A DNA stretch of 64,000 bases, taken from positions 186,001 through 250,000 of the forward strand of contig JANDJI010000004.1 of the NCBI GenBank assembly GCA_024331125.1, written 5' to 3'. Positions 1 through 64,000 of this stretch are shown piece by piece. The number at the start of each line of letters is the position of its first letter. Within the stretch, counting starts at the first letter, position 1. The translations under genes were made by a program, and so were the position numbers. Below the pieces are notes generated by a model, which was not told the DNA's origin, made no database searches, and was given only the letters and a program-made list of their open reading frames with translations. This DNA is from Nitrospira sp. GTDB lineage: Bacteria > Nitrospirota > Nitrospiria > Nitrospirales > Nitrospiraceae.

Positions 1-1465
1 GTCCGTCGACGGTATAAAACGCCGCCAGGTTGAGCGAGGCCAGGTTGCAAGCCGTATCGTCCAAAAACATGTATTCCGAACAGGGGTTCGACGCATTGAT
101 TCGCCCGTCTTCCGGACAGGTATGCCATTCGTTGATCGTCGTATCGTACTGGGTCCCGGGATCCGCGCAGACCCACGCGGCCCAGGCGATCCGATCCCAC
201 AGATCGCGGGCCTTGAGGGTCTTGCAGACCTTGCCGTCGATCCGGCGCGTGAGATGCCAATCGCCGTCGGCGTCAAGGGCGGCGAAAAACTCGTTGGGTA
301 TTCTCACGCTGTTGTTTGAATTCTGACCCGACACGGTTTGATAGGCCTTGCCGTCCCAGTTGGTGTCGTATTCGTGAAAGACGAAGTGTGTGAACCCCTG
401 CTGCGCGTAGGAAAACATTCGCTGGATATAGGCCTCCGGCACCATGTCTCTTCGCGCTTGCGCCAGGGCTTCCCGCAAGATCGGATTCGTCTTGGGATCG
501 AGGTCCAGTTTCAAGGCCCCTTGGCCGTCGACGACGTGACAGGCCTTCAGCACGCCGTTCAGGCGTTGCGCGCAAATTTTCGACCCGGTCACCATCGCCG
601 CGACCTTCTGCTCTTCGATCACTTTCCACTCGATAAACTCTTCGATGTCGGGATGGTCCAGGTCCAGACATACCATCTTGGCGGCGCGCCTGGTCGTTCC
701 ACCCGATTTAATCGCGCCGGCGGCTCGATCGCCGATCTTGAGAAAGGACATCAGACCCGACGACTTGCCTCCGCCGGACAGTCCCTCCCCCTCGCCTCGC
801 AATTTGGAGAAGTTGGTGCCGGTCCCGGAGCCGTACTTGAACAGCCGCGCCTCACGGACCCAAAGGTCCATGATCCCGTTCTCATTGACCAGATCGTCCT
901 CGATCGACTGAATGAAACAGGCATGGGGCTGGGGATGTTCGAACGCGTTTGTCGCCTTGACGACCTCGCGGGTGGCGGGATCGACGTAATAGTGCCCCTG
1001 CGCCGGGCCCGACAAACCATACGCGTAATGGAGGCCCGTGTTGAACCACTGCGGGGAGTTCGGAGCGGCCATCTGCCGCGCCAGCATGTAACACATTTCA
1101 TCGTGGAACGCCTCGGCGTCCTCCGGCGTTGTGAAGTAGCCGTACGACTTTCCCCAGTGCGTCCAACATCCGGCCATTCGCTCGAAGACTTGGCGCGCAT
1201 CGCGTTCTCCGCCCAACAGGGGTTTCCCATCCGGTCCCGTCAGCATTTGCCCCTGCTGATCACACTGAGGCACTCCCGCTTTTCGGAAGTATTTCTGAGC
1301 CAAAATATCGACGGCCAATTGAGACCATTGCTCCGGCACGTCGATGTTGTCGAGCTTGAATACGACGGATCCGTCCGGATTACGAATCTCGGACGACCGT
1401 TTGACAAACGTGATTCCGTCGTAGGGACTCCGACCGCGATGGGTGAATCTTCGTTCAATCCTCAC
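1..1465 (-). CDS. nrdJ: Adenosylcobalamin-dependent (class II) ribonucleotide reductase, N-terminal part
   Basis: This enzyme reduces ribonucleotides to deoxyribonucleotides using coenzyme B12 to make the thiyl radical. About 488 codons are present and the gene runs off the left edge, so the C-terminal part is missing. Reading the minus strand without interruption gives RNR hallmarks: CFIQSIEDDLVNENGIMDLW, KYGSGTGTNFSKLRGEGE, a SGGGKSSG segment, and near the edge NPCSEYMFLDDTACNLASLN, which holds the N-P-C-x-E active-site loop. The start is a GTG at 1465 chosen because AAGGAGG lies six bases before it and the protein reads VRIERRFTHRGRSPY from there. No N-terminal ATP-cone is evident. A second class II RNR gene lies at 40955-42703. 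The upstream region carries NrdR-like and DnaA sites. Confidence 0.93.
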   Translation of the reverse strand, partial: MRIERRFTHRGRSPYDGITFVKRSSEIRNPDGSVVFKLDNIDVPEQWSQLAVDILAQKYFRKAGVPQCDQQGQMLTGPDGKPLLGGERDARQVFERMAGCWTHWGKSYGYFTTPEDAEAFHDEMCYMLARQMAAPNSPQWFNTGLHYAYGLSGPAQGHYYVDPATREVVKATNAFEHPQPHACFIQSIEDDLVNENGIMDLWVREARLFKYGSGTGTNFSKLRGEGEGLSGGGKSSGLMSFLKIGDRAAGAIKSGGTTRRAAKMVCLDLDHPDIEEFIEWKVIEEQKVAAMVTGSKICAQRLNGVLKACHVVDGQGALKLDLDPKTNPILREALAQARRDMVPEAYIQRMFSYAQQGFTHFVFHEYDTNWDGKAYQTVSGQNSNNSVRIPNEFFAALDADGDWHLTRRIDGKVCKTLKARDLWDRIAWAAWVCADPGTQYDTTINEWHTCPEDGRINASNPCSEYMFLDDTACNLASLNLAAFYTVDG

Positions 1466-1599
1466 GGGATTCCTCCTTGTGGAAACAGAACCGCCTGGCA
1501 TTGCGAGCCAACATAGAATGTATCCTCTGTGAGCTTGGCCATAAGAACATGAGGGCTTCTTCCTCCTCTCATCTTCATGACCGTCAAATCAGTGGAGAG

Positions 1600-1645
1600 A
1601 CTACATATAGCTATCGACTTTTTTTGTCAACACTAAATATAGTGG
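1600..1645. promoter_or_regulatory. NrdR box pair over the nrdJ promoter
   Basis: The 16-mer at 1630-1645, ACACTAAATATAGTGG, matches 14 of 16 positions of the NrdR consensus as I know it (ACACWATATATWGTGT). A much weaker half-matching copy lies at 1600-1615, centred 30 bp away, close to the three-helical-turn spacing typical of NrdR pairs. The strong box abuts the -35 and the weak one covers the -10, the usual geometry for repression of RNR genes by NrdR. The second box is tentative. Confidence 0.6.
1602..1630 (-). promoter_or_regulatory. Predicted nrdJ promoter, TTGACA-N17-TATGTA
   Basis: Read on the minus strand, a perfect -35 TTGACA (1630-1625) is followed after 17 bases by TATGTA (1607-1602). 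A 15-base spacing to TATATG is also possible. Transcription would start near 1595, leaving a leader of about 130 bases before the GTG at 1465. I saw no cobalamin-riboswitch core in the leader. Confidence 0.55.
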
Positions 1646-1671
1646 TGTCTCTGTGAAATTTGGGGGTAGCC

Positions 1672-1746
1672 TGTGGATAGGCGGCTCTACTGTTTTAGGG
1701 CCGATTTTTTTCTGAGTTTTACCCTGATTGGAGGCAGTTATCCACA
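1672..1746. promoter_or_regulatory. Two inverted DnaA boxes upstream of nrdJ
   Basis: TTATCCACA at 1738-1746 is a perfect DnaA box. TGTGGATAG at 1672-1680 is the reverse complement of a box with one mismatch. They face each other across a T-rich stretch and lie just upstream of the NrdR box and nrdJ promoter. DnaA control of nrdAB is established in E. coli; here control of nrdJ is inferred. Two boxes and no dnaA gene make an origin unlikely. Confidence 0.55.
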
Positions 1747-1778
1747 GGAGCACCGGGTTGGCGGGCACATCAGGACGT

Positions 1779-2159
1779 TTAGGACCTTTCTTGCAGCAGC
1801 CGTTCGATTGTTTTTGCCGCTTCTTCCGTTCCGCTGATCGGGACGAACCGGCCACCGATCCCAAGCACGACCACCTTGGTCCCGGCCACCCGGGTTTCAT
1901 ACCAACTGAAAAATCCCCAATTCTTTCGAATCGTGGCCGGTCGAACGACGCCGTCCATGAGTTGCTTGCTTTGAGTACGAATGACCTCGTGAATGAGCCG
2001 TTGGTCGTGCGCGGAGGTCCGCTCATCCAGTCGATCGAGCGCCCGGTGCGACTCCGACTCGACGAACCGGACATAGTCATCCGTCGTCGGATTCGACCAT
2101 GCCGCCCAGACCGCTCCGGCAAGGATCACCACTAGGAAGGCTAAACGGACAAGGCTCAT
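1779..2159 (-). CDS. DUF4359-like small membrane-anchored or exported protein
   Basis: A 126-residue protein whose first 20 residues (MSLVRLAFLVVILAGAVWAA) form one hydrophobic segment, either an uncleaved anchor or a signal peptide. The following NPTTDDYVRFVESE is what I associate with DUF4359 proteins. The C-terminal half is a compact basic region with KVVVLGIGGRFVPI. The start at 2159 is supported by GGAG seven bases upstream; longer readings would lack the N-terminal hydrophobic start. The AmpG-like gene lies upstream on the same strand, 77 bp away. Function is unknown. Confidence 0.65.
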   Translation of the reverse strand: MSLVRLAFLVVILAGAVWAAWSNPTTDDYVRFVESESHRALDRLDERTSAHDQRLIHEVIRTQSKQLMDGVVRPATIRKNWGFFSWYETRVAGTKVVVLGIGGRFVPISGTEEAAKTIERLLQERS

Positions 2160-2236
2160 TTCGCGCTCCGAGATGCTCCGACACTTTGATGTCTTCGCAA
2201 TCCGGCCAGGCAAGCATCCGCCCGATCGGATTGGAC

Positions 2237-3499
2237 TCATACGGCGTGAGACAGCCCCCGAGCATCGTTCCTTTCTTCCGGCTCGATATGACGCCTGAGG
2301 GACCAGACCGCCAAGAGACCCGGCAATGCGACCCCAAAGGTTAGGACAAAGAACTCCGCCCATCCGACGACCTCCACGATACCGGCGGACGGGCGCCCTG
2401 CGAAGACTCGCCCCAACGCCTCAAGAGACGACAGCAGCGCGAACTGGGTCGCCGTGTAGCGAGGGTCACACAGCGACATCACCAATGCCACAAAGGCGGC
2501 CGTCCCCATTCCACCCGTCACGTTTTCGACCACGACCGCCGCCGTCAGGACGGCGGCGCTTTTTTCCATCAGGGCTACGATGGCAAATCCCAAATTCGAC
2601 ACCGCTTGCAACAGGCCGAAGAGCAAGAGGGCGGAAACGAGGCTCATCCTCGTCATCATCGCTCCTCCGAGCAAAGCGCCGGCGAGCGTGGCGAAGATCC
2701 CGACCCCCTTTACCGTCCCGACTTCCACGGATGAAAAACCGACTCCTCCGATGAGAAACGCGGTCTGGAGCGAGGACGCGAAAGCATCGCCGAGCTTGTA
2801 CAACACAACCACGGCCAAGAATCCCACCGCGTGGGGCCGGGAGAAGAATTCTCTTACGGGAGCGCCCACGGCTTCGGCCAGACTTCTGGGAGGATCGGCG
2901 AGCCGAATCGGTTCCGGACTCACCACAATCGCGGCAAGCCCCGCCGCCATGACGGCCGCCATGACAAGATAGGTCGCTTGCCAGCCGACAACGTCGGCCA
3001 ACATCAAGGCGCCGGCGCCGGCGACCAACAGCGCCATTCGGTACCCGTTGACCCAGACCGCCGCGCCCAACCCCCGTTCATGGGGATGAAGCGTCTCCGT
3101 GCGGTAGGCGTCGAAGACGATGTCCAACGAGGCAGAGAAAAACGCCACCAAAAGCGCCAGGATCGCCAACGTTTCGGGATGATCGCGCGGACCGGTCGCC
3201 GCCATCAAGGCCAACCCGGCCGCGACGCAGGATTGCGTCAACACCATCCATCCGCGACGCCTCCCAAACCAAGGAGGCACGACCCGATCCATAAGGGGAG
3301 CCCAGAGAAATTTCAGCGTATAGGGAAGACCGACCAACGTAAACACGCCGATCGTTTTGAGATCGACGCCTTCCACCGTCAGCCAGGCTTGCAAGGTGCC
3401 GGCGGTCAGGGCAAGCGGGAGACCTGAAACGAAACCCAACGGCAACATCACGGCGAGACGCCGATTGATGAACCGAGACTGGAAAGCGGAGTCGGTCAC
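2237..3499 (-). CDS. AmpG-like MFS permease (muropeptide transporter family)
   Basis: A 420-residue polytopic membrane protein of the major facilitator superfamily with about 12 hydrophobic segments. The N-terminus (RRLAVMLPLGFVSGLPLAL), the YTLKFLWAPLMDRVVPPWFG segment and GRRRGWMVLTQ match the AmpG group, which imports anhydro-muropeptides for cell-wall recycling. The length fits the shorter AmpG-like proteins. It starts at a GTG (3499). No other cell-wall recycling gene is nearby, so the substrate is an inference from the family, and a related SLC33-type carrier cannot be excluded. Confidence 0.75.
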   Translation of the reverse strand: MTDSAFQSRFINRRLAVMLPLGFVSGLPLALTAGTLQAWLTVEGVDLKTIGVFTLVGLPYTLKFLWAPLMDRVVPPWFGRRRGWMVLTQSCVAAGLALMAATGPRDHPETLAILALLVAFFSASLDIVFDAYRTETLHPHERGLGAAVWVNGYRMALLVAGAGALMLADVVGWQATYLVMAAVMAAGLAAIVVSPEPIRLADPPRSLAEAVGAPVREFFSRPHAVGFLAVVVLYKLGDAFASSLQTAFLIGGVGFSSVEVGTVKGVGIFATLAGALLGGAMMTRMSLVSALLLFGLLQAVSNLGFAIVALMEKSAAVLTAAVVVENVTGGMGTAAFVALVMSLCDPRYTATQFALLSSLEALGRVFAGRPSAGIVEVVGWAEFFVLTFGVALPGLLAVWSLRRHIEPEERNDARGLSHAV

Positions 3500-3618
3500 G
3501 AAGCAACGCTCACGTCAAACGAGCCTACTCATACGGAGGGAGCATATCATCGCCACCGCGGTTCTTCAGCAGAATCTCGAAATGTGTAAGGGGAACTACG
3601 CTCGGAGACGGCTACGGA

Positions 3619-4029
3619 TCAGCAGGACTGCCCGTTGAACGAACAGGGCTTGTAGCGGGACATGTCAAAATCCGTGTTCTCTTGATAGACCCGTTCGTTG
3701 CCGTTGACTCCGTCCTGCTCGGGATCGTTCCACATCGTGTGGTTCCACCAATAAAAGATCGGCTGAGCCTCCGTCTGATAGACGGGGTTTCCATAGGTGC
3801 TGCGGGCATATTCTCGCACCACTCGGGCCGTCACATAGTCGATCCGGCCGTCACCGGCCAGAGAATACAAGGCAATAAAGAGCCGGGCCTCATGGTCATA
3901 GAGCTCATCCAAGCGGGTGCCCACGTCCGGCTCGACGGGAAGTTGATCGTAGGCCCACGCCGGCGACGACGACCAGAGCAGCACGGCGGAAAAGACGAGA
4001 GTGGAAAGCAGCCGATAGGCCATCGTCAC
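3619..4029 (-). CDS. Small exported hypothetical protein
   Basis: A 136-residue protein with a signal peptide (MAYRLLSTLVFSAVLLWSSS, cleavage probable after PAWA). The mature part is acidic and rich in Tyr and Trp, includes an EARLFIALYSLAGDG helix and ends PCSFNGQSC, so two cysteines lie at the extreme C-terminus. I do not recognise a family. The start is a GTG at 4029 or the in-frame ATG at 4023. It stands alone between the AmpG-like gene and the divergent mtaB. Confidence 0.6.
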   Translation of the reverse strand: MTMAYRLLSTLVFSAVLLWSSSPAWAYDQLPVEPDVGTRLDELYDHEARLFIALYSLAGDGRIDYVTARVVREYARSTYGNPVYQTEAQPIFYWWNHTMWNDPEQDGVNGNERVYQENTDFDMSRYKPCSFNGQSC

Positions 4030-4177
4030 TTAACCTATCCCCCGCCGCCTTCTTCAGCTCGACTTTCTCGGCCCGAACCGAATGGGCGACAGGAACTCTA
4101 CAGGTGGCGCATCCTATCACGTGGGCGCCGCACGCGCAAAGAATCAAAACAGAGTGAGAAATGTGTTTGCCTGGCGC

Positions 4178-4207
4178 TTGCTGGAACAGGAGTGCCGTCT
4201 CTATAAT
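4178..4207 (+). promoter_or_regulatory. Predicted mtaB promoter with perfect TATAAT
   Basis: TTGCTG (4178-4183), 18 bases, then TATAAT (4202-4207). The ATG of mtaB at 4217 lies only nine bases after the -10, so the transcript would begin at or next to the start codon. No Shine-Dalgarno sequence precedes that ATG. Confidence 0.5.
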
Positions 4208-4216
4208 GCCCGTCTT

Positions 4217-5554
4217 ATGACAAGTCGCCGGGCATCGCTCCATACGTTGGGGTGCCGATTGAACCTCGCGGAGTCGGCAGTGCTGGGGGAAGGACTTCGC
4301 CGGAAGGGATTTGAGTTGGTCGAATTCGGCCGGCCGACCGACCTGCTCGTGCTCAACACCTGCGCGGTGACGGAGGACGCCGAACGCACGTCGCGGTATC
4401 TGATCCGAAAAACCCTCAAACATTCCCCCCATGCGTTCATCGCCGTGACCGGCTGTTACGCCCAAATAGGCTTGGAGCGGCTCACCCGCGAGGCCGGCGT
4501 CGACTTGGTCGTCGGCAACCAATTCAAGCTGGATCTGCCGTCGTATCTGCCCCCGGCCGATGCATTGGAAAAACGCCGTTCGCCCGAAATTCTCCATACC
4601 AAGACGCTATCGCGCCAAGACTTCGACCTCCCTTACTTCGGCGAGCCGGATTCAACCAGAGCGCCCCTCAAGATCCAGGACGGCTGTAACGCCATGTGCA
4701 GCTTCTGCATCATTCCGTTTTCGCGAGGGCACGAGCGGAGCAGAAGACTCGAGGACATCCTGGAAGAGGCGACGGGCCTGGCCGCCCGCGGCTATCGTGA
4801 GATCGTGCTGACCGGCGTGAACATCGGACGGTACGTTCACGACGGCCGCGATTTTTGCTCGCTGCTGCGGCGCCTCGACCAAGTCGACGGCATCGACCGT
4901 ATCCGGATTTCGTCGATCGAACCCACGACCGTCGGCGACGAATTGCTGGATCTCTTGGCCGGGTCTTCGAAACTGTGCCCCTCGCTCCATATCCCCTTGC
5001 AGAGCGGAGACGACGGCATCCTGAACGCCATGAACCGCCGCCATACGGTCAAGGCCTATGTCGATTTGATCGAGCGGGCCCTTGCCAAGATCCCTCAACT
5101 CGGGCTAGGGACCGACCTGATGGCGGGATTTCCGGGAGAAACCGAAGCGGCGTTTCGCAATACTGTCTCGGTCGCGACGGACCTGCCTTTTTCCTATCTC
5201 CATGTGTTCCCCTATTCGCCGAGGCCGGGAACCGCCGCAGCCCGCATGAAGCGAGCCGTGTCGCCTTCGATCATCCGCAAGCGCGTCGACGTCCTCCGCG
5301 ACATCGGGCGCGTCAAGCAGCTCGCGTTCCATCACCGGCAGATCGGAACGACGGTCCCCGTTCTCTTTGAAACGGGCGTTCAGGATGGTCTTCGTCACGG
5401 CACCACGCCGAACTTCACGAAAGTAGCCGTCGCCGACACCGATGACCTGCACAATCAGATCAAACCGGTCACCATCACGGCCGCAACCGACCGTTGGGTC
5501 ATGGGACAGGTCGCCGCTCCGCAGCGGACCCCAAACCTTGTGATGCAACCATGA
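4217..5554 (+). CDS. mtaB: tRNA (t6A37) 2-methylthiotransferase MtaB
   Basis: A 445-residue radical-SAM enzyme that adds a methylthio group to N6-threonylcarbamoyladenosine 37 of tRNA. The N-terminal UPF0004 domain holds Cys residues in TLGCRLNLAESAV, LNTCAVTEDAE and AVTGCYAQIG for the auxiliary [4Fe-4S] cluster. The radical-SAM motif is CNAMCSFCIIPFSRG (CX3CX2C), followed by GYREIVLTGVNIG. The C-terminal TRAM region is short. The wording (TLGCRLN rather than TFGCQMN) separates it from MiaB. The ATG at 4217 is chosen because the conserved N-terminus starts there; it probably has a leaderless mRNA. Its stop overlaps the miaB start (ATGA). Confidence 0.9.
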   Translation: MTSRRASLHTLGCRLNLAESAVLGEGLRRKGFELVEFGRPTDLLVLNTCAVTEDAERTSRYLIRKTLKHSPHAFIAVTGCYAQIGLERLTREAGVDLVVGNQFKLDLPSYLPPADALEKRRSPEILHTKTLSRQDFDLPYFGEPDSTRAPLKIQDGCNAMCSFCIIPFSRGHERSRRLEDILEEATGLAARGYREIVLTGVNIGRYVHDGRDFCSLLRRLDQVDGIDRIRISSIEPTTVGDELLDLLAGSSKLCPSLHIPLQSGDDGILNAMNRRHTVKAYVDLIERALAKIPQLGLGTDLMAGFPGETEAAFRNTVSVATDLPFSYLHVFPYSPRPGTAAARMKRAVSPSIIRKRVDVLRDIGRVKQLAFHHRQIGTTVPVLFETGVQDGLRHGTTPNFTKVAVADTDDLHNQIKPVTITAATDRWVMGQVAAPQRTPNLVMQP

Positions 5555-6885
5555 CGGCGATGCCCTTCCCCCGCCTGGTCCACATCGAGACCTTCGGCTG
5601 CCAGATGAACGAGTCGGACAGCGAGCTGGTCCGCGCCCTGCTCAAGCGCGAGGGGTTCTCGTTTACGCCGGATCGTGAACGGGCCGACGTGCTCCTGGTC
5701 AATACCTGCGCCATCCGCGAGAACGCCCACAACAAGATTTACGCGCATCTGACGGAGCTCAAGGAGATCAAGAAACGACGCCCCCTGGTGATCGGCGTCT
5801 TGGGCTGCATGGCGCAGAATCTGAAGAGCGAATTGGCCATGCAGGAACCGCTCATCGACGTCTTGGCCGGACCGGACGCCTATCGACAGCTCCCCCTGTT
5901 GCTTTCAAACGCCCTGGCCGCTCAGGAGCAGGGATTTGCTCAAAGGGCCTTTGCGCTTGATCTCTCGGAGTACGAAACCTATGAAGGGATCCTCCCGGAC
6001 CGAAACGACGGGGTCAACGCCTGGATTACCGTCATGCGAGGCTGCGACAACTTTTGTTCGTTCTGCGTCGTCCCCTATACGAGGGGACGAGAGCGGTCGC
6101 GCGATCCGGAGTCCATCCTGACCGAGGCGCGCGATGCGGCGGCCCGCGGCTTCACCCAGATCACCCTGCTGGGACAAAACGTTAATTCTTACCGGCACGG
6201 TAACTGGGATTTCGCCAGACTGATCGGCGCAGTGGCGGATACTCCCGGCATCCATCGCGTTCGTTTCACCTCACCCCATCCCAAGGACTTTCCCCCGGCG
6301 TTGCTTAAAGCCATCGCCACCCATCCGAAGATTTGCAAACACATTCACCTCCCGCTTCAATCAGGGAGCGACCGTATCCTGGAACTGATGGGCCGAACAT
6401 ACTCGGCCGGAGAATATCTGGCGCTCGCGGAGCAGATCAGGGACACCATCCCCGGCGTCACTCTCACAACGGACATCATTTGCGGGTTCTGTTCGGAGTC
6501 GGACGACGATTTTCGAGAGACCCAACGGGTGGTGGAACGGGTTCGATTCGAGTCCGCCTACATCTTCAAGTATTCCGAGCGCAAACACACCATTGCGGCC
6601 AGAAAATACCAGGACGATGTTCCCGATCAGATCAAAGGGGCCCGCGTGGCGACATTGGTGGACATCCAGCGGCGGATCAGCCTTGAGCGCAACCGCCGGT
6701 ACATCGGAAAACAGGTCGACGTGCTGGTGGAGCGGGATGCCACCAAATCTCCTACCCAAGGAATGGGAAGAACGGATGGGAACATCACCGTCGTGTGGGA
6801 GAAGGGAACCGACCCTTTTGAGCCCGGCACATTGATCACCAAAGACATCTTCGACGCTTCCGCGGCTACGCTCTACGGAAAGTAA
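5551..6885 (+). CDS. miaB: tRNA (i6A37) 2-methylthiotransferase MiaB
   Basis: A 444-residue radical-SAM methylthiotransferase that converts N6-isopentenyladenosine 37 to ms2i6A in tRNAs reading UNN codons. N-terminal cluster cysteines are in ETFGCQMNESDSE, VNTCAIRENA and VLGCMAQNLK. The radical-SAM motif is CDNFCSFCVVPYTRGRERS. The middle carries HLPLQSGSDRILELMGR and the C-terminus a TRAM domain (QVDVLVERDATKSPTQGMGR). The ATG at 5551 overlaps the mtaB stop by four bases, so the two paralogous enzymes are translationally coupled. Confidence 0.93.
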   Translation: MTAMPFPRLVHIETFGCQMNESDSELVRALLKREGFSFTPDRERADVLLVNTCAIRENAHNKIYAHLTELKEIKKRRPLVIGVLGCMAQNLKSELAMQEPLIDVLAGPDAYRQLPLLLSNALAAQEQGFAQRAFALDLSEYETYEGILPDRNDGVNAWITVMRGCDNFCSFCVVPYTRGRERSRDPESILTEARDAAARGFTQITLLGQNVNSYRHGNWDFARLIGAVADTPGIHRVRFTSPHPKDFPPALLKAIATHPKICKHIHLPLQSGSDRILELMGRTYSAGEYLALAEQIRDTIPGVTLTTDIICGFCSESDDDFRETQRVVERVRFESAYIFKYSERKHTIAARKYQDDVPDQIKGARVATLVDIQRRISLERNRRYIGKQVDVLVERDATKSPTQGMGRTDGNITVVWEKGTDPFEPGTLITKDIFDASAATLYGK

Positions 6886-7384
6886 CACCTTCCCGTCTTA
6901 TCCCGATCGGTTCAGGGCATTCCCACCCCTACCGATCATGAGCCGGCCTTAACGATACTTTTCTGTACCGATCACCCTTCGCTCGTGGACAACTTTGTTC
7001 TCCGGATACCGCCCCTTCTGTTCTCTTTTTACTCTCCACCCTTCATACGGTTCTCTCTTTTGATCGTCACGTTATTGACGATTTCACGTCCCCTTAATCA
7101 GGGAGATTGACACGCACTCTTTTTATTATTCCCCTCTCGACATCCCCATGCCTCGACGGGTAAACGGGTGAAACAGTCCATCAGACCGATACGCTTATCT
7201 GAGCAAGACTTTTAGCACGGCAGCTCTAGCTGGCGGCATCACTAATGACCGCGTCGGTATAACATTTGCTTAGCTTACATCCAAACTTCTTGGGGGGCTC
7301 AAGAGATGCTCGATTTTTTCCGTAATGATGGGGGATGCTCAAAAACGGATCTCTTTTTTTATTCTTCGCAAGGAGCTTGTCGGA
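6886..7384 (+). other. 500-bp intergenic leader with possible structured RNA, unassigned
   Basis: No convincing protein gene is present in this stretch before the tiny ORF at 7385. The first part is pyrimidine-rich. From about 7150 to 7265 the sequence looks RNA-like, with GCGG(CA)TCA-CTAA-TGACCGC able to pair around 7233-7252. TCTTG and CAAGA arms flank a G-run around 7288-7304, and T-runs follow at about 7314-7319 and 7353-7359. I compared it by memory with common riboswitch cores (c-di-GMP, cobalamin, fluoride, ykkC) and recognised none. Confidence 0.35.
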
Positions 7385-7468
7385 ATGTCGGTCGAATCGA
7401 TCATTTCACTGGGTGTGGTGGGATGGCTTGCACTCGGTATGATTCTCATGGGTTTAGGCATTTGGTAG
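7385..7468 (+). CDS. 27-residue single-span membrane peptide
   Basis: A short ORF reading MSVESIISLGVVGWLALGMI and then LMGLGIW, stop TAG at 7466. AAGGAG sits nine bases before the ATG, a good ribosome-binding site. Almost the whole peptide is one hydrophobic glycine-rich helix with a single acidic residue (Glu4), as in small membrane regulators or subunits. The next gene begins within eight bases, suggesting translational coupling. I know no family for it. Confidence 0.6.
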   Translation: MSVESIISLGVVGWLALGMILMGLGIW

Positions 7469-7475
7469 GTTGCTT

Positions 7476-8132
7476 GTGACGCTCATGCCTGTTTTGTCGA
7501 TCGTTCCCGCATGCTCCGTTGCCGGATCGTCATTATTCTTCATTTTTCTGGCGACCGGGTGCTCCGCTCTCTCCGTCGGTTACGGAGAACCGATCACCCA
7601 CAAGAGTACCAAGGGGACGGTCTATCTCAAGCCGATCATCGACCGATCATTTATTGTCGATCATCCGGCAACCATCGATCGGGCAACGCTTTTGACCGTC
7701 ATCCAAGGCCTCATGGCCGAGGACATGACCGATTCATCCACGAATATGCCCGTAGACGGCGGCAAGCCGATGAGAGTATTCAGCGATGAGGACGCCGAGT
7801 TTCTAGCTCCCCTGCTGGCCGACGGTTTATCGCGAGCGAAACCGAATCAAATGGTCGGTTTCACGGTGTCCCCATCGGCAGGGTCAGGCGCTGAACCCGC
7901 TGCGGGCATCATCTATTGGCACCATGATTCCCTCCACATCACTGTTTCAACCACGGGCGGAAGGAGATTATTGGGATTCCGGCCGCGCATGGCGGCCCGG
8001 ATCGAAAGGTCACCGGCCTATACGATGAATTGGATGCCTGGAACCCAGACGGCGGTGATCAATCTCCGGCATCTCGTCGGCAACACCCGGCACGGGACGT
8101 CAGTTCACTTCCAACAACTCGGGTTGCAGTAA
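7476..8132 (+). CDS. Putative lipoprotein, unknown function
   Basis: The reading frame opens with a hydrophobic segment ending in a plausible lipobox (FIFLATGC-SALSVGYG), which suggests a lipid-anchored envelope protein. The n-region carries no Lys or Arg, which is atypical, so the anchor is uncertain. The mature part has a domain with YLKPIIDRSFIVDH, FSDEDAEFLAPLLADGLS and IIYWHHDSLHITVS. Possible starts are TTG 7470, GTG 7476 (preceded by TAGG) or ATG 7485. It follows the 27-residue membrane peptide and overlaps the convergent exonuclease gene by 33 bp at its 3' end. I do not recognise the family. Confidence 0.6.
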   Translation: MTLMPVLSIVPACSVAGSSLFFIFLATGCSALSVGYGEPITHKSTKGTVYLKPIIDRSFIVDHPATIDRATLLTVIQGLMAEDMTDSSTNMPVDGGKPMRVFSDEDAEFLAPLLADGLSRAKPNQMVGFTVSPSAGSGAEPAAGIIYWHHDSLHITVSTTGGRRLLGFRPRMAARIERSPAYTMNWMPGTQTAVINLRHLVGNTRHGTSVHFQQLGLQ

Positions 8133-8816
8133 CACCACCTCTCGAGACAAGGGCTGCTTGAAATTCATGCGGCAATAACAGGCATAGGTCACGTAGGTAT
8201 CCTGCAAACAATAGCGGGCGAGCTCCGGCCCTTGCCCCTTTTCCCACATCTCGGCCACCTGTTCCCCGCTCCCCGATTTGGTTTCAACCTGTAAGGCGCG
8301 GGCCAGCACGTCCAACTTGATCCAGCCCCTCGTATCCCAGTTGCTCCATATCGCCATGGTGTCGTAGACCGGCTCCGTCCGGAATTTGGCCAAATTGATC
8401 TCCAGGCTCGGCTTGACTTGATGGATGATCGACCGTTTCTTGAGGAAGGGGAAATCGAATCCCAGACCGTTGTGCGTGATAAACAGCGTGGGCCGAATCT
8501 GAGCCAGGCGCGCCCAGAACCGGCGGAGCAACTCCCGCTCGTTTTGACCGTACCAGGCGACGGCGCCCCTGGCCTCCATCTGATCGGAGAACTCCAACAA
8601 TCCGATGCACACCACCCGGCTGAAGGTGCCGTCGAACGCCGACTTGGCGTACAGCTCGTCCTCCGCCCTTCGTCGCTCCTCGGCTGCCCCCGCCGTAAAA
8701 AGATCGCCGCTCGGTTCAAACCCGAAGTCCTCCTGGCTTTGCGGGGGCTTTCCTATGATGCGAGCCCATTCCTCGCGAGAGGCCTGAACGGTTTCAATGT
8801 CGAGCACGATCTTCAT
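8100..8816 (-). CDS. Predicted 3'-5' exonuclease, PolB-exonuclease-like (RNase H fold)
   Basis: A 238-residue DEDD-type nuclease of the group related to the proofreading domain of B-family polymerases (DNA_pol_B_exo2). Exo I is VLDIETVQ (residues 4-11, the DxE pair), Exo II is THNGLGFDFPFLKKR, and Exo III is ARYCLQDTYVTY with the YxxxD pattern, so the metal-binding carboxylates are all present. The ATG overlaps the stop of the upstream mutT-like gene by four bases, which places it third in a mutY-mutT-exonuclease operon and suggests a role in DNA repair or nucleotide clean-up. Confidence 0.8.
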   Translation of the reverse strand: MKIVLDIETVQASREEWARIIGKPPQSQEDFGFEPSGDLFTAGAAEERRRAEDELYAKSAFDGTFSRVVCIGLLEFSDQMEARGAVAWYGQNERELLRRFWARLAQIRPTLFITHNGLGFDFPFLKKRSIIHQVKPSLEINLAKFRTEPVYDTMAIWSNWDTRGWIKLDVLARALQVETKSGSGEQVAEMWEKGQGPELARYCLQDTYVTYACYCRMNFKQPLSREVVLLQPELLEVN

Positions 8817-9223
8817 CGCCCACCCCTTCCTTCCTCGTCGTCGCGCTGCAAGGCCCTGACGATCGGGCGGTCGGCCGGGGGGAACTCAAACGCGGCCAAT
8901 TCGTCGGGTCGCACCCATCGAATCTCCTCGCACTCTATGGCCGTCGGCTCTCCCTCTTCGATGGCGCAGCGGAAAAAATGCAGCTCCACGATTCTTTCAG
9001 GATAGTCGTGCCTGATGATTTGATACGGGATCGGCACGTCGATTCGGATCCCCAATTCTTCAAACAGTTCCCGTTGCAGACATTCCGTCAACGATTCGCC
9101 CGCTTCTCGCTTGCCGCCCGGGAATTCCCAAAACCCGGCCAGATGGGTGCCGGACTTCCGCCGAGCAATCAAGTATCGCCCGTTTCGGCGGATGAGCCCG
9201 GCCGCCACCTCGATCATCTTCAT
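8813..9223 (-). CDS. mutT: MutT-like Nudix hydrolase (8-oxo-dGTP or related)
   Basis: A 136-residue Nudix protein with a complete Nudix box, GKREAGESLTECLQRELFEE followed by LGI, matching GX5EX7REUXEEXGU. The N-terminus MIEVAAGLIRRNGRYLIARR and the short length match the MutT group that sanitises oxidised dNTPs such as 8-oxo-dGTP. It lies nine bases after mutY and overlaps the exonuclease gene, so the neighbourhood supports the oxidised-guanine (GO) repair role. The substrate is still inferred; some members act on CTP or 5-methyl-dCTP. Confidence 0.8.
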   Translation of the reverse strand: MKMIEVAAGLIRRNGRYLIARRKSGTHLAGFWEFPGGKREAGESLTECLQRELFEELGIRIDVPIPYQIIRHDYPERIVELHFFRCAIEEGEPTAIECEEIRWVRPDELAAFEFPPADRPIVRALQRDDEEGRGGR

Positions 9224-9232
9224 GGTCGATTC

Positions 9233-9961
9233 TCAATCACCGGAGGCTTTGGAGCCGAACGGATACGTCTTACAGAACGACTTCATCGGACAGAGCAGAC
9301 AATAGGGATCGCGGGCCGTGCAGACCATCGCCCCGAAATCCATGATGGCCTGATTGAAATCATAGCCCTTGCCCCGGGGAATCAAGGCTTCGGACAACTC
9401 CCACAATTTCGACTTCTGCGCCTTGGGATCCCCCTCGGCCACAAACACCCGATGAAGCACCCGACTGACGTTTGTGTCCAGGATCGGCGCGTCCTGGTTG
9501 AACGCGAACGAGCGGATCGCGCCGGCGGTATACCGCCCGATGCCCTTGAAAGACAGCAGAACCTCCGCGTCGGAAGGTAACTTTCCCCCATACTTTTCAA
9601 CCGTTTCACACGCGATGCTATGCAGCCGCTCCGGCCGAACATTGTACCCCAGCGGGTACCAGGTCTTTTTCACGTCTGACACCGGCGCTTCCGCCAGATC
9701 CTCCAAACTCGGATAACGCTCCAAAAACTCATGATATTTGGGGATGACGCGGTCCACCTGCGTTTGCTGCAACATCACTTCGGACACGAGAATGTGGTAG
9801 GGGTCCGACGTTTTTCGCCACGGCAGATCACGACCATGTTCCCGATACCATTTTAAGAGGCGATGCTGAAACCGGCGCTTGGTTGACGAGTCGAGAGTCG
9901 TCTCATAGCCGCGATTTCCCTTCCCCGAACGATTTTTCGGAGTCCCCCGTCGAGCCTTCAC
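9233..9961 (-). CDS. mutY: A/G-specific adenine DNA glycosylase MutY, short form
   Basis: A 242-residue HhH-GPD glycosylase that removes adenine mispaired with 8-oxoguanine. Evidence: RDLPWRKTSDPYHILVSEVM with the catalytic Glu, LQQTQVDRVIPKY, the hairpin FKGIGRYTAGAI, the catalytic Asp in APILDTNVSRVLHR, and the [4Fe-4S] ligands C-X6-C-X2-C-X5-C in CTARDPYCLLCPMKSFC. The protein ends soon after the cluster, so the Nudix-like C-terminal domain of standard MutY (about 350 residues) that senses 8-oxoG is missing. The separate Nudix gene downstream is MutT-like with an intact catalytic box. Without the C-terminal domain, a thymine-glycosylase (Mig-type) role is possible. Confidence 0.85.
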   Translation of the reverse strand: MKARRGTPKNRSGKGNRGYETTLDSSTKRRFQHRLLKWYREHGRDLPWRKTSDPYHILVSEVMLQQTQVDRVIPKYHEFLERYPSLEDLAEAPVSDVKKTWYPLGYNVRPERLHSIACETVEKYGGKLPSDAEVLLSFKGIGRYTAGAIRSFAFNQDAPILDTNVSRVLHRVFVAEGDPKAQKSKLWELSEALIPRGKGYDFNQAIMDFGAMVCTARDPYCLLCPMKSFCKTYPFGSKASGD

Positions 9962-10097
9962 CCCATCGTCCCTCCAGACAAGCCGGCATTCTAGGGACCG
10001 GGGTCTTCAAAATCAAACCATCGACCTGTCCAACGGCCCTTTCTCGTGGTATGGTGTAATTACGACATACAAATTGAAGGTCGAGACTCTCAACTTT

Positions 10098-10559
10098 ATG
10101 AGAAAGAACCCGCAGACGGCACTGACAATCGGCTGGATCGCGATGCTGTTCTTGATACCGGCCCAACCTTCCTCCGCCGAGTCCCTCTCGGTGCCGTGGG
10201 AATGTTCCTCCTACACGGGGGTTGCCCAGGCCAGATGTATCAACACGTTGAATGAGCTTCAGCGCGAAAAGATCGCGCAGCTTGAAGACCAACTGCGCAC
10301 GCAACAAGCCACCGTAAACCGGCTCAAGACGCAAATAGACCGGCAGGAGGCCGCGACGGACGCCTTGCAACGACAGGTTGCAGATCGTCCCGCCATTCAA
10401 TTCGCTCCCATTCTCTATCCGCCCCTTCCGGTTGTGACCTTCCAGCCCCATGCGGGATTCTGGCTCTCTCTCGGCCATTCATGGGCCTTTGGTCCGCCCT
10501 ACTCCTACAGACCCTGGTGGGGCCCTCGATACTATCGTTCGTGGTACTGGCTCCGCTGA
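10098..10559 (+). CDS. Exported coiled-coil protein with aromatic/proline-rich tail
   Basis: A protein of about 153 residues with a signal peptide (MRKNPQTALTIGWIAMLFLI, likely cut after SSAE). Two cysteines in WECSSYTGVAQARCINTLNE are followed by a coiled coil of about 50 residues (REKIAQLEDQLRTQQATVNR). The last 50 residues are rich in Pro, Tyr and Trp, including WWGPRYYRSWYWLR at the end. This resembles envelope proteins of unknown function. Neither the ATG at 10098 nor the upstream TTG at 10074 has a strong ribosome-binding site. Confidence 0.6.
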   Translation: MRKNPQTALTIGWIAMLFLIPAQPSSAESLSVPWECSSYTGVAQARCINTLNELQREKIAQLEDQLRTQQATVNRLKTQIDRQEAATDALQRQVADRPAIQFAPILYPPLPVVTFQPHAGFWLSLGHSWAFGPPYSYRPWWGPRYYRSWYWLR

Positions 10560-10745
10560 ACATAACCGGCCCGTCCCTTCCTTGAACGCATCGTCCACTC
10601 GATTTTCTCCTCCTCCCGACGGCGGCTGAGATCTCCGTTTTGATTGACAAGATCGTAAAGGGCCCATAGCCTGCCTCAAGAAAGTCTGCACCGGCGGCAA
10701 CGTGACTCTTCCACGCCGCCTGAAAAAGAGCGTCGAGCGTGTCAG

Positions 10746-11087
10746 ATGATGGTTCGTAGGCATCAACGGTTTCCCGTCGCGATTCCCGTCGTTCTCGTGC
10801 ATGCCCAGCGGGAGAGGCTCCGCTACACCGGAACGGTCAAAGATCTGTCTCAGCAGGGATGCCGGATCGAGAGCGTCATCCGCCCATTTACCGGCATGCA
10901 GGTGGAACTGCACCTCCAGCCGCCCGGCGAATCCGCGCCGATCATGATCGGGAACGCAGCGGTTCGATGGACAGGAAGCTGCGGGATCGGATTGGAATTT
11001 CTCACCGTGGCGCCATCCCAGCAAGAACGGCTGAACCGACTTCTTAAACGATTCTCAAGCCTCCGGAACGACCTTCCGCTCGGTTGA
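10746..11087 (+). CDS. Single-domain PilZ protein (c-di-GMP receptor)
   Basis: A 113-residue stand-alone PilZ domain. The c-di-GMP-binding signature is intact: RRHQRFPV near the N-terminus (RxxxR) and DLSQQGCRIES about 30 residues later (DxSxxG), followed by a beta-barrel ending GIGLEFLTVAPSQQERL. It probably relays c-di-GMP levels to an unknown partner; a second single-domain PilZ gene is at 60780-61181. It has no signal peptide or membrane span and lies in its own small transcription unit convergent with the Nudix gene. Confidence 0.8.
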   Translation: MMVRRHQRFPVAIPVVLVHAQRERLRYTGTVKDLSQQGCRIESVIRPFTGMQVELHLQPPGESAPIMIGNAAVRWTGSCGIGLEFLTVAPSQQERLNRLLKRFSSLRNDLPLG

Positions 11088-11101
11088 CACCGTTCATGCT
11101 C

Positions 11102-11644
11102 CTACTGGGGAAGGCGGTCTTGAAGGCTGGCAAGATGTAATTGAAATCGCCCGCTCGCCGCGTCCTCGACGTAGCGCCGAAGGGTTTCGCGCACCACCGG
11201 GAAGGCGATCTGCTCCCATGGAATCTCGGCCAAGGGGAAAAGCCGCACGTCCAAACTCTCCGCCCCCGGCTCGCAAGAAGGGCTCAACATGCGCCCGCGA
11301 AAGACCAGATAGACCTGCCCGATATGGGGAAGGCTGAGGACCGCGTACAGTCCCGTGATCTTGACGTCCGCCTGCGCCTCTTCCTTGGTTTCTCGAACCG
11401 CGGCCTCCTCGGTGCTTTCCCCCAACTCCATGAAGCCGGCCGGAAACGTCCACAACCCAAGTCGAGGTTCGATGGCGCGGCGGCACAAAAGAATGCGATC
11501 TTCCCATTCGGGAATGCACCCGGCCACAATTTTAGGGTTGTGGTAATGAATCTGCTCGCACCGATTGCACACGTGCCGGGGCAGGTTGTCTCCCGGAGGA
11601 ATCTTTTGAACAACCGGAGCCCCGCAGTGACTACAATAGTTCAT
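11102..11644 (-). CDS. Zinc-ribbon Nudix hydrolase (NudC-like)
   Basis: A 180-residue protein that begins with a zinc ribbon, MNYCSHCGAPV and then HVCNRCEQIHYHNPK (CX2C...CX2C), followed by a Nudix domain with GFMELGESTEEAAVRETKEE. The last part of the box reads EEAQA, where Ala replaces the usual Gly. The arrangement matches NADH pyrophosphatase (NudC) relatives that hydrolyse nucleoside diphosphate derivatives, but the protein is shorter than NudC and lacks its N-terminal domain, so the substrate is uncertain. The start at 11644 is chosen for the zinc-ribbon N-terminus. Confidence 0.75.
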   Translation of the reverse strand: MNYCSHCGAPVVQKIPPGDNLPRHVCNRCEQIHYHNPKIVAGCIPEWEDRILLCRRAIEPRLGLWTFPAGFMELGESTEEAAVRETKEEAQADVKITGLYAVLSLPHIGQVYLVFRGRMLSPSCEPGAESLDVRLFPLAEIPWEQIAFPVVRETLRRYVEDAASGRFQLHLASLQDRLPQ

Positions 11645-11892
11645 AAGTTTGTAGACAGAAACGAACCCGCGTCCCATGAGAGCGGCCGGCCGTGGGTGAG
11701 GCGAACCGATCAGCCCGACAGACCGACCCGACTAACGAACGATCCCGCCGCAAACAGAAAGGCTCCAACCGACCCCTAGACGATGGATAGCATAAATTCC
11801 GCCCGCTTTGCACTAAAGCGTCGCGCGGCCTCACCCCCTTTCCCTTCTCCCTTCCCGACTCATTGCCGGTTGCCTCTCAGACGCTCCGTCTC

Positions 11893-11920
11893 TTGACTTC
11901 CCACCCAACGAACCTATCAC
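11893..11920 (+). promoter_or_regulatory. Possible lon promoter, TTGACT-N16-TATCAC
   Basis: The 340-bp divergent gap 11645-11987 holds no gene. Within it TTGACT (11893-11898) is followed by a 16-base spacer and TATCAC (11915-11920), about 70 bases before lon. The -10 is weak. I saw no CIRCE or HAIR inverted repeat. Confidence 0.35.
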
Positions 11921-11987
11921 TGTTGGTAGAATAACCATATGGATAGGCCAAGTCGGCCTCTTGTCACGTGATAAAAGGATGAATCCC

Positions 11988-14387
11988 GTGGAAAACAACA
12001 TCTTCACAATTCTGCCTGTACTCCCGATCAAACGGACGGTCCTTTTTCCCGGCGTCATGATGCCGCTGACCGTCGGACGCGAACGCTCGGTCGCGGCGGT
12101 TCACGCGGCGATGAAGACCGAGGACAAAACCATCGTGATCGTCGCCCAGCGCCACCCCCAGACTGAAGAGCCCGGATTGGCCGATCTCTATACCATCGGC
12201 ACAAAAGCGATCATTAAACAGATCGGTCAATCTTCAGAAGGCGCCCTTCATGTTTTGGTGCAGGGGTTGGATCGCGTCGTCGTGATCAAAGAAGAGCACA
12301 AGACACCGTACCTCAAGGTGCGGGCGCGGTTGCTCGATCCTCCGTCCGACTCGACGGCAACCGAGGTTCAGGCCCTTCATCGCGCGATCAAGGAGCTGCT
12401 GTCCGAACTCTCGCGATCGATTCAATCCCCGGGCATTCAAGAGATCAGCGCCGCTTTGGTCGACGAAACCGATCCGGTCGCCTTGGCCTATCGCATCACA
12501 TCCCTGGTCAATTTGACGGTAGCGGAAGAGCAAACGCTGCTGGAGTGTTCCTCCGCGGTCGACTTGCTCCGCGGTCTTTACGCCGCGCTCTCGAAGGAGA
12601 TCCAAATTCTCCAACTCCGCGACAAAATCGCCAATGACGCCCAGAAGAAAATATCCAAGAGTCAACGGGAATACATCCTGCGCGAACAGCTCAAGGCGAT
12701 CCAGCAGGAACTCGGCGAAAGCGAAGGCGAAGACGGCGAGATCTCCGCCCTTAAAAAGCGGGTGTCGGAAGCCGATCTCCCCGATCACGTGCGCAAGGAA
12801 GTCGAGCGCGAGTTGAATCGCTTGGCCAAGGTCCCGCCCTCCTCGCCGGACCATCAAGTCCTGCGGGCCTATTTGGAACTCGTACTCGAACTGCCTTGGA
12901 CGAAGACATCCGATGAACGTTTCGACCTCTCACGGGTCAGAGCGGTATTGGAAGAAGACCATTACGGCATCAAGGAAGTCAAAGACCGCATTGTCGAACA
13001 TCTGGCCGTCCTCAAGCTGAACCCCTCGGCGAAGGCCCCCATCCTCTGCTTGGTCGGCCCTCCGGGCGTCGGAAAGACCAGTTTGGGCCAATCGATCGCA
13101 CGGGCCATGGGACGGGCCTTCGAGCGATTCAGCTTGGGCGGCGTCCACGACGAGGCGGAGCTGCGGGGTCATCGCCGCACCTACGTCGGAGCCCTGCCGG
13201 GCCGCATCATCCAAGCCGTCCGCCGAGCCGGCGTCAACAACCCTGTGTTGATGCTCGACGAGGTGGATAAACTCGGGCGCGATTTCCGCGGCGATCCCGC
13301 GTCCGCTCTGCTGGAAATTCTGGACCCGGCGCAAAACCACACGTTCCGCGACCACTATCTGGACCTTCCCTTCGATTTATCGAAGGTCTTTTTCATTACG
13401 ACGGCCAATACGCTTGACACGATCAGTCAGCCGTTGCTGGACCGCATGGAAGTCATCCGCCTGCAAGGCTACAGCGAGCGTGAAAAGGCGGAAATCGCCC
13501 GGCGGTATCTGTGGCCTCGCCGGCTGAAGGAAGCCGGTATCGAGCCGCACCAGGCCGTCCTATCGGACGAAGTGCTCAATCTGATCATCACCCGGTACAC
13601 GAGAGAAGCGGGCGTGCGTCAGCTTGAACAGATGTTGGGCCGGCTGACGAGAAAAATCGCGTTGGCCTTCGCCGAACTGCCGGAAGGTCGGGAGCGGACG
13701 CCCGTCGTCATCCAAGCCGCCGCGCTGGGGGATTGGCTCGGCGCCGAACGGTTCATCCCCGAAGAAGCGCGGAAAAATTTGCCGCCCGGCGTGGCGACAG
13801 GGTTGGCCTGGACTCCCACGGGCGGCGACGTCCTCTACGTCGAATCAACGCTCTTGCCGGGCAACCATGATCTGACGCTGACCGGCCAACTGGGCGACGT
13901 CATGCAGGAGTCGGCTCGAGCGGCACGGAGCTACCTCTGGTCGCACGCGGAAAGCATGGGACTCGACATCTCCCGCTTCAAGCGCAACGGCATCCATATC
14001 CATGTGCCGTCCGGGTCCATTCCCAAAGACGGACCGTCGGCCGGTGTGACGATGGTCACGGCCCTGGCCTCGGCCTACGTCGGAAAAGCCGTCCGGAGCG
14101 ACACGGCCATGACGGGTGAAATCAGCTTGAGCGGTTTGGTCCTGCCGGTCGGCGGCATCAAAGAAAAGGTGTTGGCGGCGCACCGCGCCGGCATCACGCG
14201 CGTCATTCTGCCGAAGGCGAACGAGAAGGATTTGAAGGAAGTCCCGGCGGAGGTCCGTGATGAGCTGACCTTCATCCTGGTCGAACGGATCGAAGAGGTT
14301 CTTCGCGCGGCGTTCGATCAAGAATCGCCCGCGTCCGCGCACGAAGACACCGAGGAGCCGGCCGCCTCGGCGATCGCCGCACGGTAA
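11988..14387 (+). CDS. lon: ATP-dependent protease Lon (LonA)
   Basis: A protein of about 800 residues that unfolds and degrades damaged and regulatory proteins in the cytoplasm. The substrate-binding LAN domain opens with LPVLPIKRTVLFPGVMMPLT, a coiled-coil region follows (KKISKSQREYILREQLKAIQ), then AAA+ with Walker A GPPGVGKTSLG and Walker B VLMLDEVDKLG, and the protease domain with catalytic Ser in PKDGPSAGVTMV and Lys in GGIKEKVLAAHRAG. The GTG at 11988 has AAGGA eight bases upstream; the in-frame ATG at 11979 lies on that site, so the GTG is preferred. Its product is the standard LonA length. Confidence 0.95.
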   Translation: MENNIFTILPVLPIKRTVLFPGVMMPLTVGRERSVAAVHAAMKTEDKTIVIVAQRHPQTEEPGLADLYTIGTKAIIKQIGQSSEGALHVLVQGLDRVVVIKEEHKTPYLKVRARLLDPPSDSTATEVQALHRAIKELLSELSRSIQSPGIQEISAALVDETDPVALAYRITSLVNLTVAEEQTLLECSSAVDLLRGLYAALSKEIQILQLRDKIANDAQKKISKSQREYILREQLKAIQQELGESEGEDGEISALKKRVSEADLPDHVRKEVERELNRLAKVPPSSPDHQVLRAYLELVLELPWTKTSDERFDLSRVRAVLEEDHYGIKEVKDRIVEHLAVLKLNPSAKAPILCLVGPPGVGKTSLGQSIARAMGRAFERFSLGGVHDEAELRGHRRTYVGALPGRIIQAVRRAGVNNPVLMLDEVDKLGRDFRGDPASALLEILDPAQNHTFRDHYLDLPFDLSKVFFITTANTLDTISQPLLDRMEVIRLQGYSEREKAEIARRYLWPRRLKEAGIEPHQAVLSDEVLNLIITRYTREAGVRQLEQMLGRLTRKIALAFAELPEGRERTPVVIQAAALGDWLGAERFIPEEARKNLPPGVATGLAWTPTGGDVLYVESTLLPGNHDLTLTGQLGDVMQESARAARSYLWSHAESMGLDISRFKRNGIHIHVPSGSIPKDGPSAGVTMVTALASAYVGKAVRSDTAMTGEISLSGLVLPVGGIKEKVLAAHRAGITRVILPKANEKDLKEVPAEVRDELTFILVERIEEVLRAAFDQESPASAHEDTEEPAASAIAAR

Positions 14388-14459
14388 GCTCGGCACAGTA
14401 AGCTCGGAAAGAACGGCGGGCCAAGTATGTTCCGAACGGCTCACCGGCCGCTGCGCGCC

Positions 14460-15710
14460 TCACCCCTGTTCCTTGAAACCGGCGCGCGGTGAATTCTCCG
14501 ACGGCACCGGTGACGGCATGCCTCCGACAATCTCCCGATAATACGATTCGAGCGCATGGGCATGGGTCGGATCGAATACGACCAATTGTCGCTGATCGAA
14601 AGTATTGGCGCAGTAAAGATAGGCAAGCCCGTTCGCGATGCCCAGCTCCACGTGTAGCTCCCGACCATCCGGCTCCCGGCGGGTCGCCTCTTTAGTGACG
14701 ATACGGTCGATCAGCCGTTCCCACGCCGCCTGCGCCGACGGCCGGTGGTTTTCGTACAGGGGAGCCTCGATGTTGCGCGACGACTTGTCGGCGCAGGCGG
14801 GATCAAACGGCCGGCCGTCATCGGGCTCCGGCGACTCGTCCCATTCGAGAAAAGGCTTGCCTCCTTTACCCACGTGATAAAGGGGACCGTCATCCGTCAC
14901 ATCTTCAAAAATCCTGTAGCGGATCGGCTCCGGCTTCTCGATCAAATGCAATCCCCTGGCAGCCATGGCCCGTTGAAACGGCACCCGCCTGGCGAGCTGT
15001 CTGGTCTTTTCGAGCGCGATCATCCGCCCTTGTCGAGTCAAGATTGAAGCGAGCCGGTCAAGCCTGGCTCCCATGCCGGTACGACGTTCGAACGCCGCCT
15101 GTTGACCGGCGTCCCGCGCCCTTTCAAAAGTCCGCCAGCTCGCGCTCGGAAGACCAGGGTCCCGCTCGTATTGAACCAACGCGTGGGTGGACAGGATCAG
15201 ATCATAGGCTTCGGAGGGCCCATTGCGATCGGCGCCGACGTCCAGACACTCAAACCGGACGTTGCTCAAACCCAGCTCGTCGGCCTTCCGTCTCGCGGCC
15301 GCGATCGAAGCTTCCGAACGATCGATTCCGACGAAACGACGATCGGAAAACAGACGGGCGTAGAACGTCGTGAGAATCCCCACTCCGCAGCCGAAATCGA
15401 GGATGCGGGCGGCGTCTCCGATACGGGACGCCACGGACAACCCCGCGGATTCATAATAGTCGTACCGTTGGCTCTGGAGGACGGGAAGGAGGCCGGGCTG
15501 AGCCGAGAGATCGTAAAAGGCGACATCGGCATGTGCCTCGCCGCCTCGTCTTCGCTCGGCTTGTTCGGCGAATCGTTCAAGAGCTTCAGGGGCTACCAGT
15601 CGTTGTTGCCAGGCAAGGTACTCGCGGGCCGTCGCCCATCGCTTGAGCCCCCACTGCGCAAGATGGTCGTGAAGCGCCTTCCGTATCTCGTCGTTTTTCT
15701 CATCCGTCAC
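14460..15710 (-). CDS. Class I SAM-dependent methyltransferase, unknown substrate
   Basis: A 416-residue protein with a Rossmann methyltransferase core near residues 85-210: motif I is ARILDFGCGVGILTTFYARL, motif II FVGIDRSEASIAAARRK, and DLILSTHALVQYE follows. The last 200 residues form an extra domain (HVELGIANGLAYLYCANTFD, RQLVVFDPTHAHALESYYRE) that I do not recognise. The gene lies 45 bp downstream of the ProA homologue on the same strand and is probably co-transcribed with it, but nothing in the sequence shows the methyl acceptor. Confidence 0.7.
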   Translation of the reverse strand: MTDEKNDEIRKALHDHLAQWGLKRWATAREYLAWQQRLVAPEALERFAEQAERRRGGEAHADVAFYDLSAQPGLLPVLQSQRYDYYESAGLSVASRIGDAARILDFGCGVGILTTFYARLFSDRRFVGIDRSEASIAAARRKADELGLSNVRFECLDVGADRNGPSEAYDLILSTHALVQYERDPGLPSASWRTFERARDAGQQAAFERRTGMGARLDRLASILTRQGRMIALEKTRQLARRVPFQRAMAARGLHLIEKPEPIRYRIFEDVTDDGPLYHVGKGGKPFLEWDESPEPDDGRPFDPACADKSSRNIEAPLYENHRPSAQAAWERLIDRIVTKEATRREPDGRELHVELGIANGLAYLYCANTFDQRQLVVFDPTHAHALESYYREIVGGMPSPVPSENSPRAGFKEQG

Positions 15711-15755
15711 AAATTTGCCTCGACGGACGGCGATGCGATGGACGCCCGACGGACG

Positions 15756-17120
15756 TCACGCCCTTTTCAACATGATGGCGTCGAAGTAAGTGTCCGGAAC
15801 CGGATGGGGCGCTCGCAATTGGCCGGTTCCGAAGGCGACGTATTTCTCGCAAGTCAACTGCTCCAGCCCGATCGGACCCTTGGCGTGCAGGCGTCCGACC
15901 CCGAGGCCGATGTCGACACCAAAACCGAAACCGTCTCCCGCGTTCAGCCGCGAGGACGCGTTGACCAACACGGCCCCGGCATCGACCTCTCGCGTGAACC
16001 GCATCGCCGACTCATAGCGATCCGTCGCGATCACCGCCGTGAGACAAGGGCCGTGGCCGGCAATGTGGGCGATCGCCTCATCCAGTCCCTCCACCATCTT
16101 CACGGCCAAGATCGGCCCGAGAAACTGCGTCCGCCAATCGGCCTCCGTCGCCGGCACGATCGCCGTGTGACCCGTCATCGCCATCTGCCCCATCAGGGCG
16201 ATGGTTTTGGGACAACCCCGCACCTCGACCTTGAATTGTTCGAGCAATCGGTTGATCAGCGGAGGCAAGAATTGCCGCCCGACGATCTGTTCGACCAACA
16301 ACGTATCGAGCGAATTGGCGGCGGCGGCCCGTTGGACTTTGGAATTAATGACCACGTTTTGCGCCAGCGGAAGGTCGACTTCCCCGTCGACATAGAGGTG
16401 CGTCAATCCTCCGTCATGACACAACACCGGCACCTTGGCCTGTTCCATCACGACCTTGCGAAGCCCCATCCCTCCGCGCGCAATCAGCGCGTCGAGGTTT
16501 TTGCCGGACCGCATCAGTTCGAGGGCCATCTCTTTGTCCGGGCGATCGATCACGATCCATGAGCCGGCGGCGAGCCCGCTTCGTTCCGCCGCGCGGCGCA
16601 ACGCCGTTTCCAGGGCCCGATGCGTTTCCTTCCACTCGGGAGCGCCTCGAAAAACACAGAGGTTGCCGGACTTGAGGCACAGCGCGATTGATTCGACCGT
16701 TACCAGCGGATTCATCTCCGAGATGACGCCGATCACCCCGATCGGAACGCGAACCCGCTCGACCTGCAGTCCATCCGGCCTTTCCCACCTGCCGGTGACG
16801 GCGCCGACGGGATCGGGCAAGTCGGCGACGACACGAAGCCGATCGGCCATCTCCTTGACGGATTCGGCCGTCAGACGCACGCGCGCGACCAATTCTTTCA
16901 TTCGGTCCTTGCCGACGTCGCCCTCGTACGACGCACCGAGGGCGTCGACGTCCCGCTCATTGGCCGCGAGAATCGCCTCTTCCTCGGCTTCCAGCTCATC
17001 GGCCATCGCTCGCAGCGCCGAATCCTTGACGGCCGCCGACATCAAGGCCAACCGCCTTGCGTCGCCGCGGCTCTCCTTCAGCAATTTCTCGACGTACAAT
17101 TTGGCAGGAACTTCCGGCAT
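15756..17120 (-). CDS. Gamma-glutamyl phosphate reductase (ProA) homologue lacking the catalytic Cys
   Basis: A 454-residue aldehyde-dehydrogenase-fold protein clearly related to ProA: GVIGVISEMNPLVTVESIAL, LCLKSGNLCVFRGAPEW, LIARGGMGLRKVV, GVDIGLGVGRLHAKGP and IGLEQLTCEKYVAFG. In ProA the nucleophile lies in a motif such as AKTQRPGVCNALETLLV. Here that stretch is NSKVQRAAAANSLDTLLV, so Ala stands where Cys belongs. The usual ETGVGNCH segment is also replaced (LCHDGGLTH). It should not make glutamate-5-semialdehyde by the known mechanism; a binding, regulatory or altered-catalysis role is possible. A separate true proA is expected elsewhere. It is probably co-transcribed with the methyltransferase. 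Confidence 0.75.
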   Translation of the reverse strand: MPEVPAKLYVEKLLKESRGDARRLALMSAAVKDSALRAMADELEAEEEAILAANERDVDALGASYEGDVGKDRMKELVARVRLTAESVKEMADRLRVVADLPDPVGAVTGRWERPDGLQVERVRVPIGVIGVISEMNPLVTVESIALCLKSGNLCVFRGAPEWKETHRALETALRRAAERSGLAAGSWIVIDRPDKEMALELMRSGKNLDALIARGGMGLRKVVMEQAKVPVLCHDGGLTHLYVDGEVDLPLAQNVVINSKVQRAAAANSLDTLLVEQIVGRQFLPPLINRLLEQFKVEVRGCPKTIALMGQMAMTGHTAIVPATEADWRTQFLGPILAVKMVEGLDEAIAHIAGHGPCLTAVIATDRYESAMRFTREVDAGAVLVNASSRLNAGDGFGFGVDIGLGVGRLHAKGPIGLEQLTCEKYVAFGTGQLRAPHPVPDTYFDAIMLKRA

Positions 17121-17191
17121 TGAGACTCCTCTCGACCTCCGTGGTGGCGGGCGGTTGATCCATTCTCGTCTCGCCGCGCGAGCGGCGGCAG

Positions 17192-17221
17192 ACTATACCA
17201 CGCGATTTTTTTGTCGGTAAA
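17192..17221 (-). promoter_or_regulatory. Possible promoter of the ProA-like operon
   Basis: On the minus strand TTTACC (17221-17216) is followed after 18 bases by TATAGT (17197-17192), about 70 bases before the ATG at 17120. The -10 is good, the -35 only four of six. Confidence 0.4.
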
Positions 17222-17316
17222 GCCGACGGAGCCGGATCGTGCCCCTGTCACACGTCCGGTTTTTCATGCCGGTTCAAGGGAGATGAGAGTCAGCCGCGGC
17301 GCCCATGATTCGCCCT

Positions 17317-18078
17317 CTACCCCTTCGAGATCTGGTCGGTGGTTGTTTGGGCCAACAGGGCACGGGCTTGGGATTCGAGGGCATGGGCTCGACGGCGCAA
17401 CGCCGTGGCGCAGTTGAGCATGACCTGCGCCGTTTGCGGGTGTCGTTCTCCCAACGTTTGACTCAGGACCGCGAACGCGCGCTCGAAGGCCGTTTGGGCT
17501 TCTTCCAATCGATCGGCGTCGAGCAGCAGTCCGCCGAGATTGTTATGAACCACGGCGACCTGGGCATGTGCGGGCCCGAGCGTCTTTTCCAGCAAATCCA
17601 ACGCCCGTCGATAGAGCGGCTCGGCCTGCTCACGCTTTCCCGTAGCCCGATGAAGCTCGGCCAGATTGTTCAGCATCGGGGCGAGTTGAACCGTCGGACC
17701 GCCCGCCGACCGTTCCAGAATTGCAATGGCTTGCTCGAACGACGCGGCAGCCCGTTCGGTCTTTCCCTGGGTGCGATACAGTTCGCCGAGATTGTTTAAA
17801 ATCGTGGCGCGCAAAGGAGCGGCGGCCGGATCCTCGTGAGAGCAGACGGCAAGAGCGTCGGCGAAGTACTTCGCCGCAAGAGCGTACTTTTTCTGAGCGT
17901 GAAACAGTCCTGCCAAGTTGTTGCGCAGGGCCACGGCCGTGCCCGGCGCGCCATGTTTCGCCAATCGCAGGGCCGCGCGCCAGCACTTCTCGGCTTCACC
18001 GTAGCGCCCGGCTTCATAGGCGAGCTTTCCCTCTTGACTCAACCGTTTGAGCCGCGCCGAGGGGGATTCTTTGCTCAT
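17317..18078 (-). CDS. Tetratricopeptide-repeat protein (kinesin-light-chain-like repeats)
   Basis: A 253-residue protein made almost entirely of TPR units of the kinesin-light-chain style: LAYEAGRYGEAEKCWRAALR, NNLAGLFHAQKKYALAAKYF, NNLGELYRTQGKTERAAASF, NNLAELHRATGKREQAEPLY and NNLGGLLLDADRLEEAQTAF. It should be a soluble scaffold for protein binding; no signal peptide is present. It is the last gene of a six-gene operon and its ATG overlaps the stop of the coiled-coil gene by four bases. In this company the TPR protein probably binds one of the operon's products. Confidence 0.8.
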   Translation of the reverse strand: MSKESPSARLKRLSQEGKLAYEAGRYGEAEKCWRAALRLAKHGAPGTAVALRNNLAGLFHAQKKYALAAKYFADALAVCSHEDPAAAPLRATILNNLGELYRTQGKTERAAASFEQAIAILERSAGGPTVQLAPMLNNLAELHRATGKREQAEPLYRRALDLLEKTLGPAHAQVAVVHNNLGGLLLDADRLEEAQTAFERAFAVLSQTLGERHPQTAQVMLNCATALRRRAHALESQARALLAQTTTDQISKG

Positions 18079-18665
18079 CCGCGTTTGACCGGACGATCGG
18101 CGTCCGACGCCTCGGCGACGTTCGTGCCGCGCAGGTTGAACTTCAGTTCGTGGAGCGACGCCGGATCGACCGCGCCCGGCTCCGGTAACAAGAGGACGGT
18201 CTGATTGCCCAACTTACCCGTGGCGACCTTCAAGGTGAGATTGACATCGCGCAGTTCGAGAGTGCGAGACAGTTTCATGCCGCCGATGAACTTATCGAAC
18301 AGCGCCGCCGCCTCCTCGGGCGACACCGGATTCAGCGGCGTTCGCTCCACCTGACGGGTGAGACGCGCGATCTCGGCGGTCATTTTTTTGTTGGAAGCCG
18401 TCAGTTCCTCTATTTTGTTTTGAAGTTCCGTCGCGGTTCTTTTTGCGACTTCCGCCTCTTTCAACGCCTTGTCGCGAGCGGCGATCGACTGGGCGTTGGT
18501 CTTTTCGAGCGCCGCCGCCAGTTTTTGGGCTTCCTGCAACTCTTCTCCGAGCTTCCGATTTTCAGCGATCAACGCTTGGAGTCGGTCATCGGTCGTCGGC
18601 CCGGACGGAGAGCCGGCGGACGCGGAGCCGTTCTTGGAGGTCTTGGAGGCTTTGGAGGGGCTCAT
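18075..18665 (-). CDS. Coiled-coil protein of the DUF2589-like operon, unknown
   Basis: A 196-residue protein: a low-complexity Ser/Lys start (MSPSKASKTSKNGSASAGS), a coiled coil from about residue 28 to 110 (LIAENRKLGEELQEAQKLAA, LQNKIEELTASNKKMTAEIA), then a C-terminal beta-rich domain of about 80 residues (LELRDVNLTLKVATGKLGNQ). The domain's repeated beta pattern resembles that of its operon neighbours, but I recognise no family. The start overlaps the upstream stop (ATGA) and its stop overlaps the TPR start, so these three genes are tightly coupled. Confidence 0.65.
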   Translation of the reverse strand: MSPSKASKTSKNGSASAGSPSGPTTDDRLQALIAENRKLGEELQEAQKLAAALEKTNAQSIAARDKALKEAEVAKRTATELQNKIEELTASNKKMTAEIARLTRQVERTPLNPVSPEEAAALFDKFIGGMKLSRTLELRDVNLTLKVATGKLGNQTVLLLPEPGAVDPASLHELKFNLRGTNVAEASDADRPVKRG

Positions 18666-19147
18666 TGGGGCTTTCCGTCTTCCACCTGAATGCGTCGCAG
18701 CACGGAGCCGGACGGCTCCACCACGTCCACCAGCCAGCGGGCCGCCTCCGGCACGAACGTGGTCGTGACCTGGAGATCGCCGAAGATCTTGGCAAGACGC
18801 GCGATATCCGGACGCTTGATGATCTCCTCGCGCACGTCGGAGGGAGTCCGTTGCGGCGGACGGACGTCCTCATCGGCCACCGCCACGATCTTCGCGCGGA
18901 GCGTGGAAAAGGCGGCGGACGGCGTATCGGCGGAAGCCCGGCCGACCGGCCTCACCAGGGCGCTTCCCTGTTTTTCCTCAAACAGAATCTTGACTTCGAG
19001 ATCGGTCTCGCTGATGGAAAGAGTGGTGGGCAATCCAGCCGATCCCGGAGGTCGTTCCTGGCTCTGCTTGTTGAGACGCATCTGCGCCGTATGGATCGCC
19101 TGTCCCAACTCGCCGAGCAGATCTTCAACTTTCATCTCACCCGCCAT
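18662..19147 (-). CDS. Trypco2-like protein (tentative), unknown function
   Basis: A 161-residue protein. An N-terminal helix (VEDLLGELGQAIHTAQMRLN) is followed by two beta-strand segments, LSISETDLEVKILFEEKQGS and STLRAKIVAVADEDV. Helix, strand, hairpin in this order is what I associate with trypsin-co-occurring domain 2 (trypco2), a small domain found with trypsin-like and NTPase conflict-system genes. A second part (RLAKIFGDLQVTTTFVPEAA) is extra. The assignment is by pattern only. A GAGGAGG ribosome-binding site precedes the ATG closely. Confidence 0.55.
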   Translation of the reverse strand: MAGEMKVEDLLGELGQAIHTAQMRLNKQSQERPPGSAGLPTTLSISETDLEVKILFEEKQGSALVRPVGRASADTPSAAFSTLRAKIVAVADEDVRPPQRTPSDVREEIIKRPDIARLAKIFGDLQVTTTFVPEAARWLVDVVEPSGSVLRRIQVEDGKPQ

Positions 19148-19172
19148 CGGCCTCCTCCATTATCTTTCTTCT

Positions 19173-19703
19173 TTAGGCGCCGCCCCCTTCGCGCCGGTCT
19201 TCGACGTCGCGCGCCGGGCCGAGCAGCGGCGGCGCCGGCACGGGAACCAATTTGGCGGACATCTTCGAGGAGATTTTCACGTCACGATTCAGCTTGCGCT
19301 CGGTCCGCAACGACCTGGTGCTGGCAAACAGCATCTTGGCCGGCGCGCGGCCGCTTCCCGTCGTGGTGGTTTCCTCGACGACTTTGAGATCCATGGCGAC
19401 TTCCACGGTGGCTTCCGAGAATGAATAGAACGTCGGCTGAAGGCCCAGATCGAGCAGGCTGACCTCCATCGGCTCGGCCTGCTCGAATCGCACGGAGCCG
19501 TCTTTTTCAATGATCTGCCGAATAGCCGGAATGAATTTCACCTTCGTCTTCGCCAGCTCGGCTGCGACCTGCGCCGACGACAGGTCCAATTTCGCCTGTC
19601 CCTCGGCGACGGCTTCCGCCAGTTGCGAGATGAGGTCGGCCAGCGACGCCCCCGCCAGCTCTTGCCCTCCGTTCGCGTCGCGCGGAGTCAGACGAATCGA
19701 CAT
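19173..19703 (-). CDS. DUF2589-like protein, second copy
   Basis: A 176-residue protein paralogous to the gene just upstream. Both share an N-terminal helical part (SLADLISQLAEAVAEGQAKL) and a beta-strand core, here PMEVSLLDLGLQPTFYSFSE followed by ATVEVAMDLK. They also share a long region with many basic residues and a C-terminal LVPVPAPP tail. The core resembles DUF2589. No signal peptide. The ATG shares one base with the stop of the upstream copy (TAATG), and its GGAGG ribosome-binding site lies inside that copy's last codons. Confidence 0.6.
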   Translation of the reverse strand: MSIRLTPRDANGGQELAGASLADLISQLAEAVAEGQAKLDLSSAQVAAELAKTKVKFIPAIRQIIEKDGSVRFEQAEPMEVSLLDLGLQPTFYSFSEATVEVAMDLKVVEETTTTGSGRAPAKMLFASTRSLRTERKLNRDVKISSKMSAKLVPVPAPPLLGPARDVEDRREGGGA

Positions 19704-20230
19704 TACACACCTCCACCCTGACGGTTATCGACCACGGTCACTTCCGGCGCAATGCGCGGGGGAGGCGGCACCGGAGCCAGTCTCGTGAACAGTCGGGCCG
19801 TGCCCCTGACTTCTTTGCCGTATTTGCGGTTATGCGCCACATCCACCTTTACGGAAGCGCTCCAGACCGCGAAGCCCACCTTGGCCTGCGCCGCGATCTT
19901 CACGTTGGTTTCACGGCTTGTGGTGGTCTTAATATCCATGGTGACTTCGATCGTCGCCTCGGTGAACTGATAGAACGTCGGGAGCAGACCGATCTGCAGC
20001 AACGAGACGTCCACGGGGGGCGACTGTGAGAAACTGACGGTCCCGTCGGCGGCGATGGTCTGTGTGACGTTCAGCACGATCGGCACGGTCGTCTCGGCCA
20101 ACAGTTTCGCCGTCGCCACCGATGCTTCGTCCAATGCCGTTTGCCCCGCGGCGATGCCGAGGGCCAATTTGGTGACCATTTCCGGAAACGGGGTATCCAG
20201 CAACTCCTGACCTACACTGGGCATAGGCAC
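19703..20230 (-). CDS. DUF2589-like protein, first copy
   Basis: A 175-residue protein that reads GQELLDTPFPEMVTKLALGI at the N-terminus, as DUF2589 proteins do, then PVDVSLLQIGLLPTFYQFTE, ATIEVTMDIKTTTSRETNVK and a region ending LFTRLAPVPPPPRIAP. The alternating hydrophobic strands and the conserved T/V-E-V-x-M-D-x-K core are shared with the next gene. A strong AAGGAGG site lies five bases before the ATG. DUF2589 proteins have no established function that I can cite; the tandem duplication suggests a hetero-oligomer. Confidence 0.6.
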   Translation of the reverse strand: MPMPSVGQELLDTPFPEMVTKLALGIAAGQTALDEASVATAKLLAETTVPIVLNVTQTIAADGTVSFSQSPPVDVSLLQIGLLPTFYQFTEATIEVTMDIKTTTSRETNVKIAAQAKVGFAVWSASVKVDVAHNRKYGKEVRGTARLFTRLAPVPPPPRIAPEVTVVDNRQGGGV

Positions 20231-20248
20231 CTCCTTCTTTCGGTCGGT

Positions 20249-20569
20249 TTATCCGCGATCGGATTTGGCTCCCTCGACCGCACGCCGGAACAGTTCCAGC
20301 CGGCGTTGGTCGATCGATACTCCCCTGACGAAATGAAATCCCGGGGTCTTTTGAAGGCTCATGGCCGGCGAAAAGGGCAGTTCCGCCAACATCCAACCGG
20401 ACGCACTCAAAACGATTTTCCCCCCCAAGGCTTTCACCCGGCCCGGGATCGTCTGATTGGATGGGTCGTATTTCACAAGGAAAAGCTGCCGATCCAAACT
20501 TTCTGCTCGCTTCAACGTGATGCTGGCGCCGAACTGTCGCGCCACGTGAGAGTCTCGGGTCATCATCAT
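20249..20569 (-). CDS. Small protein with possible peptidase-inhibitor-I9-like fold
   Basis: A protein of about 106 residues, first gene of the operon. The segment LFLVKYDPSNQTIPGRVKAL, then GGKIVLSASGWMLAELPF and MSLQKTPGFHFVRGVSID has the beta-alpha-beta-beta-alpha-beta rhythm and the GG..., A-E-L and PG-x-x-x-V positions of I9 domains, the propeptide and inhibitor fold of subtilisins. There is no attached protease. The match is by eye and could be chance. Start candidates are the three consecutive ATGs at 20569, 20566 and 20563, none with a good ribosome-binding site. Confidence 0.5.
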   Translation of the reverse strand: MMMTRDSHVARQFGASITLKRAESLDRQLFLVKYDPSNQTIPGRVKALGGKIVLSASGWMLAELPFSPAMSLQKTPGFHFVRGVSIDQRRLELFRRAVEGAKSDRG

Positions 20570-20594
20570 GCCGTTTCTTCGACGAGAGGACTCC

Positions 20595-20623
20595 GTCTTA
20601 ACACGTATATGGAGACGAAGCAA
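20595..20623 (-). promoter_or_regulatory. Possible promoter of the six-gene DUF2589-like operon
   Basis: On the minus strand TTGCTT (20623-20618), a 17-base spacer and TAAGAC (20600-20595) precede the first gene, whose start is about 20 bases after the expected transcription start. Confidence 0.35.
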
Positions 20624-20798
20624 TAGGAGTTTTGGCGCTCTTGTTGTTTCAGTGCATGGGCCCATCCTTCATTCCGCTTGACGGACAACCTGCACGACTG
20701 GGATAGTGAGCCGGCTTCACGGCAACAGAACTACGGAAGGCATAGTCCAAGCTTTTGTCACCTCGCCGACGTCCTATCGCCAACAAGAAGGAGGTCTT

Positions 20799-21365
20799 AT
20801 GGATTCGGATTTGATCAAACAACTCGGGCCGCTGGCGCCGCTGGCCGGCATGTGGGAGGGAGACAAAGGCGCGGACGTGGCGCCGGGGGACGATCGCGGG
20901 ACGGAACGGAACGTTTTTCGCGAACGGATCACCTTTGAGCCGATCGGACCGATACGCAATCACGAACAAGTCTTGTACGGCTTACGCTACGCCACGGTGG
21001 CACGGCGGATCGGAGAAACCGATCCCTTTCATGAAGAAGTCGGCTACTGGCTCTGGGACCCAGGGGAACGACAGGTGTTGCGCTGTTTCATCGTGCCGCG
21101 CGGGGTGGCGCTGATCGCCGGCGGCACGGCCGAGCCGACGGCCGCAACCTTTACCCTGCTGGCCGAGGCTGGATCGGACACCTATGGCATTTGCTCAAAC
21201 CGGTTCCTCGCCAAGGAGTTCAAGACCGTGCGGTACGAGTTGACCGTGACGATCATGGACCGCGATCACTTTCACTATCGGGAGGACACACAGCTTCTCA
21301 TGCCCGGCCGCCCTGAGCTGTTTCATCACACGGATGAAAACACGCTTGCAAGGGTGGAGGGATAG
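20799..21365 (+). CDS. Nitrobindin-like heme-binding beta-barrel protein
   Basis: A 188-residue protein with the layout of the nitrobindin/THAP4 C-terminal beta-barrel (DUF1794) group: LAPLAGMWEGDKGADVAP near the N-terminus, a strand pair FHEEVGYWLWDPGERQVLRC, FIVPRGVALIAGG, and a final EDTQLLMPGRPELFHHTDEN that could carry the heme-ligand His. Family members bind heme and act on NO or peroxynitrite; here heme binding is inferred. The ATG follows AAGGAGG closely. It stands alone, divergent from the DUF2589-like operon. Confidence 0.6.
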   Translation: MDSDLIKQLGPLAPLAGMWEGDKGADVAPGDDRGTERNVFRERITFEPIGPIRNHEQVLYGLRYATVARRIGETDPFHEEVGYWLWDPGERQVLRCFIVPRGVALIAGGTAEPTAATFTLLAEAGSDTYGICSNRFLAKEFKTVRYELTVTIMDRDHFHYREDTQLLMPGRPELFHHTDENTLARVEG

Positions 21366-21561
21366 AAAAATCTTGTTCGTCATCCTTTTCTTTACAGAAT
21401 GCTCGCTCTTCTAGCCTGAGCTCTCCAGGAAGAGCATCCCTCAAGCCATCGACATGCGTAGATGAACATTTGACACCCCACAATTGATTTGCTAAGTGTA
21501 AACCATTGGTTTTTGATGTGTCGGTCTCATTGCTAAGGCTGCAGTGTTTCAAGTGTTTCAT

Positions 21562-22173
21562 ATGGATATTTTAGGGATTGTCAGCTTCATTCTCACAATA
21601 CTTTCAACGGCCATTGCCTTTTGGGAACATCACCGTGCAGATGATGCCGAAAAGCAATTCACAGAAAGTATCCAAAAGCTACCGCATCAGATTGATCAGA
21701 TTGATCAGATTGCAGAACAGTTACTGCATCGCTTTACTTTACAAAATAGGAATTTCACACCCAGTCAACCAAACTCTAATACTCGATTCAGCATCTCACA
21801 TGCTGACATAGATGGAGATGGAATGGATGAGCTTTTGGTCCAATATCCTGGCGGTGCCCACGGTTCAGTTCTTGATGTTTTCGGATGGAAGGACATGGAA
21901 TTTCGCCATCTTGGTGGCCTAGCCGTAGGCACTCCTGAAGGGTTTTGGGCTCAGGATTTTGACCATGACGGCCGCATCGAGATAGGCACAAAAGAAACCG
22001 ATTGGTCCACCGACCTTCCCTATTATTTGGCGCCACGGCTCTTGCAATGGTACCGATGGACCAATAACTCCTTTCAAAAGGTTCGTGAGGTAAAAGACTA
22101 CTCTTCGGCTGATTTGGCAGAAATAAAGGCCAAATTTCTTCAGGAACAACAAGAGAACCCAGCTACAGTATAG
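21562..22173 (+). CDS. VCBS/FG-GAP-like protein with N-terminal membrane anchor, AT-rich
   Basis: A protein of about 203 residues with an N-terminal hydrophobic segment (MDILGIVSFILTILSTAIAF), a short polar stretch with three QID-type repeats, and a C-terminal part with calcium-binding-like loops: SHADIDGDGMDELLVQYP and AQDFDHDGRIEIG. These D-x-D-x-D-G loops resemble VCBS/FG-GAP blades, though only one or two units exist. Codon use and base composition are clearly more AT-rich than the neighbours, which points to horizontal acquisition. Start may be 21544 or 21562. Function unknown. Confidence 0.55.
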   Translation: MDILGIVSFILTILSTAIAFWEHHRADDAEKQFTESIQKLPHQIDQIDQIAEQLLHRFTLQNRNFTPSQPNSNTRFSISHADIDGDGMDELLVQYPGGAHGSVLDVFGWKDMEFRHLGGLAVGTPEGFWAQDFDHDGRIEIGTKETDWSTDLPYYLAPRLLQWYRWTNNSFQKVREVKDYSSADLAEIKAKFLQEQQENPATV

Positions 22174-22333
22174 GAGAGACAAAGATCTGCGTCCCGTGCT
22201 TGTTGACCATTCCATGACGTTGATCCATAACTTTTCCCAAAGGGTTTTCGTCTACGCTGTGATAACCTGAAACCTCGTCCAAGAACAATCATTGTGCACG
22301 ATTCACCTTTGCATGGCTCATGCATAATCATAA

Positions 22334-22456
22334 TTAAGGAGAGCTACAGGAATACACTCTTGCGCTGTACATGTCCAAACCTGAAACCATTGCTCTAACC
22401 TCTACAGGCAGTCGTGAGCCAAAATCTCTGTTCATATTGGGAGCAAGAAACCGCAC
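22334..22456 (-). pseudogene. Possible remnant of a DUF5615-type toxin gene
   Basis: Immediately after the DUF433 gene on the same strand a GTG-initiated frame of 40 codons reads VRFLAPNMNRDFGSRLPVEV before a tail ending YSCSSP. DUF5615 PIN-like toxins, the usual DUF433 partners, start in a similar way (M-R-F-L-A-D/N...) and have an early L-P-x-x-V element, but are about 110 residues long. It stops where the AT-rich sequence begins, as if truncated. The match is short and uncertain. Confidence 0.3.
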
Positions 22457-22460
22457 GGAG

Positions 22461-22712
22461 TCAGTGTTTGCGGCGCTTACGGGAAGGAGCTCCGACCAGC
22501 ACCGTCTCCTCGTGGCCCACGGCGTCGGCCGCATAGCGAATGGCGGCGTGAATATCGGCCTTGGTCAGCCTGGGATAGGCATCGAGCAGATCCTCCTCGG
22601 TGGCCCCCTCGCCGAGCTTTCGGAGAATCAACTCAACGGGAATACGTGTGCCACGAATGACGGGTTTTCCCATCATCACTGTGGGATTCATCTCGATTCG
22701 ACTCGTCGCCAT
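22461..22712 (-). CDS. DUF433 protein (VapB-like antitoxin)
   Basis: An 83-residue DUF433 protein: RIEMNPTVMMGKPVIRGTRI followed by PVELILRKLGEGATEEDLLD, AYPRLTKADIHAAIRYAADA. This is a winged-helix-like DNA-binding fold that normally acts as the antitoxin of DUF5615 PIN-type toxins. A GGAG ribosome-binding site precedes the ATG at 22712. No complete toxin gene follows; only a short possible remnant lies at 22334-22456. It may therefore be an orphan antitoxin beside an AT-rich insertion. Confidence 0.75.
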   Translation of the reverse strand: MATSRIEMNPTVMMGKPVIRGTRIPVELILRKLGEGATEEDLLDAYPRLTKADIHAAIRYAADAVGHEETVLVGAPSRKRRKH

Positions 22713-22791
22713 GCTGAGCTCCTCATCGGAATGGGTTTGAGTATAACAAACGGCCTTGGCAAATCCCAACCAAGGATGCCGGCCCTTCCAT

Positions 22792-24072
22792 CTACATCTT
22801 CTCCTTGCGTCTGGCCAACGCCAGCGCGAGCCATACCCAGAAAACCATCAACGGCACCAGGGCCCAGGCGATGTGGGTCGTCGTGGCTCCCAACGATTTC
22901 AAGCCGCTGACCAGCCAGGCGGTGGAGGCATCGCCGCCCCGAGAAATAGCCGTGTCGATGAAATTTTTGGCCTTGTACTTTTCTTCGCGACTAAGCACGG
23001 TAAACAACACTTCGCGCGACGGTTTGGAGAGGGCATATTCGCTCACTCTTCGCAGAACCGAAAAGACGACGTAGACGACGAGCGTCGGCCAGAGGGCGAT
23101 CCCCAGAAATCCCGCGACGCTGATCGCCGGCAGACACACGAGGCCCGCGACCAGGCCGAATCGCCCGATCAGCCGATTGGTGATGAAAAGCTGGGTCGTC
23201 CACGTCAACAGATTGGTCGTGAAATCGATCGCGGAAAAGAGTCTGGTCCTGGCTTCCGGCTGATCCAGATGGTCCGCTACGAGTCTGGTCTGCTCGAAGT
23301 AAAGAAACGTGGCCGTCATGGTCAGCAGCCCGATGTAGCCGCAAATGCCCAGGAGATAGGGCGACGACAGTGCGAGGCGCACGCCCGCCAACACGCCTCC
23401 CCTGAGCGGGTCGCCTGGATGAGGCGGATGACGGGCCGTGCGTCTAGCCCCCCACCGTTCAAGTCGGTCGATACAAACCAGACACAACCCCAGAAAGCCG
23501 GCCGAGATCAGCATCAACTCCGGAACCGAAATAAAAAAGGTCAAGCCCGTCGTGAGGAGGGGACCGAGCAACGCGCCGCTGCTCCCGCCGGCGGCGATGA
23601 CGCCGAACAGCCTCGTCCCCTGTTCCGGCGTAAACAGATCGTCCATGAAACTCCAAAACACCGACACGACGAACAAATTGAACACCGAGAGCCAGACAAA
23701 AAAACCACGGGCCACCCATTCCGCCTGCCAATGGCTCGACATCACGACATAAAAGACCGCCAGATTGGTCATGAAGAACGTATAGATCGTCAGGAGCAAT
23801 CGAGAGCGCGAACAGCGGGCGGAGAGCCAGCCGAACAGCGGCGTCGCGAGCACCATCGTGACGAACGTGGCGCTCATCAGCCAGGGAAGGTGCTTGATCC
23901 CCCCTTCGATGGCCATTTCGTCACGCACCGGACGGAGAATCGAATAGCCGCACAGCAGGCAGAAAAAATAAGCGAACGCCCAGGCCAGCGGCACCACTTC
24001 TTCCGGTCGAGCGCCGAACAAAGCAGCCCCCCGATTCAGGAGCGAGCGATCCGGTTCAATCTCCGTTGCCAT
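22792..24072 (-). CDS. MFS transporter of the NTP/NDP-exchange (ATP:ADP antiporter-like) type
   Basis: A 426-residue integral membrane protein with about 12 spans. It starts with [20 protein letters not shown] and [11 protein letters not shown], motifs shared with the nucleotide-exchange-like MFS proteins of free-living bacteria, and continues [35 protein letters not shown]. Free-living homologues are usually annotated as NTP/NDP exchange transporters without proof of substrate. The ATG at 24072 is divergent from the threonine aldolase gene. Confidence 0.7.
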
Positions 24073-24170
24073 GGAGGGGCCAGTCTAGCAGGTCCGGCTT
24101 GGCCCGCAAGGAGAAGATTCTGCTAGAATGGGCGCGCTTTGATGTCCGGCCAGAAGAAAGAGGAGCGTCC

Positions 24171-25202
<1,032 letters not shown>

Positions 25203-25339
25203 CCGCTCCTCGCGTTCCCGTGCCACGTTCCCTCGCATTGACACCCGTTCTCACCCTCCATAGAATGCCGAAGAATGCCGACACGGATCATCAATGCAAT
25301 TCCTCGGAATTGACCGTATATTAAAAATTGTGCAACTCC

Positions 25340-26149
25340 ATGAAATCGTCGGCTGATCCAGTGATGGATTCGAGCAAAGCTCCCGACTCACCGACTCGCG
25401 AAGAACTCAACGCCGAGCTGCTGAACATTCCGGAACAGCCGGAACAGCCGGCCTCGCCCAAGACTCCCGGTTTCGACGACGGAGTCGACGTCGCTCTGAG
25501 CCATGTCAGGGGTTGGCGCGGCGGTGATTTGGTCGGCGTGCTGCTCGTCGGATCGGGAGCGCGTCGAGCCGTCACCCCCCACAGCGACATCGACTTGATC
25601 GCTTTGGTCAAGGGCCAGGCCGACGGCCATGAAATCCTGCGTGTCGGAGACCGTCTGGCCGACATCCGATACCGAGGACACAAAGAGGTCGAGGAGGAGC
25701 TCGCCCATTCTCTCCGATTGCCCTCACTGCTCAGAAAAGCCCGCATCCTGTTCGACCACAATGGAATCTGCGCGCAGTTGATTCAGAAGGCCCACCACCG
25801 GTTCCGTCAGGGCCCCCCTCCGGCCACGATCAATGAACGAATTCGCCTGAAAGCCGAGTGTTATCACTGGTTGGGGAAGGCGGAAGATCTCTCCGACAAA
25901 CCGGCCGCGGCGCAATATCTGCTGAGCCTGTTTTACGAGGACTGTGTCCTGGCTTTCTTTCGTCTCAGAGGCTATTGGCTGGTCGCTCCGGCGGATGTCC
26001 ACCGGTTCATGGTTTCGCGCGACCCGGCCCTGGCCGATCTGGCCGGCCGCTTTCTTTCCGCAACGAATGTGGCCGACCGGCTCAACTTTGGGAGGCAATT
26101 TGCCGATCTCCTCTTCAAGGAGGTCCCGAACCCCGCCCGTATCGACTGA
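25340..26149 (+). CDS. Nucleotidyltransferase-domain protein
   Basis: A protein of about 269 residues. After an acidic start with a small repeat (NIPEQPEQPASP) comes a polymerase-beta-like nucleotidyltransferase core: LLVGSGARRAVTPHSDIDLI, where GS...DxD supplies the metal site, and DRLADIRYRGHKEVEEELAH. The C-terminal 130 residues are helical, with a block around ATINERIRLKAECYHWLGKA that resembles the helical partner region of kanamycin-nucleotidyltransferase-like proteins. The third carboxylate is probably the D in LADIRY. Substrate unknown. Confidence 0.7.
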   Translation: MKSSADPVMDSSKAPDSPTREELNAELLNIPEQPEQPASPKTPGFDDGVDVALSHVRGWRGGDLVGVLLVGSGARRAVTPHSDIDLIALVKGQADGHEILRVGDRLADIRYRGHKEVEEELAHSLRLPSLLRKARILFDHNGICAQLIQKAHHRFRQGPPPATINERIRLKAECYHWLGKAEDLSDKPAAAQYLLSLFYEDCVLAFFRLRGYWLVAPADVHRFMVSRDPALADLAGRFLSATNVADRLNFGRQFADLLFKEVPNPARID

Positions 26150-26277
26150 CCGGCGGATCGGCACCTGCAATCGCCCCACGGTTTCGCCTATGGCGGTCAA
26201 TGAAGACGCCGTCGGTGCGAAACACGCACGGAGGCTTCCAATCTCGTCATCGGAGTAACGCGCACAAAGGAGCGGTT

Positions 26278-27171
26278 ATGGAGTTGGGATTCATCGGCCT
26301 CGGCAAAATGGGTATGAACATGGTGACTCGCCTGCGGCGCGACGACCATCGCGTCGTCGTGTTCGACCGTTCGCCCGACCTCGTCAGGCAGGCGGAGGGC
26401 GTGGGGTGCGTCGGCTCCTCCTCCGTCGCCGATTTGGTGGGCAAGTTGAGCGTTCCGCGGACGGTTTGGATCATGGTGCCGTCCGGCGCCCCCACGGAAG
26501 AAACCGTTCACACGGTCGCTTCGCTGCTGCAAGCGGGCGACACGATCATCGACGGGGGTAACACCCGCTTCCATGACGACGTGCGGCGGGCCGCCGAGCT
26601 TAAGAAACGGGGAATCCACTACGTGGACGTCGGCACGAGCGGGGGCATCTGGGGCTTGAAGGTCGGCTATTGCCTGATGATCGGAGGCGAACAAGCGGCC
26701 GTGAGCCGGCTGGCTCCGATCTTCACCACTCTGGCGCCTGAACAGGGGTGGGCCCACGTCGGTGCCGTGGGTGCCGGTCATTACGTCAAGATGGTCCACA
26801 ACGGCATCGAATACAGCCTGATGCAGGGATACGCGGAGGGCTTCGAGCTGATGTCCAAGAGCGAGTACAAGCTGGACCTGGCCCGTATCGCGGATCTCTG
26901 GATGCACGGAAGCGTCGTCCGTTCCTGGCTGCTCGAATTGGCGGCGGGCGCGCTCAAAGAAGATCAGAAACTGGAAAAATTAAAAGGATACGTGCAGGAT
27001 TCCGGAGAAGGCCGCTGGATGATCGCCGACGCGATCGACAAAGACGTGCCGGTGCCCACGCTCACGGCGGCTCTCTTTACCCGGTTTCGATCGCGACAGG
27101 ACGACTCGTTTGCGGAAAAACTGTTGGCCGCGCTGCGGAACGCCTTCGGCGGCCACGCCGTCAAGCAATAG
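26278..27171 (+). CDS. gnd: 6-phosphogluconate dehydrogenase, decarboxylating (short form)
   Basis: A 297-residue enzyme of the pentose phosphate pathway that converts 6-phosphogluconate to ribulose-5-phosphate with CO2 release. It shows the dinucleotide fold MELGFIGLGKMGMNMVTRLR, GDTIIDGGNTRFHDDV, the GTSGGIWGLKVGYCLMIGG segment and HYVKMVHNGIEYSLMQGYAE with the catalytic Lys and Asn. At about 300 residues it belongs to the short group, which often prefers NAD+. AAAGGAG lies five bases before the ATG. zwf follows 14 bp later, an obvious operon. Confidence 0.92.
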   Translation: MELGFIGLGKMGMNMVTRLRRDDHRVVVFDRSPDLVRQAEGVGCVGSSSVADLVGKLSVPRTVWIMVPSGAPTEETVHTVASLLQAGDTIIDGGNTRFHDDVRRAAELKKRGIHYVDVGTSGGIWGLKVGYCLMIGGEQAAVSRLAPIFTTLAPEQGWAHVGAVGAGHYVKMVHNGIEYSLMQGYAEGFELMSKSEYKLDLARIADLWMHGSVVRSWLLELAAGALKEDQKLEKLKGYVQDSGEGRWMIADAIDKDVPVPTLTAALFTRFRSRQDDSFAEKLLAALRNAFGGHAVKQ

Positions 27172-27185
27172 TCCTCGCTGGAATC

Positions 27186-28742
27186 ATGCAGGTCTCCATG
27201 GAACCCCAAGCCCATCGTCTCGAGAACGGTCCTCCGACGGAAACCATTACTCCCGTTGATCCCTGCACCATCGTCATTTTCGGCGGCTCCGGCGACTTGG
27301 CCCGACGCCGGCTGGTCCCGGCCCTGTACAATCTGCTGTTGGACGGGTTGCTGCCGTCCAACTACGTCGTGCTGGGATTGGGCCGCACGCCGATGAGCGA
27401 TGAGGAATTCCGATCCGTCATGCGGGACGGCGTCATCGCCCATTCCCGGCGGGCCTTGATCGAAGATTCATGGAACGCCTTTTCGCAACGTCTGTTCTAT
27501 CTGGCCGGCGGAAACGACGATCCTCAAACCTATACCGGACTGAAAGCCCGCGTCGAAGAACTTGAACGGTCGTTTCAACTCCCGGGGAACCGTATTTTTT
27601 ATCTGAGCATTCCTCCCAGTTCGTTCACTCCCGTTTGCGAAGGACTGGAAGCCAGCGGCCTCGCCGGGACTCCCGGCGCCCGCTCCCCCTATGCCAGAAT
27701 CATCGTTGAGAAACCGGTGGGACGGGACTTGGCGTCGGCACAGGCGATCAACGCCGCCACGGGCCGGGTCTTCGATGAATCGCAAATTTTCCGTATCGAT
27801 CATTATTTGGGCAAAGAGACGGTTCAGAACCTGATGGTCGTGCGTTTCGCCAACAGTATTTTCGAGCCGATTTGGAACCGCAAGTACATCGACCACGTCC
27901 AAATCACCGTCAGCGAGGCGGAGGGAGTCGGAACCAGGGCCTCTTACTACGAAGAGGCCGGCGCCCTGCGGGACATGGTGCAGAATCACCTGCTCCAATT
28001 GCTCTGTCTGGTCGCGATGGAACCGCCCTATTCTTTGGACCCGGACGTCGTGCGCAACGCCAAGATGGAAGTCCTCCGCTGCTTGAAACCCATCACCTCT
28101 CAAGACGTGGACAAGGTCACGGTGCGAGCGCAATACACGGAAGGAACGGTGCACGGGAAACCGGTGCCCGGTTATCGACGCGAAAAGGGCGTCAAACCCG
28201 ATTCCGTCACCGAAACCTACGTGGCCGTCAAATGTTTCGTCGAAAACTGGCGGTGGTCCGGCGTGCCCTTTTATTTGCGGACGGGCAAGGCCTTGCCGCT
28301 CCGCGCCAGCGAAGTGGCCGTGTACTTCAAAGAAATCCCGCAAATTCTGTTCAACGCGGACCCTCGGAAACCACAGGCGCCGAACGTGCTGACCTTGAGG
28401 ATTCAGCCGGAGGAAGGACTCTCGCTCCGCATCGTCTCCCGCGTGCCGGGCACCAGGGCGCAAACCCATCCGGTGGAGATGAACTTCAAATACACGGAGG
28501 TCTTCGGACGTCCTTCGCCGGAAGCCTATGAGCGGCTCCTGCTCGACGTGATGGCCGGAGACGCCTCCCGTTTCATGCGACGCGACGCGGTCGAAGCCTC
28601 CTGGGCTTGGATCACTCAGATTCTCGATGCCTGGGAAAGACAAGGGCTCCGCTGGTTGCCCGAATACCCGGCCGGCACTTGGGGGCCGGTGGAAGCCGAC
28701 CGTCTCATCCAAAACGACGGCCGCACCTGGCGGGTTCTGTAA
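27186..28742 (+). CDS. zwf: Glucose-6-phosphate 1-dehydrogenase
   Basis: A protein of about 518 residues that oxidises glucose-6-phosphate to 6-phosphogluconolactone. The cofactor motif is CTIVIFGGSGDLARRRLVPA, the substrate site IFRIDHYLGKETVQNLMVVR, and RYANSIFEPIWN-type residues appear as VRFANSIFEPIWN. EAGALRDMVQNHLLQ and VPFYLRTGKAL are further family blocks. Start is ATG 27186 or 27198. It directly follows gnd; no lactonase gene (pgl) is visible beside them. Confidence 0.95.
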   Translation: MQVSMEPQAHRLENGPPTETITPVDPCTIVIFGGSGDLARRRLVPALYNLLLDGLLPSNYVVLGLGRTPMSDEEFRSVMRDGVIAHSRRALIEDSWNAFSQRLFYLAGGNDDPQTYTGLKARVEELERSFQLPGNRIFYLSIPPSSFTPVCEGLEASGLAGTPGARSPYARIIVEKPVGRDLASAQAINAATGRVFDESQIFRIDHYLGKETVQNLMVVRFANSIFEPIWNRKYIDHVQITVSEAEGVGTRASYYEEAGALRDMVQNHLLQLLCLVAMEPPYSLDPDVVRNAKMEVLRCLKPITSQDVDKVTVRAQYTEGTVHGKPVPGYRREKGVKPDSVTETYVAVKCFVENWRWSGVPFYLRTGKALPLRASEVAVYFKEIPQILFNADPRKPQAPNVLTLRIQPEEGLSLRIVSRVPGTRAQTHPVEMNFKYTEVFGRPSPEAYERLLLDVMAGDASRFMRRDAVEASWAWITQILDAWERQGLRWLPEYPAGTWGPVEADRLIQNDGRTWRVL

Positions 28743-28909
28743 TCCCATTGTTTTTGAAAACAGCTCCTCCGGAGCCCCTCCTCCCACAGGATTGTCTTTG
28801 CATCAGCCGACGCACCGGCCTGTTTCATCTTCGGAAATTCATCGGCGCGGAACATGCGTACTACTGCATAAAGACAAACCCGTCATGCCGCTTCTCCTTA
28901 TGTGCGTGC

Positions 28910-28938
28910 TTGACATACTCACCGGCTCACGATATACC
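28910..28938 (+). promoter_or_regulatory. Near-consensus promoter of the MNIO peptide cassette
   Basis: TTGACA (28910-28915), a 17-base spacer and TATACC (28933-28938) lie 73 bases before the precursor ATG. The -35 is perfect and the -10 is four of six. This gives the cassette a transcription unit separate from gnd-zwf. Confidence 0.6.
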
Positions 28939-29010
28939 TGCCTCCGCCATGCGGCGTTTCACGCGCCGTTCATTCACAATCCCCTAACCAAACGAAAGGA
29001 GTTGCACACC

Positions 29011-29259
29011 ATGACCAATCGAAAAGGGACGGCCACGTTTCACCTGAGCAAGACAGGCGCTTCCGGCCGCCCGGCGGTCGAAGTCGCCCTCGTGGGAGGC
29101 GGCACATTGGCCGACGTTTCCACCGCGCTCGCCAAGAACATCACGCGCAACGCTGAAATTCTCAAGAAAGTCGGCCTCAAGGCCTGCCCCGCCTGCATTT
29201 CCGGCTTCGACATCTGGATCCGCCATCGCTTCGACGACGTCATTCAGGTGAAGCTGTAA
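29011..29259 (+). CDS. Probable MNIO-modified peptide precursor with CPAC motif
   Basis: An 82-residue protein. The first 57 residues look like a structured leader (RPAVEVALVGGGTLADVSTA, LAKNITRNAEILKKVG) and the end reads LKACPACISGFDIWIRHRFD and then DVIQVKL. The only two cysteines form a CPAC pair at residues 59-62, followed by aromatic and His residues, an attractive substrate for the DUF692 enzyme encoded 12 bp downstream. No signal peptide, unlike bufferins. AAGGAG lies nine bases before the ATG. A non-RiPP role as a small zinc- or copper-binding protein is possible. Confidence 0.65.
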   Translation: MTNRKGTATFHLSKTGASGRPAVEVALVGGGTLADVSTALAKNITRNAEILKKVGLKACPACISGFDIWIRHRFDDVIQVKL

Positions 29260-29271
29260 GGGAATCGAGTC

Positions 29272-30153
29272 GTGACGCGGGTCACCGAACCCGGTGTCGG
29301 GCTGCTTTTCAACCCCGCGCTTGCGGATTTCGTTCGCGCGGATCTCGAGCAACTGAACCATCTGGCCGTCATTCCGGATCGAGCATGGATCGATCACGGC
29401 CCCGGACACCGGCGGCGTTTTGAAGAGCTGCCGGTTCCGCTTGCGCCGGTTGAACAGGCCGCGCATCGGTTGCCGATCGCATTGCACGCGATCGGGCTCT
29501 CGATTCTCAGCGCCGACTTCTTCGATACCGAGTATCTCGATCAATTGGCCCGCTGGTGCGAGCGCCTGGACTGCGCATGGGTGAGCGAACACCTGTCGTT
29601 TACGCGCGTCGGTTCCGGCCACGGCACGCACGCCGCGTTGGCTTTGGCGATGCCATACGATGCCGAGGTGCTCGACCTCCTGATTCCGCGCGTCCGCTCG
29701 GCCCGGCGGACGGTGGGCGTCCCGTTCCTGCTTGAAAATCCGGTCGCATACGTCGATTACGGCGACGAGGAAATGAGCGAGGCGGAGTTTTTCAACGCGC
29801 TCATGGCCGAGACCGGTTGCGGCATGTTGCTGGATCTCCACAATCTATATGCGAACGCCCGCAACCGTCGTTGCGACGCGCCCGAATACCTTCGACGACT
29901 CGACCTTTCCGGCGTCATTGAGATTCACATCGCCGGCGGTGACGAGATGATGGGGCTCCATACCGATTCACACGCCGGACCGGTGCACGCGGGGGTTTGG
30001 CCGCTGCTCGAATGGGTGCTCCCGCGAGCTCCCAATTTGCGAGCCGTGACGTTCGAGTTTCATGAAGGCAGTTGGCCTCTGTTGCACCGACAGGGAGTAC
30101 TGACTCAGTTGAACATCGCCCGCCGCGCGATCGAGCAGGTTGGCGCTTCCTGA
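29272..30153 (+). CDS. MNIO-family (DUF692) multinuclear non-heme iron enzyme
   Basis: A 293-residue DUF692 protein with a TIM-barrel fold. Family blocks are HAIGLSILSADFFDTEYLDQ, CAWVSEHLSFTRVGSG, VPFLLENPVAYVDYGD, GCGMLLDLHNLYANARNRRC, VIEIHIAGGDEMMGLHTDSH, HAGVWPLLEWVL and TFEFHEGSW; these hold the His, Glu, Asp and Asn ligands of the iron cluster. Known members oxidise cysteine or nearby residues of RiPP precursors (oxazolone-thioamide, thiooxazole, carbon excision). It begins at GTG 29272 between the CPAC peptide and a partner protein, the standard MNIO order. Confidence 0.85.
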   Translation: MTRVTEPGVGLLFNPALADFVRADLEQLNHLAVIPDRAWIDHGPGHRRRFEELPVPLAPVEQAAHRLPIALHAIGLSILSADFFDTEYLDQLARWCERLDCAWVSEHLSFTRVGSGHGTHAALALAMPYDAEVLDLLIPRVRSARRTVGVPFLLENPVAYVDYGDEEMSEAEFFNALMAETGCGMLLDLHNLYANARNRRCDAPEYLRRLDLSGVIEIHIAGGDEMMGLHTDSHAGPVHAGVWPLLEWVLPRAPNLRAVTFEFHEGSWPLLHRQGVLTQLNIARRAIEQVGAS

Positions 30154-30168
30154 TCCAAGGACTCACCC

Positions 30169-30780
30169 GTGTCGCTTGCTGAATTTCAACGCGCCCTCAC
30201 ACACATGACGCTCGACGTACGCTTGGCCCGCCGGATCAAGCGCGATGGGGAGTCCGCACTGGCGCCCTACGGGCTGACCGATCGCGAGCGCGCGAGGCTG
30301 ATGCGCATTTCCCGACAGCCGGGAATGGCGCTCAACTGCACGCTGGCCCGAGCCAATCGCTTCACATCCATCTGCGACGCTTTCCCCATGACCTGCGTCG
30401 TCCTGGAACCCTGGTTGCGCGACTTGCTCGACGACTTATGGTCGACCGAGGCTCCCGCGGATTATCAACTCCGCGGCGAAATAGACCTTTTTGCACGTTG
30501 CGTCGAGCGGGAGTGGCTGCCTCGGAAGAACATCGAATACTTGCGGGAGATCTTCGACTACGAGCGGGCCTGCCACGAGCTGGTGACCGCGTCAAGAGGC
30601 TCGTCCCTCGAGGCAATGGCGGGAACGGTGCGACGGATTCATTTTTCTCACGATCCGTCGCACATCCTGCCTCCGCTCCAAGACGCGACGGCTCCTCCGC
30701 CTGGATTGCCGATCACCCCGCACATCGTGGAAGTGGAAATTCGGGACGGTGCCTTGGAGACCCGCTGGCATCGGACGTGA
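30169..30780 (+). CDS. MNIO partner protein (putative precursor-recognition subunit)
   Basis: A 203-residue soluble protein, start GTG 30169 with AAGGA seven bases upstream. The N-terminal 60 residues (LAEFQRALTHMTLDVRLARR, SALAPYGLTDRERARLMRIS) resemble the small helical domain seen in LigA-like and other RiPP-associated proteins. The rest is helical with Cys residues (NCTLARANRFTSICDAF, FPMTCVV) and ends in a beta segment (HIVEVEIRDGALETRW). MNIO enzymes normally need a partner that binds the precursor leader; position and spacing make this the candidate. The sequence alone does not prove the role. Confidence 0.6.
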   Translation: MSLAEFQRALTHMTLDVRLARRIKRDGESALAPYGLTDRERARLMRISRQPGMALNCTLARANRFTSICDAFPMTCVVLEPWLRDLLDDLWSTEAPADYQLRGEIDLFARCVEREWLPRKNIEYLREIFDYERACHELVTASRGSSLEAMAGTVRRIHFSHDPSHILPPLQDATAPPPGLPITPHIVEVEIRDGALETRWHRT

Positions 30781-30827
30781 GCGATACACCGACTTCGTTC
30801 CCACCCTCTTTCTTTCGAGAGAGTTCG

Positions 30828-30843
30828 CTCACGACATCGTGAG
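30828..30843. terminator. Hairpin at the end of the MNIO cassette
   Basis: CTCACG-ACAT-CGTGAG is a six-base-pair stem with a four-base loop, 48 bp after the partner gene and before the convergent small membrane gene. No T-run follows, so it is at best a factor-assisted or bidirectional end. Confidence 0.3.
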
Positions 30844-30923
30844 ATGCGCGGGATCGAGGAGGAGACAGGAGGCGAAAGAATCGGCGGCGCATGACATGAT
30901 CGGACACCGCGCCCTTCGCGACA

Positions 30924-31103
30924 TCAGTCCGGATCAGTGGACCGGCCTCCCCAAACGGACAATCCGATCGCAACGACTAAATAGATCACGGCCGCAACGA
31001 CCACCCCCGCGTTGAATTCTTCCCACAGATACAAATACAGCCATTCATCCAGCATGACGGCGAGCGTCAACATCCCCCATCCAACAAAATTGAACCAGCG
31101 CAT
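30924..31103 (-). CDS. Small two-span membrane protein
   Basis: A 59-residue protein: MRWFNFVGWGMLTLAVMLDE followed by a Glu/Trp/Tyr-rich loop (WLYLYLWEEF) and a second span (VVVAAVIYLVVAIGLSVWGG). AAGGAG lies eight bases before the ATG at 31103, so this start is well supported and longer readings can be discarded. I recognise no family. It may be read with the following SGNH gene's opposite partner or alone. Confidence 0.6.
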   Translation of the reverse strand: MRWFNFVGWGMLTLAVMLDEWLYLYLWEEFNAGVVVAAVIYLVVAIGLSVWGGRSTDPD

Positions 31104-31228
31104 GGGTGCGGCTCCTTGTTGTATCCGGTTTCTGTTCGCCCGCCGGGATGCCGGGAAAATCTTTATGGGATCGTCAGCGTCCAAACACGAGAGGAACCGG
31201 CGCTCCTGCCCCTCACGTAACACCTCCT

Positions 31229-31867
31229 TTAGGATCGGGTCGTTCGCTCTAACCTCGAGAGCAGAATGTGAGCTATCAGCTCGGCAAACCGCATGTAGCC
31301 TGCCGTTGTCAAATGAAGACCGTCGTTCGAATAACGAGCCGCCAATTGGCCGCTCGCGGGGTCCACGGTGGCGGAAAACAAGTCGACCGACGCAAAGGAG
31401 CGGGACGCGGCATAGTCCCGGATCGACTTATTGAGAACGTTTCGACGGGCCAGGTGTCCCGCCACCCATTCTTTCGCTTCCCGATCGCCCGGGCTTCCTT
31501 CCACGCGGATCGACGGCACGGTCACCGGAATCGGAACGCCGCCGGCGTTCAACGCCAGTTCATACAACGTCGTCAAATTGGCCATGATTTCATCGGGCGA
31601 CAGTCCGCAGCCCAAATCGTTGGTCCCGCCCAAAATCGGAACGTAGTCGGGTTTCCGGTCCGACACGCTGCGCTTGAACCGGCTCACCATTTCCCCGGTC
31701 AGTTCGCCGCAGACTCCGCTGATTTGAACGAGCGCCGCCTTTCCCAGGCGATCCTGTAAGAACCGGCCGTAAGGGGTCTCCGTCCCCATCGGATTCTCGG
31801 GTGTCGGAGATTGAAACCCCGCCGTCAGACTGTCTCCAAAACAGACGACCAGAGCCGATCGACTCAT
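31229..31867 (-). CDS. SGNH/GDSL-family esterase
   Basis: A 212-residue hydrolase with the SGNH blocks: VVCFGDSLTAGFQSPTPE (Ser nucleophile), a Gly in SGVCGELTGEMV, ILGGTNDLGCG (Asn) and YSNDGLHLTTAGYMRFAE (Asp and His of the triad). No signal peptide is visible with the start at 31867, so it is probably cytoplasmic and relates to TesA-type or GDSL arylesterases. The substrate is not predictable. A GGAG lies about 11 bases upstream of the start. Confidence 0.8.
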   Translation of the reverse strand: MSRSALVVCFGDSLTAGFQSPTPENPMGTETPYGRFLQDRLGKAALVQISGVCGELTGEMVSRFKRSVSDRKPDYVPILGGTNDLGCGLSPDEIMANLTTLYELALNAGGVPIPVTVPSIRVEGSPGDREAKEWVAGHLARRNVLNKSIRDYAASRSFASVDLFSATVDPASGQLAARYSNDGLHLTTAGYMRFAELIAHILLSRLERTTRS

Positions 31868-32033
31868 GACCCGGCGTGCTCCCCTCACCGCACGAGAACT
31901 CGACGGGGAGATTCTAGCGGTTCCCGCTCTTTCCAAACAAGACGATTCGGGATCCTGCGCGATGTTCCTCCGCCGCGCGATGAACCGCGATTTTCTTGAC
32001 GAATCCCACGCCGCCCGGTAGGTGATAAGAGGT

Positions 32034-33836
32034 ATGGCCGACCTTAAAACGGCGCAAGAGACGCTGGCCGCGGCGGCGGTCAGGAACGCGGAAGATCCGG
32101 AAACGGCTTCCGTCAAACGCATCCTCAAGTTGCTGGACAAAACGGCCAAGTCGAACCGCACCTACGGCCCGACGAACCCCGTGGCTCAAAAGTTCGCCCG
32201 ACAGCTTTTCGAGGAATTGACCGGTCATCTGGCCGCCTATTCAAAACTCACCTTCCTTGTTCATCGTTCCGAGTTGCGGTTCAACGATTCCGTCGTCTAC
32301 CAAACGGACCTCAACGAGGGCGGCGAGAGCTTCGCGTTCAAACTCTACGCGGACGGCATTCGCGAGCTTTCGATCTACGAAGGCCTCTCTCAAGAAGATC
32401 TGACGTACTTCCTCGATTCGATATGGGAAAACACGGAGTCCGGCCAAGAAGACGATGACCTCGTCACCCGCCTGTGGTCTCGGGATCTCTCTACGATCGT
32501 GATCGTAACGGCGGAAGAAGTGGCCCACTCGTCATCCCACGACAATACAACGGACCGGGCCGGTCCGATCATGAGTTCGTCCGACTCCTCGCTTCGGGAC
32601 TTATTGGACCGCGAGCGAGCCAGCCGGACGAATGAAACGACCGCTTCCGAGGCGGAATCGACGAACCGGAGCAACCGCTTGCATAACGGTCTGGTCGGGT
32701 TCGAGGTCACCGACGAAGAGTTGGCGGCCCTCGCGCGGGACATTGAGGCGGAGCGGGATCGGGACGGTCTTTTGCACATCATGGAGATGTTGACCGCCGT
32801 TCTCGCCTCCGAACAGTCGTCGGCGCTGCTGACGAAACTGTTCGACGTATGGGGGGACATTATCGATCTCCTCCTCCGCGAGGGAAAATGGACGACCTTG
32901 GAGCATGTGGTCAGTCTGCTTCATGAAGCCGACGCGGTCAGGCCGGACCTCGGCGAAGAACACAAACAACAGGTCCGCGCTCTTCTCGACGGATTCGGCC
33001 GCCCGGGCCGGATAAAAGCCATCGAAGCCTATCTGAATCAACATCCGGACGGCTCGACGGCCGGCCTCCCGACGATTCTGTTGCTGATGAAGCCGGACGC
33101 CGTTCCCGGACTCTGTTCCCTGTTGGCCAACCTGGCGTCGCCGGCTCATCAGGCCATCGTCGCCGAAACGCTGGCGACCCTGGCGAAAGACAACCCCGAA
33201 CCGCTCATCAAAGGGCTGCGGGACCGAAGGCCGGCCTACGTATGCCATCTCCTCGCGATTCTCACCAAGTTGAAGAACCCGGCGTTCGCCGAATCCGTCG
33301 AAAAGCTCGTTCGATACCCGGATATGCAGGTCCGCAAAGCCGTCGTGCACGCGATCGGCTCGTTGCGTCCGAGCGGCGACGGCCTGAAACTTCTTTCCTT
33401 CATGGACGATGAAGAGGAAAGCATCCGCATCGCGGCCTTAAAACTGCTGAACTCGGGGCAGTACTCGGTTTCATTTTCCCACTGGCTTCCCATTCTGTCG
33501 GCCGATACGTTCGGGAACCGCCCGATCAGCGAGCGCCGGGCGATGTTTCACGCCGTCGGAGCGACGTGCGGGGACGAAGCGGTCCCATATTGGGAAGGTC
33601 TTTTGACCGCATGGTCGTGGCTCGGCCGAAAGAAAAAAGAAGAACTGGCCGTATTGGCCGCGGAAGCTCTCGGCAAACTCGGCACTCCCGCGGCCGTGGC
33701 GGCGCTCGTCAACGGGAGCAAGAAAGGCGGCGCCACGGTTCGGCAAGCCTGCACCCACGGTTTGTCGCGCGCTCAACAACGGACTCGGCACAACGCACCG
33801 GCCGCCCCCTCGGCCGACAAGGAGCCGCAAGCATGA
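32034..33836 (+). CDS. HEAT-repeat protein with N-terminal module shared with the HD-GYP neighbour
   Basis: A 600-residue soluble protein. Residues about 20-130 (ILKLLDKTAKSNRTYGPTNP, KLTFLVHRSELRFNDSVVYQ, YADGIRELSIYEGLSQEDLT) match in pattern the N-terminus of the HD-GYP protein encoded next. A polar Ser/Asp/Glu linker (about 165-225) leads to helical HEAT-like repeats over residues 230-590 (LLTKLFDVWGDIIDLLLREG, LVRYPDMQVRKAVVHAIGSL, VLAAEALGKLGTPAAVAALV). AAGAGG lies immediately before the ATG. The stop overlaps the HD-GYP start (ATGA), so the two are made together and probably form a signalling complex. Confidence 0.7.
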   Translation: MADLKTAQETLAAAAVRNAEDPETASVKRILKLLDKTAKSNRTYGPTNPVAQKFARQLFEELTGHLAAYSKLTFLVHRSELRFNDSVVYQTDLNEGGESFAFKLYADGIRELSIYEGLSQEDLTYFLDSIWENTESGQEDDDLVTRLWSRDLSTIVIVTAEEVAHSSSHDNTTDRAGPIMSSSDSSLRDLLDRERASRTNETTASEAESTNRSNRLHNGLVGFEVTDEELAALARDIEAERDRDGLLHIMEMLTAVLASEQSSALLTKLFDVWGDIIDLLLREGKWTTLEHVVSLLHEADAVRPDLGEEHKQQVRALLDGFGRPGRIKAIEAYLNQHPDGSTAGLPTILLLMKPDAVPGLCSLLANLASPAHQAIVAETLATLAKDNPEPLIKGLRDRRPAYVCHLLAILTKLKNPAFAESVEKLVRYPDMQVRKAVVHAIGSLRPSGDGLKLLSFMDDEEESIRIAALKLLNSGQYSVSFSHWLPILSADTFGNRPISERRAMFHAVGATCGDEAVPYWEGLLTAWSWLGRKKKEELAVLAAEALGKLGTPAAVAALVNGSKKGGATVRQACTHGLSRAQQRTRHNAPAAPSADKEPQA

Positions 33837-35362
33837 ACAAATCGTTCTCTCCTCCCTCGATCGGCGCTCCGCCGATTCTCGCTCACGAGCAATCGCTTGC
33901 CAGAAAGGTGGGACAGGGCTCGGAGGCCGGCGACATCTACGATCAACAGATGGCGATGTTGGGGTTCCAACTGCTGACCCAACTGAACGCTTTGATCAAA
34001 ACGTCCCGCATTCACGGTCGCAACAACGCCGCCCTCGACAAGCCGGTCGAGTCCATGTTGACGCTCATCCACACCATGGCGCACGAGCATCCGGTCACGC
34101 TCCGCGTGCAGAACGATTTCTTCTTCCTGGGCGAGGACCATCTGCGGGTCAGCCAGCAACAGATGCTGGTCCTATCCAACGTGATCGACGCCCTGAACAC
34201 CTGGAAAATGGGCGGCCTCACCTTTTCCCGCTCACTATCCTCCGACGACCTCCGCCAGTTCGCTTCTTTGTTCGTCAGCCTCGATCCCGCCACGCAGTCG
34301 ATCGACGACTTTCGGCGAGCGCTCGCCGCGCTCAACGTCACGGGCATCACGATCGAAAGCCCCCGCGCGTTGGCGCCGGCGGCCTCATCCGACGACAATT
34401 CCCCGAAGCTTCGCCGGAAAGCGCAGATGAAAACCGCCTATGAAAAAGTCTCCGACGCGGTCGGCCGCCTCACTCAATCCGCCCGCGAGGGGGGCACCCT
34501 AAGCTTCAAACAAGCCAAACGGGCCATTCAAAACATCGTCGATCTGATGATGCAGGACGAGCCGGCGATGTTGGGCTTCACGACGTTGCGCTGTCACGAC
34601 CAGTACACCCAAGAACATTCCGTCAACGTGGCGTTGCTTTCCATGGCGCTCGGCAATCGGGCGGGATACGCCAAAGTCGAGCTGGCCGACCTCGGTTTGG
34701 CGGCGCTCTTCCATGACGTGGGGAAATGCGCGATCTCGCTGGATATCCTCAACAAGCCCGGCGAGTTCAGTCCCGAGGAGTGGGAAATCATGCAAACCCA
34801 CCCCAAAGAAGGGGTGTTCACGCTTATCAAATTGCGCGGCTTCGGAAACGTTCCGGCGCGAATGGCCTCCGCGTCCTTTGAGCATCACATGAATTACGAC
34901 TTTTCGGGCTACCCCAAACTGGCCGTCCCCTGGACGCAAAGCATCTCGAGCCGCATCGTGTCGATCGCCGACTGTTACGACGCGATGACGTCGTCCCGCG
35001 TCTACCGACGCGAGGCGATGGCTCCCTCCAAGGTCCTGCGCCTGATGCTTGAGAAGGCAGGAACGAGCTTCGACCCGACGCTCATGAAGCTGTTCGTGAC
35101 CTGTGTGGGCATCATCCCAATCGGCAGTCTCGTGGAGCTCACGAACGGCGCGTTTGCGGTCGTGCTCAAACCGGCCGCCAGCCTCTCGGACAGCGAACGT
35201 CCGCTCGTCAAAGTGATCGCCGATCCGGAGGGCAATCCTCTCGACCATGGATCGGAGCTGGACTTGACTGAAAAGGACGAGACCGGAGGCTACACCCACA
35301 GCATCGCTCGTCTCATCGACCACACCCGACACAAATTCGACACCAGTCGCTATTTTGTGTAG
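33833..35362 (+). CDS. HD-GYP domain protein (c-di-GMP phosphodiesterase-like)
   Basis: A 509-residue protein. The N-terminal module (residues about 45-170: LNALIKTSRIHGRNNAALDK, PVTLRVQNDFFFLGEDHLRV) parallels the HEAT-repeat neighbour. The HD-GYP domain starts near residue 250: CHDQYTQEHSVNVALLSMAL, LAALFHDVGKCAISLDILNK, MQTHPKEGVF and, in place of the usual HHExxDGxGYP, EHHMNYDFSGYP. Metal-binding HD and HH are kept, but Met and Phe replace Glu and Gly around the GYP loop, so activity against c-di-GMP is likely but not certain. No signal peptide or membrane span is seen. Confidence 0.8.
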   Translation: MNKSFSPPSIGAPPILAHEQSLARKVGQGSEAGDIYDQQMAMLGFQLLTQLNALIKTSRIHGRNNAALDKPVESMLTLIHTMAHEHPVTLRVQNDFFFLGEDHLRVSQQQMLVLSNVIDALNTWKMGGLTFSRSLSSDDLRQFASLFVSLDPATQSIDDFRRALAALNVTGITIESPRALAPAASSDDNSPKLRRKAQMKTAYEKVSDAVGRLTQSAREGGTLSFKQAKRAIQNIVDLMMQDEPAMLGFTTLRCHDQYTQEHSVNVALLSMALGNRAGYAKVELADLGLAALFHDVGKCAISLDILNKPGEFSPEEWEIMQTHPKEGVFTLIKLRGFGNVPARMASASFEHHMNYDFSGYPKLAVPWTQSISSRIVSIADCYDAMTSSRVYRREAMAPSKVLRLMLEKAGTSFDPTLMKLFVTCVGIIPIGSLVELTNGAFAVVLKPAASLSDSERPLVKVIADPEGNPLDHGSELDLTEKDETGGYTHSIARLIDHTRHKFDTSRYFV

Positions 35363-35426
35363 CCGTCCGGACGCCCGCGGCCGCCACGCGCTTGACAGCC
35401 TCAAATCACCTCGCCGACAATGCGGC

Positions 35427-36338
35427 ATGCCGGAGTCCATCGTGATCGAGCGGTTGGAATTCCGCGGCCGCTGCGGCGTGACGGCCGAAGAACGGGCCCG
35501 TCCGCAACCGCTCGCGATCGACGTGGAACTTCGCGGCTCCTCCGAACAGCCGGATCTCGACGACCGGCTCGAACTCACCATCGACTATGCCGCCGTCGCC
35601 CGGCGCCTCGTGGAAGTCGGAACGGCGCAAGACTGCCGTTTGTTGGAAACCATGGCCGAGCGACTCCTCAGAGTGTTGTTCGAGGAATTTCCGATCGAGC
35701 AGGCCAAGCTGTGGCTTCGAAAACTCCATCCGCCGATCGATCTTGTCACCGGCTCCGTCGGAGTCTCCGTCGAACGGACCAGAGAGACTCACCGAACCCG
35801 ATACGATGATGACGCCCCGGCTCGACTGCTCGTCGAACAACTGCACCGACTTCCCGCCGGCACCGCGCTCGACGTGGCGGCCGGAAGCGGTCGCCACTCG
35901 CTGTTTCTCGCGTCCCACGGCTACCAGGTCCACGCCGTCGATCGGGATGCCGCCGCCCTGGAGCGGCTCACCACCTCCGCCCGGTCACGTTCGTGTGACA
36001 GAATCACGATACAGGTCGTCGACCTTGAACAGCCCCCTCCCCATGAACCCCGTCTCGGCAAGGAACAATACGACGTAATCGTCGTGTTTTTTTATCTGTA
36101 TCGCCCTTTGTTCCCTCTCCTCATCGACGCGCTGAAGCCGGGCGGCGCGCTGGTCTATGAAACGTTCACCATCGACAACCACGTTTACTACCACCATCCG
36201 AAGAGACGTGAATTTTGCCTCGACTCCAACGAGCTGCTGAACCTTGCGTCCGATCTCCGGATCCTGCATTATGACGAGGGGCGCCGGACGGATCGCCCGG
36301 CGTACACGGCCCGACTCGTCGCACGAAAACCATCTTGA
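35427..36338 (+). CDS. Dihydroneopterin aldolase (FolB) fused to a SAM methyltransferase
   Basis: A 303-residue fusion. Residues 1-118 are FolB-like: IVIERLEFRGRCGVTAEERA, PLAIDVELRG, LTIDYAAVARRLVEVG, LLETMAERLLRVLFEEF and LRKLHPPIDLVTGSVGVSVE, with the catalytic Lys kept before HPPI. Residues about 130-303 are a class I methyltransferase: GTALDVAAGSGRHSLFLASH, HAVDRDAAALERL, YDVIVVFFYLYRPLFPLLID and ALKPGGALVYETFT, close to TehB-like enzymes. FolB normally forms a homo-octamer in folate synthesis. No stop or frameshift separates the halves. I know no characterised fusion of this kind. Confidence 0.75.
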   Translation: MPESIVIERLEFRGRCGVTAEERARPQPLAIDVELRGSSEQPDLDDRLELTIDYAAVARRLVEVGTAQDCRLLETMAERLLRVLFEEFPIEQAKLWLRKLHPPIDLVTGSVGVSVERTRETHRTRYDDDAPARLLVEQLHRLPAGTALDVAAGSGRHSLFLASHGYQVHAVDRDAAALERLTTSARSRSCDRITIQVVDLEQPPPHEPRLGKEQYDVIVVFFYLYRPLFPLLIDALKPGGALVYETFTIDNHVYYHHPKRREFCLDSNELLNLASDLRILHYDEGRRTDRPAYTARLVARKPS

Positions 36339-36352
36339 GAGGCATGACCGAC

Positions 36353-37201
36353 ATGAGCCGCGCGGATCTTCATCTGCACACCACCCATTCCGACGGAAGT
36401 CTGACTCCCTCCGAGGTCATCACCCTCGCGCACGAGGCCGGCGTGACGGCGGCCGCCGTGACCGATCACGACATCACATCGGGCATACCCGAAGCCACGC
36501 GGACCGGCCGAGAGCTCGGCATCGACGTCATTCCCGGAGTCGAGATCAGTTCCCTCTTCGGTGACGCGGAATTGCACGTGTTGGGATACTTTCTCGACTG
36601 GCAAGACGAGACGTTGAATCGACGGCTGGCGGTCCTCCGCGAGAGCCGCCACCGGCGAAATCCCAAAATCATCGAACGGTTGCAGGCCGCGGGGATTGAT
36701 ATTACCTACGACGAGGTTCGCGCGGTCGCCGGAACCGATTCGGTCGGACGGCCGCATATCGCGCGAGTGCTGATTGACAAGCGCGTCGTCGCATCGGCGC
36801 AAGAAGCGTTCGATCTGTGGCTTGCGGAGGGACGCCCGGCCTATGTCGCGCGCGAACTCCCCACTCCAGCGGAAGCCATCCGATGGATCAAAGACGCAAA
36901 GGGACTTGCGGTCCTCGCCCACCCCACTTGGATCAAGACACCGGAAAGCACGTTGCCGGATCTGGCCCGGCGGCTCAAAGCCGACGGACTCTCCGGCATC
37001 GAAGTCTATTACAGCACGCACACCCCCCGGCAAACACGCGAGTATTTGGCGTTGGCCAAACAATTGGACCTGCTGGTCACGGGCGGAAGCGACTTCCACG
37101 GAGTAACCAAGCCGGATATCCGCGTCGGCGTCGGCAGAGGAACGTTGCGCGTTCCCTCCTCTCTTGTCGATGCCATGAAGCATGCGCACTCCATGTTATA
37201 G
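36353..37201 (+). CDS. PHP-domain phosphoesterase (YciV/RNase AM type)
   Basis: A protein of about 282 residues with the polymerase-and-histidinol-phosphatase metal motifs: ADLHLHTTHSDGSLTPSE, AAAVTDHDITSGIPEA, DVIPGVEISSLFGDAELHVL, GRPHIARVLIDK, AVLAHPTWIKTP and VTGGSDFHGVTKPDI. The set matches nucleoside-3',5'-bisphosphate phosphatases / 5'-3' exoribonucleases of the YciV (RNase AM) group. The start at 36353 has AGAGG ten bases upstream; the ATG at 36344 would leave no space for it. It follows the FolB fusion by 14 bp, so probably the same operon. Confidence 0.85.
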   Translation: MSRADLHLHTTHSDGSLTPSEVITLAHEAGVTAAAVTDHDITSGIPEATRTGRELGIDVIPGVEISSLFGDAELHVLGYFLDWQDETLNRRLAVLRESRHRRNPKIIERLQAAGIDITYDEVRAVAGTDSVGRPHIARVLIDKRVVASAQEAFDLWLAEGRPAYVARELPTPAEAIRWIKDAKGLAVLAHPTWIKTPESTLPDLARRLKADGLSGIEVYYSTHTPRQTREYLALAKQLDLLVTGGSDFHGVTKPDIRVGVGRGTLRVPSSLVDAMKHAHSML

Positions 37202-37279
37202 TTTGGTTATAGCTTGCTTCACCCGTCGAGCACGGATCTCCCGCCGGATTGAAACGCGCTGCGCCTTTTTCGGGATTCA

Positions 37280-37307
37280 TTGACTCGCCTTGATGATCCG
37301 TTAGACT
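37280..37307 (+). promoter_or_regulatory. Predicted promoter of the kinase gene, TTGACT-N16-TAGACT
   Basis: TTGACT (37280-37285), 16 bases and TAGACT (37302-37307). Transcription would start near 37314, which rules out the in-frame GTG at 37308 and supports ATG 37335 as the kinase start. Confidence 0.5.
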
Positions 37308-37334
37308 GTGACGAGTTTGACGGCGCATGCACCC

Positions 37335-38732
37335 ATGACGAAGGCGCTCGGCTGGACCTGTTCGTATTTTCTCGTTCTTCTCACGGCCCTCTTCGGAGGT
37401 CCTTTGCTCAGCAAGCTTCCTTTCTTGCAGACGGCTCCCCTTGCGTTTCATGCTCTGAACGGATCCCAAACGATCCGCGTGCTCATGGAGGGAACCGGCC
37501 TGATCGGGCTGAGTCTGATCACGATCCAAGCGTATCGGCGGATGCCGGACAATGGGAGCGGCTTTTCGTTTTTGCGCAAACTTGTTTTCCCCTTGGCCGT
37601 TCTCGTTCTGTTGATTGTCGCGGACAGAACGATTCGAGCCGCCGAGTTCCCGCTCGTTGACTCCATCGGGAGTCGGTATTATCGGCTCTCCTATGCCTCC
37701 AGTCTGACGTTGGCGGGATTGTGGGTCACGGCCGGGTGGCTTTCAAAGCTTGATTCTCTTCGTCGCTTTTTTTCCACGTCGGATGGGCGGGATAATCCGG
37801 GGCCGTCATCATGGGCCGACGAGAGTAGGGACGAGATCGGTTCACAGGATTCCGCTGACGAAGTCGATTCTGGAGCCGCCTCTCCCCCGGCCTACAGAAA
37901 TTCGCCCGGCATGCTCGGCCGATACAAAATTTTAAAAGAATTGGGACGCGGCGCGATGGGGGTCGTCTATCTGGGGAAAGATCCCACGATTCAGCGGTTT
38001 GTCGCCATCAAAACGATGCGATTGGACGGCGTTGACGATCACGAGAAGTACCAAGCGGCCAAAGCCCGCTTCTTTCGGGAAGCCGAATCGGCGGGTCATC
38101 TGTCTCATCCGAACATCGTGACCATCTTCGACGCCGGGGAGGAAGACGATCTGGGCTATATCGCGATGGAATTACTCCACGGCACCACGCTCAAGAAGTG
38201 GTCGCGCGCGCCTCATCTCTTGCCGCTCGACAAACTACTTCCCATCCTCGCCACCGTCGCCGACGCCTTGGATTACGCCCATCGACGGGGCGTCGTTCAT
38301 CGCGACGTCAAGCCCGCCAATATCATGCTGACGGACGATCAGGTGGTCAAAGTGATGGATTTCGGCATCGCCCATATGACGTCGTCGGCAAGGACCACGA
38401 CGCATTCCGTGATGGGAACTCCCACCTACATGTCGCCGGAACAGATCGCCGGGAAAAAAGTGGACGGCCGGTCCGACATCTTTTCCCTAGGCGTCGTGAC
38501 GTTCGAACTTCTGACCGGCTGTCCCCCTTTTACCGGCGATAATGTGCCGGCCGTCCTGTTTGCCATCGCCAACACCCCACATCCCAAGCTATCGGAGCTG
38601 AGAATCGATCTTCCTTCTCCTTTGCAAGACGTTCTGGATCATGCCCTTGAGAAAAATCCGATCCGCCGTTATCGTCACGCGGGCGAGTTTGCACGGGACC
38701 TCCGCTCCTGCCTGAAAACGCTCGTCGCCTAG
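37335..38732 (+). CDS. Membrane-anchored Hanks-type Ser/Thr protein kinase with N-terminal spans
   Basis: A protein of 465 residues. Three or four hydrophobic segments occupy residues 1-145 (FLVLLTALFGGPLLSKL, LIGLSLITIQAYRR, LVFPLAVLVLLIVADR, SLTLAGLWVTAGWL), then a polar linker, then a complete kinase domain from about residue 192: YKILKELGRGAMGVVYLG, FVAIKTM, FREAESAGHLSHPNIVTIFD, VVHRDVKPANIML, VKVMDFGIAHM and TPTYMSPEQIAG. All catalytic residues are present. The order is the reverse of PknB-type kinases, whose kinase domain is N-terminal. No partner phosphatase gene is nearby. Confidence 0.88.
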   Translation: MTKALGWTCSYFLVLLTALFGGPLLSKLPFLQTAPLAFHALNGSQTIRVLMEGTGLIGLSLITIQAYRRMPDNGSGFSFLRKLVFPLAVLVLLIVADRTIRAAEFPLVDSIGSRYYRLSYASSLTLAGLWVTAGWLSKLDSLRRFFSTSDGRDNPGPSSWADESRDEIGSQDSADEVDSGAASPPAYRNSPGMLGRYKILKELGRGAMGVVYLGKDPTIQRFVAIKTMRLDGVDDHEKYQAAKARFFREAESAGHLSHPNIVTIFDAGEEDDLGYIAMELLHGTTLKKWSRAPHLLPLDKLLPILATVADALDYAHRRGVVHRDVKPANIMLTDDQVVKVMDFGIAHMTSSARTTTHSVMGTPTYMSPEQIAGKKVDGRSDIFSLGVVTFELLTGCPPFTGDNVPAVLFAIANTPHPKLSELRIDLPSPLQDVLDHALEKNPIRRYRHAGEFARDLRSCLKTLVA

Positions 38733-38737
38733 CCGGA

Positions 38738-39151
38738 TTACTTTCCGTGCGTCGGCTGCTCCTTGGGTGTCCGGCAAGGAGTCGATATCCGTTTCAGATT
38801 CAGCGCCTCGCACCGGAGACGCTCTTCGTTCGACAGCGAGGCAGGGCAGACTTGCTGCACCTCTTCGGCACACTTTGACTCCGCAACGCGATGGAACCGG
38901 CGTGCCCGCCGATCGGCGTTCCCACCGACCCGATCAGGCTCTCCGGTGGAGCGAGGAGCGGTGACCCCCGGAATCGTCAGGTCCAGCTCGGGTACGACGG
39001 CCGGGGAGTGAACGACCGGCTGTTCCGACAACAATTCTTCCCAGGAGGGCAGGTTGGCCCAGACCACGCTCCAGACCAAGGCCAATCCTATGAGCGACGC
39101 CAAGTTTGCCATCGTTCGTCCGGATGGATCCGGCTGCGTTCTTCCTTTCAT
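38738..39151 (-). CDS. Single-span hypothetical protein with C-terminal Cys pattern
   Basis: A protein of about 137 residues with one hydrophobic segment (MANLASLIGLALVWSVVWAN), a Pro-rich middle (EQPVVHSPAVVPELDLTIPG) and a C-terminal part with four cysteines (SKCAEEVQQVCPASLSNEER, LRCEALNLKRISTPC). It may be an envelope protein with two disulfides. Starts at 39151 or 39112 are both possible. It ends six bases from the kinase stop, convergent with it. No family recognised. Confidence 0.5.
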   Translation of the reverse strand: MKGRTQPDPSGRTMANLASLIGLALVWSVVWANLPSWEELLSEQPVVHSPAVVPELDLTIPGVTAPRSTGEPDRVGGNADRRARRFHRVAESKCAEEVQQVCPASLSNEERLRCEALNLKRISTPCRTPKEQPTHGK

Positions 39152-39265
39152 ATCCTGAAGAATAAAACGGGCCGGCGAGAAAATCACCGAATCGCGCATT
39201 TCGCGCAGCGGCGATTGAAAGAGAAAAGATGTGCGGTCGATCGGGCCGGAGGGCGGAGGCGGCGG

Positions 39266-40276
39266 TCAGTTTTCCGGAGTTTCGACGATGTGATTCTCGA
39301 ACCTGGTGCACCCTTCAGCCAACAGCCGGTTGGTCAGCATCTCGCCCGGCCACTCGATGGGCAAATCGGCCGTGAAGACCCATACATCGGACGACGTCCA
39401 CACCGGGCCGTGTTCTTCCGGCAGTTCGGGGTCGAATAAATCCGTCCACACCGGCATGTAGACCCCGTTGCCGCATTGCGTATGCAAATGCACGATCGTG
39501 CGGGATCGGACGAGCGGATCCAATTCGCGCCAGACCGCCGCCGTTTCATCGGCCAAGTGATGCAACCGAACCGCGTTCTGGGCGTCGAACATCGCATAGG
39601 CGGCATAGACCGGCGCTTCTATCGTATCGGGAGCTTCGGCCAGCTCCGGGCACTGTTCCATGAGTCCCTCCAAGACGGCGCGCCGATGGTGATGCTCCCA
39701 CGCGTCCGGCAAACCGGGGTCCGGAGCCCCGATCAGCTCGAACAAGAGAAACGCCGTATTCTCGACCGGCGGAAGCAGTCGAGCCGCCACCGTTTGCGCG
39801 CGACGAGACTCGGCAACCGTCGCGAGATGTTCATGAAGCGACTGTAAGTTGAGAAGCTCCAACGTGGCGTCGGTCAACAACCGAGGTTCCACGCGGACGA
39901 CCGTTCCGGCCGGAATCCGCAGATACCGGTGGAGCAGATCCGCCGTCTTGATCGGGTCGATTTTCAACTTGAGCGGAGACGTCAGATTGGCCTGAAGCGG
40001 CAGCCCCAGGGCCGCCATGACGGCGTAAGAGGGTTTATCGTCCGGCCCGTCGAGCACCAACGTGCAACTGGCCTCGGCGACAAGATCGAACAGCCATTCC
40101 GCCATTTCTTCATCGAGCGCGGCAAGCACCGTCAGCAAATCGTGCTCGCGTCCCTGCTCGAGAAACGCCTGCAACGTATCGATGGCGTCGTCGTTGTCGC
40201 CGTGATCGTGGCGTCGGGCGTTGATGAGATGAATGAGATCACGCGTCAGCGGATCGGGACGGGGCCAGGCCAACAT
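39266..40276 (-). CDS. Large acidic hypothetical protein
   Basis: A 336-residue soluble protein, rich in Leu, Ala, Asp and Glu, with no signal peptide or membrane span. Segments such as DLLTVLAALDEEMAEWLFDL and LEGLMEQCPELAEAPDTIEA suggest a helical repeat-like N-terminal part, and RSRTIVHLHTQCGNGVYMPV, SDVWVFTADLPIEWPGEMLT a beta-rich C-terminal part. I recognise no family. It is the downstream neighbour of the YjbQ gene on the same strand, separated by about 150 bp. Confidence 0.6.
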   Translation of the reverse strand: MLAWPRPDPLTRDLIHLINARRHDHGDNDDAIDTLQAFLEQGREHDLLTVLAALDEEMAEWLFDLVAEASCTLVLDGPDDKPSYAVMAALGLPLQANLTSPLKLKIDPIKTADLLHRYLRIPAGTVVRVEPRLLTDATLELLNLQSLHEHLATVAESRRAQTVAARLLPPVENTAFLLFELIGAPDPGLPDAWEHHHRRAVLEGLMEQCPELAEAPDTIEAPVYAAYAMFDAQNAVRLHHLADETAAVWRELDPLVRSRTIVHLHTQCGNGVYMPVWTDLFDPELPEEHGPVWTSSDVWVFTADLPIEWPGEMLTNRLLAEGCTRFENHIVETPEN

Positions 40277-40429
40277 GTGCGGTTCCTCTACTGGGCAACT
40301 GCGGTGAATGGATTGTCACGACGCACACGATCCATGTTGCCAAACTTTCCCGCCCGGCGCAAGCGAGGAATCAGTTCCGATGCGATCGGGGAAAATTCGG
40401 CCGTGCGGAGCCGGCGCGACAAACGAACG

Positions 40430-40843
40430 CTATTCGCCGATGATCTTCACCAGCACTCGTTTTCTTCGACGACCGTCAAACTCTCCGTAAAAAATTTGCT
40501 CCCACGGACCGAAGTCCAGCTTGCCGTCCGTGACGGCCACCACCACCTCTCGCCCCATGATTTGACGTTTCACATGAGCGTCGCCGTTGTCTTCGCCGGT
40601 GTCGTTGTGCCGGTAGCGCGCGTCGTGCGGAGCGAGCCGTTCGAGAAACTCGTCGTAGTCGCGCAAGAGGCCTGGCTCGTCGTCATTGATGTAGACGCTG
40701 GCGGTGATGTGCATGGCGTTCACCAGCACCAAACCCTCCCGCACCCCGCTTCTTTTGACCGCCGCCTCAATCTGAGGAGTGATGTTGAGATAAGCCCGTC
40801 TTGTTTTGGTTTCGAACCAGAGTTCTTCACGGTAGGATTTCAT
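40430..40843 (-). CDS. YjbQ/UPF0047 family protein (secondary thiamine-phosphate synthase type)
   Basis: A 137-residue protein: [20 protein letters not shown], a [20 protein letters not shown] block with the family His and Thr, [20 protein letters not shown], and [20 protein letters not shown]. These match YjbQ, a trimeric beta-barrel family in which some members show thiamine-phosphate-synthase activity; its true role is unsettled. The start at 40843 fits the family N-terminus; an ATG at 40861 is an alternative with AGG upstream. Confidence 0.85.
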
Positions 40844-40942
40844 GGCCTGAACGGCCGTCATTGTGCCTGCCGGTCCCACAAGTTTCAAGAGGAAGGCCGA
40901 ACGGCAGGGGACTCTTTATCACTGACCGCTCCCACAGTATGA

Positions 40943-40948
40943 GATAAT
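40943..40948 (+). promoter_or_regulatory. Possible -10 (GATAAT) six bases before the second nrdJ ATG
   Basis: GATAAT is followed by six bases and the ATG at 40955, and no ribosome-binding site exists in between, which suggests a leaderless transcript. No good -35 is visible. The same 12-mer TATGAGATAATG precedes the permease at 61571. Confidence 0.35.
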
Positions 40949-40954
40949 GTTCAC

Positions 40955-42703
40955 ATGGTCGCACCACGTCGGCTGCCGGAACCGAAATTTTCGCGGAACG
41001 CGCACATCGTGCTGCGGCAGCGGTATCTGGCCAAAGGCCCAGGCGGAGCCATCACAGAATCTCCACGTGCCATGTTGTGGCGCGTCGCCCGCGATATCGC
41101 GTCAGCGGAACGGCATTCCGCGTCGGCGCCGCGCCTCCACGCGCTGGCCCGTCAATTTTACGAGCTGATGGCCTCCCTGATTTTTCTGCCGAATTCGCCG
41201 ACGCTCATGAACGCGGGCCGCCCTCTCCAGCAACTTTCAGCCTGCTTCGTGCTGCCGGTGGAGGATTCGTTGGAATCCATTTTCGAATCGCTCAAGCAGC
41301 AGGCGCTCATCCATCAATCCGGCGGAGGCACGGGATTCTCGTTCGGTCGCCTTCGTCCTCAAGGCGATCGCATCGCCAGCACCGGGGGACCGGCGTCAGG
41401 CCCGGTTTCCTTCATGCGTCTCTTCAATCTGGCGACGGACGTCATCAAGCAGGGGGGAACGAGGCGCGGCGCCAACATGGGAATTCTGCGCGTCGATCAT
41501 CCCGACATTCTGGAGTTCATCGACCTGAAACGACGGCCCGGCGAGATGAGCAATTTCAACCTCTCCGTCGGCCTGACCGACCGATTCATTCGGGCAGTCA
41601 CGCGGCGCCGCACCTATGCGCTGGTCAATCCGCGCACCGGTCGACCGGTCCGTCGCCTACCGGCCGCATCGGTCTTCGACCGGCTGGTTCAGGCCGCTTG
41701 GCATTCGGGAGAGCCGGGTGTCGTGTTTCTCGACACGATCAATCGAGCCAATCCGACTCCCCACCTGGGCTTGATCGAAGCCACCAATCCCTGCGGGGAG
41801 CAACCATTGCTTCCGTACGAATCCTGCACGCTCGGCTCCATCAATGTTGCCAAATTCGTCGTGCAACGAAACGGCTCACCAGCCATCGATTACAATCGAC
41901 TCGCCGTCGTCATTCCACTCGCCGTCCGATTTCTCGACAACGTCATCGATCGCACCAAATTCCCGGTGTCGCTTATTGAAACGCACACCAAGTTGACGAG
42001 AAAGATAGGACTGGGGATCATGGGCTTTGCCGATCTTCTGATCCGACTCGGTGTTCCCTACGGCAGCGACGAGGCGCTGCGGATTGCGGAAGAACTGATG
42101 GGATTCGTACAATCCCGGGCTCATGAGGCTTCCCGGCGACTGGCCGTGGAGCGGGGAACGTTTCCCGCCTACGCGGGCAGCCGCTTGCAAGCGGAGGGGC
42201 GGGAACGGCGGCATGCGACTGTCACAACCATCGCTCCCACCGGAACGATCAGTATTCTGGCGGACTGTTCGGCCGGCATCGAACCCCTCTATGGAATCAA
42301 CGTCGTCCACTCCGTCATGGAGAACGTTCATTTAGAACGGCTTCATCCGGAATTTCTCAAACAAGCCCGCGCCAGAAAGCTCTCCCTTGAAACCCTGCGC
42401 CGCGAGGTCGGTCGACAGGAATCCATCCAACACGTGACTTCGATTCCGGAGGATCTCCGCCGCCTGTTCGTCACCGCGCACGATATCAGCCCGGCCCTGC
42501 ACGTTCGCGTGCAGGCGGCCTTCCAAAAATACAGCGACAGCGGCGTCTCGAAGACGATCAACCTCCCCGCGTCGGCCACGCCCCAGGACGTAGCCGACGC
42601 GTTCTTGCTCGCCCACAAACTCAAATGCAAGGGTCTGACCGTCTATCGATCCGGAAGCCGACAGCACCAGGTGTTGACCTGCTCCCGCGTCTCATCGTGT
42701 TGA
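40955..42703 (+). CDS. Second adenosylcobalamin-dependent (class II) ribonucleotide reductase
   Basis: A 582-residue class II RNR. Blocks: IFLPNSPTLMNAGRPLQQLS, ACFVLPVEDSLESIFESLKQ, GGGTGFSFGRLRPQGDRIAS, TRRGANMGILRVDHPDILEF, the N-P-C-G-E loop in LIEATNPCGEQPLLPYESCT, VTTIAPTGTISILADCSAGI and HKLKCKGLTVYRSGSR. It ends with CSRVSSC, two cysteines that can act as the C-terminal redox pair. It is shorter than, and distinct from, the enzyme at 1-1465. The family uses the same NDP/NTP chemistry, so redundancy or a different regulation is likely. Confidence 0.88.
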   Translation: MVAPRRLPEPKFSRNAHIVLRQRYLAKGPGGAITESPRAMLWRVARDIASAERHSASAPRLHALARQFYELMASLIFLPNSPTLMNAGRPLQQLSACFVLPVEDSLESIFESLKQQALIHQSGGGTGFSFGRLRPQGDRIASTGGPASGPVSFMRLFNLATDVIKQGGTRRGANMGILRVDHPDILEFIDLKRRPGEMSNFNLSVGLTDRFIRAVTRRRTYALVNPRTGRPVRRLPAASVFDRLVQAAWHSGEPGVVFLDTINRANPTPHLGLIEATNPCGEQPLLPYESCTLGSINVAKFVVQRNGSPAIDYNRLAVVIPLAVRFLDNVIDRTKFPVSLIETHTKLTRKIGLGIMGFADLLIRLGVPYGSDEALRIAEELMGFVQSRAHEASRRLAVERGTFPAYAGSRLQAEGRERRHATVTTIAPTGTISILADCSAGIEPLYGINVVHSVMENVHLERLHPEFLKQARARKLSLETLRREVGRQESIQHVTSIPEDLRRLFVTAHDISPALHVRVQAAFQKYSDSGVSKTINLPASATPQDVADAFLLAHKLKCKGLTVYRSGSRQHQVLTCSRVSSC

Positions 42704-42821
42704 CGCCAACGATTTGCTTTTCCACTCCGCTGAAATTCCGCGCAAAATTGACACCTCGACAGCTTGGTGATAAGTACACCCTCATGTTCTTCATCGCTGA
42801 GTATTCCGCCAGAGGAGGTCT

Positions 42822-43613
42822 ATGATGTTTGCGACCGAGGGTCCATCCATACCCGCCATACCCGGCGACCTGCCGACCTGGAGCCTCTTTTTCGCGCGCC
42901 AGCCGGAACCGGACTTGGAGTTTACGGAAGAAGAGTTGGAGCAAACATCGAACATCCGCTCGCCCTCGCCCTTGAAAACTCCGCCCAAAAAACCAGGGAA
43001 AAGTCCCCTGATTTGGGTTCTCCTGCTGGTCTTGATCGGCGGCGGCGCCTACGTTGCCATGGAACCGGACCTCGTCATGGACGTCGTCGGACCGTTTCTC
43101 AACGACACGCCGGAGCCTGTGCCGCCGATTGCAAGAAAACCGGCCTCACCGGCCGCAGCCGGCCAAAGCGCCACACCGATTCAATCGACCCCGCCAACGG
43201 AAGCGACCGCGCCATCGGCGAGTGACCTGCCGACCGAGACGGCCGACTCGGCCTCGTCATCGCCGGCTTCGCCCGCGACACCCCCCCCGCCGATTCCCGC
43301 GCCGACAATTCAATCCAATGGGACGACCACACCGGGGGCCGTCGAAGCGATACCATCGGCCACGGATTCCGCCCCTCCTCTCTTTGAAGAGGGCCAACGG
43401 GTCGCGCTGTTGCCGAATCCCGGTGCTCCGCGTGAAAAGGTCGCACTGACGCGCGACGCGGCGGGAACAACGCGAGGTCCAGCCGTTCCTCCCGGAACCA
43501 TTTTCACGATCCTCGACGGAGAATTGCAGGACAGCGGCTGGGTGTATTACGTTCGAAGCGACTACGGCACGACCGGCTGGCTCCAAGAAAAACAGCTCCG
43601 GGCCAAACCCTGA
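42822..43613 (+). CDS. Membrane-anchored protein with Pro-rich linker and SH3-like domain
   Basis: A 263-residue protein. An acidic N-terminal part (about 60 residues) is followed by one membrane span (SPLIWVLLLVLIGGGAYVAM), a long Pro/Ala/Ser/Thr linker (residues 95-185) and a C-terminal domain of 75 residues (GQRVALLPNPGAPREKVALT, SGWVYYVRSDYGTTGWLQEK) that resembles a bacterial SH3 domain. The topology puts the SH3-like domain in the periplasm, where it may bind peptidoglycan or protein. AGGAGG lies a few bases before the ATGATG start. A TTGACA at 42748 with a weak -10 at 42771 may be its promoter. Confidence 0.7.
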   Translation: MMFATEGPSIPAIPGDLPTWSLFFARQPEPDLEFTEEELEQTSNIRSPSPLKTPPKKPGKSPLIWVLLLVLIGGGAYVAMEPDLVMDVVGPFLNDTPEPVPPIARKPASPAAAGQSATPIQSTPPTEATAPSASDLPTETADSASSSPASPATPPPPIPAPTIQSNGTTTPGAVEAIPSATDSAPPLFEEGQRVALLPNPGAPREKVALTRDAAGTTRGPAVPPGTIFTILDGELQDSGWVYYVRSDYGTTGWLQEKQLRAKP

Positions 43614-43697
43614 TTCATTCGTTCGGGAACCAGGAGTTCATACCCAATGACGCGGAGGAGAACGGCACGGCCTCCGTGCCGCCGGCTTCTGTTGTGT

Positions 43698-43703
43698 TAT
43701 AAT
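43698..43703 (+). promoter_or_regulatory. Perfect -10 (TATAAT) upstream of the HAD-hpnD-hpnE operon
   Basis: TATAAT lies 47 bases before the ATG at 43751. No good -35 stands 16-18 bases upstream, so the promoter is only partly supported. Confidence 0.4.
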
Positions 43704-43750
43704 GCCGCGCGCCGACATCCCTTCTCACAGCCTGGAACAGCGAACAGCCC

Positions 43751-44434
43751 ATGCGCGCCGTGATTTTTGATTTCGACGGAGTCATTGCCGACACCGAACC
43801 TCTTCACTTCGAGGCGCTGCGACGCACGCTTGCGACGGTCGGCGTAACCTTGACCGAACCGGATTACTATGCCAACTACCTCGGCTTCGACGATCGCGGC
43901 TGCATTGTGGAAGCGCTGCGCGCGAACCAAGTACCGGTTACGGAGCCGCTCGCGCATGACTTGATGCGGGAAAAAGCCCGAGCGTATCTGGCCTCCGTCC
44001 GCGACCATCTCGTCATTTTTCCCGGCGTCAGAGAGTTCGTCGAAGAAGCCGCGTCGATCTATCCCGTAGCGATCGCCTCCGGCGCGTTGCGGGCGGAAAT
44101 AGAACTGGTGTTGGAACAGGCCGGCATCCGGAAAGCTTTTTGTCATATCACGAGCGCGGAGGATGTCGCGAACAGCAAGCCGGACCCCGAGCCCTTTCTG
44201 CGTGCGTTGGCCGGCTTGAATCAAGAACGGCCCGACGCCCGGCTGACGGCCGATGCCTGTCTGGTCATTGAAGACTCTCTGCCCGGGATCAGAGCGGCCA
44301 AATCCGCGGGAATGAAAGTATTGGCCGTGACCAATACTCACACCGTTCAAGACCTAGGGGAAGCCGACGCCGTCACCCCCAGCTTGCACGGGATCAAATT
44401 GGCGGAGATGAAAGCCCGTCTATGGCCGGCATGA
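43751..44434 (+). CDS. HAD-superfamily phosphatase (beta-phosphoglucomutase-like)
   Basis: A 227-residue HAD hydrolase: RAVIFDFDGVIADTEPLHFE (motif I with nucleophile Asp), AIASGALRAEIELVLEQ (motif II), SKPDPEPFLRAL (motif III Lys) and CLVIEDSLPGIRAAKSAGMK (motif IV). The cap region puts it with the beta-phosphoglucomutase/CbbY/phosphoglycolate phosphatase type. Its stop overlaps the hpnD ATG at 44431 (ATGA), so it belongs to the squalene operon and might dephosphorylate an isoprenoid or sugar phosphate. That link is inference. Confidence 0.8.
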   Translation: MRAVIFDFDGVIADTEPLHFEALRRTLATVGVTLTEPDYYANYLGFDDRGCIVEALRANQVPVTEPLAHDLMREKARAYLASVRDHLVIFPGVREFVEEAASIYPVAIASGALRAEIELVLEQAGIRKAFCHITSAEDVANSKPDPEPFLRALAGLNQERPDARLTADACLVIEDSLPGIRAAKSAGMKVLAVTNTHTVQDLGEADAVTPSLHGIKLAEMKARLWPA

Positions 44435-45294
44435 CCGTCGACGAAGCGCAGGCGTACTGCGCCGCCTATACCAAGAAAAGCGGCAGCAACTTTTATTACT
44501 CGTTTCTTTTCCTGCCCAAGGCCTCGCGCAACGCCATGTATACCGTCTATGCGTTCTGCAAAGCGGTGGACAGCGCGGTCGATGAGCCGCCGTCAGGGAG
44601 CGACCCCAAGGAAGCGCTGCGACAATGGCGGGCCGAACTCGACGCCGTCTACGGCGGCACTCCCGTTTCGCCGATCGGCGTCAGCCTCGCGCGCCACATT
44701 AAGACCTTTTCGATTCCCAAAGTTTATTTTGAAGAGCTGATCAAGGGCGTCGAAATGGATCTCTTGAACAACCGGTACGTCACGTTTGACGAACTGTCCC
44801 TTTATTGCTATCGGGTGGCGTCCGTCGTAGGGCTCATTTGCCTTCATATTTTCGGTGTCACGTCGCCCCGGGCGCAGGATTATGCCGTCGCCCTCGGCAT
44901 GGCCTTTCAACTGACCAATATCCTGCGCGACGTCGGCGTTGACGCGGACGACAATCGCATCTATCTTCCTCTCGACGACCTCCAGGCCTGCAACTGTCCG
45001 GAACGAACCGTCTTGAAAAAAATCTACACTCCGGAATTCAAGGTTCTCATGAAAAAAGAAGCGGCCCGAGCCCGCCATTACTATGAAAAAGCCCGTTCCG
45101 CCTTCACGGCGCTGACCCCGTCCGAACGCCGCGCCCTCGTCGTGGCGGAGATCATGCGCGCCATTTACAGCCGCATTCTCGGCAAGATCGAGGAGACCGA
45201 TTACCAAGTATTCGGACCTCGCGTCACCCTGTCCACACCTCACCGGCTTGCGGTGGCGTTCGGCGTGTGGGCTCGCGGCTCCCGATTTTCGTGA
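44431..45294 (+). CDS. hpnD: Presqualene diphosphate synthase HpnD
   Basis: A 287-residue squalene/phytoene-synthase-fold protein that condenses two farnesyl diphosphates to presqualene diphosphate. Signatures: KKSGSNFYYSFLFLPKASRN, VYAFCKAVDSAVDE (first Asp-rich motif DxxxDE-like), LYCYRVASVVGLICLHIFGV and FQLTNILRDVGVDADDNRIY (second Asp-rich motif). The start MTVDEAQAYC fits HpnD, and the ATG at 44431 overlaps the HAD stop. The hpnE start overlaps its stop (GTGA). Phytoene synthase is the main alternative, but HpnE next to it favours HpnD. Confidence 0.85.
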   Translation: MTVDEAQAYCAAYTKKSGSNFYYSFLFLPKASRNAMYTVYAFCKAVDSAVDEPPSGSDPKEALRQWRAELDAVYGGTPVSPIGVSLARHIKTFSIPKVYFEELIKGVEMDLLNNRYVTFDELSLYCYRVASVVGLICLHIFGVTSPRAQDYAVALGMAFQLTNILRDVGVDADDNRIYLPLDDLQACNCPERTVLKKIYTPEFKVLMKKEAARARHYYEKARSAFTALTPSERRALVVAEIMRAIYSRILGKIEETDYQVFGPRVTLSTPHRLAVAFGVWARGSRFS

Positions 45295-46613
45295 TCGCCG
45301 GAGCTTCACAAACCGTCCTCATTTTAGGCGCGAGCCTGACCGGATTGGCGGCGGCCTCCTTCCTGACCGAAAAAAGTCACCGAGTCACCCTGCTGGACTT
45401 CCTCAACTGGGAAGACGGCTACAAGACCGACAAAAACGACGCCATGCCGATGACATTCGGAGGGCACGGGGAAACATCACGGGCGATTCATCCGGTCGAG
45501 CAGGACGCCGCCTTGCTGGCGGACAGAACCATTCCCCTCGAATTTCTCTTGCCTGACGGACAAACCGCCGCCTATTTTCCCGCTCGCCTTCCTGGAATTT
45601 TACAGTGGATCGCCGGTCTTTCTCGTTTTGAGGGCCTCACCCGGCGCGACCGCTGGCGATTGCTCACCTATGTGGAGCGAATCTGGGAGGGGACGGAATC
45701 GTTCCCGGCCGATTTGGACAATCGGACGGCCGATGAATGGCTGGCGTCGATCGGACAGAGCCCGGAAAGCCGAACATACATCTGGAACCCGCTCGGCCTG
45801 TGGTTGACCGGAAACGGTCTTGAACGTCTCGCCGGCTCCGTTTTCATCCGGCAACTGTCGGTTCTGTTTCTCGGAAAGGCCCGGGATGCTTCTCTCACAT
45901 ATCGTGATGGATCCATCGGCGATCGTTTGATAAGTCCGATGCGGCACGCACTGGAACGGCAGGGAGTCCAAGTCCTACGTCAGACAGAACCCCCGCTGCT
46001 TCGAATCGGACCGAGCGGTATTGAAGAAGTCCGGCTCCACGACGGCGGCTCTCTTCGCGCCCAGTGGTACATCGCCGCTCTTCCCCATCGAAAACTGCTC
46101 GCCTTGTTGCCGGAGCAGCTTCTTGCGCGCTACGCCTATTTCGCCCAGCTCGCCGAACTGGAAACGTTGCCCGAAGTCATGGTGGAGCTTCGACGACCAT
46201 CGACCGCTCCATTTCCCCGATTGGTTTTGCTGGGCGGAGAGCCGTTTCATTACCTGGTCGTTGCGCCATCGGGACCGAATGAAACGGCGTATCGGCTTTC
46301 AATGATCGGTCATTCGCCCCTGACGGAATCCACCGACGACAGCCTGCTTCGCCTCGGCCACGAAGAACTCCGGCGGATTTTCCCCGACAGCACGCCGCGT
46401 CATGATCAATCCGGCGTCGTCCATCGCGACAACCAAGCCGCGCTGTCGCTCCGACCCGGCGCGACATTGCGCAGACCGCTTCAGCAAAGTCCCCTGCCCA
46501 ATCTTCTCCTCGCCGGCCCATGGACGGACACCGGATGGCCGGCCAACGTTGAAAGCGCGATCGCCAGTGCGCGACGTTGCGCGGACATCATCCGCGGCCG
46601 GATCGCAGGCTGA
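45291..46613 (+). CDS. hpnE: Hydroxysqualene dehydroxylase HpnE (FAD-dependent)
   Basis: A 440-residue amine-oxidase/desaturase-fold flavoprotein. It starts VLILGASLTGLAAASFLTEK, an FAD Rossmann motif with Ser-Leu in the glycine loop, then VTLLDFLNWEDG. The C-terminus has LLLAGPWTDTGWPANVESAI, the second FAD-binding block typical of HpnE and carotene desaturases. HpnE reduces hydroxysqualene to squalene as the last step of the HpnCDE route to hopanoids. HpnC is not in the window. The GTG start at 45291 overlaps the hpnD stop. Confidence 0.85.
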   Translation: MIAGASQTVLILGASLTGLAAASFLTEKSHRVTLLDFLNWEDGYKTDKNDAMPMTFGGHGETSRAIHPVEQDAALLADRTIPLEFLLPDGQTAAYFPARLPGILQWIAGLSRFEGLTRRDRWRLLTYVERIWEGTESFPADLDNRTADEWLASIGQSPESRTYIWNPLGLWLTGNGLERLAGSVFIRQLSVLFLGKARDASLTYRDGSIGDRLISPMRHALERQGVQVLRQTEPPLLRIGPSGIEEVRLHDGGSLRAQWYIAALPHRKLLALLPEQLLARYAYFAQLAELETLPEVMVELRRPSTAPFPRLVLLGGEPFHYLVVAPSGPNETAYRLSMIGHSPLTESTDDSLLRLGHEELRRIFPDSTPRHDQSGVVHRDNQAALSLRPGATLRRPLQQSPLPNLLLAGPWTDTGWPANVESAIASARRCADIIRGRIAG

Positions 46614-46614
46614 G

Positions 46615-46638
46615 CGACCGAAGTTTTTTCTTCGGTCG
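46615..46638. terminator. Perfect 9-bp hairpin after hpnE
   Basis: CGACCGAAG, six T bases and CTTCGGTCG form a perfect nine-base-pair stem with a T6 loop, starting one base after the hpnE stop at 46613. No T-run follows the stem, so it is not a textbook intrinsic terminator, but its position between hpnE and the promoter at 46649 suits transcription termination or mRNA 3'-end protection. Confidence 0.5.
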
Positions 46639-46648
46639 TGGACCGCGA

Positions 46649-46677
46649 TTGACATTGCCGGCTGGCCTTTCTAAGAT
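46649..46677 (+). promoter_or_regulatory. Strong promoter of the uracil-DNA glycosylase gene
   Basis: TTGACA (46649-46654), 17 bases, TAAGAT (46672-46677). Expected transcription start is near 46684, which excludes the in-frame ATG at 46676 as the coding start and supports 46703 or 46706. Confidence 0.6.
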
Positions 46678-46702
46678 GGCCCGTCTTTCCTTCACCCGTT
46701 GC

Positions 46703-47356
46703 ATGATGACGACACCGCTTGAGGAACTTGCACAATCCCTCGTCGACTGCCAGCGATGCAAATTGGCCAAGCTGGGCCGCACGCAAGTCGTCTTCGGCGT
46801 GGGCAACCCACGGGCCAGCATTATGTTCGTGGGCGAAGCGCCGGGCTTCCATGAAGATCAGCAGGGCGAGCCGTTTGTAGGCGCGGCGGGAAAACTGTTG
46901 AACGATTTGCTCGCCTCGGCGGGGCTGTCGCGCGATCAGATCTACATCGCCAACGTCATCAAATGCCGCCCCCCAAACAACCGAGACCCGGAGACGGACG
47001 AAGTGGACACGTGCAAACCGTTTCTGCTCCGGCAAATTCAACTGATCCGTCCGCAATTGGTCTGTTCGCTCGGCAACTGGGCCACGCAAACCTTGCTGGG
47101 ACGCAAGGTCGGCATTACCAAGGTCAAAGCGCAGGCCTTTTACCTGAAAGACTTCGTGTTGTTTCCTCTCTTGCACCCGGCCGCGGCCCTGCACCAAGGC
47201 AACCTGTTGACGCCGCTCAAAGAGGATTTCAAAAAACTCAAGGAATTCCTCGACAAACACACCAAAGCGGTGAATCAAACAGCCGACGCTCCCGCGACCG
47301 CGCCCGCCCTCCAGATCGAATCACCCAAACCGACGCAGATGGATCTGTTCGGTTGA
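46703..47356 (+). CDS. Type-4 uracil-DNA glycosylase
   Basis: A 217-residue iron-sulfur uracil-DNA glycosylase (family 4, UDGa). Cluster cysteines: DCQRCKLAKLGRTQVVFG (CX2C) and NVIKCRPPNNRDPETDEV followed by DTC (CX15C). The active-site block is GEAPGFHEDQQGEPFVG, and motif B is LLHPAAALHQG with its His. It removes uracil from DNA after cytosine deamination. The C-terminal 45 residues are a low-complexity tail ending PKPTQMDLFG, which resembles a clamp-binding QxxxLF-type peptide (Q-M-D-L-F). That last point is inference. Confidence 0.9.
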   Translation: MMTTPLEELAQSLVDCQRCKLAKLGRTQVVFGVGNPRASIMFVGEAPGFHEDQQGEPFVGAAGKLLNDLLASAGLSRDQIYIANVIKCRPPNNRDPETDEVDTCKPFLLRQIQLIRPQLVCSLGNWATQTLLGRKVGITKVKAQAFYLKDFVLFPLLHPAAALHQGNLLTPLKEDFKKLKEFLDKHTKAVNQTADAPATAPALQIESPKPTQMDLFG

Positions 47357-47391
47357 CGCTTCCCTGTGAGCCGATCGCTCGATCATCGTAC

Positions 47392-47835
47392 CTACGTCGT
47401 CGCCGAAGAAATCTTTTCTCCTGAACCAGACGGCGGTTCCTCATCCGGCTTTTCTTCTTCCGGCACGTCGAACCACTGGACGAGCATGTCGTCCCACCAG
47501 GCTTCGGTGACTTCCTCGCCCGGATCCGTTCCGAGAAACGCCACGTCGTCCTTCTGGATCGAAGGAGCGACGAGATGGGGTTGGAATTTCACGCGGTCGA
47601 TGACTTCTTTTGTCGCGTAGCCGCCAAGGATCCAGGAATCGGGATCGGCCCGGCGGGATTTGTACGCCTTCAGCCCGAGTTTCAAGTACAGGAAGACGTG
47701 CCGCTGAACGGGATCGGCCATGCCGGACGGCGGGAGACTCAGTGTTTTTTCGATTCGTTTTCTCCAGCGTCGGTCGTCGTACCGTGACGTGATCAGTTGC
47801 AGAACTTTTTTCCCCAGATCGGCATCCAACGGCAT
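47392..47835 (-). CDS. Hypothetical soluble protein
   Basis: A 147-residue protein with no signal peptide or span: LGKKVLQLITSRYDDRRWRK, RHVFLYLKLGLKAYKSRRAD, then a Trp-rich acidic part (EAWWDDMLVQWFDVPEEEKP). The start at 47835 is chosen because GAGGGTGAG lies just upstream. I recognise no family. The gene is convergent with the uracil-DNA glycosylase gene and downstream of the dienelactone hydrolase gene on the same strand. Confidence 0.55.
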   Translation of the reverse strand: MPLDADLGKKVLQLITSRYDDRRWRKRIEKTLSLPPSGMADPVQRHVFLYLKLGLKAYKSRRADPDSWILGGYATKEVIDRVKFQPHLVAPSIQKDDVAFLGTDPGEEVTEAWWDDMLVQWFDVPEEEKPDEEPPSGSGEKISSATT

Positions 47836-47983
47836 CGGCTCACCCTCTCGATACCTTGCACAATCCGTCTGATCGGCGAAAATGATCTTGAACCACGACG
47901 GCTGCAAGGTCCCGGCTGCGGCAGATCCGTAAAAACACGTCGGGAAGAAATGACCGCTCGCGAACGAAACCGGAGCGCATGCA

Positions 47984-48688
47984 TCAGCCCAGGTGCTGCT
48001 TGAAAAACGCCTTCGTCCTTGCCCAGGCGTCTTTCGCCGCTTCCGGCCGATACACGGAAGGATCGTTATCCCGAAAAAAGGCGTGCGGCGCTCCGGGATA
48101 GGTCTTGATCTCGCCCGACTTGTTGTATTTCTTCAAAGCCGCCGCCAACCGTTGCACGTCCGCCTTGGTGATCCAGCCGTCGTCTTCGCCATAGAAATAC
48201 AACACCGGCGCCGATAGGTTTTGGAGCGGCGTGTCGGGATTCGGGACTTGGCCGTAAAACGGCGCCGCCGCTTTGACGTCCGAATTGACGCAGGGCAGCA
48301 TGAGCGCATAGGACCCCCCCATGCAAAAGCCGGTCACGCCGATTCGCGCGCCGTCGACTTCGGGAATGGACTTGAGATAGGTCACGGTGGCGTTCAAGTC
48401 TTTGAGCCCGTCCTCTTGCTTCAAACTGTTCATCAGCTTGCCGGCTTCTCCGGGATCGGTCGTCAGCGCGTGGCCCAACCGCGAGTACAGATCCGGCGCG
48501 ATCGCCACGTATCCTTCCGCGGCGTATCGTCTGGCGATATCCTTGATATGGTCGGTGAGCCCCCACCATTCCTGAATTACGATTATGGCCGGCCGCCTTT
48601 CTTTCGTCGTAGGCGCGGCGACAAATGCCTTCACCGTGACGTTGCCGCTCGGATACTGCACCATGGTTTCTCTGATCGATTCGGCCAT
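47984..48688 (-). CDS. Dienelactone hydrolase family protein
   Basis: A 234-residue alpha/beta hydrolase: PAIIVIQEWWGLTDHIKDIA, EGYVAIAPDLYSRLG, the nucleophile Cys in IGVTGFCMGGSYALMLP, Asp in YFYGEDDGWIT and His in GAPHAFFRDNDPSVYRP. The Cys-Asp-His triad is that of dienelactone hydrolases, which open lactones, but most homologues outside chlorocatechol operons have unknown substrates. GAGGAGG precedes the ATG. No aromatic-degradation genes are nearby. Confidence 0.85.
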   Translation of the reverse strand: MAESIRETMVQYPSGNVTVKAFVAAPTTKERRPAIIVIQEWWGLTDHIKDIARRYAAEGYVAIAPDLYSRLGHALTTDPGEAGKLMNSLKQEDGLKDLNATVTYLKSIPEVDGARIGVTGFCMGGSYALMLPCVNSDVKAAAPFYGQVPNPDTPLQNLSAPVLYFYGEDDGWITKADVQRLAAALKKYNKSGEIKTYPGAPHAFFRDNDPSVYRPEAAKDAWARTKAFFKQHLG

Positions 48689-48761
48689 TGTTCACCTCCT
48701 CGCCCATAAGTATCAGGCGTTCGGTCTTTCACGGAGACGCTGACGGATGAGACGTTTGGGG

Positions 48762-50156
48762 TTAATTGCCTGCCACCATCATCTCGGCGATCTTGACCGT
48801 CGGGCTGGCGACTCGCCCGCGAAAGACGAGATCGTTGCCGACCATCTCGATGTCCTTGAGCATCTGTTTCAGATTGCCGGCGATGGTGATTTCTTCGACC
48901 GGGAAGGCCAATTCCCCGTTCTCAATCCAAAACCCGCTGGCGCCTCGCGAATAGTCTCCGGTCACCATATTGATGCCGAAACCGATCAGCTCGGTCAAAT
49001 AAAGTCCCTCTTTCACCGATCCGATAATCTGCTCCGGCGTCTTGGTGCCCGGCACGAGATAAAAATTAGTCGGCCCGACCGAGGGGCTTTCGCCGACGCT
49101 CCGGGAAGCATTGCCGGTCGAAGGCAGCCCCATCTTCTTTCCCGAATAGGTGTCCAACAGATAACTGGTCAGCACGCCCCGTTCGACGATCGTGTTTTTC
49201 CTGGTCGCCACTCCCTCTCCGTCGAAGGGTCGGGACCCGAGGCCGCCGACCATACGACCGTCGTCGTAGACCGTGATCAGGTCGGACGCGATCGTCCGGC
49301 CGAGTTGATCCAAGAGAAACGACGCCCGTTTGTACAACCCGTAGCCGGAGACGGCGCTGCACAGATTCGCCAACAGACTGCCGGCCGTTTCTTGATCGAA
49401 TACGACCGGCACGCGCTTGGTCGCGACCCGCCGCGCGCCCAATCGCCGAACCGCCCGCCTGGCCGCTTCCCGCCCGATCGACTCGGCGGAAGCCAGCCGC
49501 GCGAACTTTCGTTGCACTTCATACCATACGCCGCGCTGCATGGACCCCGTTCGCGCGTCACTGGCGATCGGCGACACGGACAAGGAAAAGCTGGAGCCGT
49601 TGTACGATCCGATAAATCCGTGGCTGTTCGCCAATATCACTCGACCCGACGACGATTCGAATTCCGCTCCTTCCGAGTTCGTCACGCGCTCGTCGGCGGC
49701 AAAGGCAGCCGCCTCGCCTCGTTTGGCCCACTCGATCTGGTTCTCCGTGCTCAGAACCGTGCCGTCGTAGAGATCAAGATCCGGCAGGTCCGTCGCCATT
49801 TGGTTGGCTTCCGGCAACCCCGACGTCGGGTCTTCGACGACCGTTTTCGCGAGCGTGCAGGTTTCAGAGACGAGTCTTTCGAGCGATTCTTTTGAAAAAT
49901 CAGAGGTCGAGCTCGTCGCCGATCGCTTGCCGACGAACACCCGCAACCCCAACCGCTTTTCCCTGGCCTTGGTCAACCGGTCAACGGCGCCCACCCGCAC
50001 CTGCACCGACAACGTCTGGCCGTCGGCCACGACGACGTCGGCCTCCGTGGCTCCGCAGGCCTTCGCGCGACTTAGGATGTCCGCCGCAAGCCGGGCGTAA
50101 TCGCCGTCGCTCTCGGTCGCCGACCGGCCCGATTGCAATTCAGAACGTAATTCCAT
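48762..50156 (-). CDS. pmbA: TldE/PmbA, non-catalytic subunit of the TldD/TldE protease
   Basis: A 464-residue U62-family protein. It shows the TldE pattern: VVVADGQTLSVQVRVGAVDR, EKRLGLRVFVGKRSATSSTS, RVPVVFDQETAGSLLANLCS where TldD has the HExxxH helix, RPFDGEGVATRKNTIVERGV, GLPSTGNASRSVGESPSVGP and GASGFWIENGELAFPVEEIT. The zinc motif is absent, as expected of TldE. With TldD, encoded 82 bp upstream, it forms the ring protease that matures microcin B17 and degrades peptides such as the CcdA antitoxin in E. coli. Confidence 0.88.
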   Translation of the reverse strand: MELRSELQSGRSATESDGDYARLAADILSRAKACGATEADVVVADGQTLSVQVRVGAVDRLTKAREKRLGLRVFVGKRSATSSTSDFSKESLERLVSETCTLAKTVVEDPTSGLPEANQMATDLPDLDLYDGTVLSTENQIEWAKRGEAAAFAADERVTNSEGAEFESSSGRVILANSHGFIGSYNGSSFSLSVSPIASDARTGSMQRGVWYEVQRKFARLASAESIGREAARRAVRRLGARRVATKRVPVVFDQETAGSLLANLCSAVSGYGLYKRASFLLDQLGRTIASDLITVYDDGRMVGGLGSRPFDGEGVATRKNTIVERGVLTSYLLDTYSGKKMGLPSTGNASRSVGESPSVGPTNFYLVPGTKTPEQIIGSVKEGLYLTELIGFGINMVTGDYSRGASGFWIENGELAFPVEEITIAGNLKQMLKDIEMVGNDLVFRGRVASPTVKIAEMMVAGN

Positions 50157-50238
50157 CGTTCGTTTTCAGGCGTCGCCCATCGTGAGATGCGGGCGGTTCT
50201 TCCCCGCCCATAAGCGATCATGATCGACGCGCGTTTTT

Positions 50239-51669
50239 TCACCGCTGCGTGCCGCCGACCGTGATCTCGTCAACCTTGATGGTCGGAAGGCCGACCCCGA
50301 CCGGTACCGACTGGCCGTCCTTTCCACAGGTGCCGATGCCGTTGTCCAATTTCAAGTCGTGCCCGACCATCGATACTTTTTTGAGGATCTCGGGGCCGTT
50401 TCCGATCAATGTCGCCCCCTTGACCGGCCGAGTCACCTTTCCGTCTTCGATCAAATAGGCTTCGCTGGCCGAGAACACAAATTTGCCGTTCGTGATATCC
50501 ACCTGCCCTCCGCCGAACGACACTGCATAGAGTCCCCGTTTCACGGACCGGATGATATCCTGCGGGTCGGATTCGCCCGCCAACATAAAGGTATTCGTCA
50601 TGCGGGGCAGCACCACGCTCTGATAACTTTCTCGCCGCCCGTTGCCCGTCAAGCCGATCCCCATCAACCGGGCGTTGAGTTTGTCGGTCAGATAGCCGCG
50701 AAGAATGCCCTTTTCGATCAGGATCGTACGGCCGGTCGGCGTTCCCTCGTCATCCATGTTCAACGATCCCCGCCGAAACGGCAGGGTGCCGTCGTCCACG
50801 ATGGTGCAGACTTCGGAAGCCACCCGCTGTCCGATCAAGTTGGAAAACGCCGACGTCTTCTTGCGGTTGAAGTCCGCCTCGAGACCGTGACCGATCGCTT
50901 CATGCAAGAGAATACCGGGCCACCCGCTGGCCAAGACGACGGGCATCACGCCGGCGGGCGCCTCGACGGCGGAAAGATTGACGATCGCCTCGCGCGCGGC
51001 TTCCCGCGCGTATTCCAGATGACGGTTCCGATCCCGATAAAACTCAAATCCCACGCGCCCGCCTCCGCCGAAACTCCCGATCTGGCGATTGCCGTCCTCC
51101 TCGGCGATACAACTGATTTGCAGACGCGACAGCGGCTGAATATCCGCGACCAAGACGCCGTCCGACGTCGCCACCACCACCACCTTGTATTCCGTGTTAA
51201 ACGACGCCATGACGTTTTTGATGCGAGGGTCGTACCGTCTGGCCTCCGCGTCGATCTCATTCAGCAGGGCGACTCGTTCGGGCGTCGCCACTTCGGCCTT
51301 CGCCCGGTCGACCGGATACAAATCGTGCGCCGGCCGCCGATGGACGGGAACCGGCACCGTCCGAGTTCCCTTGGGAGAATCGGCGATGTATCTGGCGGTA
51401 TCCGCCGCGAGTTCCAAGTCCTTCTTCGTCAAATCGTCGGAGTAGGCAAACCCCGTTTTCTCGCCGACGGTGGCTCTGACACCGACTCCCTGCGAGATGC
51501 TCTTGGCGGCGCGTTTGACGATACCTTCTTCCATCGAGACCGACTCCGCGACTCTCGACTCAAAGTAGAGATCGGCGTAATCGACGTCCCGCGTGCTGAG
51601 TCGATCCAGCACGTGCCGGGCATCCGCTTCCGTCACGCCGAACGTCGCTAATTGAACCGCCTCCGTCAT
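50239..51669 (-). CDS. tldD: Metalloprotease TldD, catalytic subunit
   Basis: A protein of about 476 residues. The zinc site is in GWPGILLHEAIGHGLEADFN (HExxxH with a downstream Cys/His region), followed by RRGSLNMDDEGTPTGRTILI, LNARLMGIGLTGNGRRESYQ and YAVSFGGGQVDITNGKFVFS. It acts with PmbA/TldE, encoded downstream. The start is ATG 51669; a TTG at 51672 lies just before. In RiPP producers this pair removes leader peptides, which may matter for the MNIO cassette of this window, though the two are 20 kb apart. Confidence 0.9.
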   Translation of the reverse strand: MTEAVQLATFGVTEADARHVLDRLSTRDVDYADLYFESRVAESVSMEEGIVKRAAKSISQGVGVRATVGEKTGFAYSDDLTKKDLELAADTARYIADSPKGTRTVPVPVHRRPAHDLYPVDRAKAEVATPERVALLNEIDAEARRYDPRIKNVMASFNTEYKVVVVATSDGVLVADIQPLSRLQISCIAEEDGNRQIGSFGGGGRVGFEFYRDRNRHLEYAREAAREAIVNLSAVEAPAGVMPVVLASGWPGILLHEAIGHGLEADFNRKKTSAFSNLIGQRVASEVCTIVDDGTLPFRRGSLNMDDEGTPTGRTILIEKGILRGYLTDKLNARLMGIGLTGNGRRESYQSVVLPRMTNTFMLAGESDPQDIIRSVKRGLYAVSFGGGQVDITNGKFVFSASEAYLIEDGKVTRPVKGATLIGNGPEILKKVSMVGHDLKLDNGIGTCGKDGQSVPVGVGLPTIKVDEITVGGTQR

Positions 51670-51844
51670 CAATGGACCGCCTTTCCCGGGTTGCCCTTTA
51701 CGTTTGCGTTAACGAGGTTTTGCGCTCAATCAGCAGGGCAATCCGCGCAAGATGGACGCGCGGAGTATAGCTCATTCGTTTCCACGGTCGCAATGAGACG
51801 GATGGCGATTTATAGGGCTACTACCTACGATTCCGAGTTATTGT

Positions 51845-51873
51845 TTGACATTCCGCCCCCTCGCCAGTAGACT
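51845..51873 (+). promoter_or_regulatory. Promoter of the uppS-cdsA-dxr-rseP-proS operon, TTGACA-N17-TAGACT
   Basis: TTGACA (51845-51850), 17 bases, TAGACT (51868-51873), with the uppS ATG 87 bases downstream. The 290-bp divergent gap between tldD and uppS otherwise contains no gene. Confidence 0.6.
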
Positions 51874-51960
51874 TCGGCTACCCTCCTGACGCAGAGTTGG
51901 AGCCGAGACACCATACAACCACAATTCATCTGGAGGAGCGCCGGCAAGGTTTAAGGTTTC

Positions 51961-52746
51961 ATGAGACACCAGCCTGTAGTCAGCCTTGATCAGCTCTCGG
52001 AGAGCGAGTTGGCCGCCAAATTGGATCCCGAGCTGCTGCCCAAACACGTTGCCGTCATCATGGACGGCAATGGGCGGTGGGCCGAATTGCGCGGCCTTCC
52101 CCGCATCGAAGGACATCGCGAAGGCATCAACTCCGTCAGAGAAATGATCTCGCTCTGCTTGGAGCTCGGCATCCAGGCTCTGACGATCTACGCCTTTTCC
52201 CAGGAAAATTGGAACAGGCCCAGCCAGGAAATCAACGCGCTCATGGGCCTTCTCGAACATTACCTCTCGACGGAACGAACGGGCCTGATCGAGCAACAGG
52301 TTCGATTCCGAGCCATCGGACGCCTTGGGCTCCTCCCACCGTCGGCTCGGCATTGGGTTCGCAGAACCGAACAAGAAACCGCCCATCTGGACAAAATGGC
52401 CCTGACAGTGGCCTTAAGTTACGGAGGTCGTTCGGAAATCGTCGATGCCGTCAGAGGGTTGCTGGCCGATGTGCAGGCCGGTGCCATCGACGGTGAGCAA
52501 ATCGATGAAACCTTGTTCCAACAGTACTTATACACGCACCCGCTTCCCGATCCCGATCTTCTGATCCGGACGAGCGGGGAAACGCGAATCAGCAACTTTC
52601 TGCTCTGGCAGTTGGCCTATACGGAGCTGTGCTTCACCCCCACGTTGTGGCCGGATTTTCGCCGGCGTGAATTTTTGTTGGCGCTGTTGGAATACCAAAA
52701 ACGGGAGCGCCGCTTCGGGCGAATCTTGAGCGCGATCTCCTCATAG
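51961..52746 (+). CDS. uppS: Undecaprenyl diphosphate synthase (isoprenyl transferase)
   Basis: A 261-residue cis-prenyltransferase that makes the C55 lipid carrier for cell-wall synthesis. It has VAVIMDGNGRWA, GLPRIEGHREGINSVREMIS, LTIYAFSQENWNRP, ALSYGGRSEIVDAV and PDPDLLIRTSGETRISNFLL, LWQLAYTELCFTPTLWPDF. All catalytic and diphosphate-binding residues are seen. It is the first gene of an operon with cdsA nine bases on. Confidence 0.95.
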   Translation: MRHQPVVSLDQLSESELAAKLDPELLPKHVAVIMDGNGRWAELRGLPRIEGHREGINSVREMISLCLELGIQALTIYAFSQENWNRPSQEINALMGLLEHYLSTERTGLIEQQVRFRAIGRLGLLPPSARHWVRRTEQETAHLDKMALTVALSYGGRSEIVDAVRGLLADVQAGAIDGEQIDETLFQQYLYTHPLPDPDLLIRTSGETRISNFLLWQLAYTELCFTPTLWPDFRRREFLLALLEYQKRERRFGRILSAISS

Positions 52747-52755
52747 TTCGAGTGG

Positions 52756-53640
52756 ATGCCGCCCCAACCGTTCACGGATACGCGTGAGTCCGCGCTTGTG
52801 ATCACTCCATCGATAGGCCCTCGACGGTTCGACCTCCGGCGTCTTTATACCGCGGCCGCGCTGATCCCGCTCGTTTACGTTATCATCTCGTACCTCCCCC
52901 CCTGGGCCTTGACCCTGTTGTTGATGACGGGCGGTTGCCTCGCGCTGATCGAGCTGTACCGCATCACACTCCCCTCGCCCCCCAACTACTGGCTGATTGC
53001 CGTCGGACTCTCTCTCTCCGCCCTCGTCTTGGCCAAACATCAATTATCCTTGCTCGCGACGGATCTCCTGGCGATCGGGACATTGGCCGTTCCCGTCACG
53101 ATGTTGCTGTCCTCAGGGTCTTTCCATCGTCGGCTGAAAGAGACGACCCTCGTCGCCTTCGGAGTCCTGTACGTGGGGTTCACCCTGAGCACCGTGGCAT
53201 CGACGCGCTTACTGCCCGACGGCGAGCGGCTTGTGATCTTCCTCGCATTGGTCACCTGGGCCGGCGACACCGGCGCCTACTACGCCGGCACGCTCTTCGG
53301 CAAGCACCCGCTCGCGCCGTCGATCAGCCCGAAGAAAACCGTCGAGGGCGCGATCGGCGGTTTGGCGTTGGCCGAGAGCGCGGCTCTTCTGGCTCATGCG
53401 TGGTTCGTGCCGGAATTGTCGCTGTCCGACGCCTTGGCGCTCGGCCTGCTCTTGACGGCCGCGGGCCTGTCCGGCGACCTTTGGGAATCATTCATCAAAC
53501 GCCGCGCCGGGGTGAAAGACTCGGGTAACATTCTGCCCGGTCATGGCGGCATGTTGGACCGACTCGATAGTCTCTTGTTCACCGCCCCCGCCTTCTACTA
53601 CTATGTCACCTATTTTCGAGGCCTGTTACCATCCCCATGA
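52756..53640 (+). CDS. cdsA: Phosphatidate cytidylyltransferase
   Basis: A 294-residue integral membrane enzyme that makes CDP-diacylglycerol for phospholipid synthesis. It has about eight hydrophobic segments and the C-terminal signature KDSGNILPGHGGMLDRLDSL preceded by AGLSGDLWESFIKRRAGV. Another block, TWAGDTGAYYAGTLFGKHPL, SPKKTVEGAIGGL, is typical. The start at 52756 follows uppS by nine bases. Confidence 0.92.
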   Translation: MPPQPFTDTRESALVITPSIGPRRFDLRRLYTAAALIPLVYVIISYLPPWALTLLLMTGGCLALIELYRITLPSPPNYWLIAVGLSLSALVLAKHQLSLLATDLLAIGTLAVPVTMLLSSGSFHRRLKETTLVAFGVLYVGFTLSTVASTRLLPDGERLVIFLALVTWAGDTGAYYAGTLFGKHPLAPSISPKKTVEGAIGGLALAESAALLAHAWFVPELSLSDALALGLLLTAAGLSGDLWESFIKRRAGVKDSGNILPGHGGMLDRLDSLLFTAPAFYYYVTYFRGLLPSP

Positions 53641-53653
53641 CCGAGGAGCAACC

Positions 53654-54814
53654 ATGAAATCGATCATTATTCTGGGGTCGACCGGATCGATCGGGACCAA
53701 CACGCTCGATATCGTGCAACGATTCCCCGATGACTTTCGCGTCGTCGGCCTCACGGCCGGCGGCAATATTGAAAAACTGGAAGCGCAGATCCGTGCGTTC
53801 AAACCACAGATGGTGGCGGTATCCTCGGAAACCTCCGCCGCGCTCCTCCGGACGAGATGCGCGGATCTTCAAGTGGATATTCTGGCCGGCGAAGAAGGAA
53901 TCGCCCAGGTCGCCGCCATGCCGGGGGCCGAACTGGTGATCTCGGCCATCGTCGGCGCCGCCGGGCTGGTTCCCACCTTGGCGGCCATTCGCAGCGGCAA
54001 GCACATCGCGTTGGCCAATAAAGAGCCCATGGTGATGGCCGGCAAACTGATGCAGACCGAAGCCCGCAAGCACGGCGTCAGGATTTTTCCGGTCGACAGC
54101 GAGCACAGCGCGATTTTCCAATCACTCGAGGGTCATCGACTCCAAGACGTCCGCCGCCTCATTTTGACGGCCTCCGGCGGCGCCCTTTGGCCCTTGACGA
54201 AGGAGCAGTTATCGGACGTCACGCCCGATCGCGCGCTGCAACATCCCAACTGGAAGATGGGCTCGAAAATCACGATCGACTCCGCGACGTTGATGAACAA
54301 AGGGCTCGAAGTCGTCGAGGCTCGCTGGCTGTTCGACATCCCCGAATCCCGTATCGACGTGTTGATCCATCGGGAAAGTATCATCCACTCCCTGGTCGAA
54401 TATGAGGACCGATCCGTGATCGCTCAGTTGGGGCTCCCGGACATGCGGACTCCCATCTCCTACGCGATGCGATATCCCGAACGCATGCCGCTCGACCTGC
54501 CTTCCCTGGACTTGACGGAAATCGGCAAATTGACGTTTTGCAAACCGGACCACGACCGGTTTCCCTGCCTGTCCCTCGGTTACGAGTCGCTGCGGATCGG
54601 CGGAACGATGCCGGCAGCCATGAACGCCGCCAATGAAGTGGCGGTCGAGGCGTTTCTCAACGGCGGCATCCGCTTTATCGAAATTCCCGAAGTGATCCGA
54701 CACACGATGGAGGCCCACAACCATCGGGATCTTGCCGATCTTGAAGACGCCTTGGAAGCGGACCGCTGGGCGCGGGAAAAGGCCGGATCGCTGGTCCACG
54801 CCATGACACGCTGA
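53654..54814 (+). CDS. dxr: 1-deoxy-D-xylulose-5-phosphate reductoisomerase
   Basis: A 386-residue enzyme of the MEP isoprenoid route that makes 2-C-methyl-D-erythritol 4-phosphate. NADPH motif SIIILGSTGSIGTNTLDIVQ, ALANKEPMVMAGKLM, active-site FPVDSEHSAIFQSLEG, LTASGGALWPLT, HPNWKMGSKITIDSATLMNK and VHRESIIHSLVEY-like IHRESIIHSLVEYED. The ATG at 53654 has GAGGAG five bases upstream. It feeds precursors to uppS and, through farnesyl diphosphate, to hpnD. Confidence 0.95.
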   Translation: MKSIIILGSTGSIGTNTLDIVQRFPDDFRVVGLTAGGNIEKLEAQIRAFKPQMVAVSSETSAALLRTRCADLQVDILAGEEGIAQVAAMPGAELVISAIVGAAGLVPTLAAIRSGKHIALANKEPMVMAGKLMQTEARKHGVRIFPVDSEHSAIFQSLEGHRLQDVRRLILTASGGALWPLTKEQLSDVTPDRALQHPNWKMGSKITIDSATLMNKGLEVVEARWLFDIPESRIDVLIHRESIIHSLVEYEDRSVIAQLGLPDMRTPISYAMRYPERMPLDLPSLDLTEIGKLTFCKPDHDRFPCLSLGYESLRIGGTMPAAMNAANEVAVEAFLNGGIRFIEIPEVIRHTMEAHNHRDLADLEDALEADRWAREKAGSLVHAMTR

Positions 54815-54825
54815 CGATGACTATT

Positions 54826-54853
54826 TTGAAATCGGCTCAATCGATGGTAGAGT
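54826..54853 (+). promoter_or_regulatory. Possible internal promoter before rseP, TTGAAA-N16-TAGAGT
   Basis: TTGAAA (54826-54831), 16 bases, TAGAGT (54848-54853) in the gap between dxr and rseP. It would allow rseP-proS transcription apart from the main operon. Confidence 0.4.
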
Positions 54854-54894
54854 AATCCCAACGCGGCACTCCCGACGGCTCGAACGCTGGATTG

Positions 54895-56292
54895 ATGACG
54901 ATGATCTCCGCCATAACGTGGTCCCCCGACACCCTCTGGTTGCTGCTGCAAAAAGCGTGGTGGTTTCTTGTCGTTCTGGGTGTTCTTGTGGCGTTTCATG
55001 AGCTCGGCCATTTCCTCGCGGCCCGGTGGGTCGGTGTGAGGGTGCTCAAATTCTCGATCGGCTTCGGCCCCAAATTGTTCGGCCGCCAAGTCGGAGAGAC
55101 GGAGTATCTGCTGTCCGCCATTCCGCTTGGGGGCTACGTCAAATTGTTCGGAGAAGAGGAGGCGGAAGCGACCACCGCCGAAGACCGCCGACGATCATTC
55201 GCCCACCAAAACCTCGGGGGAAAAATCCTCATCGTGGCGGCCGGCCCCGGCTTCAATTTCATCCTGGCCTATTTGATCTTTGCCGGCTGGCTGGCGACGG
55301 GATCGCCTTTGTTCGTCCCCACGTTTCGGGACCTGAGCGCCGACATCGAGGCCCTCGTTCCCACATCGCCGGCCGCGAAGGCGGGGATGGAAGTGGGCGA
55401 CCGCGTCGTCAAGGTCAACGGGAAAGATATTTCGACCAAGAGCGAATTGCTGGACGCCGTCGCGAAGAGCAACGGCGAATCCCTCACGCTTGAAATCAGT
55501 CGAGACGGCCGGATGAAAACCCTGACCGTCGCACCGGTGCCGGTTCCGGGAACCGCGGCGGATGGAGAGGAATCGGTCTATACGATCGGCGTCGAAGAAA
55601 TCCCGCCGCTCGTCACAGCCGTGATGCACGGATCTCCCGCCTCGGCGGCCGGATTCCAACCCGGCGATCGGGTCGTGACCATCGAAGGACAACCCATTTA
55701 TACCTGGTCCCAGATGACCGCCCTGGTCAAGGAACATCCTGACCGACCGTTGCGCGTGGAGGTGCTGCGCAACGGACAGCGGGTTGCGCTCACGGTCACG
55801 CCATCGGTCGAAAAGGTAACGGTCGGCGGCCAAACCGTTGAAATCGGCAAAATCGGCATCTCCGGCCCGGGCCGGTCGTTGATGCGGTCGGACAATCTGT
55901 TTGAAGCCCTGTACCACGGCTTGGACGCGACGTGGGGCTGGACCGAGCTGACGACGGTCGGCCTGTACAAAATGGTCGTGGGGGACATTTCGAGCAAGAA
56001 CATCGGAGGTCCCCTGACGATCGCCAACATTTCCGGCGAAGCCGCGTCGCAAGGCGCGTCCAGCGTCGTCTTCCTCATCGCCATTTTGAGCATCAACCTC
56101 GGCGTGCTGAACCTGTTACCGATCCCGATTCTGGACGGAGGTCACCTGCTCTTTTTTCTGATCGAGGGCATTCTCCGCAAACCTCTGGGCGACCGTCAGC
56201 GGGAGGTCGCGCAGCAGGTGGGACTGGTCCTGTTGGTCGGCGTCATGATCTTCGCGTTCTGGAACGATTTGGAACGGATCTTTGCCCGCTAA
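54895..56292 (+). CDS. rseP: Site-2 intramembrane metalloprotease RseP
   Basis: A protein of about 465 residues with zinc motif HELGH (residues 35-39) in the first membrane span, then a PDZ tandem (residues about 110-290: SPAAKAGMEVGDRVVKVNGK and SPASAAGFQPGDRVVTIEGQ) and the C-terminal active-site segment NLLPIPILDGGHLLFFLIEG that supplies the third ligand. It cleaves membrane-bound anti-sigma factors and signal-peptide remnants. Two PDZ domains match the E. coli-type RseP. Start at 54895 (ATG) or 54901. Confidence 0.93.
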   Translation: MTMISAITWSPDTLWLLLQKAWWFLVVLGVLVAFHELGHFLAARWVGVRVLKFSIGFGPKLFGRQVGETEYLLSAIPLGGYVKLFGEEEAEATTAEDRRRSFAHQNLGGKILIVAAGPGFNFILAYLIFAGWLATGSPLFVPTFRDLSADIEALVPTSPAAKAGMEVGDRVVKVNGKDISTKSELLDAVAKSNGESLTLEISRDGRMKTLTVAPVPVPGTAADGEESVYTIGVEEIPPLVTAVMHGSPASAAGFQPGDRVVTIEGQPIYTWSQMTALVKEHPDRPLRVEVLRNGQRVALTVTPSVEKVTVGGQTVEIGKIGISGPGRSLMRSDNLFEALYHGLDATWGWTELTTVGLYKMVVGDISSKNIGGPLTIANISGEAASQGASSVVFLIAILSINLGVLNLLPIPILDGGHLLFFLIEGILRKPLGDRQREVAQQVGLVLLVGVMIFAFWNDLERIFAR

Positions 56293-56298
56293 GTTCGC

Positions 56299-58032
56299 AT
56301 GAAAACCTCTCAACTCCTCATCCCCACCCTGCGGGAAGACCCCGGCGAAGCGGAAACCGTCAGTCACCGGCTGATGCTCCGGGCGGGGTTGATTCGCAAG
56401 ACGGCCGCCGGCATTTACACGTACCTTCCCCTGGGGCTGCGGGTGATCCGAAAGATCGAAGGCATTATTCGCGAGGAGATGAATCGCGCGGGGGCGCAGG
56501 AATTGTTGATGCCCATCGCCTCTCCGGCCGAATTGTGGAAGGAGACCGGTCGCTGGGACCATTACGGCAAGGAATTGCTCCGTTTCAAAGACCGCCATGA
56601 CCGAGACTTCTGCCTCGGCCCTACGCACGAAGAGGTCATTACCGATCTGTTCAGGCGTGAGGTGCGCTCGTATCGGCAGCTGCCTCTCAACTTTTATCAA
56701 ATCCAGACGAAATTTCGCGATGAGATACGCCCCCGCTTCGGGCTGATGCGAGGCCGGGAGTTCATCATGAAAGACGCCTACAGCTTCGACGCCGACGAGG
56801 CGGGCGCGCGGGCGAGCTATCAAAAAATGTACGACGCCTACACCAGAATTTTTACCCGATGCGGCCTGACCTTTCGCGCGGTCGAGGCCGACACCGGATT
56901 GATCGGAGGAGACGTTTCGCATGAATTCATGGTCCTGGCCGCCACCGGCGAAGCGACCGTGGCCTACACCGAGGAAGGATCGTACGCGGCCAATCTCGAA
57001 CGGGCGGAAATTTTGCCTCCTGCCGACGCCGATGACGCTCCGTTTCAACCGCTGACGGCCGTATCGACCCCCCGATGCAGAACAGTGGAAGAAGTCACGT
57101 CCTTCCTGCACGTTCTCCCGCGGCAACTGGTCAAGACGCTCATCTACAAGGCGGAGAACGAGCCGGTCGCCGTCCTCATCCGAGGGGATCACGAACTGAA
57201 CGAGGTGAAGCTGGCCCGTCTCTTGCGCGTGATGGACGTTCAGTTGGCCGATCCTGAGACCGTCTTACGCCTCACGAAAGCCCCCGTCGGTTTCGCCGGC
57301 CCCATCGGTCTCTCCGGTGTCCGCATCTTAGCGGACCACGCGATCGCCGGCATGCGAAACGTCGTGGTCGGCGGGAACCGAGAGGACACACACTACGTCA
57401 ACGCCAATTTGGGTCGCGACTTCACGGTCGATCGCTTCGCCGACCTTCGGAACGCGCAGGCGGGCGACCCATCGCCGCGCGGAGACGGTCCTTTAGTCCT
57501 GGCGAAGGGCATCGAAGTGGGCCAAGTCTTCCTCCTCGGGACAAAGTACAGCAAGAGCATGAACGCCACGATTCTCGACGATCAAGGCAAAGAGCGTTTT
57601 GCCGTCATGGGCTGCTACGGGATCGGCGTCGGCCGAACCGCCGCAGCCGCCATTGAGCAGAACCACGACGAGAAAGGCATCATCTGGCCGTTCCCGATCG
57701 CTCCCTTTCACGTCCATCTGCTGCCGGTCACGCAATCGAGCAAAACGGCCGAAGCCACCGCCCGTCTCTACGAGACGTTGCAGGAGGGAGGGTTCGAAGT
57801 CCTTTGGGACGATCGAGACGAGCGCGCAGGCGTCAAGTTCAATGACGCCGACCTTATCGGAGCACCTTTCCAAATCGTGGTCGGGGACAAGGGGCTTGCC
57901 GACGGCGTCGTTGAAGTCAAAATCCGACGGACCGGAACGAAATCGCGTGTCAGTCCATCGGATATTCTGGCTCATCTCGGCAAAGCCGTTCCGAACAAGG
58001 CTGCTCCCGAATCGCCCCGGCCACGTTCGTAA
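56299..58032 (+). CDS. proS: Prolyl-tRNA synthetase, bacterial type with editing domain
   Basis: A 577-residue class II synthetase charging tRNA-Pro. Catalytic motif 2 region FCLGPTHEEVITDLFRREVR, RPRFGLMRGREFIMKDAYSF, motif 3 MGCYGIGVGRTAAAAIEQNH. The inserted editing domain (INS) spans about residues 225-385 (QLVKTLIYKAENEPVAVLIR, LTKAPVGFAGPIGLSGVRIL), and the anticodon-binding domain ends the protein. The start is six bases after rseP. Confidence 0.96.
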   Translation: MKTSQLLIPTLREDPGEAETVSHRLMLRAGLIRKTAAGIYTYLPLGLRVIRKIEGIIREEMNRAGAQELLMPIASPAELWKETGRWDHYGKELLRFKDRHDRDFCLGPTHEEVITDLFRREVRSYRQLPLNFYQIQTKFRDEIRPRFGLMRGREFIMKDAYSFDADEAGARASYQKMYDAYTRIFTRCGLTFRAVEADTGLIGGDVSHEFMVLAATGEATVAYTEEGSYAANLERAEILPPADADDAPFQPLTAVSTPRCRTVEEVTSFLHVLPRQLVKTLIYKAENEPVAVLIRGDHELNEVKLARLLRVMDVQLADPETVLRLTKAPVGFAGPIGLSGVRILADHAIAGMRNVVVGGNREDTHYVNANLGRDFTVDRFADLRNAQAGDPSPRGDGPLVLAKGIEVGQVFLLGTKYSKSMNATILDDQGKERFAVMGCYGIGVGRTAAAAIEQNHDEKGIIWPFPIAPFHVHLLPVTQSSKTAEATARLYETLQEGGFEVLWDDRDERAGVKFNDADLIGAPFQIVVGDKGLADGVVEVKIRRTGTKSRVSPSDILAHLGKAVPNKAAPESPRPRS

Positions 58033-58130
58033 ATCTTACGCATCAATCTTACGATGGACGGACGCCCGCCGTTTCCCGCCTTCTTTCTCCGCCGCTCTAT
58101 TGTGTGTGATTGAGTAAAATCCCCTTTTTC

Positions 58131-58158
58131 TTGCCTTCCTTGGCTCGTCCGCTAGACT
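58131..58158 (+). promoter_or_regulatory. Predicted promoter of the GAF-ATPase gene, TTGCCT-N16-TAGACT
   Basis: TTGCCT (58131-58136), 16 bases, TAGACT (58153-58158), 117 bases before the ATG at 58276. The -10 is identical to those of the kinase gene and uppS. Confidence 0.45.
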
Positions 58159-58275
58159 AAGTTTCGACTACTCGGCGAGGCAATCGCCTCGATACACACA
58201 TCGGTCGTTTTTTCGCCAACCGTCTGCGTCATTTGCCGGGCAGGCGATCAATCGGTTCCGAGGAGCATCGCGGGA

Positions 58276-60585
58276 ATGAACGTCAAGCCGATGACGCAGA
58301 CGCTTCGGGAACTCAACCTTAAAATCGAACAGGCCGAGCAGGTCAATCGAATCATCAAGCAGATTCAGTGCGCCACCAACCTCGACCAGATCGTCCTGGA
58401 TCTCCACCACGACATTCTCAGCCTGTTCGACGCGCAGGACTTGACGCTGTTCGCGGTCGACGCGGACAAGAAGGAAATTTTCTTCAAAATCCCTCAAGTC
58501 GACAGCGTCGAAGAATTCCGCATTCCCATCACCGAGCAGAGCCTGGCCGGGTTCTGCGCGAAATATCTCCGCCCCGTCAACGTCGCCGACGCCTATAACG
58601 CCGCGGAGCTGCGGAACATCCATCCCGCTCTGCTCCACGACAGCACCTACGACAAGCGGACGGGCTTCAAAACCAAACAGGTGCTGACTTATCCGATCGT
58701 CGCCGACAACAAATACCTCATGGGCGTGATCCAGCTCTTGAACAAGAAAACCGGATCGCGCTTCACGAGAAAGGACGAAGAGTCCGTCGCCGAAATCGCC
58801 AAGGCGCTCGGCACCGCTTTCTACAATCTGAAAAACACGGCGAAGAAAAACCCCACACGCTTCGATCTGTTGCTCAACGGCAATCGTCTGACGCAAACCG
58901 ATCTCGACAACGCGATCGCCGAATCACGCAAAGGCGTCAACGATCTGGAGACGATTCTGCTCGAAAAGTACAAGGTCCCCAAATCGGAGCTCGGCAAGTC
59001 GCTGGCGCAGTTCTACAAGTGTCCTTACATCGAATACAGCGAGCGCACCGTCATCGACGTCGAGCTCCTTAAAAACCTCAATCTTGACTACTTAAAAAAG
59101 AATCACTGGATCCCCCTCCGGCGGGACCGCACTTCGATCGAAATCCTGACCGACGATCCCGGCGATCTGGATCGGGTTCAGGACATCAAACGAACGTTCC
59201 CCGGACTCAACATCCGGTTCGCCGTCGGTTTGCGGCGCGACATCGCCCAATTCCTGGCCGCTGGGCAAGGGGACGGAGGAGGCCGCAAGCTGGATGAAAG
59301 CGTCTCCGACATTCTCGGCGAGCTCGTCACCGAGGCGCAAGCCGAAGCCATGGAAGAAGCGACCGCGGGGGGGCTTGATGAAAACGACAGCGCCATCGTG
59401 CGCCTGGCGAACCAGATCATCGCCGACGCCTACCGGCAAAACGCATCGGACATTCACATCGAGCCTTATGGAGAAAAGCGCGAGACCGTCGTCCGTTTCC
59501 GCGTGGACGGCGAATGTTTCGAGTACATGAAAATTCCCCAGAGCTACCGGCGCGCCATCGTCTCGCGGATCAAAATCATGGCCAGCCTTGACATCGCCGA
59601 GCGGCGCAAGCCGCAGGACGGAAAGATCAAATTCAAATTGTCGGACACGAAAGAAATCGAACTCCGCGTCGCGACCATTCCCACGGCCGGATACAACGAA
59701 GACGTCGTGCTGCGCATCCTCGCCGCAAGCGAACCGCTGCCGCTCGATCAAATGGGGTTTTCGGAACGCAATCTCAGGGCTCTCAAGGAAATCTCCGAAA
59801 AGCCCTACGGGATCATTCTCTGCGTGGGGCCGACCGGATCGGGCAAAACGACCACCCTTCACTCCGTGCTGGGCCATATCAACACACCGGACATCAAGAT
59901 CTGGACCGCCGAAGATCCGGTGGAAATCACCCAATACGGATTGAGGCAAGTTCAAGTCCAGCCGAAAATCGGCTTCACGTTCGCCGCAGCCATGCGCGCC
60001 TTCCTGCGCGCGGACCCGGACGTCATCATGGTCGGAGAAATGCGCGACAAGGAAACGGCCGAAATGGGCATCGAAGCCTCTCTCACTGGCCATTTGGTGC
60101 TCAGCACCCTGCACACGAACAGCGCTGTGGAAACCGTCACCCGCCTCCTCGACATGGGTTGCGATCCCTTCAGCTTCGCCGATGCCATGCTGGGCGTCTT
60201 GGCCCAACGCCTTGCCCGGCGCCTCTGCAAAGATTGCAAAGAACAGTACGTCTGCACGCCGGAGGAATACGCCGAACTCCGATCGGGCTATGGGTCGGAG
60301 CAATGGGATCAACTCGGAGTCAAACAGGACAATACGTTTCGCCTGTATCGAGCCAAAGGCTGCGAGACGTGCAACCGCTCCGGTTTCAGAGGGCGCATCG
60401 CTCTCCATGAGCTGCTGCTCGGCACCGACGAAATCAAACGTCTGATCCAGCGCAGAGCCACGACGGAAGAGATGCTCAAGACCGCTCTCGCTCAGGGCAT
60501 GACGACCCTCCTTCAAGACGGCATCCAAAAAGTGCTTCAGGGTCAGACCACCTACAAAGAAGTCAAGGCGGTCGCCATCAAATAG
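58276..60585 (+). CDS. GspE/PilB-type secretion or pilus ATPase with N-terminal GAF domain
   Basis: A 769-residue cytoplasmic ATPase. Residues about 20-185 are a GAF domain (LDLHHDILSLFDAQDLTLFA, QVLTYPIVADNKYLMGVIQL, LLNKKTGSRFTRKDE). Residues 195-330 resemble the MshEN/GspE N-terminal domain (KVPKSELGKSLAQFYKCPYI). The ATPase core has IVRLANQIIADAYRQNASDI, Walker A GPTGSGKTTT (residue about 518), Asp box AEDPVEIT, Walker B DVIMVGEMRD, His box LVLSTLHTNSAVE and the zinc CX2C pairs CKDC and CETC. No other pilus or type II secretion genes lie nearby, so its partners must be elsewhere. Confidence 0.9.
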   Translation: MNVKPMTQTLRELNLKIEQAEQVNRIIKQIQCATNLDQIVLDLHHDILSLFDAQDLTLFAVDADKKEIFFKIPQVDSVEEFRIPITEQSLAGFCAKYLRPVNVADAYNAAELRNIHPALLHDSTYDKRTGFKTKQVLTYPIVADNKYLMGVIQLLNKKTGSRFTRKDEESVAEIAKALGTAFYNLKNTAKKNPTRFDLLLNGNRLTQTDLDNAIAESRKGVNDLETILLEKYKVPKSELGKSLAQFYKCPYIEYSERTVIDVELLKNLNLDYLKKNHWIPLRRDRTSIEILTDDPGDLDRVQDIKRTFPGLNIRFAVGLRRDIAQFLAAGQGDGGGRKLDESVSDILGELVTEAQAEAMEEATAGGLDENDSAIVRLANQIIADAYRQNASDIHIEPYGEKRETVVRFRVDGECFEYMKIPQSYRRAIVSRIKIMASLDIAERRKPQDGKIKFKLSDTKEIELRVATIPTAGYNEDVVLRILAASEPLPLDQMGFSERNLRALKEISEKPYGIILCVGPTGSGKTTTLHSVLGHINTPDIKIWTAEDPVEITQYGLRQVQVQPKIGFTFAAAMRAFLRADPDVIMVGEMRDKETAEMGIEASLTGHLVLSTLHTNSAVETVTRLLDMGCDPFSFADAMLGVLAQRLARRLCKDCKEQYVCTPEEYAELRSGYGSEQWDQLGVKQDNTFRLYRAKGCETCNRSGFRGRIALHELLLGTDEIKRLIQRRATTEEMLKTALAQGMTTLLQDGIQKVLQGQTTYKEVKAVAIK

Positions 60586-60779
60586 ATCCTCGCTTCTTCC
60601 TAGAAACGCGTTCTTCCGAACGACTTTTGAGAATAGAAGAGATCCGGCGATCCAAGAAAATGTCGGGCGAAGGCATCGTGTGGTATTGAGAACTGCGACC
60701 CGTAGAAATCGCCGCGAGGGAAGCCGGCTGGCAACGGAAACGTCTGTCGGTGAGTCGATGAGATCGACGGGCCGAACGA

Positions 60780-61181
60780 TCAGGGAACAGGCGCAGGGAA
60801 CTGCTGCGAGGAACAGCCCGAAAGCGTGTACAGGCCGGTATCGGCTATCAGCGAACGATCGTCGAACTCGATACCATAGGTCTGAGCCCTTCCCCAGCGA
60901 ACGGTCGCGAGCTCGATGATCGTGGGAGAGGTATGATGCGGGAGTTGCAAGCTGAGTGCGATGCGATCACCGGGCGAGATCACCGCTTCGGTCATCATTC
61001 GGGCGCCCTTTGCGGACATGTCATAGACGACCCCGACGTCGCCTTGTTCGACGGCAAGCCGCCGATTCGGACTGACTAACGCAAACAAACATGGAAACGG
61101 CGTCGCAAGACGAACGCGACAATGGCGGCGCAACTGAGCGAACCGTCGTTCTTTGGCCGTCTCGACATCTATTGGTTCCAT
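60780..61181 (-). CDS. Single-domain PilZ protein
   Basis: A 133-residue PilZ domain protein. RxxxR is RRHCRVRL (residues about 18-25) and DxSxxG is YDMSAKGARMM, followed by GDRIALSLQLPH, TVRWGRAQTYGIEFDDR. It is convergent with the GAF-ATPase gene, whose MshEN-like part may itself bind c-di-GMP, so the two could serve one c-di-GMP-controlled machine; that is inference. Confidence 0.75.
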   Translation of the reverse strand: MEPIDVETAKERRFAQLRRHCRVRLATPFPCLFALVSPNRRLAVEQGDVGVVYDMSAKGARMMTEAVISPGDRIALSLQLPHHTSPTIIELATVRWGRAQTYGIEFDDRSLIADTGLYTLSGCSSQQFPAPVP

Positions 61182-61570
61182 CCCGGCGCTCCTTTTTCAA
61201 ATCCCTCTTCGCATCACCTGCCGTCGAGCGGACCGGTCCCGTCAGGAAACCGATCGAGCTTTTCACCGTCGCCGACAGCGGGAACTCTCTACAAGGAATG
61301 TCCGTCGTATGCGCTTTTCTTCTTACGACGACCTTTCGAAGTCCAACTGTATCTCACAAACAGCCTTCGGCAAATTGTTTTGAACTTTCCCGTCGGCCAC
61401 CATCGTCATGTTTGTCGTATGGACCGACGTATCATGATGAGCCGTCATCGAGATCAGGAGATCGATCAGCCGATGGGTCATTAGGCGGAACCGACGTTCT
61501 GAGTCTTTCGTCCCATGGCAGAGGGCACATGAACTTTCACCCTCTAAAAATTTTATGAGATAATGATGTT
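61182..61570. other. Non-coding gap of about 390 bp
   Basis: Between the divergent PilZ and permease genes I see no supported gene. Frames on the plus strand here (for example 61091-61558) lack a ribosome-binding site and have no family resemblance. There is no obvious riboswitch or inverted repeat; the last 15 bases hold a possible -10. Confidence 0.5.
61559..61564 (+). promoter_or_regulatory. Possible -10 (GATAAT) six bases before the permease ATG
   Basis: GATAAT is followed by GATGTT and the ATG at 61571, suggesting a leaderless transcript as for the second nrdJ. The -35 is not convincing. Confidence 0.35.
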
Positions 61571-63394
61571 ATGTTTCTCAAACGCTGGCTGGTCGGCGAC
61601 CCGCTGAAGACAACCCAGGCCGGAGACCAGCGGTTGTCAAAAACCCTCGCGCTCGCCATTTTTTCCTCCAACAACATTTCTTCCGTTGCATACGCGACGG
61701 AAGAAATCTTGTTGGTTCTCGTTCTGGGAGGCGCGGCCGCCATCGCATGGTCGATTCCGGTCAGTCTTGCCATTCTGTTCCTCGTGCTGATTCTCACCAT
61801 TTCTTATCGCCAAATCATCTACGAATATCCGGAAGGGGGAGGAGCCTATACCGTCGCCAAAGCGAACCTGGGGGAGCTGCCGTCGTTGGTCGCGGCCGGG
61901 GCCTTGATGATCAGCTACGTCGTCACCGTGGCGGTCAGCATCGCAGCGGGAATCGCGGCGCTCACTTCGGCGATCCCGAGTCTCTTCCCCCATCGTGAAG
62001 CGCTCGGACTTGTGACGATTCTCTTCATCGTCATCATGAACTTGCGCGGTGTCCGGGAGTCGGGCACGTTTTTTTCCATCCCGACGTACTTCGCCATCGC
62101 CGGACTTAGTCTGCTCGTCATCGTGGGAGTGGCGCGATCCCTGTTCGATCCGAGACTCGATCCGGCGACGGGAGCTTCGGCTTCCCCGATCGAGCAGGCG
62201 GAACCCATCACGCTGTTTTTGCTTCTTCGGGCCTTTGCGGTCGGCTGCTCGGCGGTCACCGGCATGGAGGTCATCTCGAACGGCGTGAAGGCGTTTCGTT
62301 ACCCAGAATCCAAAAACGCCGCCGTGACCATGATTTGGATGTCTCTCATTTTAGGCTCGCTCTTTATGGGAGTGAGCTGGATGGCCTATCACTACCACGT
62401 GATTCCGAAACCCGATGAGACGGTCGTCTCCCAACTGGCCCGTCTGACGTTCGGAACCGGCGCGCTGTATTACGCCGTCCAAATCGGCACCATGATTCTC
62501 TTGATCCTGGCCGCCAACAGTGCGTTCGCGGGTTTTCCCCATTTGGCGTCGATCCTGGCCAGAGACGGATTCATGCCGCATCAAATGGCGTCGATCGGCG
62601 ATCGTCTGGTCTTCTCCAACGGCATCATCCTCCTGGGAGTGTTCGCCTGCCTGCTGCTCGTCGTGTTTGAAGGAGACACCCACGCGCTGATCCCGCTTTA
62701 CGCCATCGGCGTATTCGTATCCTTCACTATTTCACAGTCCGGAATGGTCCAAAGCTGGCTGAGGCGTAAGGGGGAACACTGGAGGGAAAAACTCGTCGTC
62801 AACGGCGCGGGGGCGCTTACGACCGGCATCGCCACGCTCATCATCGCCACGACAAAGTTCTGGGACGGTTCATGGATCGTTCTCTTCCTGATTCCTCTCT
62901 TGATCCTCATGTTTCGCGGCATCCGATCACACTACTTGGCCGTCAAGGAGCAGATCGCGCTCGCGCGGGATTCCCGCCCTCCCCATCCCAGACGAAACCT
63001 GGTGCTCCTTCCGATCAGCGGAGTGAACAAATCGGTGGTGCGGGCCGTCGATTACGCCAGAAGTCGCGGCGGAGAAATCAGGGCGATTTTGGTGGACGTC
63101 AACAAAGAAGAAACCGCCCTTGCGGAAATCCAGTGGGCGCAATGGGGCTGCGGCATTCCTTTGATCGTTCTGCCGTCTCCTTACCGTTCCGTGCTGGGAT
63201 CGATCATGGACTTTATCGAAGAGCAACGACAAAAGGATCCGGATTGCTGGATCACCGTCGTCATCCCGGAAATTCTCCCGGCGCGTTGGTGGCAGAACAT
63301 TCTGCACAACCAACGGGCGCTCATGTTGAAAGCCGCGCTGCTGTTCAAAGAGCGGGTGGTGTTGACCGACGTGCCGTTCCATTTGACAAGGTAA
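61571..63394 (+). CDS. APC-superfamily permease, KimA-like potassium importer
   Basis: A 607-residue membrane protein with about 12 spans. The N-terminal block AIFSSNNISSVAYATEEILL, then YEYPEGGGAYTVAKANLGEL and MNLRGVRESGTFFSIPTYFA match the KimA/YdaO branch of amino-acid-permease-fold transporters, which carry K+ with protons in Bacillus and are regulated by c-di-AMP. A cytosolic C-terminal domain of about 150 residues (NLVLLPISGVNKSVVRAVDY, ARSRGGEIRAILVDVNKEET) resembles a universal-stress-type fold. The length equals that of B. subtilis KimA. Amino-acid transport is an alternative. Confidence 0.75.
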   Translation: MFLKRWLVGDPLKTTQAGDQRLSKTLALAIFSSNNISSVAYATEEILLVLVLGGAAAIAWSIPVSLAILFLVLILTISYRQIIYEYPEGGGAYTVAKANLGELPSLVAAGALMISYVVTVAVSIAAGIAALTSAIPSLFPHREALGLVTILFIVIMNLRGVRESGTFFSIPTYFAIAGLSLLVIVGVARSLFDPRLDPATGASASPIEQAEPITLFLLLRAFAVGCSAVTGMEVISNGVKAFRYPESKNAAVTMIWMSLILGSLFMGVSWMAYHYHVIPKPDETVVSQLARLTFGTGALYYAVQIGTMILLILAANSAFAGFPHLASILARDGFMPHQMASIGDRLVFSNGIILLGVFACLLLVVFEGDTHALIPLYAIGVFVSFTISQSGMVQSWLRRKGEHWREKLVVNGAGALTTGIATLIIATTKFWDGSWIVLFLIPLLILMFRGIRSHYLAVKEQIALARDSRPPHPRRNLVLLPISGVNKSVVRAVDYARSRGGEIRAILVDVNKEETALAEIQWAQWGCGIPLIVLPSPYRSVLGSIMDFIEEQRQKDPDCWITVVIPEILPARWWQNILHNQRALMLKAALLFKERVVLTDVPFHLTR

Positions 63395-63399
63395 GGGGA

Positions 63400-64000
63400 A
63401 TGCGAACAACCGGAGGACGAACGGATCATCTGATGCGCGCGATGGGGCTTGCGTCCGCCCTTGCGAGCTTCGCCGCGCCGTGGAGCGTCGAAACCGCCTC
63501 CGCCTTCAAGATCATCGAACCATCGGAAGGCGCCGTTCTCAAGGCCGGCGACATCGTCACCGCGCGTGTGGACTTGGGTACGGACCGCGGCATCGTCAAG
63601 GTCCGCTATTATTGGTATCGCGCAGGGGACGAGGTTTTGGTCGAACAGGACGACGCAACGGCCACAGGCTCGATTATCGCGCCCGTGGCCATGATCGGAG
63701 AAGCCGAACACGATCCGCCGTTCGGTGGGTCCTTGCCTGTTCCGCGAGATGGAATCGGACCGATGCGATTGTTGGCGGTCGCGGACATCTCACGAGGACG
63801 ACTCGGCACCCGTTCCGTGTTCGATGAAATCATCGTGCGCGTGGAACCGGAGGCCGTCCTTCATGCGATTGACTTTGAGACCGACAAACCTCTTCAACTC
63901 GGTCGGACCGGACAATCGTCCGCTTTCGGTCACGTGGATTCTCTGGGAAAAATCTTCGAATTACCGGTCGTCGGCGAATTTTCCGACGGCGTGACCCGCA
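63400..64000 (+). CDS. Exported protein, N-terminal part, unknown function
   Basis: The frame opens at ATG 63400, six bases after the permease stop, and stays open to the window edge (200 codons). It starts with a signal peptide (LMRAMGLASALASFAAPWSV, cut near ETASA). The mature part is beta-rich: KIIEPSEGAVLKAGDIVTAR, VDLGTDRGIVKVRYYWYRAG, PMRLLAVADISRGRLGTRSV, a pattern of an Ig-like domain found in cell-surface proteins. AAGGGGA lies directly upstream. The 3' end is beyond the window. Confidence 0.65.
   Translation, partial: MRTTGGRTDHLMRAMGLASALASFAAPWSVETASAFKIIEPSEGAVLKAGDIVTARVDLGTDRGIVKVRYYWYRAGDEVLVEQDDATATGSIIAPVAMIGEAEHDPPFGGSLPVPRDGIGPMRLLAVADISRGRLGTRSVFDEIIVRVEPEAVLHAIDFETDKPLQLGRTGQSSAFGHVDSLGKIFELPVVGEFSDGVTR

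Follow-up and report, generated by a model that had tools for sequence, protein, structure and literature searches.

The multinuclear iron oxidases (MNIOs, DUF692) are enzymes that carry out unusual oxidations of cysteine. The 64 kb window analysed here, by which we mean the whole stretch of DNA, carries the gene of one such enzyme between those of a small protein with a CPAC pair and of a further protein, which raises the question of whether the three genes form a modification system and, if so, of which kind. The reading that we favour, with a probability of roughly 0.55, is that a small intracellular protein is made by the cassette and modified post-translationally by means of the MNIO and a PME-type 2 partner.

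A preliminary description of the locus had proposed three tight genes behind their own TTGACA-N17-TATACC promoter, an arrangement that was borne out. Three co-directional genes were confirmed at 29011-30780, encoding the 82-aa CPAC protein (hereafter the precursor), the DUF692/MNIO enzyme and the 203-aa partner, with spacings of 12 nt between precursor and MNIO and 15 nt between MNIO and partner. The promoter-like site ends 72 nt 5' of the precursor ATG and is the single match to TTGACA-N16-18-TATA when both strands of the window are scanned; a stricter promoter scan omits it because the final T is missing from its -10. The features are the following:

28910-28938, + strand: promoter-like site TTGACA-N17-TATACC, read directly, with a putative function
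28995-29001, + strand: Shine-Dalgarno AAAGGAG of the precursor, read directly
29011-29259, + strand: precursor, putative MNIO substrate protein of 82 aa (ATG start; homologues upstream of MNIO genes)
29185-29205, + strand: CPACISG, presumed modification core of the precursor (alignment of 40 homologues)
29272-30153, + strand: MNIO (DUF692) multinuclear iron oxidase of 293 aa (GTG start; PF05114; nine TglH iron ligands)
30169-30780, + strand: PME-type 2 partner protein of 203 aa (GTG start; AlphaFold2 model, TglI fold match, homologues, fusion)

Homologous cassettes and the linkage of precursor and enzyme

An initial genome scan with the precursor gave no matches, because its 8-residue patterns were over-specific. 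Distant kin came from a genome scan with the MNIO patterns WVSEHLS[FW] and DLHN[LV]Y[AT]N, and the matches were confirmed by tblastn against the real sequence. These patterns were chosen from a constructed alignment (A3), whose second row is the window MNIO with its non-motif residues substituted and which served for pattern choice only. Relatives of the MNIO with 51-59% identity were found in Archangium, Solibacter/Bryobacterales, other Acidobacteriota, a Burkholderiales MAG and Bradyrhizobium, and others with 47-52% identity in Marilutibacter (record name Lysobacter penaei), Luteimonas, Hydrogenophaga and further genomes. Homologues of the precursor lie immediately 5' of related MNIOs (phmmer E 8e-17 to 2e-8, ten loci) and those of the partner 3' of them (E 2e-52 to 1e-9), so that the arrangement in the window is not due to chance. 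A search for precursor homologues near DUF692 genes elsewhere had been put forward as a refutation test of the preliminary description, and its claim survived this computational half of the test. Moreover, divergent precursor subtypes have the motif in common and were linked by profile comparison (hhalign) with probabilities of 76-95, shuffled-column controls staying at 3.5 or less; the direct comparison of window-type with CxC-type precursors reached a probability of only 19.

The linkage can also be assessed without any selection on the enzyme, using the precursor profile alone as query. In 250 genomes of the order around the Bryobacterales locus, this profile gave 13 matches, and all seven that were new have an MNIO immediately 3'; four further matches in the genus around another locus (L058) likewise have one (4/4), which brings the new loci with an MNIO directly downstream to 11 of 11. 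In the 27 genomes that supplied most of the profile sequences, every strong precursor match is a cassette copy, two of them in a single genome (G303) being adjacent copies at one locus (L074), and the remaining four are weak, with E values of 0.01-0.1. No convincing orphan copy of the precursor was found in the genomes searched; the second match of the profile in the window's own genome has an E of 0.33. Clustering of the flanking genes of 31 loci revealed no further conserved gene, and no conserved exporter, protease or regulator among them, the leftover clusters being antisense frames, precursor frames and close-relative synteny.

Scans of viral contigs found nothing of the cassette, and plasmid tblastn with the partner found none. 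With the MNIO as query, those plasmid matches that underwent inspection and annotation proved to be of the bufferin type, and the matches to the precursor were judged to be chance.

A clade of MNIOs in at least eight phyla

A quick IQ-TREE tree of 107 MNIOs was labelled with the presence of the motif upstream. A CxxCxSG-type motif precedes 42 of the 45 rows on one side of the tree and none of the 62 on the other, although the scan with the two MNIO patterns favours enzymes that contain these patterns, so that neither the size of the clade nor the 62 'other' rows should be taken as a random sample. The split of the motif-bearing clade has an SH-aLRT of only 82 and smaller nested groups reach 94-100; because long branches are present, the argument is based on how the label is concentrated and not on each fork. 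The clade covers Acidobacteriota, Myxococcota, Pseudomonadota, Planctomycetota, Cyanobacteriota, Actinomycetota, Bacteroidota and the window's own phylum; the cassette family is patchy yet widespread across at least eight bacterial phyla.

Within the window's genus, the precursor occurs in two of 79 genomes and was not found in the 77 others. The cassette is intact once, in the window, and decayed once, at the same site of a related species (G253; L010, 1434-2018, minus strand). There, the first core Cys is replaced by Arg, the frame is broken near the end of the precursor, and the MNIO is lost from about residue 80 into the end of the partner. Both flanks could be reached in 18 relatives, and in these zwf adjoins a GDSL-hydrolase gene with no cassette between; this gap measures ~0.36 kb in the two relatives whose zwf is closest (98.5-99% identity) versus 2.5 kb in the window. 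Within the genus, the cassette is thus a dispensable accessory element between conserved genes. Its history could be one gain with repeated losses or several gains, of which a single gain is simpler because the insertion site is identical. Horizontal transfer obtained no support from composition, the G+C and GC3 of the cassette not differing from those of neighbouring genes.

The partner protein

The partner had been thought to carry a LigA-like helical N-terminus, a claim that found no support, since it has no Pfam match at E <= 1 and its whole model resembles TglI. The absence of Pfam matches means that it has no DUF2063, and no NCBIfam family matched either. Its AlphaFold2 model (pLDDT 90) finds as best PDB fold match by Foldseek the TglI of TglHI (8hi7_A; probability 1.00, TM 0.56, E 4.5e-3), while NGO1945 (3dee) is absent from the matches. 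Partners of PME-type 2 have been defined by the lack of a DUF2063 signature together with a TglI/NGO1945-like fold (PMC12452194), a definition that this TglI-like fold fits. In one subclade, the MNIOs are ~500 aa long and end in a ~200-aa C-terminal extension, which hhalign matches to the profile of the partner with a probability of 99.2 (E 1.9e-19); judged by this match, they are natural enzyme-partner fusions. Activity is already on record for an artificial HvfBC fusion (PMC13419390).

Apart from the cassette, the window's genome encodes on the minus strand a divergent MNIO-like protein of ~500 aa (L173:3220-4773, G000:C1; 44.9 bits to PF05114), which is conserved in many relatives (L023-L033) and has a helical-looking C-terminal extension, weakly partner-like (hhalign probability 53). 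A small Cys precursor is not evident upstream of it, and in the window's genome its gene adjoins dus-, CBS-domain- and LOG-family-like genes (names by inspection).

The enzyme and its possible chemistry

The MNIO matches PF05114 with 188.6 bits (E 1.6e-55, cut-off 25), and together with the homologous cassettes in other genomes this gives good support to the claimed assembly of MNIO, partner and CxxC precursor, a probable RiPP cassette. The iron ligands of TglH are H71, H107, E151, D184, N187, H216, D229, H231 and E258 (PMC10880893), which by alignment correspond to H72, H107, E155, D188, N191, H219, D232, H234 and E262 of the window enzyme; all nine are kept in 36 of 36 aligned enzymes of the clade.

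The catalytic residues offer a different picture, their positions being assigned by sequence alignment and not by structure. For FonB, Asp249 has been proposed to act as the base when 5-thiooxazole is formed, and the D249A variant yields unmodified peptide (PMC12668002). The aligned column, which follows the last iron-ligand Glu, holds Asp in six of six bufferin-type rows and in none of the 36 clade enzymes; the window enzyme has His-Glu there (FEFHE) and other subclades have different residues, so that the chemistry may vary inside the clade. TglH also lacks the corresponding residues of MbnB and needs instead Asn73, which is essential for C-excision (PMC10880893). This Asn has no counterpart in the window enzyme, where HAIG stands against HSNYG in a pairwise alignment of that enzyme only. 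With a clade lacking the thiooxazole Asp and a window enzyme lacking Asn73, the chemistry cannot be assumed, and the chemistries first named, thiooxazole and oxazolone-thioamide, are not supported, since the clade lacks the Asp on which FonB depends for making thiooxazole.

These data also bear on whether the product could be a non-secreted, bufferin-like copper chelator, with 5-thiooxazole or oxazolone-thioamide at both cysteines as made by BufB, HvfB or MbnB. None of the NCBIfam equivalogs reached its cut-off with the MNIO, and the best match, BufB, stays at 166.7 bits, far under its cut-off of 310. The gene order precursor-MNIO-partner is the same and Cys-rich bufferins do bind copper (PMC12452194), but the absence of a signal peptide, a partner that is not DUF2063 and the non-Asp residues at the FonB Asp249 position across the clade make this explanation an unlikely one.

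The precursor

The precursor contains exactly two cysteines, C59 and C62, with CPAC at residues 59-62 of 82, so that both are internal and not C-terminal. By inspection, its N-terminus (MTNRKGTATFHLSKTGASGRP) has no hydrophobic stretch and hence no signal peptide; both traits, the missing signal peptide and the mere two cysteines, had been read correctly from the window at the outset. No Pfam or NCBIfam family matched it. Across 40 aligned precursors, C59, C62, S64 and G65 are invariant and the core is Cys-x(1-2)-Cys-x-Ser-Gly, again without a signal peptide; one group has CxC in place of CxxC, and the Pro of CPAC is variable (CLGC, CNAC, CRPC, CGGC and CxC occur). The two cysteines are nevertheless not absolutely required, because one further precursor (L137) has HPNC-Y-SG, with His for the first Cys, and another copy (L083) has lost both, the MNIO frame alongside looking intact in each case. 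The C-terminus, initially taken as fixed, is partly conserved as SG[LF]D...I..RF.. and is not fixed throughout. As for the long folded-looking leader, it is predicted with low confidence only: the AlphaFold model has a pLDDT of 65 and no confident structure, a fold search with it gave no credible match, and PDB sequence searches with the precursor and partner profiles gave no matches.

Some precursors are duplicated. In three loci of the order of the Bryobacterales locus (L133, L134 and L135), one ORF upstream of the MNIO carries two tandem CxxCxSG-type domains, whereas at L074:3148-3722 the CPACCSGFDIRF precursor occurs in two adjacent copies followed by a single MNIO of ~505 aa.

The 82-aa protein might also be an accessory subunit, or a redox or metal chaperone, of an MNIO whose true substrate lies elsewhere. 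Its location just 5' of the MNIO, as in known MNIO precursors, points the other way, and the tandem two-domain forms and the two-gene duplication are more typical of substrates; nearby there is, in addition, no other conserved gene. We consider such a subunit rather improbable, even if the predicted fold has structured elements along most of the protein, no leader-cleavage site or protease gene is obvious and the tight 1:1 linkage would also fit. A chryseobasin-like conversion of the CPAC pair into a macrocycle plus hydantoin, as performed by ChrH and DybH on CPACGMG, is very doubtful: the CPAC pair with its two invariant cysteines and a Gly further downstream are shared and the short CPACGMG motif alone suffices for DybH (PMC12636315), but the window MNIO scores only 46.7 bits with the ChrH model (cut-off 600), the Pro varies among the precursors, the window motif is internal and without GMG, and DybH needs no partner protein.

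Proposed mechanism

For a modified small intracellular protein, the reading preferred here, the following course can be envisaged. The PME-type 2 partner would bind the precursor by its N-terminal strands or helix and dock it on the MNIO, whose Fe(II)/Fe(III) centre would bind one cysteine of the C-x-x-C-x-S-G turn through its thiolate and oxidise it with O2. The second Cys, that of C-x-S-G, is the best candidate for the reacting residue, because it is kept in every motif-bearing member and is the more constant of the pair; the other may aid binding or trap an oxidised intermediate. The product would be a heterocycle or a Cys-Cys cross-link and not the standard 5-thiooxazole, and it most likely remains cytoplasmic, as a whole small protein, because the cassette has no signal peptide, exporter or protease. 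Its role could plausibly be that of a soft-metal (copper) or thiol-stress sink, the metal role being suggested by analogy with bufferins only. More tentatively, the clade may install a new cysteine-based permanent modification on a folded cytoplasmic mini-protein instead of making a secreted peptide natural product.

Comparison with known systems

TglHI of the 3-thiaglutamate (pearlin) pathway shares with the cassette the partner fold, the LDLHN motif and the nine iron ligands. However, TglH targets a C-terminal Cys and needs Asn73, whereas the Cys pair of the window is internal and its enzyme lacks that Asn. The bufferins and captophorins (BufABC, FonABC, HvfABC) have the gene order and the MNIO superfamily in common with the cassette, and yet they possess Sec signal peptides, DUF2063 partners and the catalytic Asp, all of them missing here; with a score below the BufB cut-off, the distinction from bufferins drawn in the preliminary description stands. 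Chryseobasin and DybA (ChrH, DybH) share the CPAC pair as putative target, but their CPACGMG is C-terminal, their precursor is secreted or lipidated, and their enzymes form a distant MNIO subfamily without a TglI-like partner; instead of the C-terminal CPxCxMG of this type, the window has an internal CPACISGFD.

Searching the literature for the motif string gave no match. Nonetheless, a 2025 in-silico survey by Antoine et al. had already described CxxC precursors that lack a signal peptide (adjamnio-7) as well as partners of PME-type 2 (PMC12452194), so that the proposal of an undescribed system is supported only in part. Adjamnio-7, the MNIO cluster #7 with Novilysobacter and the member WP_078758616 (PMC12452194), resembles the window cassette by description, as a small signal-peptide-less CxxC protein encoded beside an MNIO gene. 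In the present data, the Lysobacter-type precursors (CRPCLSGLDRF) are distant homologues of the window type (hhalign probability 90), and the Lysobacter-type members of adjamnio-7, compared by description, are probably a subgroup of the CxxCxSG family. The main text of the survey does not contain the SG invariants, the CxC, tandem and MNIO-partner-fusion forms or the Acidobacteriota-like branch (PMC12452194).

Altogether, this is a real, conserved MNIO cassette from a clade previously touched in silico only. What is new is how broadly the clade is distributed and how strictly it is linked to its precursor, together with the CxxCxSG core, the variants with fusions or tandem domains and the lack of catalytic signatures known from other MNIOs. 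Because it spans at least eight phyla, is strictly paired with its precursor and misses the Asp of the best-studied cysteine chemistry, the clade is a good place to seek a new reaction, and its branches with separate partners and with natural fusions provide ready-made constructs.

What the first reader, a model, noticed from the sequence alone, without database searches (positions are those of the whole stretch)
35427..36338. FolB fused to a class I methyltransferase
A dihydroneopterin aldolase with its catalytic Lys is joined, without stop or frameshift, to a TehB-like methyltransferase. Fusions link consecutive or interacting steps, so a methylated pterin or a folate-linked modification is conceivable. 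I know of no characterised example.
Basis: partly seen in the sequence, partly recalled or inferred. Interest (0 to 1): 0.52.

Follow-up and report, generated by a model that had tools for sequence, protein, structure and literature searches.

The report
Folate aldolase fused to unknown methyltransferase
In the nitrite-oxidising bacterium Nitrospira and its whole order, the enzyme that cuts a sugar piece off a folate precursor is built as one protein with a methyltransferase of unknown target; it looks like the only such folate enzyme these bacteria have.

Summary
The fusion is real and is not a sequencing artefact. Window 35427-36338 encodes 303 aa: a FolB domain (aa 1-118) and a TehB/Slr1183-fold class I methyltransferase (aa ~130-303). 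Full-length fusions occur in 55 of 59 near relatives. Order-wide, FolB is found in 114 of 117 Nitrospirales genomes and 112 of 115 FolB hits lie in frames of at least 304 aa. Elsewhere in the phylum the halves are separate genes. FolB active-site residues and the SAM motif are invariant in 30 diverse fusions, and both halves are under purifying selection. So this is almost certainly the order's working dihydroneopterin aldolase carrying a live methyltransferase of unknown substrate. The methyltransferase's substrate-side motif is the same in free-standing relatives, so the fusion probably did not create a new reaction. Hints of a pterin link are weak: divergent molybdopterin genes (33 of 81 loci), FolD-MetF neighbours in one family. 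A PHP-type phosphatase directly follows in 73 of 81 loci, a candidate for the missing dihydroneopterin-phosphate phosphatase. Pterin methylation is possible but unproven.

The parts
35392..35421 (+). sigma-70-like promoter (TTGACA-18-GACAAT) ending 6 nt before the ATG; suggests a nearly leaderless transcript of the fusion gene
   Evidence: pattern scan, 10 of 12 matches; 2 sites found in the region against 0.3 expected in shuffles; consensus match only
35427..35780 (+). FolB (dihydroneopterin aldolase) domain, aa 1-118
   Evidence: PF02152 5.7e-25; TIGR00526 66 bits over its cut-off of 45.05, TIGR00525 72.1 against 72.15; E22, Y54, E74, K99 invariant in 30 fusions; model matches DHNA 1sql_A Z 17.2
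35781..35813 (+). linker, aa 119-129, variable
   Evidence: alignment conservation; low pLDDT block
35814..36338 (+). class I SAM-dependent methyltransferase domain, aa 130-303, and stop codon
   Evidence: PF03848 and PF13649 over cut-off; SAM motif L148 D149 A151 G155 invariant; Slr1183 3mer_A Z 24.4 over 166 residues, E. coli TehB 2xvm_A Z 23.0 over 168
36344..37201 (+). PHP-domain phosphoesterase (best NCBIfam model 3',5'-nucleoside bisphosphate phosphatase, under its cut-off), start 5 nt after the fusion's stop, likely same operon
   Evidence: PF02811 2.5e-11; NF041577 217 bits, cut-off 400; directly downstream on the same strand in 73 of 81 fusion loci; GAGG before ATG 36344
33833..35362 (+). 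HD-GYP protein directly upstream, seen only in part of genus Nitrospira; probably not part of the unit
   Evidence: PF13487 2.7e-17 (scanned from 33836); HEAT-HDGYP upstream only in some loci of the window's genus

Best explanation
This is a two-enzyme protein. The N-terminal FolB domain is the dihydroneopterin aldolase of the folate pathway (7,8-dihydroneopterin to 6-hydroxymethyl-7,8-dihydropterin plus glycolaldehyde) and, in nearly all Nitrospirales, the only one. The C-terminal domain is an active, TehB/Slr1183-like small-molecule methyltransferase that was a free-standing Nitrospirota gene before it was joined to FolB, probably once, at or before the base of the order. It most likely keeps the reaction of its free ancestor. 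FolB enzymes form octamers (recalled), so the fusion would display several methyltransferase domains on a FolB core and tie both activities to one promoter. Shown: the fusion, its conservation, intact motifs, selection on both halves, presence of FolE, FolK and FolP. Inferred: both activities, the oligomer, and the identity of reaction between fused and free methyltransferase. Unknown: the methyl acceptor (my split: small molecule not linked to pterins about 0.6, pterin-, folate- or molybdopterin-linked about 0.3, macromolecule about 0.1).
For: Fusion in 55 of 59 relatives. In the 295-genome phylum draw 97 of 98 Nitrospirales genomes carry both domains, G255 split by contig ends, G018 lacking both. 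Order scan: FolB in 114 of 117 genomes, 115 hits, 112 in frames of at least 304 aa; one genome (G327) has an extra free FolB. FolK in 14 of 15 Nitrospirales tested and FolE in 15 of 15 (each of 20 genomes with outgroups), Pterin_bind (FolP) in 15 of 15. Invariant E22, Y54, E74, K99 and SAM motif in 30 sequences. dN/dS window against L035: FolB 0.195, MT 0.188. C-terminal motif YETF-H-HP-R-EFC-NEL shared by fused and free MTs. FolB tree: 17 fused rows on one side of one branch, support 85.
Against: No activity has been measured, by me or in any paper found. The equivalog model TIGR00525 is missed by 0.05 bit. The FolB domain of family f4 is divergent around the Lys (ITLTKKT). In the MT tree the fused rows need 2 changes, because 7 free Nitrospirales paralogs on a long branch fall among them, so a single origin is not proven. 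The relative placing of the two domains is not known (pTM 0.62).
Confidence: 0.8

Rival explanations
1. The methyltransferase acts on a pterin or a pterin-derived cofactor (dihydroneopterin, hydroxymethyl-dihydropterin, a folate or a molybdopterin intermediate), and the fusion passes substrate between neighbouring active sites.
For: Lineage-wide fusion; divergent MoaC/MoaDE/MoaA next door in 33 of 81 loci; FolD and MetF next door in 3 of 3 f4 loci; one free MT overlaps MoeA (L065); 12 of 13 MT-bearing genomes tested for it have FolK.
Against: Free MTs with the same motif lie by PrmA, ChaN-PDZ, ferredoxin or redoxin genes; outside the order FolB and MT are at distant loci and only 20 of 31 MT genomes have FolB, while 36 of 56 FolB genomes lack the MT. 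The moa genes are on the other strand. My searches found no report of a methylated pterin in these bacteria.
Confidence: 0.3
2. The methyltransferase detoxifies small thiols, sulfide or metalloids like TehB, and is fused to FolB only for co-expression or as an oligomeric scaffold.
For: Closest solved folds are TehB and Slr1183; a free Nitrospirota MT sits by a peroxiredoxin and a ferredoxin (L064); more distant plasmid homologues lie beside rhodanese, thioredoxin or sulfide-oxidation genes.
Against: Scores far under the TehB equivalog cut-offs (37 to 51.7 bits against 218 to 303). The plasmid homologues lack the YETF/HP-R-EFC motif, so their context may not carry over. One of the four plasmid contexts read shows no sulfur genes.
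Confidence: 0.3
3. The methyltransferase modifies a macromolecule (ribosomal protein, tRNA), FolB being a passenger.
For: In family f20 the free MT follows PrmA (ribosomal protein L11 methyltransferase) in 5 of 6 loci fetched.
Against: Small single-domain TehB-like fold without an RNA-binding part; PrmA is not beside the fusion in any of the loci.
Confidence: 0.1
4. Assembly chimera or frameshift artefact.
For: None found.
Against: Same fusion in tens of independent assemblies including single-contig genomes G022, G024, G039, G052, G113, G196, G279.
Confidence: 0.01

Closest known systems
FolB, dihydroneopterin aldolase (PF02152)
   Same: fold, size, order of motifs, catalytic Glu, Tyr and Lys
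   Different: carries a methyltransferase at its C-terminus; CGVT instead of the more usual HGV (recalled), a feature shared with free Nitrospirota FolB
FolB-FolK and FolB-FolK-FolP fusions (eukaryotes, Bifidobacterium longum; PMC1971073 section 11 read, PMC4224340 search listing only); also seen here in L196
   Same: FolB joined to another domain in one chain
   Different: there the partners catalyse consecutive folate steps; here the partner is a methyltransferase with no known folate step
NUDIX-FolB fusion (L195, genome G202, this phylum)
   Same: FolB fused to a second enzyme
   Different: NUDIX domain at the N-terminus; a plausible preceding step
TehB tellurite methyltransferase (2xvm, 3m70)
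   Same: class I fold, Z 23.0 over 168 residues, SAM motif
   Different: about 25% identity, under all TehB cut-offs, different C-terminal motif
Slr1183 of Synechocystis (3mer), function unknown
   Same: closest solved fold, Z 24.4, rmsd 1.6 over 166 residues, 29% identity
   Different: single domain, not fused
free-standing Nitrospirota methyltransferase (for example L054, L063, L064)
   Same: 35-46% identity to the window domain in alignment A2 and the same substrate-side motif
   Different: not fused; unrelated gene neighbours

Membership tests
FolB / dihydroneopterin aldolase | matches the family model over the curated cut-off | tested here: met
   PF02152 88.5 bits against 31.8; TIGR00526 66 against 45.05
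FolB / dihydroneopterin aldolase | passes NCBI's equivalog cut-off (TIGR00525) | tested here: inconclusive
   72.1 bits against 72.15
FolB / dihydroneopterin aldolase | catalytic Glu, Tyr, Lys | tested here: met
   E22, Y54, E74, K99 invariant in 30 fusions; a Tyr and a Lys are the residues mutated in the Y. pestis entries 7su4 and 7su6 (titles)
FolB / dihydroneopterin aldolase | aldolase activity | not testable with these tools
   needs an assay
FolB / dihydroneopterin aldolase | octameric ring assembly | not testable with these tools
   only a monomer was modelled
Class I SAM-dependent methyltransferase | Rossmann-like fold and SAM-binding motif | tested here: met
TehB tellurite resistance methyltransferase | equivalog cut-offs TIGR00477, NF008405, NF008992 | tested here: not met
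   37, 48.4 and 51.7 bits against 219.5, 218 and 303
TehB tellurite resistance methyltransferase | methylation of tellurite | not testable with these tools
   needs an assay
FolB-FolK(-FolP) folate fusions | second domain is HPPK | tested here: not met
   no HPPK match in the window protein; FolK is a separate gene, G000:C3:484587-484982

The most novel reading that the evidence does not exclude
Nitrospirales make a so far unknown methylated pterin: FolB and the fused methyltransferase act on the same pterin in one particle, and the co-operonic PHP phosphatase supplies the dihydroneopterin phosphate removal step whose gene is missing in most bacteria, so that one operon holds three neighbouring steps.
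Probability: 0.12. Interest if true: 0.78.

Novelty: new variant of a known kind. Interest (0 to 1): 0.45.

Why it matters
Nitrospira are among the main nitrite oxidisers on Earth (recalled). An order-wide fusion that holds the only copy of a folate enzyme gives a clean handle on an orphan methyltransferase family: whatever it methylates was worth tying to folate synthesis and keeping across the order. The PHP gene that follows it is a testable candidate for a step of folate synthesis that PMC1971073 (section 11, read) calls unsolved in most bacteria. Annotation that reads this gene as FolB alone or TehB alone would be half wrong.

Tried and rejected
Frameshift or chimera: rejected by conservation. 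TehB proper: rejected on cut-offs. HD-GYP upstream as a FolQ2-like partner (HDIG proteins are FolQ2 candidates in PMC1971073): not conserved beyond part of the genus. A biological loss in G018 (99% complete, no fusion): it also lacks the PHP gene and the MetH-type Pterin_bind hit that the other 14 genomes have, so an assembly gap is likely; not proven. The sulfur-gene context of plasmid homologues: kept only as a hint, because those proteins lack the substrate-side motif. The first neighbour clustering was noisy, as antisense ORFs in this high-GC DNA form families of their own; conserved neighbours were therefore checked by Pfam and tblastn. FolB proteins in long frames outside the order were read: a NUDIX-FolB, a FolB-HPPK, and others with nothing after FolB. 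Literature: no paper of the held library holds dihydroneopterin aldolase, methyltransferase, fusion and Nitrospira, FolB with SAM-dependent methyltransferase and fused, dihydroneopterin with methyltransferase domain, fusion protein and folate biosynthesis, or Nitrospira, folate biosynthesis and folB; the one hit is unrelated by its title and abstract start; the hits were seen as a listing only. Other phyla could not be searched with a profile; the single-protein scan of genome contigs found six Nitrospira fusions and one Enterococcus MT-only hit, so distant fusions elsewhere are not excluded.

Full report
WHAT IS THERE. The frame 35427-36338 runs from ATG to TGA without interruption and encodes 303 aa. 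Pfam gives FolB at aa 5-116 (88.5 bits, cut-off 31.8) and TehB/Methyltransf_25 from aa 136 on (40.8 and 38 bits, cut-offs 20.4 and 27). NCBIfam gives folB_dom over its cut-off, the folB equivalog at 72.1 against 72.15, and TehB equivalogs far below theirs. A promoter-like TTGACA-18-GACAAT ends 6 nt before the ATG, which fits the start at 35427 and the lack of an obvious ribosome site.

HOW WIDELY IT IS KEPT. The full-length fusion is in 55 of 59 relatives (the tool's tally of 56 counts G028, whose match is a weak MT-only hit), at 93% to 38% identity. In the phylum draw of 295 genomes, 97 of the 98 Nitrospirales genomes have a FolB hit and an MT hit; in G255 the two lie on different contigs at contig ends, and G018 has neither. 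In the order scan 114 of 117 genomes have FolB; 112 of 115 hits lie in frames of 304 aa or more. The rest: G255 and G337 at contig ends, and a second, free FolB in G327. For the genomes that are only I rely on frame length, except G321, G327 and G330, which were checked by tblastn. The six genomes without a FolB hit were searched again without success; G018 also lacks the downstream PHP gene and one Pterin_bind hit, which points to missing sequence.

OUTSIDE THE ORDER. Of 197 other Nitrospirota genomes in the draw, 56 have FolB, 31 have the MT (profile A2, E up to 1e-15), 20 have both (counted; a few of the weakest FolB places were not listed by the tool). No MT frame there exceeds 265 aa. The listed FolB frames above 250 aa were read and hold NUDIX-FolB, FolB-HPPK, or FolB at the end of the frame with nothing after it. 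The halves are at different places, for example both on contig C11 of G227 but about 216 kb apart. One trace of a common neighbourhood: in family f9 FolB is followed by a LON-domain gene and a peroxiredoxin (L094, L095, L097), and in f8 the same two genes precede a ferredoxin and the MT (L064). In a quick FolB tree all 17 fused rows are on one side of one branch (support 85). In the MT tree the fused rows need two changes, because seven free Nitrospirales paralogs on a 1.15 branch fall among them. For the tree I used 17 of the 67 fused sequences held, 14 of 14 free FolB and 30 of 31 MT rows; the row left out, L109, is the cut half of the G255 fusion. A single fusion event is thus likely, not proven.

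BOTH HALVES LOOK ALIVE. In 30 diverse fusions (alignment A1) E22, Y54, E74 and K99 of FolB and L148, D149, A151, G155, D172, E201, E245-T-F, H257-P, E262-F-C and E269 of the MT are invariant. dN/dS of window against L035 is 0.195 (FolB) and 0.188 (MT); the other three close pairs gave 0.13-0.33 and 0.15-0.38. The AlphaFold2 model has mean pLDDT 87.4 and pTM 0.62; each domain matches its own fold: 3mer_A Z 24.4, 166 residues, rmsd 1.6; TehB 2xvm_A Z 23.0, 168, 2.5; DHNA 1sql_A Z 17.2, 118, 2.3. The placing of the domains relative to each other is not known.

FOLATE PATHWAY. FolK was found in 19 of 20 genomes tested, 14 of 15 of those in the order (G035 misses); FolE in 20 of 20, one of them (G075) below the cut-off; Pterin_bind in 15 of 15. 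In the window's genome FolE, FolK and the FolP-like hit are on contigs C3, C3 and C5, the fusion on C4. With a complete pathway and no other FolB, the fused FolB is the natural aldolase. Other aldolase families are possible in principle: PMC1971073 (section 11 read) proposes a transaldolase-like FolB2.

NEIGHBOURS. I examined 81 fused loci (window, loci and stretches; they are not independent, and a few are the same organism under two names). A PHP phosphoesterase follows on the same strand, its estimated start within -40 to 150 nt of the stop, in 73 of 81; at least two of MoaA, MoaC, MoaDE lie on the opposite strand within the stretch in 33 of 81. Families were named by Pfam. None of the 14 free FolB loci has PHP within the stretch. 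In family f4 (3 of 3 loci) FolD and MetF adjoin. In the window itself the upstream genes are HEAT and HD-GYP, found only in part of the genus. Free MTs: PrmA beside 5 of 6 f20 loci, ChaN-PDZ beside the one f10 and four f7 loci fetched, MoeA beside L065.

WHAT THE METHYLTRANSFERASE MIGHT DO. The stretch YETF-(L/T)-D-H-HP-(R/K)-R-EFC-NEL is shared by fused and most free Nitrospirota MTs, so the acceptor is probably the same with and without fusion. Free MTs occur in 11 genomes (of 31) without a detectable FolB, yet 10 of those 11 have FolK (G117, 71% complete, is the miss), so most probably make pterins by another aldolase; this test does not separate the readings. More distant homologues on haloarchaeal and Paracoccus plasmids (about 30-36% identity) lie by rhodanese, thioredoxin or sulfide-oxidation genes in three of four contexts read (not 66), but lack the motif. 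I therefore commit to: a working aldolase plus a working small-molecule methyltransferase that keeps its ancestral reaction, acceptor unknown, pterin linkage about 0.3.

COMPARISON AND NOVELTY. FolB fusions are known with FolK and FolP (PMC1971073 section 11; PMC4224340 seen only as a search listing). No text search of the held library turned up FolB with a methyltransferase; the library holds open-licence papers only. I rate it a new variant (domain architecture) of a known kind.

LIMITS. No assay, no search of other phyla by profile, no proteomics. The octamer, the catalytic roles of the residues and the ecology are recalled, not tested.

Noticed in passing
window 29011-30780: A MbnB/TglH/ChrH-type (MNIO) RiPP enzyme gene (29272-30153, PF05114 1.6e-55) is preceded by a small ORF (29011-29259) ending in GLKACPACISGFDIWIRHRFDDVIQVKL, no Pfam match, and followed by a 203-aa gene without Pfam match: looks like a RiPP cluster with its precursor.
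   Followed up: partly
window 36344-37201: PHP phosphoesterase directly after the fusion in 73 of 81 loci; candidate for the dihydroneopterin phosphate phosphatase missing in most bacteria.
   Followed up: partly
L195:458-1429: NUDIX-FolB fusion in Nitrospirota genome G202; NUDIX is the family of the known FolQ, so this may join two consecutive folate steps.
   Followed up: partly
L196:739-1590 (-): FolB-HPPK fusion as a second FolB in genome G318.
   Followed up: no
L112:4585-5478 (-): MoaD-like ThiS domain and MoaE in one protein next to the FolB fusion; relatives recur across Nitrospirales loci.
   Followed up: no
window 40433-40888 (-) and 40955-42703 (+): UPF0047 gene divergent from a ribonucleotide reductase large chain whose listed start may not be the true one.
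   Followed up: no
window 37280-37307: A second promoter-like site ends directly before the GTG of the protein kinase frame (37308), again suggesting a leaderless transcript.
   Followed up: no
L074-L080: Seven Nitrospirales genomes carry a second, free, fast-evolving MT paralog besides the fusion.
   Followed up: partly
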